From the NCBI GenBank assembly GCA_946482595.1, contig CAMLSD010000033.1:1-42582 (forward strand): a stretch of DNA of 42,582 bases. Direction: 5' to 3'. Position 1 is the stretch's first letter; each line of letters begins with the position of its first letter. Made by a program: the position numbers and the translations under genes. The notes beneath the pieces are model-generated. The model was not told the DNA's origin, did not search any database, and saw only the letters and a list, made by a program, of their open reading frames with translations. This DNA is from an uncultured Comamonadaceae bacterium (GTDB lineage Bacteria; Pseudomonadota; Gammaproteobacteria; Burkholderiales; Burkholderiaceae). Below, piece after piece: positions 1 through 42,582 of the stretch.

Positions 1-515
1 GGGGGAGCGTTGGCGTGGCGCTGCTGCGTTGGGTGGCGCTGCTGTTTCGCCCCTGTCGGGGCGAGCCGGGAGTTCGCCCCGGCGGGCGAGTTCCTGTTCT
101 TTGCGTGCCCAAAGAAAAGGAACCAAAAGAAAGGGCACCCCCGAGTGCTCGGTTTCCGTTGGCACGGAAACTCCCCTGCGCTGCTCGGCCCGGGCGGGAA
201 GGGGGCAAACTCGCCCTGCGGGCTCAGACAAGCCCCCTTCTTGATCCGCCCGGCCCTGCGCTGCTCAGCGACCCCAAGGGGGCCCCGAACACGAACCGCA
301 CGAACGGAAAGACGAGACCGGTCCCTGACGGGACCGGTCAGGCCGCAGCGACACAAGCTCCCTCTCCCGCCTGCGGGAGAGGGAGTGACCCCCGGGCTCG
401 CCCCGGCAGGGGCGATACACGGCGCCACGCACCACCGCGGCAGCGACTCGCAGCACGCCCTCTCCCCGACCCTCTCCCGCAAGCGGGAGAGGGAGTCAAT
501 CCCCTCGGTGAATCA
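1..515. repeat. Gene-free island of GC-rich palindromic repeats
   Basis: No convincing gene lies here, although GC richness leaves several frames open. It holds dispersed-repeat material. A near-palindromic block around 90-135 pairs TTCTTTGCGTGCCC with AAAGAAAAGGAACC-type sequence, a motif I recall as a common intergenic repeat in Burkholderiales and Xanthomonadales. A perfect hairpin with 13-bp arms (CTCCCTCTCCCGC / GCGGGAGAGGGAG) lies at 358-385, and a second copy of the same palindrome (11-bp arms) at 470-493. A CGCCCC...GGGGCG hairpin lies near 50-66. They may act as REP-like elements or as factor-dependent terminators behind the LysR gene; no T-tract follows either arm. Confidence 0.6.
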
Positions 516-516
516 G

Positions 517-1434
517 CTACCGGCACGCCTCGGCACACCCCATCAGCACCTGCCTGAACCACACGGCCGCCGGGTCCTGGTGGGTGCGTTCATGCCACAC
601 CGCACGCACCGCCACCCGGGGCGGCTGCACCTGCCGCGGCAGGCGCAGCACGCGCAGGCCGAACACGGCGCTGTAGAGGCGGGCCAGCCGCTCGGTCATC
701 AGAGCCAGGCAGTCCCCCTGGGCGGCGATCGCGGCCGCCGTCGAGGTGTGCTGGACCGAGGCCGCGAGCTGGAAGGGCTGCCGATGTGCACTGAAGACTC
801 GTCGCAGCTCGACCTCCAGCGCGGCCGGGTGTGGCACCACCACCACCTGCGGCGTGGCGAGGAACTGCGCCAGTGACAGGCGGGTGCGCACCACCGGGTG
901 ATCACGCCGCACCACGGCGACCAGATCCTGCTCATACAGCAGCACGGCCCGCAGGTCGGGCGGCACGCTTTCGTGGTGGCCGATCACCATGTCCAGCGCC
1001 CCGCTGCCCAGCGCATCCTCGGGCACCTCGGCACCGGCCGCGCTGATCCTCAGCCTGATGCCCGGCGCCTGCTCGGCCAGGCGTTGCACCAGCAGCGGCA
1101 CCAGTTGCTGGCCCACGGCATCGGACACCGCCAGGTGCATGCGACGTGAAACCTGTGCCGGGTCGAAGCGTCCCGGGCCGGCAAACACCTTGTCGACTTT
1201 GTCCAGCGCTTCACGCACCAGCGGCTGCAGGCTCAGGGCGCGCGCGGTGGGCACGAGGTCACGACCGCGGCGCACCAGCAACGGGTCGCCAAACACCCGG
1301 CGCAGTTGCGCCAGCGCATTGCTGGCCGCCGGCTGGCTCAGGTGCAGCCGCTCGGCCGCGCGCGTCACGTTCTGTTCGACCAGCAGGGCGTCCAGGGCGG
1401 CAAGCAGCCCGAGGTGGTGGCGGTTCATATCCAT
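517..1434 (-). CDS. LysR-family transcriptional regulator
   Basis: A 305-aa LysR-type regulator of normal family length. Residues 1-65 form the winged helix-turn-helix (NVTRAAERLHLSQPAASNAL is the classic LysR recognition-helix region). Residues 90-300 form the periplasmic-binding-protein-like effector domain. It is divergent from the secreted protein at 1552. The 117-bp gap contains an ATC-N9-GAT motif (1460-1474) inside a 6-bp inverted repeat, the typical half-site arrangement bound by LysR proteins, so auto-repression and control of the divergent gene are likely. The start at 1434 is followed by an alternative ATG two codons later. The effector cannot be told from sequence. Confidence 0.93.
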   Translation of the reverse strand: MDMNRHHLGLLAALDALLVEQNVTRAAERLHLSQPAASNALAQLRRVFGDPLLVRRGRDLVPTARALSLQPLVREALDKVDKVFAGPGRFDPAQVSRRMHLAVSDAVGQQLVPLLVQRLAEQAPGIRLRISAAGAEVPEDALGSGALDMVIGHHESVPPDLRAVLLYEQDLVAVVRRDHPVVRTRLSLAQFLATPQVVVVPHPAALEVELRRVFSAHRQPFQLAASVQHTSTAAAIAAQGDCLALMTERLARLYSAVFGLRVLRLPRQVQPPRVAVRAVWHERTHQDPAAVWFRQVLMGCAEACR

Positions 1435-1477
1435 GATTCAAATACCTCGGATCTGCAGAATCGATTTCCATGATTCT
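1430..1477. promoter_or_regulatory. Putative LysR operator between divergent genes
   Basis: AGAATC (1457-1462) and GATTCT (1472-1477) form a perfect inverted repeat around nine bases, giving the ATC-N9-GAT core known for NodD-like LysR proteins. A 10-bp direct repeat TCCATGATTC occurs at 1430-1439 (overlapping the LysR start codon) and at 1467-1476. This arrangement could give a recognition site and an activation/autoregulation site. Binding by the adjacent LysR protein is inferred. Confidence 0.5.
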
Positions 1478-1551
1478 AGGAGCGGCCGTAGTCTGAAGGC
1501 CTGATTCGGCTTCCCCTTGATCCAACGCCTTTCACCACTGCGAGACCTGCC

Positions 1552-2211
1552 ATGAACACGACCCTCACTCCCACGCGCCGGCCCTGGCTGGCGACCCTGT
1601 TCTCCCTGATGACGGCCGGCGCATCGGCTGCACCGGCGGCATCGAACCTGCCGCTGGTCGAGCTGCCGCCGGCGGCGACCGCGGGCGCACCGCTGGCCAC
1701 GCTGGTGTGGGTGGGCATCGGCCGCGCCTCGGTCTGGGTTGATGGCGCGTGGCGCGCGGCGCCGGCCCACGACTACGAGTTTTCGGTCACCCAGCGTCGT
1801 CATGCCGACCGTTGGGAGTCGATCAAGGTGCAGCACCGGCGGCACCCTGACTACGACGGCAGCGCAGGCGCGCGTGACCAGGCGCACTACTTTCGTGTCG
1901 ATTACCCGCCCGCGGCGGGCGAGGCACCGCGTGCCTTTCGTCTGCAGTCCAGCCTCGGCCAGGGTGAGGGTCGGATCGACGCCCGGTTTGCCGAGGGCCT
2001 GATGGATTTCGATGCCAGGGGCGTGAGCCTGTTTGCACCCTACAACCGATACCGCATCACGCAGCGTTATGACTATGCCCAGGGCCGCCTGAGCGAAACC
2101 GTGGAGCTGTTCAAGCGTTCGGGCGAGCGCGAGTCACCGTTCATGCGGTTCGAGGAGCAGGCCGGGCTGTTTTCGCCCGGGCCGGTGGCGGGAGTACCCG
2201 GCCTGCCGTGA
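1552..2211 (+). CDS. Secreted protein of unknown function
   Basis: A 219-aa protein whose first 26 or so residues look like a Sec signal peptide (basic Thr-Arg-Arg start, hydrophobic LATLFSLMTAGASA core, AXA-type cleavage site), so it is probably periplasmic or exported. The mature part is rich in aromatic and charged residues (WESIKVQHRR, YFRVDYPPA, YNRYRITQRYDY), suggesting a beta-rich fold. I do not recognise a family. It is transcribed divergently from the LysR gene across a candidate LysR operator, so it may be the target of that regulator. It ends 10 bp before the convergent helicase gene. Confidence 0.75.
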   Translation: MNTTLTPTRRPWLATLFSLMTAGASAAPAASNLPLVELPPAATAGAPLATLVWVGIGRASVWVDGAWRAAPAHDYEFSVTQRRHADRWESIKVQHRRHPDYDGSAGARDQAHYFRVDYPPAAGEAPRAFRLQSSLGQGEGRIDARFAEGLMDFDARGVSLFAPYNRYRITQRYDYAQGRLSETVELFKRSGERESPFMRFEEQAGLFSPGPVAGVPGLP

Positions 2212-2221
2212 GTGGCCGTGC

Positions 2222-4300
2222 TCAGCGCCAGCGGCCCAGCAGGCGGGCGCCCACGTCGCTGCCCGGGCCCAGGTGCTCAAGCGAAGGCGGTGCCGTCACG
2301 TCCAGCGGCGCCGCCGTGGCCCGGGTCTCGAACAGCGGGGCCAGATCGGCTGGCACGAAGCGGGTCAGGCTGCCGTACAGATGGCGATCGCCGAGGGCCC
2401 CTTGCTGCGTGACGTAAAAACGCTGCGGCACGATCAGCTGCAGGTGCTGTCGGGCGCGGGTCATCGCAACGTAGAGCAGGCGCCGTTCTTCTTCGATCTG
2501 CGCGGCCGTGCCGGTGGCCATGTCGGACGGGATGCAGCCGTCCACGGCATTGAGCAGGTAGACCGCCTGCCACTCCTGGCCCTTGGCCGAGTGGATGGTC
2601 GACAGGATCAGGTAGTCCTCGTCGAGCCCTGGCGGGCCCGACAGATCGCTTGTGGCTTCCGGCGGGTCCAGGGCGAGGTCGCTCAGGAAGCGCGCTCGGT
2701 CGCCGTGGCTGCCGGCCAGCCGCACGAGCTGGTCGAGGTCGCCCTGGCGCACCGCGGCATCGTCGTGCAGGCGATGAAGGTGGGGCAGGTACCAGTCGCG
2801 CGCGCAGCCGAGTTCATCGGGCCAGCCGACACGATCGAGGTGCAGTTGCGCCAGCAGCGCTGCCAGCGCCTGCCAGTCGTCGGCTGCGGCCGCGGGCGGC
2901 GTGAACTCGCGCCAGGCCTGCACCGGGTCGGGGGCGGCGTCCAGGGCATCGAGCAGGGCGCGCGACGTGGCCGCACCGATGCCCGGCACCAGCTGGGCCA
3001 CGCGAAAGCCGGCCAGGCGATGGCGCGGGTTGGTGGCCCATCGCAGCACGGCCAGCAGGTCCTTGATGTGGGCGGCCTCCAGGAACTTCAGGCCGCCGAA
3101 TTTCACGAACGGGATGTTGCGGCGGGCCAGCTCCAGTTCGAGCGCGGCGCTGTGGTGAGCGGTGCGGAACAATACCGCCTGCGACTTCAGCCGCAGGCCG
3201 CCTTCGCGCAGGCGCAGCACCTCGTCGGCCACCCAGCGTGCCTGGGCGAGTTCGTCGGCCACGGTCACCAGGGCCGGCTTTTCGCTGCCGATGCGGTCCG
3301 TCCACAAGTGCTTGGGGTGGCGTTCGGTGGCCAGCGCGATCACCGCGTTCGAGGCGTCGAGGATGGGCTGGGTGGAGCGGTAGTTGCGCTCCAGCGCCAC
3401 CACACGGGTTGCCGGGCCGTACTGCGCCGGAAAGTCGAGGATGTTGCGCACCTCGGCGGCGCGGAAGGCGTAGATCGACTGGGCGTCGTCGCCCACCACC
3501 GTCAGGCCGCGGCCGTCGGGCTTGAGCGCGTGCAGGATGGCCGACTGCAACCGGTTGGTGTCCTGGTACTCGTCGACCAGCACATGGTCGAAACGCGCGC
3601 CCACCGCCTGCGCCAGCGCCGGGTCGGCCAGCATCTCGCACCAGTAGAGCAACAGGTCGTCGTAGTCGAGCAGGTGCTGCTGCTGTTTGGTGGCGGCATA
3701 GCGGCCGAAAAGCTGCGTGAGTTCGGCTTGCCAGTCGGCACACCACGGGTAGTGCCACTGGAGCACCTCGTCGAGTGGTGCCTGGCTGTTCACCACCCGC
3801 GAGTAGATCGCCAGGCAGGTGCCCTTCAGCGGAAAGCGCCGCTTCGAGCGGGCGTGACCCAGCTCCTCGCGCACCCAGCCCATCAGGTCTTCGGCGTCGC
3901 CGCGGTCGAGGATGCTGAAGGCGTCGCTCAGGCCGATGTGTCCGGCGTACTCGCGCAGCAGCCGGGCGCCGACGGCGTGAAAGGTGCCGGCCCAGGGCAG
4001 GGCCGGCGGCCGGTCGACGCCGCGCAGGTTCAGGGCCTGCATCAAGGTCTGGCCGACCCGGCGCTCCATCTCGTGGGCGGCGCGGCGCGAAAACGTGAGC
4101 AGCAGCAGCCGCTGCGGGTCGGCACCATCGAGCACCAGGCGGGCCACCCGGCTGGCGAGTGTGCTGGTCTTGCCCGATCCGGCGCCGGCAATCACCAGCA
4201 GCGGGTCGTTGCCGTGCCACACCGCCTCGCGTTGCTCGGCGTTGAGGGCATCGAAGGGGCTCGCCGTCGCGGGCGGGGCAGGGGCAAGGAGGGTGGACAT
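2222..4300 (-). CDS. UvrD/Rep-family ATP-dependent 3'-5' DNA helicase
   Basis: A 692-aa superfamily 1A helicase. All signature motifs are visible: Walker A AGAGSGKT at residues 38-45, Walker B VLVDEYQDTN, motif III GDDAQSIYAFRAA, motif IV LERNYRST, motif V STIHSAKGQEW and motif VI LLYVAMTRAR. These support ATP-driven unwinding in repair or replication restart. The length is like UvrD/Rep/PcrA (about 670-750 aa), but the C-terminal region is short and lacks a recognisable UvrD tail. Whether it is the housekeeping UvrD or an additional paralogue cannot be decided here. A start at 4300 gives an intact N-terminal Q-motif region (FDALNAEQREAV). Confidence 0.93.
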   Translation of the reverse strand: MSTLLAPAPPATASPFDALNAEQREAVWHGNDPLLVIAGAGSGKTSTLASRVARLVLDGADPQRLLLLTFSRRAAHEMERRVGQTLMQALNLRGVDRPPALPWAGTFHAVGARLLREYAGHIGLSDAFSILDRGDAEDLMGWVREELGHARSKRRFPLKGTCLAIYSRVVNSQAPLDEVLQWHYPWCADWQAELTQLFGRYAATKQQQHLLDYDDLLLYWCEMLADPALAQAVGARFDHVLVDEYQDTNRLQSAILHALKPDGRGLTVVGDDAQSIYAFRAAEVRNILDFPAQYGPATRVVALERNYRSTQPILDASNAVIALATERHPKHLWTDRIGSEKPALVTVADELAQARWVADEVLRLREGGLRLKSQAVLFRTAHHSAALELELARRNIPFVKFGGLKFLEAAHIKDLLAVLRWATNPRHRLAGFRVAQLVPGIGAATSRALLDALDAAPDPVQAWREFTPPAAAADDWQALAALLAQLHLDRVGWPDELGCARDWYLPHLHRLHDDAAVRQGDLDQLVRLAGSHGDRARFLSDLALDPPEATSDLSGPPGLDEDYLILSTIHSAKGQEWQAVYLLNAVDGCIPSDMATGTAAQIEEERRLLYVAMTRARQHLQLIVPQRFYVTQQGALGDRHLYGSLTRFVPADLAPLFETRATAAPLDVTAPPSLEHLGPGSDVGARLLGRWR

Positions 4301-4394
4301 GACTGCGGCGGACGGCCCGTGAAATCGGGCGCGGCCAGCCGCAACTGTATATCCATCCAGCCTGCGCGGGTGACTGGCCGCACCGGGGCCGCGC

Positions 4395-4841
4395 TCAGGC
4401 CGGGATCGGCTGGTGCAGGCTCACGTTGATCCGGTTCCAGGCGTTGATCGCGCCGATGGCAAACGACAGCTCGGCAATCTGCTCGTCCGAAAAGTGCGCG
4501 CGCAGCGCCTCGAACTCGGCCTCGCCGGGCTGGCGTTGCGGGATCAGCGTGACGGCTTCGGTCCAGGCGAGCGCGGCCCGCTCGGCCGGCTCCAGCCAGG
4601 GCGATTCACGCCATCCGGCCACGCTGTTGATGTGGCGCGCCTGCATGCCCAGCCGCGTGAGTTCGTGCCAGTGCATGTCGATGCAGTAGCCGCAGCCGTT
4701 GATCTGCGACGCGCGCAGGAAGACCATCGCCGTGAGGCGTGCCCCGAGCGGGCCCTTGTGCAGGTCCATCGACAGCTGAACGAGCTGCTTGAACGAACGC
4801 GCGGCCAGGCGCGGGTAGTCGATGCGGGAGGTGTTGGTCAT
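4395..4841 (-). CDS. AhpD-like carboxymuconolactone decarboxylase family protein (ECF41 partner)
   Basis: A 148-aa protein with the AhpD core motif Cys-Gly-Tyr-Cys-x3-His (NGCGYCIDMH), which in this fold gives peroxidase or disulfide-reductase chemistry. The start at 4841 (MTNTSR) was chosen because it matches the family N-terminus and lies downstream of a perfect ECF41 promoter (4893-4919). It is the gene immediately downstream of the sigma factor; ECF41 sigma genes are known to sit next to a carboxymuconolactone decarboxylase, oxidoreductase or epimerase ('COE') gene that is their main target. The physiological substrate is unknown, as for other ECF41 partners. Confidence 0.92.
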   Translation of the reverse strand: MTNTSRIDYPRLAARSFKQLVQLSMDLHKGPLGARLTAMVFLRASQINGCGYCIDMHWHELTRLGMQARHINSVAGWRESPWLEPAERAALAWTEAVTLIPQRQPGEAEFEALRAHFSDEQIAELSFAIGAINAWNRINVSLHQPIPA

Positions 4842-4862
4842 GAGCTTGGCTCCAGGTCGCAA

Positions 4863-4879
4863 GGCCGCACCGTGCGGCC
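4863..4879 (-). other. Perfect hairpin in the 5' leader of the AhpD-like gene
   Basis: GGCCGCAC-C-GTGCGGCC is a perfect 8-bp inverted repeat with a single central base (real loop probably 3-5 nt). It lies between the ECF41-type promoter and the start codon, 22 nt from the ATG. There is no following T-tract, so a classic terminator is unlikely. It could stabilise the leader, modulate translation, or end the upstream sigma-factor transcript. Confidence 0.45.
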
Positions 4880-4892
4880 CCTCTTCTGTCAA

Positions 4893-4919
4893 GACGCAGC
4901 AGCCGGGTGGGTTGTGACA
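4893..4919 (-). promoter_or_regulatory. ECF41-type promoter of the AhpD-like gene
   Basis: Read on the minus strand: TGTCACA (4919-4913), a 16-bp spacer, then CGTC (4896-4893). This is an exact match to the TGTCACA-N16-CGTC promoter that I recall being reported for ECF41 sigma factors upstream of their COE partner genes. It lies 52 bp from the start codon at 4841. The last eight spacer bases, GGCTGCTG, are identical to those in the second copy in front of the sigma gene. Confidence 0.88.
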
Positions 4920-4930
4920 GCGCGGCGGCC

Positions 4931-5800
4931 TCAGGCCGTGTGGCTGATGCGGGCGAGCTTGTCGGGGTTCATCACGGTGTAGATGCCGGTGATGCGTTGA
5001 CCGTCGGTGGTGAAGCTCAGCACCGCGTTCAGGGCACCGTCCACATAGCGCATCAACCCGGGTTCACCGTTGATGCGTGCCATGCGCCACTGCAGCCGCT
5101 CGCCGAGCTGGCGGTTCTGGGCCCAGTGCAGGTTGGCGATGCGATGCACACCGTGCTGGACCCGCGGCGAGGCAAAGACCTTGCCGCCGCCATCGGCCAC
5201 CGCGAGCACGTCATCGGCCAGCAGGGCCTTGATGCGGTCGCGATCGCCACTGCGTGAAGCCACCACAAACCCTTCGAGCAGGCGCCGATGCTGGGCCGGG
5301 TCGGTCGTGAAGCGTGGACGCTGGTCGCGCACCCGCTCGTTGGCCCGGTGCACCAGTTGCCGGCAGGCCGCCTCGGACTTGTCCAGCACCCGGGCCACGT
5401 CGGCATAGTCATGGTCGAACACCTGCCGCAGCAGGAAGGCGGCCCGCTCCTCGGGCGCCAGGCGCTCCAGCACCCACAGCAGGGCCACTGACAGATCGCT
5501 GGCCTGCTCGGCCAGCGATTCGGGCGTGTGTTCGTCGATCTCCACCAGAGGCTCGGGCAACCATTCGCCGGGGTACACCTCGCGGTGGTTGCGGGCCTCG
5601 CGCAGCCGGTCGATGGCCAGGCGGGTCACCACCGTCACCAGCCAGGCCTCACCGGAGGCGATGGCAGCATGGTTGCTGCCGTGCCAGCGCAGCCAGGCGT
5701 CCTGCACCACGTCTTCGGCATCGGCGCGCACGCCAAGCATGCGGTAGGCGATGCCCAGCAGGCGCGGACGCAGGGTCGAGAACAGTTCGGTCGGGGTCAT
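4931..5800 (-). CDS. ECF41-group RNA polymerase sigma factor (SigJ-like) with fused C-terminal regulatory domain
   Basis: A 289-aa ECF sigma factor: sigma2 region in residues 1-75 (LFSTLRPRLLGIAYRMLG, EDVVQDAWLRW), sigma4 around 105-165 (RAAFLLRQVFDHDYADVARVL), then a SnoaL-like C-terminal domain of about 110 aa. Three ECF41 signatures are present: WLPEP in the linker, DGGGK at the start of the C-terminal domain and NPDKL near the end. In this group the fused domain replaces an anti-sigma factor. The start at 5800 (MTPTELF) fits family N-termini. It is preceded by its own ECF41 promoter so closely that the mRNA would be almost leaderless. It is followed by the AhpD-like partner gene. Confidence 0.95.
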   Translation of the reverse strand: MTPTELFSTLRPRLLGIAYRMLGVRADAEDVVQDAWLRWHGSNHAAIASGEAWLVTVVTRLAIDRLREARNHREVYPGEWLPEPLVEIDEHTPESLAEQASDLSVALLWVLERLAPEERAAFLLRQVFDHDYADVARVLDKSEAACRQLVHRANERVRDQRPRFTTDPAQHRRLLEGFVVASRSGDRDRIKALLADDVLAVADGGGKVFASPRVQHGVHRIANLHWAQNRQLGERLQWRMARINGEPGLMRYVDGALNAVLSFTTDGQRITGIYTVMNPDKLARISHTA

Positions 5801-5808
5801 GCGGGCCA

Positions 5809-5835
5809 GACGCAGCAGCCTGCCATTGTGTGACA
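5809..5835 (-). promoter_or_regulatory. Second ECF41-type promoter, upstream of the sigma gene itself
   Basis: On the minus strand: TGTCACA (5835-5829), a 16-bp spacer, CGTC (5812-5809). It is identical in motif and spacing to the copy before the AhpD-like gene, including the GGCTGCTG spacer end. Only eight bases separate the -10 element from the ATG at 5800, so transcription would start at or within a few bases of the start codon. This implies positive autoregulation and a leaderless or near-leaderless message. Confidence 0.82.
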
Positions 5836-5893
5836 GCCCCCCATGCACCGGGCCGGCCCATCGGGCCAGGGCGCGGGCACCTGAGGCGGGCAT

Positions 5894-6187
5894 GGCCGGG
5901 CCTGTGTGGCCCCGGTGTGGGGCGGTTTGCCGTCAAAAAGCCGCCAATACGCCACAACCGCCTGGCACACAAGCTGCTAGATACCCTGACATTACGTTGA
6001 CGGTATCTCGCTAATATATTTGCAATAGATTGATCGAGCTGCCCCCTGTCGGGGTGGGTCCGGCGGAGGCGGGGGTGCCAACCCCGCCCTGGACCCGCCG
6101 CGCGGCCCTTCAGCGTGATCGATCCCGCACGAACGATCCAGCACGATCGATCCCGCCCGCCCCCCTTGTTTCATACAGGAGCCCCCC
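5894..6187. promoter_or_regulatory. Divergent control region upstream of the hydroxyproline operon
   Basis: No gene is seen in this 294-bp stretch. It holds a perfect 7-bp inverted repeat AGATACC (5979-5985) / GGTATCT (6002-6008), overlapping a possible -35 (TTGACG, 5997-6002) with an AT-rich island and possible -10 (TGCAAT, 6021-6026, spacer 18). A stem-loop GGCGGGG/CCCCGCC lies at 6068-6088, and two direct copies of GATCGATCCCGC at 6117-6128 and 6145-6156. The inverted repeat is a candidate operator for the GntR regulator encoded at the end of the operon. A good ribosome binding site, AGGAG, lies just before the GTG start at 6188. Individual assignments are inference. Confidence 0.45.
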
Positions 6188-7102
6188 GTGAACATTCCCC
6201 GCTGGCAAGGTGTCTTTCCCGCCGTCACCACCAAGTTCCATCCCGACGAAAGCATCGACGCCGAAGGCACGGCCCGGCACATCGATTTCCAGATCCGCAA
6301 CGGCATCCACGGCCTCGTGACCTGCGGGTCGCTGGGCGAGGCCAGCACGCTGTCGCTCGAGGAGAAGGTCGAGGTGGCCCGCATCGCGGTGGAGACGGCG
6401 AACGGCCGCATCCCGGTGCTGGCCAATGTGTCCGAAACCCGCACGCGGGAGGCCCTGCGCTACATCGACGCGGCCAACCGGGTGGGTGTGGCCGGCTTCA
6501 TGGTGATGCCCTCGGTGATCTACGTGGCCGATGCACGCGAGGCCATGCTCAATGTGCGCACGATGGCCGAGGCCGCGCAGAAGCCGATCATGGTCTACAA
6601 CAACCCGGTGGCCTACCGGGTGGACCTCAAGCCCGAGCACATGCTGGAGCTGGCCGATTGCCCCTGGATCACCGCGATCAAGGAAAGCACCGACAACATC
6701 CGCCGCATCACCGACCTGCGCAACACGGTGGGGGATCGCTACCAGCTTTTCATCGGTGTGGACGACCTGGCCTACGAGGCGCTGGCGCTGGGTGCCGACG
6801 GCCTGTTGGCCGGTGTGGGCTGCGCCTTCCCGCGTGAGACGGTGGCGCTGTACGAGCTGATGAAGGCCGGGGACTTTGCGCGTGCGCTCAAGCTGTACCA
6901 GTGGATGACGCCGATGCTGCACCTGGACGTATCGACCAAGCTGGTGCAGAACCTCAAGCTGATCGACGCGCTGGTGGGTGTGGGCACCGAACATGTGCGC
7001 CGCCCGCGCCTGCCGCTGATCGGTGCCGAGCGCGAGCATGTCGAGGCCGTGGTGCGCAAGGCGCTGGCCACGCGCCCGGCCGAGTTCCGCTCGGTGGACT
7101 GA
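6188..7102 (+). CDS. DapA/NanA-family aldolase-fold protein, likely 1-pyrroline-4-hydroxy-2-carboxylate deaminase
   Basis: A 304-aa class I aldolase-fold protein. Visible are the substrate-carboxylate loop (GSLGEAST, residues 48-54), the catalytic Tyr137 (MVYNNP) and the Schiff-base Lys165 (TAIKEST). General family members make dihydrodipicolinate or cleave sialic acid. Here the operon also encodes a hydroxyproline epimerase and a multi-subunit D-hydroxyproline dehydrogenase, so the likely reaction is deamination of 1-pyrroline-4-hydroxy-2-carboxylate to 2-oxoglutarate semialdehyde. The start is GTG at 6188 with AGGAG 7 nt upstream. It is the first gene of the operon. The specific function rests on context, not on diagnostic residues. 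Confidence 0.85.
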   Translation: MNIPRWQGVFPAVTTKFHPDESIDAEGTARHIDFQIRNGIHGLVTCGSLGEASTLSLEEKVEVARIAVETANGRIPVLANVSETRTREALRYIDAANRVGVAGFMVMPSVIYVADAREAMLNVRTMAEAAQKPIMVYNNPVAYRVDLKPEHMLELADCPWITAIKESTDNIRRITDLRNTVGDRYQLFIGVDDLAYEALALGADGLLAGVGCAFPRETVALYELMKAGDFARALKLYQWMTPMLHLDVSTKLVQNLKLIDALVGVGTEHVRRPRLPLIGAEREHVEAVVRKALATRPAEFRSVD

Positions 7103-7141
7103 GCCGCGCGGCAGCCCTGCCAACGGACGAACCACCCGGTC

Positions 7142-7756
7142 ATGCCCACCGTTCCCGCACCCCGCCGCCCGATCACCCGGGCCGTGCTGCGCCTGTCCGG
7201 CGCGGTGATCCAGGTCGAGCGCCTGGTGTTGATGGGCCTGCTGGCCTGGTTGCTGCTGCTGATCCTGCTCAATGTGGTGACGCGCTATGCCGGCGTGCCG
7301 CTTTACTGGGTGGATGAGGCGGCGGTGTATTCGGTCGTCTGGCTCACCTTCGTGGGCGCCAGTGCCATGACCCGGCTGCGCATGGACTTTGCCGTCACGC
7401 TGCTGACCGACAAGCTCGGCCCGCGCAGCGCCCGGCGGGTGCGCTGCGCCGCCACGGCAAGCGTGCTGGGTTTTGGTCTGGCGCTGGTGGCGATGTGTTG
7501 GCTCTGGATGGACCCGGTGGGCATCGCCCGCCATGGCTTCGATGCACGCGAGTACGCCGCGCAGAGCTTCAACTTCCTCTACACCGAACGTACGCAGACG
7601 CTGAACTGGCCCACCTGGGTGGTGCAGCTCATCCTGCCCATCTTTGCACTGACCTTTTCGCTGCATGCGCTGGCCAACCTGCTCGAGGACCTGGGCCGCC
7701 TGCCGCGCGAGACGATCCCGGGCTTCCCGCAGGGCCAGGCCGACGCGGTGAACTGA
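7142..7756 (+). CDS. TRAP transporter small membrane subunit (DctQ type)
   Basis: A 204-aa inner-membrane protein with four hydrophobic segments (about residues 22-45, 50-72, 98-120 and 150-175), the usual DctQ topology and length. Conserved-type features include NVVTRY after helix 1 and the WVDEAAVYSVVWLTFVGA stretch in helix 2. It joins the large permease encoded 17 bp downstream and the periplasmic binding protein to import an organic acid or amino acid by ion symport. Its place between the deaminase and epimerase genes suggests hydroxyproline or a related proline derivative as substrate. Confidence 0.93.
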   Translation: MPTVPAPRRPITRAVLRLSGAVIQVERLVLMGLLAWLLLLILLNVVTRYAGVPLYWVDEAAVYSVVWLTFVGASAMTRLRMDFAVTLLTDKLGPRSARRVRCAATASVLGFGLALVAMCWLWMDPVGIARHGFDAREYAAQSFNFLYTERTQTLNWPTWVVQLILPIFALTFSLHALANLLEDLGRLPRETIPGFPQGQADAVN

Positions 7757-7773
7757 GAGGCTGAGGCGACCCC

Positions 7774-9039
7774 ATGTTCACCACCCTGTTTTTCATCGTC
7801 GCGATGCTGGTCGGGGTGCCCATCGGCGTGTGCCTGTGCCTGGCCGGTGTGGTCTATGTGTTCAGCACCGGCAACACGGTGCTGTTCCAGTCGTTTGCGC
7901 TGCAGATGTTCTCGGGCGTGGACAGCTACGGCCTGATCGCGATCCCGCTGTTCATCCTGATCGGCGAGATCATGAACAGCGGCGGCATCACACGCCGGCT
8001 CGTCGAGATGGCGATGGCCTTCGTGGGCGCGGTGCGTGGCGGGCTGGCCTACGTCAACATCCTGGCCAACATGATGGTGGCGTCCATCGTCGGGTCGGCC
8101 ACCGCCCAGGTGGCGATCATGTCGCAGGTCATGGTGCCCCAGATGGAGCGCCAGGGCTACGACAAGACCTTTGCCGCAGGCATCACCGTCTACGGCGGCA
8201 TGCTCGGCCCGATCATCCCGCCGTCGGTGATGTTCGTGGTCTACAGCGTCATGGCGCAGGTGGCGGTGGGCGACATGCTGCTGGCCGGCCTGTTGCCGGG
8301 TGTGCTGCTGACGCTGCTGTTTTTTGTCGTGATCGCCTGCATGGGCTGGGTCTACCACTACCCGCGCAGCGAGCGCCGCAGCCTGCGCGAACGCGCGGTC
8401 ACGGTGCTCAAGGCCTCGCCCACGCTGCTGATCCCGGTGGTGATCGTGGGCTCGATCTTCGGTGGTGTGGCCAACCCGACCGAAGCGGCGGCGGTGGGGG
8501 CCCTCACCGCCGCGCTGATCGGCCGCTACGTGACGCGCGAGTTCTCGTTCTCACGGCTGCCCGAGATCCTGCTGCGCGCGGCCCTGTACTCGGCCATCGT
8601 GCTGTTCCTGGTGGCCGCCGCGGCGGTGTTCTCATGGCTGCTGATCTACGGCAAGGTGCCGCAGGCCGCCGCCGCCTGGATCCAGTCGGTTGCGCGCGAC
8701 CCGGTCAGCTTCCTGCTGCTGGTCAACCTGATCCTGCTGGTGATCGGCACGGTGATCGACGGCATCCCGGGGCTGATCATGACCGTGCCCATCCTGCTGC
8801 CGATCGCCACCGAGGTCTATGGCATCGACCCCCGCCATTTCGGTGTGGTGGTGGTCGTCAACCTGGTGCTCGGACTGATGTCGCCACCGGTAGGCCTGAG
8901 CTTTTTCGTGGCGTCGGCCGTCACGGGGGCCAAGCCCGGAAAGATGTTCCTCGTCACGCTGCCGTTTTTCATCATCTGCTGCGTGGCCCTTGTGCTCTTG
9001 TCGATCTTTCCGGGGCTGTCGCTGGCCCTGCTGAAGTAG
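7774..9039 (+). CDS. TRAP transporter large permease subunit (DctM type)
   Basis: A 421-aa polytopic membrane protein of standard DctM length, hydrophobic throughout with about 12 predicted helices. Family landmarks are visible: GGITRRLVEMAMAFVG, the NILANMMVASIVGSATAQVAIM segment, GGMLGPIIPPSVMFVVYSV (the conserved PPS hairpin) and the second-half hairpin around LVLGLMSPPVGLSFFVAS. It forms the ion-coupled translocation channel with the DctQ subunit just upstream. A GAGG-type ribosome binding site precedes the ATG. Confidence 0.95.
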   Translation: MFTTLFFIVAMLVGVPIGVCLCLAGVVYVFSTGNTVLFQSFALQMFSGVDSYGLIAIPLFILIGEIMNSGGITRRLVEMAMAFVGAVRGGLAYVNILANMMVASIVGSATAQVAIMSQVMVPQMERQGYDKTFAAGITVYGGMLGPIIPPSVMFVVYSVMAQVAVGDMLLAGLLPGVLLTLLFFVVIACMGWVYHYPRSERRSLRERAVTVLKASPTLLIPVVIVGSIFGGVANPTEAAAVGALTAALIGRYVTREFSFSRLPEILLRAALYSAIVLFLVAAAAVFSWLLIYGKVPQAAAAWIQSVARDPVSFLLLVNLILLVIGTVIDGIPGLIMTVPILLPIATEVYGIDPRHFGVVVVVNLVLGLMSPPVGLSFFVASAVTGAKPGKMFLVTLPFFIICCVALVLLSIFPGLSLALLK

Positions 9040-9078
9040 ATCGACCCGCCTTGTCCCCCCCCAACTGGAGCTCGCACC

Positions 9079-10074
9079 ATGACCCTGTCACGTCGTCAGT
9101 TCGTCCAAGCCGCCGGTGCTTCGCTGGCCGCACCGGCCTTTTTCATCGGCACAGCGCATGCTCAGGCCGCGCGCGAGTTCCGCCTGGGCCTGATCACGCC
9201 GGCCGGGCACTCCTGGAACCGCGCCGCGCTGCAGTTCGGCGAGGCCTTGAAGAAGGAATCGGGCGGACGCCTGAGCGTCAGCGTGTTCCACTCCGGCCAG
9301 CTCGGCAACGAGCCGGCGATGATGCAGCAGCTGCAGTCCGGTGCGCTGGACATGGGCTGGATCCAGGCCGCCGAACTGGGCTCGCGGGTGTCCAGCGTGG
9401 CGGCGATCAATGCGCCCTATCTGGTGCGCTCGACCGCCCAGGTGGCCCGGCTGGCGCGCCACCCCGCGGCACTGAAGCTGCTCGAGGCGCTGCCGCGCGA
9501 GACGGGCACCATCGGCCTGGGCTGGGGCATCACCGGCATGCGGTCGGTGTTTTCCACCCGCGACATCAACGGCGTGGCCGACCTCAAGGGCATGAAGCTG
9601 CGCATCAACCCCACGCCGGTCTACCGTGATTTCTACCAGGCCCTGGGCGCAGCGCCCACGCCGATTCCCACGCCGGCGGTGTTTGACGCCATGGCCAACG
9701 GCCAGGTCGACGGGCTGGAGGCCGACATCGAGTTCTCGTGGAATCAGCGTTTCGACAAGGTCTCGAAGGTGATGCTGCAGATGAATGCACTGTTCATGCC
9801 GTTCGCCCCGCTGGTCTCCGGCCGAGTGTGGCAAGGCCTGCCCGACAAGGACAAGGAGATGATCCGCGGCCTGGTGCGCCAGTCGCTCGACGCCCAGATC
9901 GAGGACATCGTGACCACCGAGCAGGGCCTGATCGAGAAGTTCAAGGCGGCACCGATCCCGATCCGCACCGAGCCGGGACTGAAGAACGAAGGCATCATCA
10001 AGGCTTTCGACGACCTGTGGCTGCCCAAGGCACCGCAGATCGCCGAGCTGCGCAAGGTCGGGGCCACGCTCTGA
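9079..10074 (+). CDS. TRAP transporter periplasmic solute-binding protein (DctP type)
   Basis: A 331-aa binding protein. The N-terminus ([20 protein letters not shown], then an AHA cleavage site) has a twin-arginine pattern, so export may use the Tat route. The DctP domain follows; the conserved arginine that usually contacts the substrate carboxylate lies in [14 protein letters not shown] precedes the start codon. It is third of the three transporter genes. The ligand is inferred to be hydroxyproline or a related compound from the downstream epimerase and dehydrogenase genes. Confidence 0.94.
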
Positions 10075-10096
10075 CCGTTCCCTCAGGAGGTTCGTG

Positions 10097-11032
10097 ATGC
10101 ACCGCATCCAGATCATCGACTCGCATACCGGCGGCGAGCCCACGCGCCTGGTGGTGTCAGGCTTTCCCGATCTGGGCGGTGGCAGCCTGGCCGCACAGCG
10201 CGACCGGCTGGTGCGCGAGCACGATGCCTGGCGCCGCGCCACGGTGCTCGAACCGCGCGGCAACGACGTGATCGTCGGCGCGCTGCTGTGCGAGCCGGTC
10301 TCGCCCGGGGCCGCGGCCGGCGTGATCTTCTTCAACAACACCGGCACCCTCGGCATGTGCGGGCACGGCACGATGGGGCTGATCGTCACGCTGGCGCACA
10401 TGGGCCGCATCGGTGCCGGCACGCACCTGATCGACACGCCGGTGGGGCCGGTGCAGGCCACGCTGCACGACGACGGCTCGGTCAGCGTGCGCAACGTGCC
10501 CTCGTTCCGGCACCGCGCGCAGGTGGCCGTCGAGCTGCCCGGGCGCGGCGTGGTGCACGGCGACGTCGCCTGGGGCGGCAACTGGTTCTTCCTCGTCAGC
10601 GACCACGGCCTGCGTGTGGCCGGCGACAACCTGGCCGCACTGACCGAGTTTGCGTCGGCGCTGCGGCGCGCGCTGCCGGCACAGGGCATCACCGGCACGG
10701 ACGGGGCCGAGATCGACCACATCGAACTGTTTGGCGACGACCCGGACGGGGCCGACAGCCGCAGCTTCGTGCTGTGCCCGGGGCTCGCCTATGACCGCTC
10801 CCCGTGCGGCACCGGCACCAGCGCCAAGCTCGCCTGCCTCGCGGCCGACGGCAAGCTTGCGCCGGGCGCCGTGTGGCGCCAGGCCAGCGTGATCGGCAGC
10901 GTGTTCGAGGCGAGTTACGTCCGCCAGGGCGAACACATCGTGCCCACCCTGCGCGGGCGGGCCCATGTGTGTGCCGAGGCCACGCTGCTGGTCGATCCGG
11001 CCGATCCCTTCGCCTGGGGCATCGCGCCCTGA
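10097..11032 (+). CDS. 4-hydroxyproline 2-epimerase (proline racemase family)
   Basis: A 311-aa proline-racemase-fold enzyme. Both catalytic cysteines are present: Cys88 in MCGHGT and Cys237 in [11 protein letters not shown]. This two-base arrangement supports racemase/epimerase activity rather than the trans-3-hydroxyproline dehydratase variant, which has Thr in place of one Cys. The likely reaction is trans-4-hydroxy-L-proline to cis-4-hydroxy-D-proline. The ATG at 10097 was chosen over the GTG three bases earlier because AGGAGG (10085-10090) is then 6 nt away. It is followed 16 bp later by the D-hydroxyproline dehydrogenase genes that would consume the product. Confidence 0.92.
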
Positions 11033-11048
11033 CGCGCGGGCCTTTCCT

Positions 11049-12143
11049 TTGGACGCAGACCTCATCGTCATCGGCGGCGGCATCGTGGCAGCGGCCTGCG
11101 CGTCGGCCCTGGCACGGCGTGGGCTGCAGGTGCTGGTGATCGATGCCGGCAGGCCGGGGGCCACCGCGGCCGGCATGGGCCACCTGGTCGTGATGGACGA
11201 CAACCCCGCCGAACTGGCGCTGTCGGCCTGGTCGCTGGACCTGTGGCGCCAGCATGCGCCGCTGCTGCCGGCGGCCTGCGCCTGGCGTGAGGTCGGCACG
11301 CTGTGGATTGCCGCCGACGACGAAGAGATGGACGGCGCGCGCGACAAGCTCGCCCGCCTGGCCCAGGCCGGTGTGGCGGGCAGCCTGCTCGGTGCGGCCG
11401 AGCTGGCGCGGGCCGAACCCGCATTGCGCCCCGGGCTGGCCGGTGCGCTGCGGGTGCCGGGCGACGCCATCGTCTATGCGCCAGCCGTGGCACAGGCCTG
11501 GCTGCGCAGCCCGGGCATCCGTGTCGAGCGGGCCGAGGCCACCGCGGTGACCAGCGGGCGGGTGCAGCTCGCTGACCGCAGCGTGCGCCGTGCCGCTGCC
11601 GTGCTGGTGGCCAACGGCCTGGAGGCTCGAGCCCTGTGTCCGGGGCTGCCGCTGCGTGCCAAGAAGGGCCAGCTGCTGATCACCGATCGTTACCCCGGCA
11701 CGGTGCACCACCAACTGGTCGAGCTGGGCTATGTGCGCCGCGCGCACCAGAGCGACGGCGCCTCGGTGGCGTTCAACCTTCAGCCGCGCCCGACCGGGCA
11801 GTTGCTGCTGGGGTCCTCACGCGAGTTCGACACGGAAAATCTCGACATCGACACCCCCATGCTGGCGCGCATGCTCACGCGGGCGCTCGACTATGTGCCT
11901 GCGCTGGCCGGCCTGCAGGCCATCCGCTGCTGGGCCGGTCTGCGTGCAGCCACCCCGGACGGTCAACCGCTGCTGGGGCGCCATCCGCAACAGCGCGGTG
12001 TGTGGCTGGCCACCGGCCATGAAGGCTTGGGGGTGACCACCGCCACGGCCAGCGGCGAGCTGATGGCGGCCATGATCACCGGCGAACCCGCACCGATCGA
12101 CCCCCGGCCCTATGAGCCGGCACGTTTCATGGCGGCGGCATGA
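11049..12143 (+). CDS. FAD-dependent D-hydroxyproline dehydrogenase, catalytic (DAO-fold) subunit
   Basis: About 364 aa. The N-terminal dinucleotide-binding motif DLIVIGGGIVAAACASALARRG and the C-terminal GWAGLRAATPDGQPLLG ... GHEGLGVTTA pattern place it in the DAO family, close to the beta subunits of HcnC-type and LhpB-type amine dehydrogenases. No ATG exists between the previous stop codon and the Rossmann motif; TTG at 11049 is the best in-frame start, although its ribosome binding site is weak. It overlaps the next gene by ATGA. With the two following subunits it should oxidise cis-4-hydroxy-D-proline to 1-pyrroline-4-hydroxy-2-carboxylate. Confidence 0.88.
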   Translation: MDADLIVIGGGIVAAACASALARRGLQVLVIDAGRPGATAAGMGHLVVMDDNPAELALSAWSLDLWRQHAPLLPAACAWREVGTLWIAADDEEMDGARDKLARLAQAGVAGSLLGAAELARAEPALRPGLAGALRVPGDAIVYAPAVAQAWLRSPGIRVERAEATAVTSGRVQLADRSVRRAAAVLVANGLEARALCPGLPLRAKKGQLLITDRYPGTVHHQLVELGYVRRAHQSDGASVAFNLQPRPTGQLLLGSSREFDTENLDIDTPMLARMLTRALDYVPALAGLQAIRCWAGLRAATPDGQPLLGRHPQQRGVWLATGHEGLGVTTATASGELMAAMITGEPAPIDPRPYEPARFMAAA

Positions 12144-12418
12144 GCGCCATCGTGCCTCGCCCGCCGCCGCAAGCCGTGAGCTTCATGCTCGATGGCCGGC
12201 AGGTCAGCGCACCGCGCGGCGTGAGCCTGGCGGCCGCGTTGAGACATGCCGATCCGCAGGGGCTGGCCATCACCCGCCTTTCCGTGACGGGACAGGCCCG
12301 CTCGGCGCTGTGCGGCATGGGCGTGTGCCACGAATGCCGCGTCTGGGTCGACGGGCGACGCGTGCTGGCCTGCCAGACACCCTGCACCGACGGCATGCGC
12401 GTGGAGACGACACCATGA
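12140..12418 (+). CDS. Small [2Fe-2S] subunit of D-hydroxyproline dehydrogenase
   Basis: A 92-aa ferredoxin-like protein with the plant-type cluster motif Cys-x4-Cys-x2-Cys ... Cys (CGMGVCHEC then LACQTP). Such small (2Fe-2S) subunits are the gamma-type component of heteromeric amine and proline dehydrogenases, passing electrons between the FAD subunits. It overlaps its neighbours on both sides by ATGA, so synthesis of the three subunits is probably translationally coupled. Confidence 0.92.
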   Translation: MSAIVPRPPPQAVSFMLDGRQVSAPRGVSLAAALRHADPQGLAITRLSVTGQARSALCGMGVCHECRVWVDGRRVLACQTPCTDGMRVETTP

Positions 12419-13767
12419 CGCCGATGGAAGCAGAGCGTTGCGATCTGCTCATCGTCGGCGCCGGGCCGGCCGGGCTGGCTGCGGCTGCGGCCGCTGCACC
12501 TGGCGGCCAGCGCATCGTGCTGATCGACGACAACCCCGCCCCGGGCGGGCAGATCTGGCGCGACGGCCCGGGTGCGCGGCTGCCGGCGTCGGCCCGCACC
12601 CTGCGCGCCGCCGTGGGCCGCTGCGCCAACGTGGCGCTGTGGACCGGCACCCGGGTGCTGGCGGCAACGGCCAGCGACGAGTTGCTGCTGGAACAGCCGC
12701 ACCGCAGCGTGCGCCTGCGCTGGGGCCGGCTGATCCTGTGCACCGGTGCACGCGAGCTGCTGCTGCCCTTTCCGGGCTGGACCCTGCCTGGCGTGAGCGG
12801 CGCGGGCGGGCTGCAGGCGCTGATCAAGGCGGGCTGGCCCGTGGCCGGCGAACGGGTGGTGGTGGCCGGCAGCGGCCCGCTGCTGCTGGCGGCGGCATCG
12901 ACCGCAGCACAAGCCGGTGCCAAGGTGGTCGGGCTGATCGAGCAGGCGCCGGCATGGCCGCTTGCCCGTCTGGCGCTGTCGCTGGTGCGCTGGCCTGAAA
13001 AGCTCGTCCAGGCCGCGACGCTGCTGCCGCGCCACTACCGCAGCGGTGCGGTGGTGACGGCCGCGCTGGGCGCACAGCGGGTCGAAGCCGTGCAGGTGCG
13101 ACAGGGCGTCCAGCCGCAGGCGCCGACCCTCACGCTGGACTGCGATCGCCTGGCCTGCGGTTACGGCCTGGTGCCCAACATCCAGCTCGGGCAACTGCTC
13201 GGCTGTGCGCTGGACCCCGGCACCGGCCACGGCCCGGCGCTGCGCGTCGATGCGCTGCAGGCCACGTCGCTGGCCGCGGTGTGGGCCGCGGGTGAATGCA
13301 CCGGTGTCGGCGGCAGTGAACTCGCCCGGGTCGAAGGCACGATTGCCGGCCTGGCTGCCAGCGGACAGATCGATGCCGCCCGCCCATGGCGGCGCCGGCG
13401 CGAGCGGTGGCAGGCCTTTGCCGCACGCATTGAACAGACCTTTGCGCTGGGGCCGGCCGTTGCGGGCCTGCCGCAGCCGGACACCCTGGTGTGCCGCTGC
13501 GAGGACGTGGCCTGGCGCGACTTGCAGCCGCATGACGGCTGGACCGAGGCCAAGCTCCAGACGCGCTGCGGCATGGGCGCCTGCCAGGGCCGGGTGTGCG
13601 GTGCCGCGCTGCAGGTGCTCAAGGGCTGGTCACCGCCCGCGCCCCGGGTGCCCCTGGTGCCGGCCCCGATCGGCAGCCTGGCGGGCGCCGGGTGGGACAA
13701 TGCATTGCCCGGCGACCCCGGGTGCGGCAGCGGATCTGCCGCGATCGATCAGGGCCCTCCCACATGA
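12415..13767 (+). CDS. NAD(P)/FAD-dependent oxidoreductase subunit of D-hydroxyproline dehydrogenase
   Basis: A 450-aa flavoprotein with an N-terminal FAD motif (LLIVGAGPAGLAAAAAAA), a GGQIWRDG segment and a second nucleotide-binding motif (VVVAGSGPLLLAAAS). A C-terminal BFD-like cysteine cluster follows (CRCEDV ... RCGMGACQGRVC). This is the alpha-type subunit found with HcnB/LhpF-like dehydrogenases. The frame is open further upstream, but the ATG at 12415 overlapping the previous stop (ATGA) is the sensible start. Electrons probably go to the respiratory chain. It overlaps the GntR gene by ATGA. Confidence 0.91.
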   Translation: MTPMEAERCDLLIVGAGPAGLAAAAAAAPGGQRIVLIDDNPAPGGQIWRDGPGARLPASARTLRAAVGRCANVALWTGTRVLAATASDELLLEQPHRSVRLRWGRLILCTGARELLLPFPGWTLPGVSGAGGLQALIKAGWPVAGERVVVAGSGPLLLAAASTAAQAGAKVVGLIEQAPAWPLARLALSLVRWPEKLVQAATLLPRHYRSGAVVTAALGAQRVEAVQVRQGVQPQAPTLTLDCDRLACGYGLVPNIQLGQLLGCALDPGTGHGPALRVDALQATSLAAVWAAGECTGVGGSELARVEGTIAGLAASGQIDAARPWRRRRERWQAFAARIEQTFALGPAVAGLPQPDTLVCRCEDVAWRDLQPHDGWTEAKLQTRCGMGACQGRVCGAALQVLKGWSPPAPRVPLVPAPIGSLAGAGWDNALPGDPGCGSGSAAIDQGPPT

Positions 13768-14486
13768 GACACACCGTTGCCACCGACCCGGCCGGCATCC
13801 AGACACCGGCGCCAGCGCTGCCCGTGGTGAAGCCCGCGCCGGCCGGCACCCCCAAGCGCCGGGCCGCCGACATCGCCTACGACACCATCGAGGGCATGAT
13901 CGCCACGCTGCAGCTCCAGCCCGGCAGTCCGGTTGTCGAAGGCGAGATCGTCGAGCGCACCGGGCTGGGTCGCACCCCCGTGCGCGAGGCCCTGCTGCGG
14001 ATGATCTCGATCGGCCTGATCGAGCAGCAACCGCGGCGTGGCCTGCTGGTGTCGCACATCGACCTGGCCGACCACCTGGACGTCATCCAGACCCGCCGGG
14101 TGCTCGAATGCCTGATCGCCCGCTGTTCGGCACGGCGTGCCACGGCCGCCCAGCGCAAGGAGATCGTGCGCTGCGCCGACAAGATGCTGAAGGCTGCCGC
14201 CCGGGGCCACCTGGGTGACTACATGCTGGCCGACCATGACCTCGACCAGGTCAACCATCAGGCCAGCCAGAACAAGTCGGCCGTGAAGGCCGTGGTGCCG
14301 CTGATCGTGCAGTGCCGGCGCTTCTGGTATGCCTATCAGCACGAGGGCGAGATCTCCGAGGGCGCGCGTGCCCACATGGTGCTGGCCGAGGGCATCGCCT
14401 CGGGCGACGAGGCCGCCGCCGTGGCCGGTGCCAACCAGTTGCTGGACTACCTTGAGCGGTTTGCCCGCCGGGTGATCGACAACTGA
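13764..14486 (+). CDS. GntR-family transcriptional regulator (FadR/FCD type)
   Basis: A 240-aa regulator. A winged helix (residues 32-100, VVEGEIVERTGLGRTPVREALLRM is the GntR helix-turn-helix) is followed by an all-helical FCD effector domain with an Asp/His-containing ADHDLDQVNHQ segment of the kind that binds metal and a carboxylate ligand. It is the last gene of the hydroxyproline operon and overlaps the dehydrogenase gene by ATGA, so it is made with the enzymes and probably represses the operon until substrate or an intermediate appears. The inverted repeat at 5979-6008 is a candidate operator. The first 30 residues are a Pro/Ala-rich extension. Confidence 0.93.
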   Translation: MRHTVATDPAGIQTPAPALPVVKPAPAGTPKRRAADIAYDTIEGMIATLQLQPGSPVVEGEIVERTGLGRTPVREALLRMISIGLIEQQPRRGLLVSHIDLADHLDVIQTRRVLECLIARCSARRATAAQRKEIVRCADKMLKAAARGHLGDYMLADHDLDQVNHQASQNKSAVKAVVPLIVQCRRFWYAYQHEGEISEGARAHMVLAEGIASGDEAAAVAGANQLLDYLERFARRVIDN

Positions 14487-14559
14487 GCCGACCGGCACGG
14501 CGCACGGCACGTCGGGTTACCAAAAACACCGCGCCTTGCCACCGGTTTCTGACAAAAGG

Positions 14560-14589
14560 CTGACACCTGCTGGCCTGGCGGGCTAAGAT
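14560..14589 (+). promoter_or_regulatory. Putative sigma-70 promoter of the histidine kinase gene
   Basis: CTGACA at 14560-14565 and TAAGAT at 14584-14589 are separated by 18 bp; five of six and four of six consensus positions match. It lies 72 bp before the start codon at 14662, in the only clear intergenic stretch between the GntR gene and the kinase. Confidence 0.5.
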
Positions 14590-14661
14590 GCGCCGACCCC
14601 GGGCTGTCATCGTGCGGCCTGCCGCATGTGTCCCGAGGGTGCCATCAAGAGGGGAGACAAC

Positions 14662-16281
14662 ATGCAGTCACTGCAGATCCTGCACCTCGAGGACGACGCC
14701 CTGGATGCCGAACTGGTGCACCGGGAGATCGAACGCCTGAACCTCAGGCCGGTCTGGCACAAGGTGGGCAGCGCCGACGAATACTTCGAGGCGTTGCAAC
14801 GCACCCATTTCGACGCCATCCTCTCGGACAACCGGGTGCCTGGCATCGACGGTCTTGATGCGCTGCAGGCCGCGCGCCAGCGCCGCCCCGGCATACCTTT
14901 CGTGTTCGTCAGCGGCAATGCCGATCCGCGCTGGGCTGAACACTGCATCGAGGCCGGTGCGACCGACTACGTCCCCAAGGACGAGCTCTGGCGCCTGCCC
15001 AGTGCGCTGATGCGTGTGCAGGCGGCCCGCGACCATGAGCGACTGGAAGCTCTGACGCGCGGTCGTGGTGTGCTCGTCGACGCGGTGCGCCAACTGTCGC
15101 TGGCACGCACCACCGCGGCGATTGTCGACATCGTTCGCGTTGCGGCCCGCGAGCTCAATCAGGCCGACGGTGCCACCTTCGTGATGCGTGACGGTGAGCA
15201 CTGCCACTACATCGACGAAGACGCGATCGAGCCGCTGTGGAAAGGCCTGCGTTTTCCGCTGCGCAACTGCATCAGCGGCTGGGCCATGCTGAACCGCCGC
15301 GCCGCCGTCATCCCGGACATCTACGCCGACGCCCGCATTCCGCACGATGCCTATCGGCCCACCTTCGTGAAAAGCCTGGTGATGGTGCCCATCCGCGGCG
15401 AGTCGCCAATCGGCGCGATCGGCAACTACTGGGCCACGCCGCACGAGGCCTCGGCGGACGAGGTCGAGCTCATCCAGGCCCTGGCCGACTCCACCTCGCT
15501 GGCCTTCGAGAATGTCGCCCTCTATCAGGACCTGGAGCGCCGCGTGCAGCTGCGCACCGCCGAACTGCAGGAAGCCAACAAGGAACTCGAGGCCTTCAGC
15601 TATTCGGTGTCGCACGACCTGCGTGCCCCGCTGCGTGCAGTGCAGGGTTATGCCGACCTGCTGGCCACCGAGGCCGCGCCGGTGCTTGGCGAGCCGGCGG
15701 CCACCTACCTGCAGCATGTGCAAGGCTCGGCCCGGCGCATGGGCACGCTGATCGAGGACATGCTGTCGCTGTCCAAGGTGACGCGGGCGGAGGTGCGTGT
15801 GCGCCCGGTCCACCTCGGCATGATCGCGCGCGACATCGTCAACACCCTGCAGGCCACCGCCGCGCACCGCGAGGTGCAGGTCGAGATCGACACCAGCGTG
15901 ATGGCACACGGCGATGCCGGCCTGTTGCGCCTGGCCCTCGAGAACCTGCTGTCCAACGCCTGGAAGTTCACCGGCAAGGTCGAGCCGGCGCGCATCGAGT
16001 TCTTTGCGCAGACCGACGCGCAGGGTCGGCGGAGCTACTGCGTGCGTGACAACGGGGCCGGATTCGACATGGCCCAGGCGCGGCATCTGTTCGAGCCTTT
16101 CCGGCGCCTGCACCGGGAAGCCGATTTCCCCGGCACCGGTGTGGGGCTCGCGATCGTGCAGCGCGTGATCCACAAGCACGGCGGCGAGATCCATGTCGAG
16201 GCGGCCCGCGATCGAGGTGCCTGCTTTTCATTCACGCTGCCGGAGTGCCCGGACGTGGCACCACCGTCCGCACCGGACTGA
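14662..16281 (+). CDS. Hybrid sensor: receiver-GAF-histidine kinase
   Basis: A 539-aa cytosolic protein. Residues 3-120 form a response-regulator receiver (acidic pair at 11-12, phospho-acceptor Asp56 in ILSDNRVPG, Lys106). Residues about 145-285 form a GAF-type sensor. A coiled linker follows, then HisKA with His318 (SYSVSHDLRAPL) and HATPase_c (NLLSNAWKFT, DNGAGFDM, GTGVGLAIV). The ATG at 14662 was chosen over an earlier in-frame one because of the GAGGGGAG ribosome binding site. No DNA-binding regulator is adjacent, so its partner is elsewhere. The N-terminal receiver probably gates kinase activity. No membrane segment is seen. Confidence 0.94.
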   Translation: MQSLQILHLEDDALDAELVHREIERLNLRPVWHKVGSADEYFEALQRTHFDAILSDNRVPGIDGLDALQAARQRRPGIPFVFVSGNADPRWAEHCIEAGATDYVPKDELWRLPSALMRVQAARDHERLEALTRGRGVLVDAVRQLSLARTTAAIVDIVRVAARELNQADGATFVMRDGEHCHYIDEDAIEPLWKGLRFPLRNCISGWAMLNRRAAVIPDIYADARIPHDAYRPTFVKSLVMVPIRGESPIGAIGNYWATPHEASADEVELIQALADSTSLAFENVALYQDLERRVQLRTAELQEANKELEAFSYSVSHDLRAPLRAVQGYADLLATEAAPVLGEPAATYLQHVQGSARRMGTLIEDMLSLSKVTRAEVRVRPVHLGMIARDIVNTLQATAAHREVQVEIDTSVMAHGDAGLLRLALENLLSNAWKFTGKVEPARIEFFAQTDAQGRRSYCVRDNGAGFDMAQARHLFEPFRRLHREADFPGTGVGLAIVQRVIHKHGGEIHVEAARDRGACFSFTLPECPDVAPPSAPD

Positions 16282-16289
16282 TGTCCGGT

Positions 16290-16306
16290 CGGGGCGCCAT
16301 GCCCCG
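16290..16306. terminator. Hairpin between convergent genes
   Basis: CGGGGC, a 5-nt loop, then GCCCCG sits in the 33-bp gap between the kinase gene and the convergent GST gene. There is no T-run on either side, so if it terminates transcription it would need help from Rho or act only as a transcript-end stabiliser. Confidence 0.4.
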
Positions 16307-16314
16307 TCGGGGGG

Positions 16315-17028
16315 TCAGTCCGCAGGCGGCCGCGCGGGAATGGTCATGCCCCGCTGCACGGCCGGGCGGGCCAGGAAGGCCGCGAGCGCACGCTGCACCT
16401 GCGGGAAGTCGGCGTAGCCGACCAGGTCACCGGCCTGATAGAAGTTCACCAGGGTGTTGATCCACGGGAAGGTGGCGATGTCGGCGATGGTGTAGTGCTT
16501 GCCCATCAGCCACTCCCCGGCCTGCAGCCGCTGCTCCAGCACCCCAAGCAACCGACGCGCCTCGCCGGTGTAGCGCTCGCGGGGGCGCTTGTCCTCGTAT
16601 TCGCGTCCGGCGAACTTGTGGAAGAACCCCACCTGGCCGAACATCGGACCCACACCGCCCATCTGGAACATCAGCCACTGCAGCGTCTGGTAACGCATGG
16701 CCGCGCCCTCGCCGAGGAACTTGCCCGACTTCTCGGCCAGGTAGAGCAGGATCGCACCCGACTCGAACAGCGGCAGCGGCTCGCCGCCGGGGCCGTCCGG
16801 GTCGAGGATGGCCGGGATCTTGTTGTTCGGATTGAGCGAGAGGAAGGCCGGCGACAGTTGGTCGTTGGTGTCGAACCGCACCAGGTGTGGCTCGTAGGGC
16901 AGCCCGGTTTCCTCGAGCATGATCGACACCTTCACGCCATTGGGCGTGGGCAGCGAATACAACTGGATGCGGTCCGGGTGCCGGGCCGGCCATTTCTGCG
17001 TGATCGGGAAACGTGACAGATCCGTCAT
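16315..17028 (-). CDS. YghU/YfcG-like glutathione S-transferase (disulfide-bond oxidoreductase type)
   Basis: A 237-aa GST. The N-terminal thioredoxin fold contains PTPNGVKVSIMLEETGLPYE and the glutathione-binding NPNNKIPAI and FESGAILLYLAEK motifs. The helical C-terminal domain has MGGVGPMFGQVGFF and the N-capping IADIATFPWI box. The PNG(V)K pattern is typical of nu-class GSTs such as E. coli YghU and YfcG, which reduce disulfides and peroxides. The frame extends upstream, but the ATG at 17028 gives the family N-terminus. Confidence 0.92.
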   Translation of the reverse strand: MTDLSRFPITQKWPARHPDRIQLYSLPTPNGVKVSIMLEETGLPYEPHLVRFDTNDQLSPAFLSLNPNNKIPAILDPDGPGGEPLPLFESGAILLYLAEKSGKFLGEGAAMRYQTLQWLMFQMGGVGPMFGQVGFFHKFAGREYEDKRPRERYTGEARRLLGVLEQRLQAGEWLMGKHYTIADIATFPWINTLVNFYQAGDLVGYADFPQVQRALAAFLARPAVQRGMTIPARPPAD

Positions 17029-17149
17029 GGCGTCTTTCTCTGAGCAGTCAAGGGACGTGAATACCACGGTGATCCGGCATTCTCGGGCGTCCCCTGGCCG
17101 GCCACGGCGGGTGAAGCCGGTGGCCTTGCTCGACGTGGGGGCACGTGTG

Positions 17150-17374
17150 TCAGCAGGCGTTGCACTCCCGCGGCGCCGGCGACGCTGCGGGGGGGCGTGT
17201 CGCAGCTCGCCCGGTCGCGCCGATCGCCCGGCGCACGGTGGCGCCGATGCGGTCGAAAAACGCGGTGACGGCCTGGTGATGCAGGCGTGCGGCTTCGGCG
17301 CGTGCCGCTTCGAACACGGCCGCATGTTCGGCCGGGGTTGTGTGGCTTGCGCTGGGGCTGGGGGTGGGGTGCAT
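17150..17374 (-). CDS. Small helical protein of unknown function
   Basis: A 74-aa open frame with a good ribosome binding site (AGGAG, 7 nt before the ATG at 17374). The middle (residues 12-52) is a predicted amphipathic helix rich in Ala, Arg and His; the tail is Pro/Ala/Arg-rich and ends with two cysteines. Small proteins with a similar AARAEAxRLxxxAVxxFFxxI pattern are common in Burkholderiales and have no assigned function. It may be basic and membrane- or nucleic-acid-associated, but that is only a guess. Confidence 0.6.
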   Translation of the reverse strand: MHPTPSPSASHTTPAEHAAVFEAARAEAARLHHQAVTAFFDRIGATVRRAIGATGRAATRPPAASPAPRECNAC

Positions 17375-17489
17375 GGTCGACTCCTGGTTCGCAGTGCCTC
17401 GACTGTAGAAAGCCAGGCTGCACACGGAAACGCCACGCGCGGCAAATCGCTCTTGCACCGCCTGCAAAGCAGACGGGCCGGCGGGAGGT

Positions 17490-18953
17490 TCAGCCCCGAT
17501 GCCCGGGCGGAATGGTCGATGGATAGCTGAACGGCTGAAACGGCACACCCCAGTTGGCGGCCATGTCCATGACCTCATGGAAACGGTGCACCCAGGTCGA
17601 CGAGGTGGGATAGCACTGGTTCCAGAACGCGAAGATGGCCCAGGCCAGGGCCTCGAACTCCTGAGGCGAGGCCTCGGCCCATTGCGCCATGCGCATCATG
17701 CGGCCGGTGGTGAAGGACGGCCCGGCCCAGATCGGCATGCCCTGCACCCGCGCGGCCATCACGTAGCCGCTGTTTTCCTTCAGGGTGTACGGCCCGTCAT
17801 TGGGGCTGGCCGTCTTGTAGCGAAAGTCGGCCGTGCCGGCGATCGGACGACGCGAGTACTCCGGTTTGCCCTGGTCATTGATGCGGAACCAGGTGCCCTG
17901 GCTCATCTCGGCGGGCACCTCGACCAGCGCCGAGGCGTGTTTCTTCATGTAGTCGCACACGTCATGCAGCGTGACCACCCGGTCTTCGAAGTAGTAGGCG
18001 TCGGGCGCCTTCAGCACCTTGGGGATGCTGGCACCCGCCTTCTTGTACAGCGGCTGGTAGGGCAGGCGGGCCAGCGCTGTGGTGCCGTCGTTCAGCAAGG
18101 CTGCAAGGCTGGCCGGTGCGCCGGGCGCGCTGAACCGCATGCGCAGCTTGTCCAGCAATGCGGCCAGGTGGGCGCCGATGTAGCGCGACTGCACGGTGGC
18201 GCGTGCCAGCCGGGTCTCGGTGCCGTCGAGCGCCTCGCGCGCCAGGAATTCGCCCATCACGGCCCGGGCCATGTTGGTGTGATCGCCGAACACGAGGATG
18301 TGGCGTTGCTGCCCCATCTCGCGCCGGATGCGCCATGCGGCGGGGTCGGTGCCGCCCTGGGCGCTGATCCACTCCTTCAGGATCGGGAGGATCTCCCGCT
18401 TGAGGTGCACGAAAAAGTGGTGAAAGCCGCCCTGGACGTTCTGCGTGATTTCCTTCCAGGTCTGCTCGGCGTCGGTCATCTCGCGCAGCCGGCCGTCGGA
18501 CTCACGAAAGTGCAGGGTGGCCTGCACGACGTCCCAGCGGTAGGGCGCGCGCGCCTCGCCGGGCGCTGCCGGGTTGATCGGTGCCGGGCTGTACGGGCCG
18601 GCCTGCGCGGCGATGCGGTCGGCCTCGTCCTCAAGCACCGGATCGACCAGCCACCGCAGGGCCTCGCCAGGCGGCAAGGTCGGCACCATGCCCAGGCGCT
18701 GCTGCACCACGTGCGTCAGCTCGTGCGCCACCAACTGCTGTGTGGCCGGATCGTCCGGGTCGAAGGTGGTCGCGGCCAGGTAGATGTCGCTGCCATGATT
18801 GAAGGCGGCCGCGCCGGCGAGCGGCAGGCCCGTGTGCAGACGCACGTTGGTGAAGTCATGCCCGAGCAGCGCCTGCATGCGCGCGCGCAGACGCTCGGGC
18901 AGGGGCATGCCGCGGTGTGGGCAGCCACAAGAGAGGAAGGGCAGGGTGAACAT
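17490..18953 (-). CDS. DUF4157 HExxH-domain protein with unknown C-terminal domain
   Basis: A 487-aa protein. Residues 15-120 match the DUF4157 metallopeptidase-like domain: RLRARMQALLGHDFTNVRLH, AFNHGSDIYLA, then the zinc motif HELTH (77-81) and a likely third ligand Glu110 (VLEDEADRIAAQA). The remaining 370 residues are a separate domain I cannot name, with a conserved-looking Trp/Phe-rich tail (LAWAIFAFWNQCYP, HRFHEVMDMA). DUF4157 is known mainly from extracellular contractile injection system (eCIS) loci and toxin-like proteins, but no such genes are in this window. The start at 18953 has AGGAGAC 4-10 nt upstream. No signal peptide is evident. Confidence 0.85.
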   Translation of the reverse strand: MFTLPFLSCGCPHRGMPLPERLRARMQALLGHDFTNVRLHTGLPLAGAAAFNHGSDIYLAATTFDPDDPATQQLVAHELTHVVQQRLGMVPTLPPGEALRWLVDPVLEDEADRIAAQAGPYSPAPINPAAPGEARAPYRWDVVQATLHFRESDGRLREMTDAEQTWKEITQNVQGGFHHFFVHLKREILPILKEWISAQGGTDPAAWRIRREMGQQRHILVFGDHTNMARAVMGEFLAREALDGTETRLARATVQSRYIGAHLAALLDKLRMRFSAPGAPASLAALLNDGTTALARLPYQPLYKKAGASIPKVLKAPDAYYFEDRVVTLHDVCDYMKKHASALVEVPAEMSQGTWFRINDQGKPEYSRRPIAGTADFRYKTASPNDGPYTLKENSGYVMAARVQGMPIWAGPSFTTGRMMRMAQWAEASPQEFEALAWAIFAFWNQCYPTSSTWVHRFHEVMDMAANWGVPFQPFSYPSTIPPGHRG

Positions 18954-19075
18954 GCGGGTCTCCTGGGAAAGGGCGGTGTGCGGTCCGCCGGCGGAGGTCG
19001 GACGCAGCAGCCGCATTGTTCCGTGTCCACCTGCGCGGGTGGGGGCCACGTTGTGCCGTCATCGTAATCACTTGT

Positions 19076-19318
19076 GAGCGCCCCCAGGGCCGGGCTGCGC
19101 CCAGCCTGCCCCCCGAGGGGGGCAAGGAAACTTGGGGCGGCCCGGCGTTTCCTTGAGAGCGCCCCCAGGGCCGGGCTGCGCCCAGCCCGCCCCCCGCGGG
19201 GGTCAAGGAAGCTTGGGGCGGCCCGGCGTTTCCTTGAGAGCGCCCCCAGGGCCGGGCTGCGCCCAGTCCGCCCCCCACGGGGGTCAAGGAAACTTGGGGC
19301 GGCCCGGCGTTTCCTTGT
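19076..19318. repeat. Three tandem copies of an 81-bp GC-rich repeat
   Basis: Copies begin at 19076, 19157 and 19238, each 81 bp, and differ at only a few positions. Each contains a CCCCC...GGGGG palindrome and an AAGGAAACTTGGGG segment that resembles dispersed intergenic repeats of Burkholderiales. Because 81 is a multiple of three, all frames stay open and would encode a 27-residue Arg/Pro/Ala-rich repeat; I regard this as accidental. Confidence 0.9.
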
Positions 19319-19435
19319 GAACGTCCTCGGCCGCACTTCGGCGGCGGCGCTCAGCATGTGTAAGGAGACGCCCGCCGGCCCGACACAGTGCAAAGCCCTT
19401 GCACACCGGAGCCCACCTTGAGTCCCGTCCCGTTG

Positions 19436-19930
19436 ATGTCGCGCCGCAAGATGTTGTGGCTGGGCGCATGGCCCATCCTGGGTGCCGCAGCGTCAGCCGC
19501 CGACGCAGCCACCGCCTCGCTGCAGGGCCGCACACTGGATGGCCGGGCCTTCACGCTGGCGCAGCAGCGCGGCAAGGTGGTGCTCGTGATGCTGTGGTCG
19601 ACCGGCTGCGCGGTGTGTCGTGACATGTTGCCGGAGTTGCGTGCCAACTACGCCGGCTGGCAGGGCAAGCCCTTCGAGCTGGTGACCGTGGCGGTGGACG
19701 CACGCCGTGAGGACGTGCTCGCCTACGAAGCGCTGCTGGACCGCCTGGTGCCGATGACCCAGCGCTTTCCGTCGATGTGGCGTCGCAATCCGGCCCACCG
19801 GGACAACTTCGGCGCGCCGACGAGCCTGCCCGCAAGCTTCGTGATCGACCGCGAGGGCCGTGTCGTCGAGCAGCGCCTGGGGCGGCTGCCGCCTGACATC
19901 TGGGACCGCATCGCCGATCTCATGCCCTGA
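19436..19930 (+). CDS. TlpA-like periplasmic thioredoxin-fold protein
   Basis: About 164 aa. The N-terminus MSRRKMLWLGAWPILGAAAS is a twin-arginine-like or Sec signal ending at an Ala-rich cleavage site. The mature domain is a TlpA/ResA-type redoxin with the active-site pair Cys58/Cys61 (STGCAVCRDM) after a KVVLVMLW strand, and the cis-Pro loop in TSLPASFVIDREG. It should reduce or oxidise disulfides in the periplasm, for example in cytochrome or copper-site maturation. In-frame GTG (19388) and TTG (19421) starts upstream cannot be excluded; GGAG sits 8 nt before the TTG. The gene stands alone. Confidence 0.88.
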   Translation: MSRRKMLWLGAWPILGAAASAADAATASLQGRTLDGRAFTLAQQRGKVVLVMLWSTGCAVCRDMLPELRANYAGWQGKPFELVTVAVDARREDVLAYEALLDRLVPMTQRFPSMWRRNPAHRDNFGAPTSLPASFVIDREGRVVEQRLGRLPPDIWDRIADLMP

Positions 19931-19964
19931 GGCCGGCATCCTGCCGCGTGCCCGCCCGCGGATG

Positions 19965-20876
19965 TCAGGCAGGGGCTCCGGCCGAGCTGTCTGCCAGGAA
20001 GGGCAGAACCCGTTCGAGCAAGGCTTCGGGTGCCTCTTCGGCAACGTAGTGCCCGCAGGGCAGGGCTTCACCATGCACGCGCGAAGCCACCTTTTGCCAC
20101 TCGTCCAGCGGCCTGAAGCAGCGATGGACCACGCCCTGCTCGCCCCACAACGCCAGCACCGGCATTTCCAGCCGGCGTCCGGCGTCGCGGTCGGCGCGAT
20201 CGTGCTCGAGGTCGATCGTCGCAGCCGCGCGGTAGTCCTCGCACAGGCCATGCGCGGCGCCGGGCAGCGCAAGGCAGCGTTCGTATTCCGCGAGCGCGCG
20301 CGGATCGAAGGGCGCGAGCCCGGCGCTGCGGTTGCCCATCACGTAGCGCACGTAGCCTGCCGGGTCGGCCTCGATCGTGCGTTCGGGCAGCGGTGCGGGC
20401 TGGATCAGGAAGAACCAGTGCCAGTAGGCCCGCGCGAAGGCCTCGCTGGTCTGTTCGTACATGGCCAGGGTGGGGGCGATGTCCAGCAGCACCATGCGCT
20501 CGACCGCCTGCGGGTGGTCCATGGCCAGCCGGTGCGCCACGCGCGCGCCGCGGTCGTGGGCCAGCACCGCAAAGCGGGCGAACCCGAGCTGGCGCATCAG
20601 GTGCAGCATGTCGTGCGCCATCGTGCGCTTGGCGTAGGCCACGTGTTGCGGGTCGCCGGCGGGTTTCGATGAGGCGCCATAGCCGCGCAAGTCCGCGGCC
20701 ACCACCGTGTGGTGCCTGGCCAACGCCGGTGCCACGCGGTGCCAGATCGCCGAGGTCTGCGGATGGCCGTGCAGCAGCAGCAGCGGCGTGCCCCGCCCGC
20801 CGACGCGGCAGTGGATCTGCACCTCGGTGTCGATCGGTACGGTGCGCTGCACGAACTCAGGGAAGAGCGGATCCAT
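19965..20876 (-). CDS. Alpha/beta hydrolase resembling haloacetate (fluoroacetate) dehalogenase
   Basis: A 303-aa alpha/beta hydrolase. The pattern fits the haloacetate dehalogenase H-1/FAcD group. Nucleophile Asp108 is followed by Arg109 and Arg112 (HDRGARVAHR), which bind the carboxylate. Asp132 (LLDIAPT) and His276 (GHYVAEEAPE) complete the triad. His153, Trp154 and Tyr215 (YWHWFF, CEDYRA) sit where the fluoride pocket residues of FAcD lie. The oxyanion-region motif is HGHPQTSAIWH. It would hydrolyse C-F or C-Cl bonds of haloacetates to glycolate, although epoxide-hydrolase-like activity on another substrate is possible. No transporter or regulator for haloacids is adjacent. Confidence 0.85.
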   Translation of the reverse strand: MDPLFPEFVQRTVPIDTEVQIHCRVGGRGTPLLLLHGHPQTSAIWHRVAPALARHHTVVAADLRGYGASSKPAGDPQHVAYAKRTMAHDMLHLMRQLGFARFAVLAHDRGARVAHRLAMDHPQAVERMVLLDIAPTLAMYEQTSEAFARAYWHWFFLIQPAPLPERTIEADPAGYVRYVMGNRSAGLAPFDPRALAEYERCLALPGAAHGLCEDYRAAATIDLEHDRADRDAGRRLEMPVLALWGEQGVVHRCFRPLDEWQKVASRVHGEALPCGHYVAEEAPEALLERVLPFLADSSAGAPA

Positions 20877-20980
20877 GGGCGAGGCGGTCAGTCATGCGGG
20901 AAGACCCGATGGTAGCGGTGTCCCGAGCGGAACCGGCGTGATGCCGGCCCCGTCACCCGCGCATTGCCACCTCACGACAC

Positions 20981-20986
20981 TAGAAT
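20981..20986 (+). promoter_or_regulatory. Possible -10 element upstream of the ankyrin gene
   Basis: TAGAAT matches five of six consensus bases, 84 bp before the ankyrin gene start, in the 194-bp gap between divergent genes. No good -35 was found at 16-18 bp. The rest of this gap shows nothing recognisable. Confidence 0.3.
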
Positions 20987-21070
20987 CCCGGACACCCGCA
21001 GGCATCCGGCGCGCATCGCGTCGGCCACAAGTCGGGCCGTATGAATGTGTGAACTGCGCGGGAGGTGAAG

Positions 21071-21982
21071 GTGAGCGAAGGTAGTTCGATCCAAAGGCTG
21101 GTGTTCAGGCTGATTCCGACGCTCATGGTCATTGCCCTGCTCGGCTGGTGTGCCACCGGCAACCGGGGACGCCAGGAGGCGTTCCAGGCCAAGGTGGAGC
21201 TGGTGGAGATGTTCATGCAGGCCGGGTACATCGACAACCCGGGGGCCAACGTCGACCTGGCCCGCGTTGCTCGGCAGGCCGGCAAGACCGGCATGAACCG
21301 TGTGCTCTACGAAGGTGCGGCCAGTGCGTCTTTGCCGGCGTTGAAGTGGCTGGTGGAGAACGGCGCCGACCCGCGCGATGTCGGCACGCTCGAGGCCATG
21401 CCGCTCCTGCACCGGGCGGCCGAATCGCCGCGCCATGACCGCATGGAATATTTCCTGAGCCTGGGGCTCGATCCGATGCAACGCAACCGCGAGGGGCTCA
21501 GCGTGCTCCATGTCGCAGCCCGTGGGGGCCTGGATGATCGTGTCCTGCAACTTCTGCTGTCCAAGGGCCTGAAGATCACGGACGAGACGTCGTTGGGCCA
21601 GAAACCCATCCACTTTGCCTCGGTCAAGTCCATCCCGGTGCTGGTGGGCGCCGGTGCCGACATCGAGGCCAAGGACATCAACGGCCGCACGCCACTGCAC
21701 AACGCCGCGTTCGTCGGGCGAGACGACATCGTGACCGAACTGCTGCGCATGAATGCTTCGGTGTTTGCCACGGACAAGCAGGGCCGCACGCCGCTGCACC
21801 TGGCGGCGATGGGCAACCCCAGATCGGTGTACGACAGCCGGGGCTCTTCGGTGGTTGACACCCTGCTGGCCGCTGGTGCGCCCAAGACCGTCCGCGACAA
21901 CGACAACATGACACCCGGCGAGCTGGCGGCCGCACAGCGCAAGGGTGGCTACCGCAACAACGACTTCCCGAGCAAGCTGTGA
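21071..21982 (+). CDS. Membrane-anchored ankyrin-repeat protein
   Basis: About 303 aa. Residues 9-27 form a single hydrophobic segment (VFRLIPTLMVIALLGWCA), either a signal anchor or an uncleaved signal. It is followed by at least four ankyrin repeats from about residue 85 to 285 (for example GRTPLHNAAFVGRDDIVTEL, GRTPLHLAAMG), so the bulk is probably periplasmic and binds a protein partner. GTG at 21071 was chosen because GGAGG (21061-21065) is at proper distance. The stop overlaps the methyltransferase start as GTGA, so the two are co-translated. Confidence 0.87.
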   Translation: MSEGSSIQRLVFRLIPTLMVIALLGWCATGNRGRQEAFQAKVELVEMFMQAGYIDNPGANVDLARVARQAGKTGMNRVLYEGAASASLPALKWLVENGADPRDVGTLEAMPLLHRAAESPRHDRMEYFLSLGLDPMQRNREGLSVLHVAARGGLDDRVLQLLLSKGLKITDETSLGQKPIHFASVKSIPVLVGAGADIEAKDINGRTPLHNAAFVGRDDIVTELLRMNASVFATDKQGRTPLHLAAMGNPRSVYDSRGSSVVDTLLAAGAPKTVRDNDNMTPGELAAAQRKGGYRNNDFPSKL

Positions 21983-23139
21983 TCGAGCCGGCCGCAGCCG
22001 CGCTCGTGAGCTGGCGGGGCGCGGCTGGTGAACGCTCTGCACGGTGGCGCTCCCACAGCGGCACGCCGGCCCCACGCCGCGCCGTCGCGGCCGACGACAC
22101 CCTGCCGGCCGACAAGGCCTACCGCCTCGCGTGTGAAGGCACGGCCCTCGTCTGGCAAGGGGACTTCCACAATGCCCGCCAGTTGCTGCAGGCGCTGGCA
22201 CGCCGCATCGACCGGCGTCCGCACAAGGGGCGCCAGGCGGACGCCCCTGCAGAGTCGACGGCGCAGGCCTTTCATCGCCATCGCCAGGCCCAGGGGCACC
22301 GGGCGCGCATCCTGGCGATGCTGGTGCTGCCGGTCGAGCCGGGTCATGTGATCGAGCTGCGCCGCGCCCCCGACGTGCGCGAGGCCTGCGAGGCGGCGTA
22401 CGGTCCGGCCGACGAGCCCTACCTCGTCTCGCTGCGTGAGCTGCAGGGCTTGATCGGCGCGCACGAGTGGCGTCGCAAGGGGGTGGCCGTGAAGGCGCTC
22501 GGCGACGTCATCCATCCGCACTATGGCGTCTTTTCGCCCGTGCGTGGCGAGTACATCGACCTGGTCGCACGCACGCCGCTGCCGGGTGCCCTGGCGCAGC
22601 ATCCGACAGCGTTCGACATCGGCACCGGCACCGGTGTGCTGGCGGCCCTGCTGGCGCGCCGTGGTGTGGCTCAGGTCGTGGCGACCGACATCGACCCGCG
22701 CGCCCTGGACTGCGCCCGCAGCAACCTCCAGCGCCTGGGCCTGGCGCCCCGGGTGCAGCTGCTGCAGGCCGATCTGTTCCCGCCCGGGCAGGCCGGGCTG
22801 CTGGTGTGCAATCCGCCATGGGTGCCCGCGCGGCCGACGTCCACCGTCGAGCAGGCGGTCTACGACCCCGACAGCCGCATGCTGCGCGCCTTCCTCGCCG
22901 GCGCGCGCGAGCACCTTGCACCGGCGGGCGAGGCCTGGCTCATCCTGTCCGACCTTGCGGAACACCTGGGGCTGCGCACGCGCGCCGAACTCGAGGCCTG
23001 GATCGCCGATGGCGGCCTGCAGGTGGTCGGCCGTCTGGACATCCGCCCGCGTCACGGCAAGGCCTTCGACCCGGATGACCCGCTGCACCTTGCGCGCTCG
23101 GCCGAGGTGACCTCGCTGTGGCGCCTGGCCGCCCGCTGA
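21979..23139 (+). CDS. Class I SAM-dependent methyltransferase (NPPW type)
   Basis: A 386-aa protein. The C-terminal half is a Rossmann methyltransferase: SAM-binding AFDIGTGTGVLAALLARRG (about residue 212), acidic loop ATDIDPRAL, and active-site NPPW near residue 278. NPPY/W is the signature of N-methyltransferases acting on amide or exocyclic amino groups (PrmC/HemK, RlmG and DNA methylases). The N-terminal 180 residues are a less typical Arg/Ala-rich region with no named domain. It starts at GTG overlapping the ankyrin stop codon. It could modify rRNA or a protein; the target is unknown. Confidence 0.86.
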   Translation: MIEPAAAALVSWRGAAGERSARWRSHSGTPAPRRAVAADDTLPADKAYRLACEGTALVWQGDFHNARQLLQALARRIDRRPHKGRQADAPAESTAQAFHRHRQAQGHRARILAMLVLPVEPGHVIELRRAPDVREACEAAYGPADEPYLVSLRELQGLIGAHEWRRKGVAVKALGDVIHPHYGVFSPVRGEYIDLVARTPLPGALAQHPTAFDIGTGTGVLAALLARRGVAQVVATDIDPRALDCARSNLQRLGLAPRVQLLQADLFPPGQAGLLVCNPPWVPARPTSTVEQAVYDPDSRMLRAFLAGAREHLAPAGEAWLILSDLAEHLGLRTRAELEAWIADGGLQVVGRLDIRPRHGKAFDPDDPLHLARSAEVTSLWRLAAR

Positions 23140-23199
23140 ACCTGCGCGACCCCCTTGGCGCCGCGCGGCGCGACGATGTGTAACACCGCGCGAAGCCTG

Positions 23200-23228
23200 T
23201 TGACATGTTATGTCACGCCACCTATCGT
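23200..23228 (+). promoter_or_regulatory. Sigma-70 promoter with overlapping palindromic operator for the PspA-flotillin-ATPase cluster
   Basis: TTGACA at 23200-23205 (perfect -35), a 17-bp spacer and TATCGT at 23223-23228. A perfect palindrome TGACAT-GTT-ATGTCA (23201-23215) covers the -35 and half of the spacer, as expected for a repressor or anti-activator site. It is the only clear promoter before the seven-gene run and lies 44 bp from the first start codon. No sigma-54 element (GG-N10-GC) of the PspF-controlled kind was found. Confidence 0.68.
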
Positions 23229-23271
23229 GTGTGCATCGGGCCAATCGCCAGTGCCTGTCACGAGAGGAGCC

Positions 23272-23688
23272 ATGAAAACGCTGCATGAACAGTTGAGGGG
23301 GCTGGACGCACTGACCGGTGCGGCCATGGGCGGACTGGGCGTGAACCTCCAGCCCATTCCCGGCGAGGTGCCCGTGATCCAGGTGAGCATCGAGGGGCGC
23401 GAGGAGCTGCCCATCTTCATCACCTGTTCCGATTCGCAGGTGCTGTGCATGTGCTACCTGTGGGCCGACGACGAGGTGCGCCCTGAACTGCGCACCGACA
23501 TGCTCGAGACCCTGCTCGACCTGAACCCTTCGGTGCCGCTGTCGTCCTTCGGGCGTGTGGGTCATCGCTACGTGCTGTTCGGCGCCCTGGCGCGCGACGC
23601 CCGTGTCGAAGACATCGCCAAGGACGTCGCCGTGCTCAGCGACAACGCACTCGACGCGCTGGAAGCGCTGTCGGAGTTCCTCAAGTAA
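23272..23688 (+). CDS. DUF2170 (YjfI-like) protein
   Basis: A 138-aa cytosolic protein of the DUF2170/YjfI family, recognised from its overall pattern (LPIFITCSDSQVLCMCYLWADDEVRPE, PSVPLSSFGRVGHRYVLFGAL) and its place before a PspA gene, as in the E. coli yjfIJ pair. Structure-based comparisons have likened the family to secretion chaperones of the CesT/Tir type, so it may be an adaptor for PspA. The ATG at 23272 follows GAGAGGAG. It is the first gene of the cluster and ends 12 bp before pspA. Confidence 0.9.
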   Translation: MKTLHEQLRGLDALTGAAMGGLGVNLQPIPGEVPVIQVSIEGREELPIFITCSDSQVLCMCYLWADDEVRPELRTDMLETLLDLNPSVPLSSFGRVGHRYVLFGALARDARVEDIAKDVAVLSDNALDALEALSEFLK

Positions 23689-23700
23689 GCGGAGACCGCC

Positions 23701-24423
23701 ATGTCCGTGATCAAGAAGCTCATGACCCTGCTGCGCGGCAGCGCCCGCGAGATCGGCGAAAGCGTCATCGATGCCAACGCCACCCGCATCTATGAGCAGG
23801 AAATCCTCGACGCGAAGCACAGCATCGACCAGGCCAAGGGCGACCTCACCGGCGTGATGGCCAAGGAGATGCAGACCGCCCGCCAGATCGAAAAGCTGCG
23901 TGCCGAGGTGCAGCGCTACGAGGGCCTGGCCGTCGAGGCACTGAACAAGCAGAACGAAACCCTGGCCGAGGAAGTGGCTGCCAAGGTGGCGGCGCTCGAG
24001 GCCGAGCTCGACGAGCAGACCAAGGCGCACGCAAGCTATGCCGTGCAGGTCTCACGCCTGAAAGACCTCATCAAGACCGCCGAGGCGCGCATCCGCGAGC
24101 ACGAGCGCGAGATCGGCATGGCCAAGACCACTGAAAGTGTTTATCGCGCCACCCGTTCGATCTCCGAGAACATCGGCAGCAGCGGCTCGCGCCTGGTCAA
24201 TGCGAAGGAATCGCTTGAGCGCATCAAGCAGCGCCACGAGGAACTCGCCGACCGTATGACCGCGGCCAGCCAGCTCGACAACGAGTTCGGCCATGGCGCC
24301 CTTGAGAAGAAGCTCGAAGCCGCCGGCATCGGCGGGCAGGGCGAGCGCACGCGCCAGGCGATGGAGCGTATTCGCGCCCGCCAGGCTGCTGCAGGACAGC
24401 CGGCACCCAAGGCCGAGGGATGA
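23701..24423 (+). CDS. pspA: PspA/IM30 family membrane-remodelling protein (YjfJ-like)
   Basis: A 240-aa coiled-coil protein of the PspA/Vipp1 (bacterial ESCRT-III-like) family. Residues 1-25 form the amphipathic membrane-binding helix, followed by a long hairpin of heptad-rich helices to about residue 165 (EQEILDAKHSIDQAKGDL, EVAAKVAALEAELDEQTKAHASYA) and a C-terminal helical region (ESLERIKQRHEELADRM). Such proteins oligomerise on the inner membrane and relieve envelope stress. It lacks the pspBC and pspF neighbours of the enterobacterial psp operon; its partners here are YjfI-, YqiJ- and YqiK-like proteins and a giant ATPase. It overlaps the next gene by ATGA. Confidence 0.95.
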   Translation: MSVIKKLMTLLRGSAREIGESVIDANATRIYEQEILDAKHSIDQAKGDLTGVMAKEMQTARQIEKLRAEVQRYEGLAVEALNKQNETLAEEVAAKVAALEAELDEQTKAHASYAVQVSRLKDLIKTAEARIREHEREIGMAKTTESVYRATRSISENIGSSGSRLVNAKESLERIKQRHEELADRMTAASQLDNEFGHGALEKKLEAAGIGGQGERTRQAMERIRARQAAAGQPAPKAEG

Positions 24424-24809
24424 GCCCGCGTGCGCCGCGGCATGCCGTGGCCAAGCCGGCCCGCTGGACTGGCTCGGACGATGCGCTCAAGGCCGTGCAG
24501 GTGGCTTTCGACGTCGAAGAGGCGGTGCTGGATGCCGTGCGCACGGCCGCCTTCGAGAACAACGTGTCCACCTCCGATCAGATCCGCCGCCTGCTCGACC
24601 TGCCCACGTCCACCCGGCCCAAGCGCCCGCGCTTGACCGTGTCGCTCACGGCAGCGGACTATGAGGTGCTGGCAGCGCGCTATGGCGTGCCGCTGGACGA
24701 CCGGCTCACCATCAAGGAGCGCGTGACCGAAGAGCTGATCCGTTTTGCCCGCCCCGAGAAGGGCACGCGCGCCGCGCGTGCGCCCCGGGCCGGGCCGGCG
24801 CGGCGCTGA
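24420..24809 (+). CDS. Small protein resembling two ribbon-helix-helix units in tandem
   Basis: A 129-aa basic protein with no annotated family that I can name. Residues 24-60 (KAVQVAFDVEEAVLDAVRTA then NVSTSDQIRRLLDLP) read like a strand-helix-helix RHH DNA-binding unit. Residues 70-112 (RLTVSLTAADYEVLAARYG ... IKERVTEELIRFA) repeat the pattern. The C-terminal tail is Arg/Ala-rich. A tandem RHH could form a DNA-binding pseudodimer and so be the cluster's own regulator; the palindrome at 23201-23215 is the obvious candidate site. Alternatively it is a structural adaptor. It overlaps pspA by ATGA, so it is co-translated with it. Confidence 0.72.
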   Translation: MSPRAPRHAVAKPARWTGSDDALKAVQVAFDVEEAVLDAVRTAAFENNVSTSDQIRRLLDLPTSTRPKRPRLTVSLTAADYEVLAARYGVPLDDRLTIKERVTEELIRFARPEKGTRAARAPRAGPARR

Positions 24810-24886
24810 ATCTGCGCGCCGGCAGGGATCACCCTCCCTGCCACACCACACAAGACCAGACAAGACACACCAAACGGAGGGGACGC

Positions 24887-25528
24887 ATGGGCAGCCTGCT
24901 GCAAGCCATGACGAGCTATCCCACGGCCATCTTCACCGTGCTGCTGAGCGTGGTGATGATCTACTGGCTGCTGGCGATGCTCGGGCTGGTCGATTTCGAG
25001 TCCAGCGGCATCGACCTGGACCTCGACGCCCACGCCGACGCCGATGCGGCCGATCTCGGCACCATCGCCAGCTACGTCGTGGCGCTCGGCCTCAACGGTG
25101 TGCCGTTCTCGGTGGCCGTGAGCCTGGTGGTGCTGATCGCCTGGACGGTCTCGGCCCTCCTGGGTATGTGGGTGCAGCCACTGGTGCCCACCTGGGTGCT
25201 GGGGGTGGTGGTAGGCACCGGCGTGCTGGCGTTGTCACTTGCGGTGGCGGTGGTGCTGACCGCCCGCATCGTGCGCCCGATGCGCGGCCTGTTCGTCACG
25301 CACAGCGCCATCGCGAACGCCGCCCTGGTGGGCCAGGCCTGCCGGGTGCTGACCGGCCGCGTCGACGAGCAGGTCGGCCGGGCCGAAGTGGCGCGCCGCG
25401 GCGCCGGCATCAATATCCGCGTCTGGGCCCACACGCCCAACACCCTGACCAAAGGTTCGGCTGCGATCATCCTCGAGTACGACGCAACGCGTGCTCGCTA
25501 CCTGATCCAGGCCGCGCCCGACAGCTGA
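24887..25528 (+). CDS. yqiJ: YqiJ-like membrane protein with C-terminal OB-fold (NfeD-related)
   Basis: A 213-aa inner-membrane protein. Three hydrophobic segments are seen at about residues 12-36, 62-88 and 93-122, with an acidic loop (DLDLDAHADADAADLG) after the first. Residues 130-210 form a beta-rich OB-fold-like domain (ALVGQACRVLTGRVDEQVGRAEV, INIRVWAHT, AAIILEYDATRARYLIQ). YqiJ/NfeD proteins are regular partners of flotillins and help place them in membrane microdomains. Here it directly precedes the YqiK-type flotillin (73-bp gap). GGAGGGG precedes the ATG. Confidence 0.9.
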   Translation: MGSLLQAMTSYPTAIFTVLLSVVMIYWLLAMLGLVDFESSGIDLDLDAHADADAADLGTIASYVVALGLNGVPFSVAVSLVVLIAWTVSALLGMWVQPLVPTWVLGVVVGTGVLALSLAVAVVLTARIVRPMRGLFVTHSAIANAALVGQACRVLTGRVDEQVGRAEVARRGAGINIRVWAHTPNTLTKGSAAIILEYDATRARYLIQAAPDS

Positions 25529-25601
25529 CGACACCGCGGCCTCGCGGCTCGCGGAACGATCCAACAAGACAACCGATTCACCGACACCACAGAGGGACCC
25601 C

Positions 25602-27770
25602 ATGGAGCCGATTCTCATTGCCATAGGCGTGCTGGTCATCCTGATCTTCGGCATCTTCGCGATGTTCGCGAAGTTCTACCGCAAGATCGAACAGGGCTAC
25701 GCACTGATCGTCAACACGCTGCGCGCCGAACCCGAGGTCACCTTCACCGGCCGCATGGTCTACCCGATCATCCACAAGGCCGAGCTGATGGACATCTCGG
25801 TCAAGACCATCGAGATCGACCGCACCGGCAATGAGGGCCTGATCTGCCGCGACAACATCCGCGCCGACATCAAGGTGAAGTTTTTCGTGCGGGTCAACAA
25901 GACCGCCGAAGACGTGCTCAAGGTGGCCCAGGGCATCGGTTGCGAGCGTGCCTCCAACCACGACACGCTCGAAGAGCTGTTCTCGGCCAAGTTCTCCGAG
26001 GCGCTGAAGACCGTGGGCAAGGCGATGGATTTCGTCGACCTCTATCAGGCGCGCGACCGCTTCCGCGACGAGATCATCCAGCAGATCGGTGACGACCTCT
26101 CGGGCTATGTGCTCGAAGACGCGGCGATCGACTACCTCGAGCAGACGCCGCTGTCCAAGCTGGATGCCAACAACATCCTCGACGCGCAGGGCATCAAGAA
26201 GATCACCGAGATCACCGGCGTCGAGCATGTGCGCACCAATGAGCTGCGTCGCAATGCCGAGATGCAGATCAAGAAGAAGGACGTCGAGACCCAGGAGGCG
26301 ATGCTCGAGCTCGAGCGCCAGCAGGCCGATGCCACCGCCCGTCAGGCCCGGGAAGTCGCCACGGTGAAGGCCCGCGAGGAAGCCGAGACGGCCAAGATCC
26401 AGGCCGAGGAAAAGACCAAGTCCGAACTGGCGCGCCTGCAGGCCGAGCAGGCGGTGTCGGTGCAGCAGGAAAACGTGTTGCGCGAGAAGGAAGTGGCCGA
26501 GAACAACCGCAAGCGTGCCGTGGCCATCGAGGAAGAAAAGGTCATCCGCGCCCGTGAGCTGGAGATCGTCGACCGCGAGAAGGAAGTCACCCTGCAGAAG
26601 ATCGACAAGGACAAGGCGGTCGAAGTGCAGAAGAAGGCCATTGCCGACGTCGTGCGCGAACGCATCGTGGTCGAGCGCACCGTGGCCGAGCAGGAAGAGG
26701 CCATCAAGGAACTGCGCGTGACGGCCGAGGCCGACCGCACCAAGAAGTCCACCATCATCCTGGCCGAAGGGCAGGCCGAAGAGAAGATGCTGATGGAAGT
26801 GAAGGCGGCCGAGGCCCAGGAGCGTCGCGCGCGTCACAAGGCCGGTGAAGAACTCACGCTGGCCGATGCCAAGCTCAAGGTGGCCGAACGTGAGGCCGAG
26901 GCCCGCAAGCGCGAGGCCGAAGGCCTGGAGGCCATCACCGCGGCACCGGGCCTGGCGCAGGCCAAGGTGCAGGTGGCCTCGGCCGAGGCTCAGCTGGCAA
27001 CCTTCCAGTCCGAAGCCGCAGGCAAGGAAAAGATCGGTCTGGCCGAAGTGCATGTGCGCACCGCCGATGCCGAAGCCACGCTGAAGGCCGGTCAGGCTGA
27101 CGCGCAGGTGATCGAGGCCCGGGCCCAGGCCGAAGCCGCCGGTCTGCGTGCCAAGCTGGAAGCCGAGGCCGAGGGCAAGGAAAAGCTGGGCCTGGCCGAC
27201 GTGCACGTGCGCGCGGCCGATGCCGATGCCATCGTCAAGGCCGGCCAGGCCGAAGCGCAGGTGATCGAGGCGCGCTTCCAGGCCGAGGCCAAGGGCCTGC
27301 GCGAGAAGTTCGAGGCGATGCGTGCCATGAGCGGCGAGACGCGCGACCACGAAGAGTTCCGCATGCGCCTGGAGAAGTCGCACACCGAAACCATGAAGGG
27401 CATCGAGGCCCAGACCTCGATCGCGCGCGAACAGGCCGAGGTGCTGGGCACCGCGCTGCAGAACGCCAAGATCGACATCGTGGGTGGCCAGGGCGAGTAC
27501 TTCGACAGCTTCGTGCGCGCCCTGTCGCTGGGCAAGGGCATCGACGGCGTGGTGGGCAAGAGCAACACGCTGCAGGTCGCCTTCAAGGACCACCTCACCG
27601 GCGAGCGCGATTTTGTCGGCGACCTGCGCGAGATGGTCGGGGCGCTCGGCACCTCGTCGGCCGAACTGCAGAACCTGAGCGTGGCCGCGCTGGTGGCACG
27701 GGTGATGCGCGACGGCGACGAGGCGCAGAAGTCCGCGCTTCAGACCCTGGTGCAGTCGCTGCGCAAGTAA
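25602..27770 (+). CDS. yqiK: YqiK-type flotillin / band-7 (SPFH) protein
   Basis: A 722-aa protein. Residues 5-24 form an N-terminal membrane anchor (ILIAIGVLVILIFGIFAMFA). The SPFH/band-7 domain spans about 25-210. A very long Glu/Ala/Lys/Arg-rich coiled coil runs from 210 to 610, and a globular tail (VGGQGEYFDSFVRALSLGKGID) follows. It should scaffold a functional membrane microdomain together with the YqiJ-like partner. It is much longer than E. coli YqiK (about 550 aa), partly because a 51-residue coiled-coil unit is tandemly duplicated (474-524 and 525-575). It ends 3 bp before the giant ATPase gene, so both are surely co-expressed. Confidence 0.95.
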   Translation: MEPILIAIGVLVILIFGIFAMFAKFYRKIEQGYALIVNTLRAEPEVTFTGRMVYPIIHKAELMDISVKTIEIDRTGNEGLICRDNIRADIKVKFFVRVNKTAEDVLKVAQGIGCERASNHDTLEELFSAKFSEALKTVGKAMDFVDLYQARDRFRDEIIQQIGDDLSGYVLEDAAIDYLEQTPLSKLDANNILDAQGIKKITEITGVEHVRTNELRRNAEMQIKKKDVETQEAMLELERQQADATARQAREVATVKAREEAETAKIQAEEKTKSELARLQAEQAVSVQQENVLREKEVAENNRKRAVAIEEEKVIRARELEIVDREKEVTLQKIDKDKAVEVQKKAIADVVRERIVVERTVAEQEEAIKELRVTAEADRTKKSTIILAEGQAEEKMLMEVKAAEAQERRARHKAGEELTLADAKLKVAEREAEARKREAEGLEAITAAPGLAQAKVQVASAEAQLATFQSEAAGKEKIGLAEVHVRTADAEATLKAGQADAQVIEARAQAEAAGLRAKLEAEAEGKEKLGLADVHVRAADADAIVKAGQAEAQVIEARFQAEAKGLREKFEAMRAMSGETRDHEEFRMRLEKSHTETMKGIEAQTSIAREQAEVLGTALQNAKIDIVGGQGEYFDSFVRALSLGKGIDGVVGKSNTLQVAFKDHLTGERDFVGDLREMVGALGTSSAELQNLSVAALVARVMRDGDEAQKSALQTLVQSLRK
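27021..27326 (+). repeat. In-frame 153-bp tandem duplication within the flotillin gene
   Basis: The segment starting GGCAAGGAAAAG at 27021 recurs at 27174. The two units share the protein pattern GKEK-(I/L)-GLA-(E/D)-VHVR-(T/A)-AD-A-(E/D)-A ... KAGQA-(D/E)-AQVIEAR-x-QAEA. The unit is 51 codons, an exact number of residues, and lengthens the coiled coil without breaking the frame. Divergence between copies indicates an old duplication. Confidence 0.8.
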
Positions 27771-27773
27771 ACC

Positions 27774-30700
27774 ATGGCCGACACGTCCCAGGGCGCGGCG
27801 CAGGACGACGCCGCCCGCACCGAGGCCATGGTGGCCGAAAGCGGCAGCTACGAGCTGCTGAAGAAGCGCCTGATCGACCAGGGCAACACCCTGCTGTCGC
27901 GCACCCAGGCGCTCAACGAGGCCCGCCTGGCCGAGTTCGGCCGCATGGAGCAGGCGCTGGTGCTGCGCACCCGGGCCCGCACCGAGAACAACTGCGTCGC
28001 CCGCGACATCGTGCGCATCGGCGACCAGCTGCTGTTCGGCTACAACGTCTTCATCGGGCTGCGCAAGGAAACCAACGTCGCCGACGTCTTTGCGCTGTAC
28101 CGCCTGACCCATGCCGATGGCCAGGATGCCGCCGACGAGCTCGAGCAGGTGCCGCTGGCCGGCAGCTTCCTGGAAGATCCGCGCTTCGTGTCGGACTTCC
28201 GCGAGCTGCATGCCTACTACAAGCAGGCCACGCTGCTGCAACTGCGCGTCACGGCCGACAAGCTGCTGGCGGCCTTCCAGATCGGCCAGCAGCTGCACGA
28301 CGTGCGGGTGTTCCGCTGGAGCCTGGAGCGTGACGGCAGCGTGCGCTACGTCGACAACCGCGGCGAGCGCGACATCGCGCTGCCGGCCACGCACGACTTC
28401 GAGTGGACCCTCACCACCCGCGAAGACCATGTCGGCGGCAAGCATCCGCACATCAACGTGCTCGACACGGTGTTCGTCGAGACCCTGGGCGGTGACCTCA
28501 CGATCAAGGTCGAGAACAACACCGAGACCGGCCTGGGCATCTACAGCGAGCCGGTCGAGGACCGCAACCAGTCACTCACCGATGCCGAGGTGGCCTATGC
28601 GCGGCTGGGCCTGCTGATCCTGCTGCGCGTGCGTCCCTACCGTGAGCAGGTCACCCGCTACCTCGTCTACAACACCCGCACGCAGCAGGTCGAGCGCATC
28701 GATGCCATCGGTGTGTCGTGTGTGCAGCTGCCCGAGGACCAGGGCCTGATCTTCCCGGGGGGCATCTACCTCCAGTCCGGCGAATTCAAGCGCTTCGACC
28801 TGCCCGGTGAGGTGGTGGGCAACCTGCGGTTCAAGCGCATGATGCGCTCGCCCAACGGCGAAGACGTGCTCTACGTCTTCTATCAGCCGGGCTCGGGCCA
28901 CTATGCGCTGTTCACCTACAACCTGATCAACAAGACGCTGGCCACTCCGCTGGTGGCCAACGGCTATGCGCGCTTCCCCGACGGGCGCATCCTCGTGTTC
29001 CAGGCCGACCAGGGCGAGCCCACACGGGTGCACCCGATGCAGCTGTGGCGCACACCGTTTGCCAGCGAGGAGCACGACAGCGCCCAGGTGCGCGGCACCG
29101 GCTTTTTTGCCCGTGTGGGCAATGCCGAACTGGTGCGTGGCGTGTCCGACCTGATGGGCATTGCCCGCAGCGTGCGCGAACAGGTGCCCACCCGCGCGGC
29201 CTATGAAGACCTGATCCGCCAGTGCACCCGGGTGGCCGACGCCTACTTCTGGCTCGAGGATCCCGAGGCCGGCGGCCTGCTGGCCGAGCTGCGTGCCATT
29301 GCCGATGCGGCCCGCACGACCCTGGCCGAGTTCGAGAAGGTCGACACCATCCGCCGCGACACGGCGCGCGCGCTCGCCCAGGCGCAGGCCGAACAACGCA
29401 GCCTGATGACCGACATCGCCAGCACGCTGTGGCGCAAGCCCGAGGACTTCATCCTCGCGCTCGGCCGCCTGCGCGAGCGGCGCGGCCACCTGCAGGCCCT
29501 GCGCGAGCTGCGCTACACCGACCTGCCGCTGATCGAATCGATGGACGGCGAGCTGGCCACCGAGCAGCAGCGGGTGGGCGAGCGGGCCATGCAGTTCCTG
29601 GCCGGGGAGCAGGCATTCGACGGCCACCGCCGCAGCCTGGACAAGGCCACGGCCGACCTTGCCCAGGCCGGCACCACCTCGTCGGTGTCACAGGTGCTCA
29701 GCGGCCTGGACGAAACCGCCGCGGGCCTGGACCTGCTGACCGAACAGCTCGGCAGCCTGCCCGGGGGCGACGCCGTCACGCGCACGACCATCCTGGACCG
29801 CATCTCGGCCCTGTATGCCGACATCAACCGCCTGCGGGCCGACGCCCGCAACCGGCGCCGCAGCATGGGGGCGAGCGAAGCCGCAGCCGAGTTCGGCGCC
29901 CAGTTCAAGCTGTTCGGCCAGGCGGTCGAGAATGCGCTGGAGTTTGCCGACACCCCGGAGAAGTGCGACGAATCGCTGACCCGGCTGCTGGCCCAGCTCG
30001 AAGAGCTCGAAGGCCGCTTTGCCGAGCAGGACACCTTCCTGGCCGACATAGCGAGCAAGCGTGAAAGTGTCTATGAAGCGCTGTCGGCGCGCCGGCAGAG
30101 CCTGGTCGAGTCCCGCCAGCGCCGCGCGCAGGCCATGGTCGATGCGGCATCGCGCATCCTCGACGGCATCGGCCGGCGCGTTTCGCAGCTCACCGACCTG
30201 CCCCAGGTGCACAGCTACTTCGCTGCCGACCCCCTGTTGGCCAAGCTGCGCACCCTGATCGCCGACCTGCGCACGCTGGGCGCCAGCGTGGCGGCCGACG
30301 ACCTCGACACCCGGCTCAAGTCGGCGCGTGACCAGGCGTTGCGCGCCGTGCGCGACCAGCGCGAACTGGTGGCCGACGACGGCAACACCCTGCGCTTCGG
30401 CAAGCATGCCTTCACGATCAACCGCCAGCCGCTGGACCTGACGCTGGTGCCCCGGGACGGCCGTCTGGCCTTCCAGATCACCGGCACCGACTACATGGCC
30501 CCCGTCGACGATGCCCGGCTTGAACGGTTGTCGCATCGCTGGGACCAGCCCCTGGTCTCTGAAACCGCGCAGCTCGCACGCGCCGAATACCTCGCCGGGC
30601 GGATGCTCGAAGCGGCGCTGGCCGGGCGGCTCGACACCCCCTGGCCGCAACTGCGCGCCTGGGTGGCGGAAGGCCCCGAGGCGCAGTCGCGCCTGCTGGA

Positions 30701-33065
30701 GGTGGTGCGCCGGTTCTCGGCGCCGCGTTACCAGGAGGGCTACCAGAAGGGCGTGCACGATGAAGACGCCGTGCGCATCCTGGCCGCGCTGCTGGCCATG
30801 CAGGACGCCGCCGGGCTGCTGGCCTATGGCCCGACCGAGCGGGCGCTCGCGCTGCTGTACTGGGAGCATGGCCGCTTCGTGGCCGAGCGGGAGTCGCTGC
30901 AGCGGCGCGCCCGTGCGGCACTGCAGATGCAGGCGCTGTTCGGCACTGCGGCCGGTGAGGGCGCCGACGCGGTGGCCAGTCCGCTGGTGCGCCTGGAGGC
31001 CGAGACCGCGCGTGCGCTGGCGGAGTTTGCCCAGGGCTTCGACCCCGGGCTGCTCGAACCACCGGGTGACGCCACGGCCGGCGCGGTCGGCCCGGCCTTG
31101 CCTCCCGAGGCCTGGGCCCACACCCTGTGCAACCAGGCCGCGGCCTACCTGGTGCGCCAGCTTGCCGTTGACCTCGACGTGCAGGGCTGGAGCGTGTCGG
31201 GTGCCGGCGAGGACCTGGCGGCGGCACTCACGCGCGAGCTCGACCGCAGCGGCCGGCTGGCGGCCTGGCGCCATGACCTCGACGCCGCCGCGCCGGCCGA
31301 GCGCTGGCGCCTTGCGCGCGACTGGGTGCGTGCCTATGCCCAGGCCCAGTCGCACGCCCGCGAGGGGGCCGAGGCGAACGCGGCACGCGCCTGGGTGGAC
31401 GACGCCGCCAGCGTGCTCGCCGTGCCGCGCCACCGCGCGCGCATCAACGCCATGCTCGACACCGTGGTCGAAGGCCTGCGCAGCGAACACCCGCGCATCG
31501 TCGACACCCGCATGGCGCTCAACCTCAACGACTTCTGGCGGCGTTACCTGCACCATGTCGGCCAGGTGGTGCCCGAGTTCGAGCAACTGCAGTCGTTGCG
31601 GCACGAGGTGCTGGCCGACGAAAAGAAGCGCCTGCGGCTCACGCAGTTCCAGGCCAAGCCGCTGTCGACCTTCGTGCGCAACCGGCTGATCGACGAGGTC
31701 TACCTGCCCATCATCGGCGACAACCTGGCCAAGCAGATCGGCGCCAGCGGGGAGGGCAACCGCACCGACCGCATGGGCATGCTGCTGCTGATCTCACCGC
31801 CCGGCTACGGCAAGACCACGCTGATGGAGTACGTGGCCGACCGCCTCGGACTGATCTTCGTGCGCATCAACTGCCCGGCCCTGGGCCACGACGTCACCGC
31901 CATCGACCCGGCGGTGGCCGGCAACAGCGCGGCGCGGCAGGAGCTGGAAAAGCTCAACCTCGGCCTGGCGATGGGCAACAACGTGATGCTGTACCTCGAC
32001 GACATCCAGCACACGAACCCCGAGTTCCTGCAGAAGTTCATCGCACTGGCCGACGGCACCCGCCGCATCGAAGGCGTGTGGAATGGTGAACCCCGCAGCT
32101 ACGACCTGCGCGGCAAGCGCTTTGCGATCGTGATGGCAGGCAACCCCTACACCGAGTCGGGCGACGTCTTCAAGATCCCCGACATGCTGGCCAACCGCGC
32201 CGACATCTACAACCTCGGCGACGTGCTGTCGGGACGCGAGGCCCTGTTTGCGCTGTCCTACATCGAAAACAGCCTGACCGCCAACCCGGCGCTGCTGCCG
32301 CTGGCCTCGCGCGACCCGCAGGACGTGCACCGTCTGGTGCGCCTGGCGCAGGGCGAGGAGGTGCCGGCCAGCGAGTTTGCGCATGCCTACAGCGCGGTCG
32401 AGCTGCAGGAGCTGACCGCCTTGCTGCAGCGCCTGTTCAAGGCGCGCGACCTGCTGCTCAAGGTGAACCTCGCCTACATCGAGTCGGCGGCGCAGCACGA
32501 TGCCTACCGCACCGAGCCGCCCTTCAAGCTGCAGGGCAGCTACCGCAACATGACCAAGCTGTCGGCGCGCATCACCGCGCTGATGCGCGAGGACGAGCTG
32601 GACGCGCTGCTGCGCGACCACTATCGCGGCGAGGCCCAGACGCTCACCACCGGCGCCGAGGAAAACCTGCTGAAGCTGGCCCAGCTGCTGGGGCGCCCCA
32701 CGCCCGAGGAAGGCGAGCGCTGGCGCGCCATCTGCGATGAATTCGTGCGCCGGCGCAAGCTGGGCGGCGACGACACCGATGGCAGCACACGCATTGCCTC
32801 GACCCTGCTCGACGTGGCGCGTGCGGTCGATGGTCTCAAGCCGCGCGAGGGCGAACCCAATGAAGGCCTGAAGCTGGCCGAGGCGGTGCTGGCGATCGCC
32901 GTCACCTACCGCAAGATCCTCGTGCCGCTGATCTCGGCCACCGAAAGCCGCATCAAGCTCGACAAGTCCATCCACGATGAAGTCGAGAAAGTGGCGCGCC
33001 AGCTCGACGACCTCAAGACCCGCGGCCGGGGCAGCCCGCCGGCCACCACTGACGACACCGCATGA
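27774..33065 (+). CDS. Giant AAA+ ATPase of the PspA/flotillin cluster ('DNA repair ATPase'-like)
   Basis: A 1763-aa protein. The N-terminus (1-70) is helical. Residues about 75-480 form a beta-rich region, possibly a propeller (repeated pieces such as FGYNVFIGLR, YVFYQPGSGHYALFTYNL, GRILVFQAD). About 490-860 is long helical/coiled-coil; 870-1300 is mixed helical. Then comes an AAA+ module with Walker A PPGYGKTT (about 1342-1349), Walker B VMLYLDDIQH (about 1405) and sensor-1 VMAGNPYTESG (about 1455). A helical tail to 1763 follows. Databases label similar proteins 'DNA repair ATPase', which I believe has no experimental basis. It likely remodels a membrane-bound partner made by this cluster. 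It overlaps the PLD gene by ATGA. No signal peptide or membrane helix is seen. Confidence 0.9.
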   Translation: MADTSQGAAQDDAARTEAMVAESGSYELLKKRLIDQGNTLLSRTQALNEARLAEFGRMEQALVLRTRARTENNCVARDIVRIGDQLLFGYNVFIGLRKETNVADVFALYRLTHADGQDAADELEQVPLAGSFLEDPRFVSDFRELHAYYKQATLLQLRVTADKLLAAFQIGQQLHDVRVFRWSLERDGSVRYVDNRGERDIALPATHDFEWTLTTREDHVGGKHPHINVLDTVFVETLGGDLTIKVENNTETGLGIYSEPVEDRNQSLTDAEVAYARLGLLILLRVRPYREQVTRYLVYNTRTQQVERIDAIGVSCVQLPEDQGLIFPGGIYLQSGEFKRFDLPGEVVGNLRFKRMMRSPNGEDVLYVFYQPGSGHYALFTYNLINKTLATPLVANGYARFPDGRILVFQADQGEPTRVHPMQLWRTPFASEEHDSAQVRGTGFFARVGNAELVRGVSDLMGIARSVREQVPTRAAYEDLIRQCTRVADAYFWLEDPEAGGLLAELRAIADAARTTLAEFEKVDTIRRDTARALAQAQAEQRSLMTDIASTLWRKPEDFILALGRLRERRGHLQALRELRYTDLPLIESMDGELATEQQRVGERAMQFLAGEQAFDGHRRSLDKATADLAQAGTTSSVSQVLSGLDETAAGLDLLTEQLGSLPGGDAVTRTTILDRISALYADINRLRADARNRRRSMGASEAAAEFGAQFKLFGQAVENALEFADTPEKCDESLTRLLAQLEELEGRFAEQDTFLADIASKRESVYEALSARRQSLVESRQRRAQAMVDAASRILDGIGRRVSQLTDLPQVHSYFAADPLLAKLRTLIADLRTLGASVAADDLDTRLKSARDQALRAVRDQRELVADDGNTLRFGKHAFTINRQPLDLTLVPRDGRLAFQITGTDYMAPVDDARLERLSHRWDQPLVSETAQLARAEYLAGRMLEAALAGRLDTPWPQLRAWVAEGPEAQSRLLEVVRRFSAPRYQEGYQKGVHDEDAVRILAALLAMQDAAGLLAYGPTERALALLYWEHGRFVAERESLQRRARAALQMQALFGTAAGEGADAVASPLVRLEAETARALAEFAQGFDPGLLEPPGDATAGAVGPALPPEAWAHTLCNQAAAYLVRQLAVDLDVQGWSVSGAGEDLAAALTRELDRSGRLAAWRHDLDAAAPAERWRLARDWVRAYAQAQSHAREGAEANAARAWVDDAASVLAVPRHRARINAMLDTVVEGLRSEHPRIVDTRMALNLNDFWRRYLHHVGQVVPEFEQLQSLRHEVLADEKKRLRLTQFQAKPLSTFVRNRLIDEVYLPIIGDNLAKQIGASGEGNRTDRMGMLLLISPPGYGKTTLMEYVADRLGLIFVRINCPALGHDVTAIDPAVAGNSAARQELEKLNLGLAMGNNVMLYLDDIQHTNPEFLQKFIALADGTRRIEGVWNGEPRSYDLRGKRFAIVMAGNPYTESGDVFKIPDMLANRADIYNLGDVLSGREALFALSYIENSLTANPALLPLASRDPQDVHRLVRLAQGEEVPASEFAHAYSAVELQELTALLQRLFKARDLLLKVNLAYIESAAQHDAYRTEPPFKLQGSYRNMTKLSARITALMREDELDALLRDHYRGEAQTLTTGAEENLLKLAQLLGRPTPEEGERWRAICDEFVRRRKLGGDDTDGSTRIASTLLDVARAVDGLKPREGEPNEGLKLAEAVLAIAVTYRKILVPLISATESRIKLDKSIHDEVEKVARQLDDLKTRGRGSPPATTDDTA

Positions 33066-33760
33066 CCTCACCCTTGTCCACGGCCGACCTGCTCGTGCAG
33101 ATCGAACAGTCACTGGCCGACGAACGCCTGAGCGACGACGAGCGCCGCGAGCTGACCCGCGCGCTGCGCGAGGCCAGCCCGCCCGAGGAGGGCCTGCGCC
33201 AGTTGCGCAACCGTGCGTTCGAGCTGGTACGCCAGCGCCACGCCGATGCCGACGCGCTGGGCCTGCTGAAGTGGCTCGAAGGGGTGATGCGGGCCTTCGA
33301 CGTTGCGCGCGCGCCGATCGGCACCGTGCGCACGCAGGCCTGGTTCAGCCCGGGCACCGACTGCCTCGACGCCATCGTCGCCCAGTTGCGCGCGGCTCGT
33401 CGCAGCGTGGACATCTGCGTGTTCACGCTGTCCGACGACCGCATCTCGCGCGAAGTGCTGGCGGCCCACCAGCGCGGCGTCGCGGTGCGCCTGCTGACCG
33501 ACAACGACAAGGAATTCGACCGCGGCAGCGACATCGCCAGCCTGCGCGATGCCGGCGTCCCCACCCGGGTGGACCGCACCGACGCCCACATGCACCACAA
33601 GTTCGCGATCTTCGACGGCACCTGGTTGCTCAACGGCAGCTACAACTGGACCCGCAGCGCCTGCGAACACAACGAGGAAAACCTGGTGCTCAGCAACGAG
33701 CCCGACCTTGTTGCGCGCTTCACCCAGGAGTTCGAGGCCCTCTGGCGTGCACTGAAGTGA
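33062..33760 (+). CDS. Cytosolic single-HKD phospholipase-D-fold protein (nuclease or lipase)
   Basis: A 232-aa protein. Residues 1-85 are a charged helical region (SLADERLSDDERRELTRALREA). Residues 90-232 form one PLD domain with a complete HKD motif: His178-x-Lys180-x4-Asp185, then NGSYNW (Gly192-Ser193) and a downstream Glu (EENLVL). One motif per chain means a dimer is needed for activity, as in the Nuc endonuclease and mitoPLD. Unlike Nuc it has no signal peptide, so it acts in the cytosol, on nucleic acid or on the inner leaflet. It is the last gene of the cluster and overlaps the ATPase stop by ATGA, so it is probably made in step with it. Confidence 0.92.
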   Translation: MTSPLSTADLLVQIEQSLADERLSDDERRELTRALREASPPEEGLRQLRNRAFELVRQRHADADALGLLKWLEGVMRAFDVARAPIGTVRTQAWFSPGTDCLDAIVAQLRAARRSVDICVFTLSDDRISREVLAAHQRGVAVRLLTDNDKEFDRGSDIASLRDAGVPTRVDRTDAHMHHKFAIFDGTWLLNGSYNWTRSACEHNEENLVLSNEPDLVARFTQEFEALWRALK

Positions 33761-33796
33761 GCCGGCACGGCTCGTGCGGTCGGGCTGTGCGTGGCC

Positions 33797-34804
33797 TCAC
33801 GGTGCCCAGCGCCAGGCCGTGACGACCGGCCGGTGGTCATTGCCCAGTCCGTCGACTACCACAGCCTGCACACACTGCCAGCCAGGGCCACCCAGCACAT
33901 GGTCGATGCGGATGCCATGCCAGCGTGTGAACTTGGTGTGGCCCAGGCCCCAGCCGGCCTGTGAAAACCCGTTCGTGAATTCACCCCAGTAGCGGCGATA
34001 GATCGCACTTTCGACCGGCATGTTGAAGTCGCCGGCCACGAACATCGGGCCACTGGCCTGCCGGGCCCAGGCCAGGGCCATGTTCGACTCCAGATCACGC
34101 TGGGCCAGGTTGTCCTGCAGTGCCTCGACGCCCGCCAGGCCCAGGTTGCGCAAGGCCACCAGCCCGTCGCGCACGGTTTCGAGGTGCAGGTTCAGCACCT
34201 GCACTTCACGCTGCGGCGTCCGGATCGTGTAGCGCACGATCACGCCCGAGCCCCCGAGCTGCCAGACGTCCTGCGGCGGACGGTCTTCGACCCGGATGAC
34301 GGGGTGGCGGCTGGCCAGGCAGGCGCTGTGGCGCACGTTCACCTGCCAGCCCTCGCGTTCCAGCAAGGGCTGCGCGGCCTGCACGACACTGGCGCATTCC
34401 TGCATCACGACCACATCGGCCTCCAGGCGCCCCAGCAGACCGGGCAGGGCTGAGGGGTCGATGGCACCGCCACCCAGGTTGTAGCTGGCCACACGAAGAT
34501 CGGCCGCGGGCGCTTCAGCGAGCGCCGAGCCCAGCCCCTGCCAGCGCCAGCCCATCACGCCCCACAGCCATACCAGCCCGGCCAGCACCAGCCAGCCCAA
34601 CTGGCGCCGGTCACGCCGCCACGCCCACAGCACCAGCAGCGGCCAGGGCAGCAGCCACACCCAGCGCGGCGCATACATCACCAGCGTGGCTGGCCACCAG
34701 CGGTCGGACAGGCTCCACAGCACCCCGGGCAGCATCAGCATGGCCAGCAGGTACAGCATCACGACGCGGGCAGGCCCGCGCGGGTGGGACACAGAGGCGG
34801 TCAT
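33797..34804 (-). CDS. Membrane-anchored endonuclease/exonuclease/phosphatase (EEP) family protein
   Basis: A 335-aa protein with two or three N-terminal membrane segments (about residues 12-33, 45-62 and 68-90), followed by an EEP-fold domain from residue 100. Fold motifs are intact: SYNLGGG, metal ligand in MQEC, NLHLET, GDFNMP, RIDHVL and GNDHRPVV. The latter two carry the catalytic Asp-His pair. Such proteins cleave phosphodiesters in nucleic acids or lipids; the membrane-anchored form is often of unknown substrate. It converges with the PLD gene (36-bp gap). The start at 34804 has a weak ribosome binding site; an internal ATG at codon 16 is an alternative. Confidence 0.88.
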   Translation of the reverse strand: MTASVSHPRGPARVVMLYLLAMLMLPGVLWSLSDRWWPATLVMYAPRWVWLLPWPLLVLWAWRRDRRQLGWLVLAGLVWLWGVMGWRWQGLGSALAEAPAADLRVASYNLGGGAIDPSALPGLLGRLEADVVVMQECASVVQAAQPLLEREGWQVNVRHSACLASRHPVIRVEDRPPQDVWQLGGSGVIVRYTIRTPQREVQVLNLHLETVRDGLVALRNLGLAGVEALQDNLAQRDLESNMALAWARQASGPMFVAGDFNMPVESAIYRRYWGEFTNGFSQAGWGLGHTKFTRWHGIRIDHVLGGPGWQCVQAVVVDGLGNDHRPVVTAWRWAP

Positions 34805-34914
34805 CAGAGAAGCAAGTCAGTGAAGAAGGTTCATGACGTCGCGGGTAATCGACGGGCCTGCGGCATGGCGGGAAGATGCCATCAACACGAGATTTTCACC
34901 AAGGAGAGTGCACC

Positions 34915-35157
34915 ATGAACGGTATCGACCTGCTCCCGCTCGCTGCGGCCCACCTGATCGGCCTGGCGGCCATTGGATCATGCATCGGCGTGGCCATGTC
35001 CGGCATGAAGTTCCTCGAATCGTCGGCCCGCCAGCCCGAGCTGATGAACGACCTGCAGAGCAAGTTCTTCCTCGTGGCCGGCATCACCGACGGCGCCTTC
35101 ATCATCGCCACCGGGGTGGGGCTGTGGTTCGCGACGGCCAATCCGTTCAAGGGGTGA
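34915..35157 (+). CDS. atpE: Solitary F0F1-type ATP synthase subunit c
   Basis: An 80-aa hairpin of two membrane helices. It has the conserved polar loop ARQPEL and, in helix 2, the proton-carrying carboxylate Asp (FFLVAGITDGAF, aligned with Asp61 of E. coli c). The C-terminus ANPF is like that of betaproteobacterial c-subunits. The helix-1 glycine pattern is weakened (IGSCIGVAMSG versus IGACIGIGIMGG). AAGGAGAG precedes the ATG. No other atp gene is near, so this is a stand-alone, probably extra, copy; whether it enters the c-ring is unknown. Confidence 0.9.
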   Translation: MNGIDLLPLAAAHLIGLAAIGSCIGVAMSGMKFLESSARQPELMNDLQSKFFLVAGITDGAFIIATGVGLWFATANPFKG

Positions 35158-35183
35158 ACGGCATGTGACGCAGGCCAGGCCGC

Positions 35184-35212
35184 TTGACATCGCCTCACGG
35201 CACCGGTTGAAT
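35184..35212 (+). promoter_or_regulatory. Putative sigma-70 promoter of the RibD-C/DHFR-like gene
   Basis: TTGACA (35184-35189, perfect -35), 17-bp spacer, TTGAAT (35207-35212; four of six consensus bases), 66 bp before the ATG at 35279. A further AT-rich TATTCT lies nearer the gene but without a matching -35. Confidence 0.55.
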
Positions 35213-35278
35213 GCAAGCGGCCTGCCGCCCGGGCCACACCGGGCGATGCGTCACTATTCTCGATCGAAGCGAAACACC

Positions 35279-35836
35279 ATGGGCCTGCTGACCTTCAGCA
35301 TCAACCTCACCCTGGACGGCTGTGTCGACCACCAGGAAGGCATTGCCGACGACGAGACCCACACCTTCTTCACCCGCCTCATGGGCGAGTGCGGGGCGAT
35401 GCTGTGGGGCCGTGTCACCTACGAGATGATGGAGCGCTACTGGCCGGCGGTGGCCCGCGGCGAGGTGGAGGCACCGGCGGCCGTGCGCGACTGGGCCGTC
35501 ATGCTGGAGGCCAAGCCGAAGTACGTGGTGTCTTCGACCCGAAGCGACTTCCCGTGGACCGGCAGCCACCACCTCACGGGTGACCTGCAGGCCGGCGTGC
35601 GCCGGCTCAAGGAGGCCACCCCGGGCGGCGTGCTGCTGGGCAGCAGCCAGCTCGCACATGCGCTGGATCGGCTCGATCTGATCGACGAGTACCAGTTCCT
35701 GGTGCACCCGCGCATCGCCGGCCACGGCCCGACGCTGTACGAGCGCGGGCTGCCCGGCACACGACGGCTCGAACTGGTCTCGGCGCAGCCGCTGCGCAAC
35801 GGCGCGGTGGCCATGCATTACCGCCGTGCGTACTGA
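35279..35836 (+). CDS. Dihydrofolate reductase-like (RibD C-terminal domain) protein
   Basis: A 185-aa protein of the RibD-C/DHFR superfamily of small stand-alone members (YyaP/YwjB-like). Landmarks are FSINLTLDGCVDHQ at the N-terminus, MLWGRVTYEMMERYWP, KYVVSSTRSDFPW and GGVLLGSSQLAHALDRLDLIDEYQFLVHP. The fold binds NADPH, but members of this subgroup have no settled substrate. The start at 35279 gives the normal N-terminus; the frame is open upstream. It is followed 16 bp later by the VOC protein, with which it probably forms a small operon. Confidence 0.88.
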   Translation: MGLLTFSINLTLDGCVDHQEGIADDETHTFFTRLMGECGAMLWGRVTYEMMERYWPAVARGEVEAPAAVRDWAVMLEAKPKYVVSSTRSDFPWTGSHHLTGDLQAGVRRLKEATPGGVLLGSSQLAHALDRLDLIDEYQFLVHPRIAGHGPTLYERGLPGTRRLELVSAQPLRNGAVAMHYRRAY

Positions 35837-35852
35837 AAATGGAGCTTGCGCC

Positions 35853-36269
35853 ATGACCATCCGACTTGATCACCTCATCGTGCCGTCCAGGGACCGAGTT
35901 GCTGCGGCGCGCCAGCTCGCAACGCTGCTCGGTGTGCCCTGGGCTGAGCAGGGAGCGGTCGGACCGTTCTCGCCGGTCTATGTCAGCGATGATCTGACGA
36001 TCGACTTTGATCAGTGGACGGATGACATTCCCAGGCAGCACTACTGCTTTCGCGTGAGCGAGGATGACTTTCGTGCCATCCTGTCGCGCATCCAGGCGGC
36101 CGGCATGGCCTATCGGAGCCTGCCGCACGGTCCGGATGACCACACGGTCAACCCAGCCTTCGGTGGTCAGCTCTTCTACTGGAGCGAACCCGACGGCCAT
36201 GTCTGGGAGCTGCTCACGGTCAGCTATGAACGACGGCCTGCGCCACAGGCCCCGGGCGACGAAGCCTGA
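35853..36269 (+). CDS. VOC-superfamily (glyoxalase-like) protein
   Basis: A 138-aa protein with two beta-alpha-beta-beta-beta modules: IRLDHLIVPSRDRVAAARQLATLLG ... and HYCFRVSEDDFRAILSRIQAAG ... QLFYWSEPDGHVWELLT. The His in LDHL and the Glu in VWELL are at metal-ligand positions. Family members include lyases, dioxygenases and antibiotic-binding proteins; nothing here decides which. The gene has a slightly lower GC content and more A/T-ending codons than its neighbours, hinting at recent acquisition. It lies between the DHFR-like and DUF4256 genes. Confidence 0.88.
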   Translation: MTIRLDHLIVPSRDRVAAARQLATLLGVPWAEQGAVGPFSPVYVSDDLTIDFDQWTDDIPRQHYCFRVSEDDFRAILSRIQAAGMAYRSLPHGPDDHTVNPAFGGQLFYWSEPDGHVWELLTVSYERRPAPQAPGDEA

Positions 36270-36321
36270 GCGGCTGCGCATCGCCCCTTTCCGACCCCCC
36301 AACCGTATGCCACCGCCCCTC

Positions 36322-36867
36322 ATGACCTCCACTCCCCCCTGCGACCTGATCGACACGCTGAAGGCTCGATTCGAGAAGCACATGGCCCGGCACCAGGGCA
36401 TCGCCTGGGCGGACGTGGCCGCCAGGCTTGAAGCGAACCCGGCCGCGCTCAGGGCGCTGGCCCTGATGGAGGCGTCCGGCGGCGAGCCGGACGTCATCGG
36501 CCACGACGGCCAGGCCGGGACGTACATCTTCTGCGACTGCGCGGCCGAGAGCCCCGCGGGACGGCGCAGCCTGTGTTTCGACCGCCAGGCGCTGGACGCC
36601 CGCAAGGAGAACAAGCCCAAAGGGTGCGTGTCGGATCGGGTGGCCGAGTTCGGGGCGGAACTCCTCACCGAGTCACAGTACCGTGAGCTTCAGGCGCTGG
36701 GTGTGTTCGACAGCAAGACGTCGAGCTGGGTGGCGACGCCCGAGGACGTGCGTGCGCTGGGCGGCGCGCTTTTCTGTGACCGACGCTACGGGCGGGTGTT
36801 CGTGTACCACAACGGGGCAGAGTCCTACTACGCAGCACGTGGGTTTCGCGTGCGCCTTTGTGTGTGA
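36322..36867 (+). CDS. DUF4256 family protein
   Basis: A 181-aa cytosolic protein of the DUF4256 family, recognised by LKARFEKHMARHQGIAWADVAARLEANP, SGGEPDVIGHDGQAGTYIFCDCAAESPAGRRSLCFDRQAL, TKTSSWV-type SKTSSWVATPEDVRALGGALFCDRRYGRVFVYHNGAESYYAARGFR. The family is widespread and has no known function. ATG at 36322 is preferred; an in-frame ATG at 36307 would add five residues. It follows the VOC gene by 52 bp in the same direction. Confidence 0.9.
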   Translation: MTSTPPCDLIDTLKARFEKHMARHQGIAWADVAARLEANPAALRALALMEASGGEPDVIGHDGQAGTYIFCDCAAESPAGRRSLCFDRQALDARKENKPKGCVSDRVAEFGAELLTESQYRELQALGVFDSKTSSWVATPEDVRALGGALFCDRRYGRVFVYHNGAESYYAARGFRVRLCV

Positions 36868-36886
36868 CCGGCGCACCCGAGGCCGC

Positions 36887-37924
36887 TCAGACCACCCCAT
36901 ACCAGCGCCGCAAGGCCAGTTGTTCGTGCGCATGTCGTTCGGCGCCGTCGGGTAGCCAGCGCTCGTGGCTTTGTGTCGCGCGCCCCAGAAAGTCCAGCAG
37001 GCTCAGATGCCGGCGCAGCACACGATGCAGCCGGTGCTGGATCAGCGGGTTGAAGATGCCGTGACGCGAGAACAGCTGGCGCGGGTTCTTCTTGACCCAC
37101 AGCCAGGAGCCCATCTCCAGCGTCAGCGGCAGGAACACCTGATCGGGTCGTTGCAGCGACTGCTGGTAGAGGTGATCCCACAGGTCCCCATGCGCCAGGT
37201 ACTGGTGGCTCTGGGGTTCGAACACATAGCGATGGTGCAGTTGCGTGCGGTCGAAGATGTCGACCAGCGCATGCAGCTCGGCCAGGTGCGCGATCGGGCG
37301 GCGAGTGTGGGCATACGGAAACCACAGCCGGTCATGCATGCCGAAGCCCGAATGGCAGTCCAGTGCCAGCGCAAAGCGGCGGCCCAGCAGCTCGCGCGTG
37401 ACCACCGCACACACTGCCTGGTTCTCGGCCTGCATCGGCGCCTGCGGGGCGCCACGGTACCAGGGCAGCTTGGCACTGAGCCGCTGGCCGCCCACCAGGA
37501 TGGGCACGCGGTCGAGCGCGTCCACCGGGGCGTTGCGCATCAGGTCCACACCCTGTGCATTGGCGCGGGTGCCCTGCCACATGCCCGCCGGGTTGATGAC
37601 CGGCATGAACACGAGGCGCAGTGCCTCGAGCTGGCGGCTCAGGCTGTTGTCCCAGCGCAGCCGCTCCACCAGACTGCGCAGGTGCGCGATGACCACGGCC
37701 GCGCCGATCCGCTCCAGCCCATGCACGCCGCCAAAAAATCCGATCGCCGGTGCACTGGCCGCGGGCTGGCCCAGGGCCAGCGACAGCACCGGGAATCGCC
37801 GTTCACCCACGGCGACTTCACATTCAGTGCGCACCTCCAGGCGGGGGCCGGCCTGCTCGATCAGGCGTTCGAGTTCATCCAGTTCAGGCAGTTCGGAGGG
37901 CACGGCAGGCATCGCGGAGCGCAA
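36887..37924 (-). CDS. M14-family zinc carboxypeptidase / deacylase
   Basis: A 345-aa cytosolic M14 metallopeptidase. Zinc ligands are His68 and Glu71 (GGVHGLERIG) and His191 (LDCHSGFG). NPAGM and the catalytic Glu270 (LTLEMGSW) are also present. There is no signal peptide, so it acts inside the cell, perhaps on peptide or murein fragments or as a succinylglutamate-desuccinylase-like deacylase. An in-frame ATG four codons in (37912) is an equally good start. It is divergent from the small membrane protein at 38036. Confidence 0.9.
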   Translation of the reverse strand: MRSAMPAVPSELPELDELERLIEQAGPRLEVRTECEVAVGERRFPVLSLALGQPAASAPAIGFFGGVHGLERIGAAVVIAHLRSLVERLRWDNSLSRQLEALRLVFMPVINPAGMWQGTRANAQGVDLMRNAPVDALDRVPILVGGQRLSAKLPWYRGAPQAPMQAENQAVCAVVTRELLGRRFALALDCHSGFGMHDRLWFPYAHTRRPIAHLAELHALVDIFDRTQLHHRYVFEPQSHQYLAHGDLWDHLYQQSLQRPDQVFLPLTLEMGSWLWVKKNPRQLFSRHGIFNPLIQHRLHRVLRRHLSLLDFLGRATQSHERWLPDGAERHAHEQLALRRWYGVV

Positions 37925-37964
37925 GGGGCCTGCCCAGCCTAGCGTGCGCGCGTGTCAGCACTGC

Positions 37965-37993
37965 GACAGGCCGACTTGTCATCGGCCTGTCAT
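37965..37993. promoter_or_regulatory. Pho-box-like direct repeat overlapping a 10-bp inverted repeat
   Basis: TTGTCAT-CGGC-CTGTCAT (37976-37993) matches the PhoB recognition pattern of two CTGTCAT heptamers 11 bp apart, with 13 of 14 heptamer bases. The same stretch is part of a perfect inverted repeat GACAGGCCGA (37965-37974) / TCGGCCTGTC (37982-37991). It lies between the carboxypeptidase gene and the 45-aa membrane protein, 43 bp before the latter's start. PhoB control is inferred from the match only. Confidence 0.45.
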
Positions 37994-38035
37994 GCGGTGG
38001 GCTCAGTCTTGGGGCTCCTGCACCGGAGCCCTGGC

Positions 38036-38173
38036 ATGTTGATCGACCGCACACCTTCTCGCACCGGCCTGTGGGCCGGCATGGCCCTGGCCGCTGCAGC
38101 CCTGTGGGGCTTGATCGAAGTCGTGGCCCTGGCCCGCGCACGCTGGAGTGCCCGCCTGGGGCGTCCGCGCTGA
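38036..38173 (+). CDS. 45-residue single-span membrane protein
   Basis: A short open frame with GGAG 7 nt before its ATG. The product has a basic N-terminus, one hydrophobic segment (LWAGMALAAAALWGLIEVVALA) and a basic C-terminus, typical of small bacterial membrane proteins. No family is recognised. The Pho-box-like site just upstream suggests phosphate control. The frame continues further upstream to 37952, but without a convincing start. Confidence 0.5.
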   Translation: MLIDRTPSRTGLWAGMALAAAALWGLIEVVALARARWSARLGRPR

Positions 38174-38303
38174 GGTCGCGGCAAAGCCCGCAGTCGAGCG
38201 CACCGCCCACCAGGTCGCGCACGACACCCGAACTGGTAGATTTGCGCTCCAGGCACCGTGATCGCAAGCGGGTGCCCACCCTGCGACACCGCCGAGAGCG
38301 CCC

Positions 38304-38972
38304 ATGACCCACTGGATCAAACAGAACCGCGGCTTCCTGATCTTCCTGCTGTGCTTCGGCTTTTTTCGCACCGCCGTGGCCGACTGGAACCCCATCCCTT
38401 CCGGGTCGATGCGGCCGACGCTGCAGGAAGGCGACGTGGTGCTGGTCGATCGCCTGGCCTACGACCTCAAGCTCCCGCTGACCGACATGGCCGTGGCCCG
38501 GCTTGGCGAGCCGCAGCGTGGTGACGTCATCACCTTCACCTCACCGGCCGACGGCATGCGCCTGATCAAGCGGCTGGTCGGCCTGCCTGGCGATGTGGTC
38601 GAGATGCGCGGGGGGGCGCTGGTCGTCAACGGCGTGACGGCCGAGTACAGCGGCTTCGAGCAGGTGGTCGAACCACTGGCCGAGGACATGGCGGTGGCAG
38701 GCCTGAGGGCCACCGAGCGGGTCGAGGGCCACGCGCGCACGGTGCAGGTCCTGCCCGGCGTGGCGGCCCGTCGTGATTTCGGCCCGATCGTCGTGCCGGC
38801 CGACTCGTACTTCTTTCTGGGCGACAGCCGCGACAACAGCGTCGACTCGCGCTTCTACGGCGTCGTGCCGCGCCGGCTGCTCATCGGCCGGGCCCATCGC
38901 ATCCTCGTGTCGGTGGACATGCTGAATGACTGGCTGCCGCGCCTGGAGCGGTTCGGCCAGCGCATCGAGTGA
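38304..38972 (+). CDS. lepB: Signal peptidase I
   Basis: A 222-aa S26A peptidase that removes Sec and Tat signal peptides. One membrane anchor is seen at residues 9-25. The catalytic Ser35 is in PSGSMRPTL and the general-base Lys89 in RLIKRLVGLPGD; box E is GDSRDNSVDSRFYG. It is shorter than E. coli LepB (324 aa) and has one rather than two membrane spans. This suggests a secondary paralogue, but the main copy cannot be checked here. Not linked to lepA or rnc, its usual neighbours. Confidence 0.94.
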   Translation: MTHWIKQNRGFLIFLLCFGFFRTAVADWNPIPSGSMRPTLQEGDVVLVDRLAYDLKLPLTDMAVARLGEPQRGDVITFTSPADGMRLIKRLVGLPGDVVEMRGGALVVNGVTAEYSGFEQVVEPLAEDMAVAGLRATERVEGHARTVQVLPGVAARRDFGPIVVPADSYFFLGDSRDNSVDSRFYGVVPRRLLIGRAHRILVSVDMLNDWLPRLERFGQRIE

Positions 38973-39008
38973 GCCGCATGGCGGCAACAGCCAGCTGAGA
39001 ACGAGTGC

Positions 39009-39425
39009 ATGCATCTGATCCGTCGATCGACCCGGTGGGTGATGATCGTGGCCGGACTGCTGACCTGCAGCATGTTCCATGCGGTCATCGATCCCCAGGC
39101 GGCGCTGGTCTCGACCTTCGGGCAGGGCCTGGAGGGCCCGGTGGCCGAAATCGTCGTGCGCAACTGGGGCGCCCTGATCGGGCTCATGGGCCTGCTGCTC
39201 CTGTACGGCGCATGGCACGAGCCGGCGCGGGCGATGGTGCTGCTGGTGGTGGGCACCAGCAAGCTCGTGTTCATCATGCTGGTGCTGTGGCTGGGGCAGC
39301 CCCTGCTGCAGTTCCAGGTGGGCGTGGCGATCGTGGTCGATGCGGTGCTGGTGCTGCTGTTTGCGGCCGCGCTGGTGGCTGGGCGGACGTCACCGGCGCA
39401 GGCAACCGAGTCACCGATGCCATGA
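39009..39425 (+). CDS. Four-helix integral membrane protein of unknown function
   Basis: A 138-aa hydrophobic protein with four predicted membrane segments at about residues 9-30, 48-67, 75-97 and 103-124. I do not recognise a named family. It lies 36 bp after lepB in the same direction and may be co-transcribed with it. Confidence 0.75.
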   Translation: MHLIRRSTRWVMIVAGLLTCSMFHAVIDPQAALVSTFGQGLEGPVAEIVVRNWGALIGLMGLLLLYGAWHEPARAMVLLVVGTSKLVFIMLVLWLGQPLLQFQVGVAIVVDAVLVLLFAAALVAGRTSPAQATESPMP

Positions 39426-39490
39426 AGCAGCCGTCAGGCGGATGGCGCATTGCCCGGAACCCTGCGTTCCTTGCGATTTGAAGGGCAGCC

Positions 39491-39898
39491 TCAGGCCGCA
39501 GCGGATGCCTGCAGCGTGTTCAGCGCGTCCAGCGCCCGCTGTGCCTGCTCGACGGGCACGAAGAGGTGGTCATGGAAGGCCCCGGCCACGACATTGCAGC
39601 TGATGCCCGCGCGCCCTAGCGCCGTGGCAAACGCCGCCGTGAGGCCCACCGCCTGGAGGTCGGAGTGAACCGTCAGCGTGATCCATGCCGCCCGGAACAG
39701 CACGGACAGGCCCGCCTCGATGGCCTGCGCTTCGGGCAGCACCACGGTCAGGCCTTCGGATTCCGCAACCGTCACCACCACCGACAGGGCGCTGAGGTCG
39801 GTGCCGGCAGGCACCACGCAGTAGGCGTAGGTGTCGGCATGCAGGACGGGCTGCATGGACCGCAGCAGCACCGTGAGGTCGGACACAGGACTTGTCAT
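39491..39898 (-). CDS. ACT-domain protein
   Basis: A 135-aa protein with two ACT-like halves: LSVVVTVAESEGLTVVLPEAQA and AWITLTVHSDLQAVGLTAAFATALGRAGISCNVVAG. The end, AFHDHLFVPVEQAQRALDAL, is typical of the small stand-alone ACT proteins (COG3602-like), which probably bind an amino acid. Start ATG at 39898 is preferred over an upstream GTG. It is divergent from the FMN riboswitch transcript. Confidence 0.85.
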   Translation of the reverse strand: MTSPVSDLTVLLRSMQPVLHADTYAYCVVPAGTDLSALSVVVTVAESEGLTVVLPEAQAIEAGLSVLFRAAWITLTVHSDLQAVGLTAAFATALGRAGISCNVVAGAFHDHLFVPVEQAQRALDALNTLQASAAA

Positions 39899-39940
39899 GA
39901 TGGCTGAAGTCTGACACACCGCCTGCGTGTCGCCCGCAGG

Positions 39941-39971
39941 GTGACCGTGCTCCGTGTCGGCTGCCTACAAT
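39941..39971 (+). promoter_or_regulatory. Putative promoter of the FMN riboswitch-ribH transcript
   Basis: TACAAT (39966-39971, five of six) with GTGACC/TGACCG about 18-19 bp upstream as a weak -35. Transcription would begin near 39978, inside or just before a perfect hairpin (TGTCAGCC-CCCC-GGCTGACA, 39977-39996) that caps the riboswitch. Confidence 0.5.
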
Positions 39972-40000
39972 GCTTGTGTCAGCCCCCCGGCTGACAGCGT

Positions 40001-40150
40001 TCTCAGGGCGGGGTGAAATTCCCCACCGGCGGTATCTGCAGGTCACTGCAGGAGCCCGCGAGCGCCCGGCACTGGCCTTTGCAGGTGCCGGGGTCAGCAG
40101 ACCTGGTGCGATGCCAGGGCCGACGGTCACAGTCCGGATGAAAGAGATCG
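40001..40150 (+). ncRNA. FMN riboswitch (RFN element)
   Basis: The conserved RFN blocks are all present in order: CAGGGCGGGGTGAAATTCCC then CACCGGCGGTA; AGCCCGCGAGC; a variable stem; GGTCAGCAGACCTGGTGCGA; TGCCAGGGCCGACGGTCACA; and GTCCGGATGAAAGAGA at the 3' end. It binds flavin mononucleotide and lowers expression of the gene that follows, here the lumazine synthase at 40235. The expression platform is unclear: no T-run terminator is seen, so control of translation initiation is likely. Confidence 0.97.
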
Positions 40151-40234
40151 CGTGGTCTCGGCGTCAGCACGCGTGCGTGCCGGCGCCGCGCTTGCGTGCG
40201 CCCTGGTTCTGGTCCCACTCTTTGCGAGGTTTCC

Positions 40235-40753
40235 ATGAATCAGACTTCTGTGTCTTTCCCTTCCCTCCATGCCGATGCGCCCCGGCGCACCACACGCCGA
40301 CGTGTGGCGCTTGTGTCCGCGAGCTGGCATCGTGACATCGTGGCCTGCGCCACCACGGCGATACGGGCCGAGCTGAATCGAACGGGGGATCCACCCGGTG
40401 AACTGGAGCACTTCGAAGTGCCTGGTGCCTTCGAGATCGCGCTGCATGCCCAGCGCCTGGCGCGCTCGGGCCGGTATGACGCGATCATCGCGTGCGCGCT
40501 GGTGGTCAATGGCGGCATCTATCGGCACGAGTTTGTGGCCGGTGCGGTGATCGATGCGCTGATGCGGGTGCAGCTGGACACCGACACGCCCGTGTTCTCG
40601 GCCGTGCTCACACCACGCGACTTCCATGATCACGACGAACATCGGCGCTTCTTTGCCGATCACTTCGTCACGAAGGGGGTTGAAGTGGCGCGTGCCTGCG
40701 TCGAGACGCTGGCCAGCCTGAGCCGGCTGCCTGATCAGGCCGTCGCGGCCTGA
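40235..40753 (+). CDS. ribH: 6,7-Dimethyl-8-ribityllumazine synthase, RibH2 type
   Basis: A 172-aa lumazine synthase, the penultimate enzyme of riboflavin synthesis. Motifs are FEVPGAFEIALHAQRLARSGRYDAII and the catalytic-region GGIYRHEFVA (His98). The pattern (Trp31 in SASWHRDI, GGIYRH, VLTPRDFHDHDEHRRFF) is close to the RibH2 group first described in Brucella, which forms decamers, rather than the icosahedral RibH1 type. It sits directly behind an FMN riboswitch and is not in a rib operon, so flavin level alone probably sets its expression. Start ATG at 40235 follows a GAGG element. Confidence 0.93.
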   Translation: MNQTSVSFPSLHADAPRRTTRRRVALVSASWHRDIVACATTAIRAELNRTGDPPGELEHFEVPGAFEIALHAQRLARSGRYDAIIACALVVNGGIYRHEFVAGAVIDALMRVQLDTDTPVFSAVLTPRDFHDHDEHRRFFADHFVTKGVEVARACVETLASLSRLPDQAVAA

Positions 40754-40789
40754 ACCGCAACGGCAGCGCGGCCCGGAGGGCGATGCGCC

Positions 40790-41392
40790 TCAGGCAGGCT
40801 GAGTCGCCCGCATCGACTCCCGCTGCGCCACCTGCGCCAGCCAGGTGCCCAGGCGCGGGTGCTGCGGTGTCCATGCCACCTGGGGCAGCCGGAAGCTCAG
40901 GTAGCTCAGTGCCACGGCCCAGGCCAGGTCGCCGAGGTCGAATCGCCCGGGCGGCGTGTCAAGCTCGGCCTCCATCACGGCAAGCGTGCGGGCAATGGCT
41001 CGGTGCTGGCGCGCTTCCCAGTCAGGCCAGCGCAGCGGGGCAGGGCGGCGCTGTTCGAGCACGCAGATGAACGCGGCATCGATCAGGCCCTGCGCCAGCG
41101 CGCTGCGGGCCAGCACCGCGATGTGCGCCGGCCCGGCATCGGGCAGCAGCCGGCTGGTGGGCGACAGGGCGTGCAGCGTCTGGGCGATGGTGTCGCTTTC
41201 GGTCACGCGCAGGCCGGTATCGGTCACCAGCGTGAGCACCTTGGACAGCGGCGTGGCGGCCAGCAGGTCGGCCGGTTCGGCCCAGGGGTCGGTCTCGACG
41301 AGCTGCACGCGCTCGCCCAGGCCGCTTTCGATGACCGCCACGCGAGCCTTGCGGGCATACGGCGACGTGAGGTTGTAGTAGAGCTGCATCAT
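40790..41392 (-). CDS. Glutathione S-transferase family protein
   Basis: About 200 aa. The N-terminal thioredoxin-like domain begins MQLYYNLTSPYARKARVAVIE and contains LSKVLTLVTDTG and ESDTIAQTL in place of the usual KVP and ES(x)AI motifs. The C-terminal helical domain has LGDLAWAVALSYLSFRLPQVAW. Two adjacent ATG codons (41392 and 41389) may start it. It follows the flavoenzyme gene by 10 bp on the same strand, so the two are probably one transcript. Confidence 0.9.
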   Translation of the reverse strand: MMQLYYNLTSPYARKARVAVIESGLGERVQLVETDPWAEPADLLAATPLSKVLTLVTDTGLRVTESDTIAQTLHALSPTSRLLPDAGPAHIAVLARSALAQGLIDAAFICVLEQRRPAPLRWPDWEARQHRAIARTLAVMEAELDTPPGRFDLGDLAWAVALSYLSFRLPQVAWTPQHPRLGTWLAQVAQRESMRATQPA

Positions 41393-41402
41393 GGCGTGCG
41401 GG

Positions 41403-42404
41403 TCAGGCCGGGGTGGTCCATTGTGCTGCGCCGCGCAGTCGTGCGGCGGCATCGGCCACGATGCGCTCGATCAGCTCGCGGGCAGGGCGCAGGTCGTGCA
41501 CCAGCGCGGCGCCTTCACCGGCGATCACGGCGGCCACGTCGAAGTTGCCGGCTTCACGGGCGGCCAGGTAGCGCTCGGCCTCGCCGGGGGTGCGCAGCAG
41601 ATCGAGTTCGCGGCCCTGCCAGCGGCGCGCATGCTCGTTGAGCAGGCAACGGCCGGTGTACGGGGCCGGCCAGATGTTGCGGCGCGAGGCGTCGAACACC
41701 AGGCTGCGCAGGGTGTCGTCGCCGGTGGCCTGCACGATACGCTGTTTGGCAGCGGGATGCCCAGCCGCTTCATCGCTGGCATACAGGCGGGTGCCCAGGA
41801 CCACGCCGTCGGCCCCCAGCATCAGCGCGGCAGCCAGGCCGCGGCCGTCGGCGATGCCACCTGCGGCCAGCACGGGCACCCGGTCACCCACTGCATCGAC
41901 CACCGCCGGCACCAGGGCCAGCGTGCCACGGGCGACGCCGTGGCCACCGGCTTCGGCGCCTTGTGCCACGATCAGGTCGGCACCGGCCGCCAGGGCTTCG
42001 CGCGCCATCTCGACCGACTGCACCTGGCACACCACCTGGGCACCGGCCGCATGGATGGGATCGACGAATGGCCGTGGGTCGCCAAACGACAACCACACCG
42101 CCTCGGGGCGGGCAGCGAGTGCGCGGTCCAGCAGCGCCGGCAGGCGGGTCAGGCTCCAGGTGATGAAACCCACGCCGAAGCGCGTGCCGCGCTCGGCGCG
42201 GGCGGCTTCCAGCAGGCCGAGTTCACGGTCGAGCCAGGCGGCGTCACCGTAGCCGCCGCCCAGCATGCCCAGCCCGCCGGCGTCGCTGACCGCGGCGGTC
42301 AGCCGGGCGTCGGCCACCAGGTCCATTGCGGCCAGCATCACCGGGTGGATGAGGCCGGCCTGGCGGGTCCAGCGGGTGTTCAGGGTGTGGGACAACGGGG
42401 TCAT
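41403..42404 (-). CDS. Nitronate monooxygenase-like / FabK-type FMN flavoenzyme
   Basis: A 333-aa TIM-barrel flavoprotein of the 2-nitropropane dioxygenase family: GLIHPVMLAAMDLVADARLTAAVSDAGGLGMLGGG, VGFITWSL, the FMN-phosphate and active-site segment AQGAEAGGHG with its His, then VLAAGGIADGRGLAAALMLGADGVVLGTR. Members oxidise alkyl nitronates or act as enoyl-ACP reductases. No fatty-acid genes are near, so the former is more likely. ATG at 42404 gives the family N-terminus; the frame runs on upstream through repeats but that part is not protein-like. It is probably co-transcribed with the GST downstream. Confidence 0.9.
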   Translation of the reverse strand: MTPLSHTLNTRWTRQAGLIHPVMLAAMDLVADARLTAAVSDAGGLGMLGGGYGDAAWLDRELGLLEAARAERGTRFGVGFITWSLTRLPALLDRALAARPEAVWLSFGDPRPFVDPIHAAGAQVVCQVQSVEMAREALAAGADLIVAQGAEAGGHGVARGTLALVPAVVDAVGDRVPVLAAGGIADGRGLAAALMLGADGVVLGTRLYASDEAAGHPAAKQRIVQATGDDTLRSLVFDASRRNIWPAPYTGRCLLNEHARRWQGRELDLLRTPGEAERYLAAREAGNFDVAAVIAGEGAALVHDLRPARELIERIVADAAARLRGAAQWTTPA

Positions 42405-42582
42405 GGTGATGAAGCTCCAGGGGCGATGAGTGCATCGTAGGTAGACCCAGCCATCTTGAGAAATGATTTGTTGAGATACGATCCATCTTTGATGAAGATG
42501 GCATCGCACGGCATGCCGACCCGCATGACCTGACACCTGACACCTGACACCTGACACCTGACACCTGACACCTGACACCTGA
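42405..42582. repeat. Upstream region with inverted repeat and 7-bp tandem repeat
   Basis: CCATCTT-tgatg-AAGATGG (about 42484-42502) is a perfect 7-bp inverted repeat, and a third CCATCTT lies at 42451-42457, suggesting an operator for the flavoenzyme promoter. From about 42528 to the window end the heptamer CACCTGA is repeated roughly seven times without interruption and may continue beyond the window. No gene is seen in this stretch. Confidence 0.75.

Follow-up and report, generated by a model that had tools for sequence, protein, structure and literature searches.

Among operons that carry a DUF2170 gene, a small separate gene, here termed R, and an N-terminal extension found on a long form of DUF2170 each pair with a distinct palindrome upstream of the DUF2170 gene. 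This pairing is the new finding, the operon itself being known, and no description of it was found in those parts of the literature that were searched; all papers are cited here for the parts of their text that were accessible. The cluster analysed occupies positions 23272-33760 of a 42,582-nucleotide stretch of DNA from an uncultured Comamonadaceae bacterium (the window, meaning the whole of that stretch). It is probably a Betaproteobacterial, bac-type envelope-stress operon with an optional phospholipase D (PLD) as its last gene, switched by the products of its first three genes, and R, together with DUF2170, most likely represses its own operon.

The seven ORFs of the cluster all lie on the forward strand, spaced in turn by 12, -4, 77, 73, 3 and -4 bp and with ATGA at both overlaps, so the coordinates confirm the original prediction of seven same-direction genes with two ATGA overlaps and gaps of 3-77 bp. 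The first gene (23272-23688) encodes a short DUF2170/YjfI/BacA-like protein of 138 aa (Pfam DUF2170, 1e-28), for which homology to the crystal chain 8q8o suggests a CesT-Tir-like fold. It directly adjoins the gene for a 240-aa PspA/IM30 family protein (BacB-like; 23701-24423; PspA_IM30, 5.7e-33), which is the arrangement of the group 1 operon in PMC11237479, and R follows at 24420-24809, encoding 129 aa, a probable tandem ribbon-helix-helix (RHH) protein and the proposed autorepressor. A 213-aa YqiJ/YuaF-like (NfeD-like) membrane protein (24887-25528) and a 722-aa flotillin/SPFH-like coiled-coil protein (25602-27770) stand in the positions of BacC and BacD. The names YqiJ and YqiK flotillin, given to these two in the original prediction, agree with the gene order and with the operon description in PMC11237479, from which they are taken here, and are not confirmed by Pfam: neither R nor the YqiJ-like protein had any Pfam match, the fifth protein matched Flot below threshold (E 0.018), and no solved relatives were found for the YqiJ-like and flotillin-like profiles. 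The place of the flotillin-like gene after the YqiJ-like gene is conserved across loci.

The sixth gene (27774-33065) encodes a 1763-aa ATPase in which Pfam recognises DUF3686 (residues 40-492, 3.1e-196), DUF7902 (residues 613-697) and an AAA domain (4.2e-06); the P-loop of the AAA+ module, PPGYGKTT, starts at residue 1342 and the Walker B motif, LYLDD, lies at residue 1406. The seventh (33062-33760) encodes a 232-aa PLD superfamily protein (PLDc_2, 9.1e-33) with one HxKx4D motif, HHKFAIFD, at residue 178, as in single-HKD proteins of the MitoPLD/Zucchini/Nuc type. Pfam therefore agrees with the identities predicted for DUF2170, PspA, the AAA+ ATPase and the PLD protein, and the one motif with the single HKD. 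The best solved match of the PLD protein is a chain of mitochondrial cardiolipin hydrolase, a family also known as a piRNA nuclease, so lipid and nucleic acid are both possible substrates. Its N-terminus also weakly resembles Effector-associated domain 1 (PF19955, E 0.036, below cut-off). Elsewhere in the window, an ATP synthase subunit c-like gene was seen at 34876-35157 (PF00137, 2.2e-11), and none of nine other genes scanned in the window matched an ATP synthase subunit.

The cluster is a variant of an already published modular operon. Ravi et al. 2024 (PMC11237479) describe a DUF2170-PspA-YqiJ-flotillin-AAA+ ATPase operon with a PLD gene in some Proteobacteria, and the components of this CesT/Tir(DUF2170)-PspA-YqiJ-band7/flotillin-AAA+ operon, including the PLD (HKD) gene, are those of the window; the statement of the original prediction that PspA neighbourhoods had been catalogued was thus right, and the catalogue extends to the PLD gene. 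The published ATPase is described with an N-terminal beta-propeller and a coiled-coil. The large ATPase of the window is recognised by DUF3686 and AAA, and a literature search on DUF3686 found no paper. In the accessible main text of PMC11237479, RHH genes appear only for other operons, and neither a rhomboid nor an operator sequence was found. The closest experimental relative is the bac cluster of Pseudomonas aeruginosa, which was named in 2008 and called monocistronic in the abstract of that paper (PMC2587700). In 2024, bacABCDEF was reported to be co-transcribed by RT-PCR and to have a role in rhamnolipid secretion, biofilm and virulence, and five Bac proteins were raised 6.1- to 13.5-fold in a bacA mutant (PMC10948618). 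Like the window, bacABCDEF opens with DUF2170 followed by PspA, encodes a membrane protein of 23 kDa and a protein of 76 kDa at the YqiJ and flotillin positions, and continues with two further co-transcribed genes. However, BacA of Pseudomonas is long (206 aa in the database protein P0256), whereas the DUF2170 of the window is short and accompanied by R, and in Pseudomonas loci a rhomboid gene often lies between the ATPase and PLD genes, where the window has none.

Conservation was assessed in two sets of loci. The named loci came from an ATPase-alignment scan of which the best 80 of 571 confirmed stretches were kept, which biases them toward the kin of the window; the sampled loci came from a search for DUF3686 alone in evenly drawn genomes, which gave 43 further loci (8/398 genomes in the phylum of genome G001 and 7/300 in its order, the centre G001 included, and 34/293 in the order of G002, likewise including that centre). 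Component profiles were run on all ORFs, some of which have starts that are too long because ORFs were called from the first start codon. Truncated loci (16/80 named, 5/43 sampled) are omitted from the gene counts, leaving 64 named and 38 sampled, among them one sampled locus (L155) that ends 135 nt past the ATPase ORF, where tail genes are not judgeable; four pairs of loci have identical ATPases. Among the 64 named loci, from the best 80 of 571, and the 38 sampled loci, YqiJ, flotillin and ATPase occur together in 63 and 38, these three joined by same-strand DUF2170 and PspA in 52 and 14, a PLD gene in 38 and 3, and the complete set of seven in 11 and none; the exact order with no inserted profile is found in three of these named loci (L011, L012 and L014, the last with an additional ORF separating ATPase and PLD) and in none of those sampled. 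The DUF2170-PspA-R unit lies on the opposite strand in seven sampled loci. PspA went unmatched in four sampled loci that have DUF2170 and R, and in three of these a 212-aa ORF stands in its place. Gene order is conserved across Beta- and Gammaproteobacteria. From the co-occurrence counts, the operon is built of two modules, A-B(-R) and C-D-E, with tail genes as optional additions. Its make-up is thus modular, and seven genes working as one fixed machine are not supported; what survives of the single membrane machine is a membrane-stress unit, in line with the conserved order and the bac RT-PCR data.

Two optional genes absent from between the operon genes of the window recur in relatives. A rhomboid protease gene follows the ATPase gene, often before PLD, in 23/64 named loci (best 80 of 571) and 7/38 sampled loci (for example L033:15190-15744 and L040:15263-15814). 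A TFIIB-type zinc-ribbon gene is present in 23/64 named loci (best 80 of 571) and 11/38 sampled loci, with its place between flotillin and ATPase in 18 of the named and 5 of the sampled loci. The profiles for both were built from the loci, with two members of each checked against Pfam: both rhomboids pass the cut-off (PF01694, 4.5e-20 and 6.9e-18), one zinc-ribbon protein passes PF13453 (L002, 9422-9967, 4.5e-08) and the other falls just below it (L046, 9370-9963). In the literature searched for rhomboids with PspA, flotillin or YqiJ, only PMC11237479 was on the subject, with no rhomboid in its accessible main text. Rhomboid protease and zinc-ribbon partners are further components to seek in the membrane assembly.

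In 23100-34200 a single promoter-like site was found, the sigma-70-type TTGACA-N17-TATCGT at 23200-23228 on the forward strand. With shuffled sequences averaging 0.7 such sites, this number is not significant by itself, but both the -35 and the -10 box are conserved in related loci around a palindrome. The palindrome, TGACAT-GTT-ATGTCA, overlaps the -35 hexamer at 23201-23215, is present as a single copy in the window (TGACATGTTATGTCA) and is the proposed operator. Alignment of 43 sites (41 loci including the window) gives TTGACAT-N-tTATGTC followed by CCTA...T at -10 spacing, with a mean -10 match of 3.8/6 against 2.4 in shuffles. Terminator-like sites on both strands number nine against 5.0 in shuffles, and one on the forward strand lies inside the ATPase gene (29087-29099). 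A sigma-54 promoter has been proposed upstream of bacA in the P. aeruginosa bac operon; a search of 23072-23271 yielded two weak GG-N10-GC cores (6/12 and 5/12 matches), and the sequence near bacA in three loci (L174, L175 and L177) weak GG-N10-GC matches at best.

The palindrome is distributed with R. In 81 operons with DUF2170, R accompanies the short form in 44/44 and the long form in 0/37 (43 R/short and 35 long loci once identical loci are removed). TGACAT-N3-ATGTC is found upstream of DUF2170 in 42 of the 44 R loci and in none of the 37 long loci, one of the two R loci lacking an exact site being cut at its 5' end (L047) and the other having a near match (L146). R loci contain 67 sites of the pattern TGACATNNNATGTC, and 66 of these lie no more than 500 nt upstream of the DUF2170 domain; long loci contain none, and the 42 loci without DUF2170 contain one. 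The long loci have a DUF2170 of about 206 aa with the N-terminal signature SAHYQR..R.RLREQG.VKKEVW.LPE, no R, and a different site: T[TC]ACATGT[AG]A occurs in 36 of 37 long loci and in no R locus, with 69 of its 70 sites in long loci upstream of DUF2170 and none in R or DUF2170-free loci. A looser pattern, TNACATGTNA, also matches upstream of DUF2170 in 12 of the 44 R loci, being part of the R site when the spacer is GTT, and at five places in DUF2170-free loci. All these patterns were defined with the first loci in view; the fresh sets are a draw by R alone and the second-type loci. The fresh draw found R in 13/369 genomes and gave 11 new loci, nine of which hold an A-B-R unit in a stretch lacking the ATPase core; six of these nine have the exact palindrome upstream of DUF2170 and three do not (L238, L239 and L243, the last with a near match). 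Exceptions to the pairing of R with short DUF2170 exist beyond the 81 operons: in two Pseudomonas loci with YqiJ (L176 and L190) the DUF2170 ORF lacks the extension, and about 5 kb of sequence shows no R; L176 has two TCACGCGTGA-type sites and L190 none.

R is probably a tandem RHH protein. The R of the window has no Pfam or NCBIfam match, it is not recognised by the RHH_1/CopG profile (one homologue reaches E 0.14, below cut-off) and it has no significant match in Foldseek. Its best structural rows, at low Z (5.0 and 4.8), are AvtR and a chain of the F-plasmid relaxosome, both of which we take to be tandem-RHH proteins, and the assignment also rests on predicted helices and on the names of UniRef homologues. 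The original description of the third gene as tandem-RHH-like is accordingly plausible, with no proof from family models. A split gene, in which R would be the N-terminal extension of long DUF2170 turned into a separate protein, was also considered; a profile comparison, whose alignment held one mis-framed row (L077), detected no homology. At most, R and the extension replace each other functionally.

In a quick tree of the ATPase AAA region (82 rows), the alternation between R and long DUF2170 amounts to two changes, so the pairing could be the heritage of one clade, and significance is unreachable for R and its site in independent-pair tests on this tree. This would suit an explanation in which the palindrome belongs to an unlinked regulator (for example TetR- or MarR-like), and R does something else, for instance as a partner of PspA or DUF2170, within the same clade-specific version of the operon. 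R itself lacks a confirmed match to a DNA-binding family, and two of the 11 freshly drawn R homologues (L237 and L240) have no DUF2170, PspA or exact site nearby, which would also suit such a regulator. Against it, A-B-R units carry the site also when no ATPase core accompanies them (the six of nine above), in Beta- and Gammaproteobacteria. Furthermore, copies of the R site elsewhere number six in ~62.6 Mb (12 genomes chosen for a site at the operon; reversed-pattern control, one), which is near the background of 20 comparison genomes (eight places in ~98.6 Mb, control rows 10), these being genomes with a long-DUF2170 operon or no DUF3686, in only part of which R was searched. So few other copies fit a local autoregulator better than a global one, and we regard an unlinked regulator as unlikely, though it is the most serious competitor to autorepression by R.

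The second pairing bears on BacA itself. The DUF2170 of the window falls far short of the BacA equivalog NF050185 (44 bits against a cut-off of 300; 138 aa against a 206-position model), whereas five of five Pseudomonas/Stutzerimonas proteins exceed it (335-351 bits). The P. aeruginosa BacA database protein P0256 has 206 aa and 268 member sequences; P. aeruginosa was not recognised among the 119 genomes compared (best identity 79%), and BacA is known here as a protein. The crystal chain 8q8o matches residues 61-206 of P0256, the first 60 residues of the long form being absent. BacA was reported as a 16-kDa protein (PMC2587700) and the published structure has 139 residues, so the crystallised form is one that lacks the first 60. 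Some of this N-terminal segment is strongly conserved in long DUF2170 proteins, and an AlphaFold model of a long relative suggests, at low confidence, a possible strand flanked by two helices.

Pseudomonas DUF2170-PspA operons that gave no YqiJ match (L178-L189 and L191-L193) likewise have mostly long DUF2170, the extension being present in 14/15, and T[TC]ACATGT[AG]A or T[TC]ACGCGT[AG]A sites. Among these related loci, whose counts are not independent events, extensions with VKRE (n=8) have T[TC]ACATGT[AG]A within 500 nt upstream in seven and the ACGCGT version in none, and extensions with VKHE (n=6) have T[TC]ACGCGT[AG]A in all six and the ACATGT version too in two. The site thus changes with the sequence of the extension, as expected if the extension reads the site. 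We tentatively suggest, as a reading that may well prove wrong, that DUF2170-PspA operons use two interchangeable autoregulators with PspA as the signal. One would be short DUF2170 with a separate tandem-RHH protein on TGACAT-N3-ATGTCA, and the other DUF2170's own DNA-binding extension on paired T[TC]ACATGT[AG]A sites, ACATGT giving way to ACGCGT in operons whose extension has VKHE.

The yjfIJKL operon of Escherichia coli is like the window in that DUF2170 adjoins PspA, with no YqiJ found in the stretch; its yjfI encodes a short form, R is missing from the annotated neighbours and neither palindrome occurs upstream, a further exception to the pairing of R with short DUF2170. Heat-evolved E. 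coli acquired a one-base deletion 80 bp upstream of yjfIJKL that is thought to raise the operon (PMC12492005). In E. coli K-12, a terminator-like hairpin follows rlmB upstream of yjfI (L245:1023-1054), and 80 bp upstream of the yjfI start codon is the T-run of this hairpin; if the distance was counted from the start codon, read-through caused by the deletion possibly lies behind the upregulation. The deletion was considered as a test of R and set aside, since a change at a hairpin T-run with neither palindrome present is uninformative on R.

An anti-phage defence role, with the PLD protein as effector and the other genes sensing membrane damage, is very improbable. In PADLOC the PLD protein does weakly match DrmC, DpdK and related defence PLD proteins (best 1.9e-08, DrmC), and two genes upstream of the operon match over ankyrin repeats and a methyltransferase region. 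However, the PLD protein matches mitochondrial cardiolipin hydrolase chains (1.4e-30) and PLDc_2 far better, the other operon proteins have weak PADLOC matches (PspA and the ATPase, E 1e-4 or worse) or none, and eight of the ten neighbours scanned have none. No strong, specific match to a PADLOC system was obtained with the operon proteins, so the predicted defence-island layout finds no support within the window, as judged from the operon proteins and 10 neighbours, and mutants of the published P. aeruginosa relative are affected in biofilm, rhamnolipids and swarming. A DNA-repair machine, to which the name 'DNA repair ATPase' in databases and Pfam's account of DUF3686 (PF12458) point, is less credible still, given that the ATPase occurs with YqiJ and flotillin genes in 63/64 named loci (best 80 of 571) and 38/38 sampled loci and that no repair family exceeds its curated cut-off among the seven proteins of the window.

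The mechanism proposed for the bac-type operon builds on its likely membrane components. Flotillin/NfeD pairs organise membrane domains, PspA is an ESCRT-III family member and ESCRT-III polymers are taken apart by Vps4-type AAA+ proteins. By analogy, YqiJ and flotillin would form a platform in the inner membrane where ESCRT-III-like PspA could remodel or seal damage. The giant AAA+ ATPase would then dismantle the assembly as Vps4 does for ESCRT-III, and the PLD protein would trim lipid or nucleic acid locally. R would bind the palindrome at 23201-23215 over the -35 box and repress transcription, DUF2170 (BacA) would couple this repression to PspA, and recruitment of PspA to damaged membrane may relieve it by titration. 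A BacA-BacB interaction is predicted at 0.981 (PMC13092808), and capture of DUF2170 by PspA would link membrane damage to expression. The derepression in the bacA mutant is consistent with the R/DUF2170 model, though that species has a long BacA.

In P. aeruginosa, the search for the regulator behind stress sensing by DUF2170 and PspA has turned on BacA, of which an N-terminally short form was crystallised; the pairing found here names a candidate protein and a 15-bp site. The model offers a reason for the rise of the whole operon upon loss of bacA, and it predicts control of DUF2170-PspA without the classical PspF switch. If the tentative reading of two interchangeable autoregulators is true, damage would be sensed directly via the operon's own effector, with neither PspF nor sigma-54, and the BacA crystal structure would be that of a protein missing its DNA-binding part.
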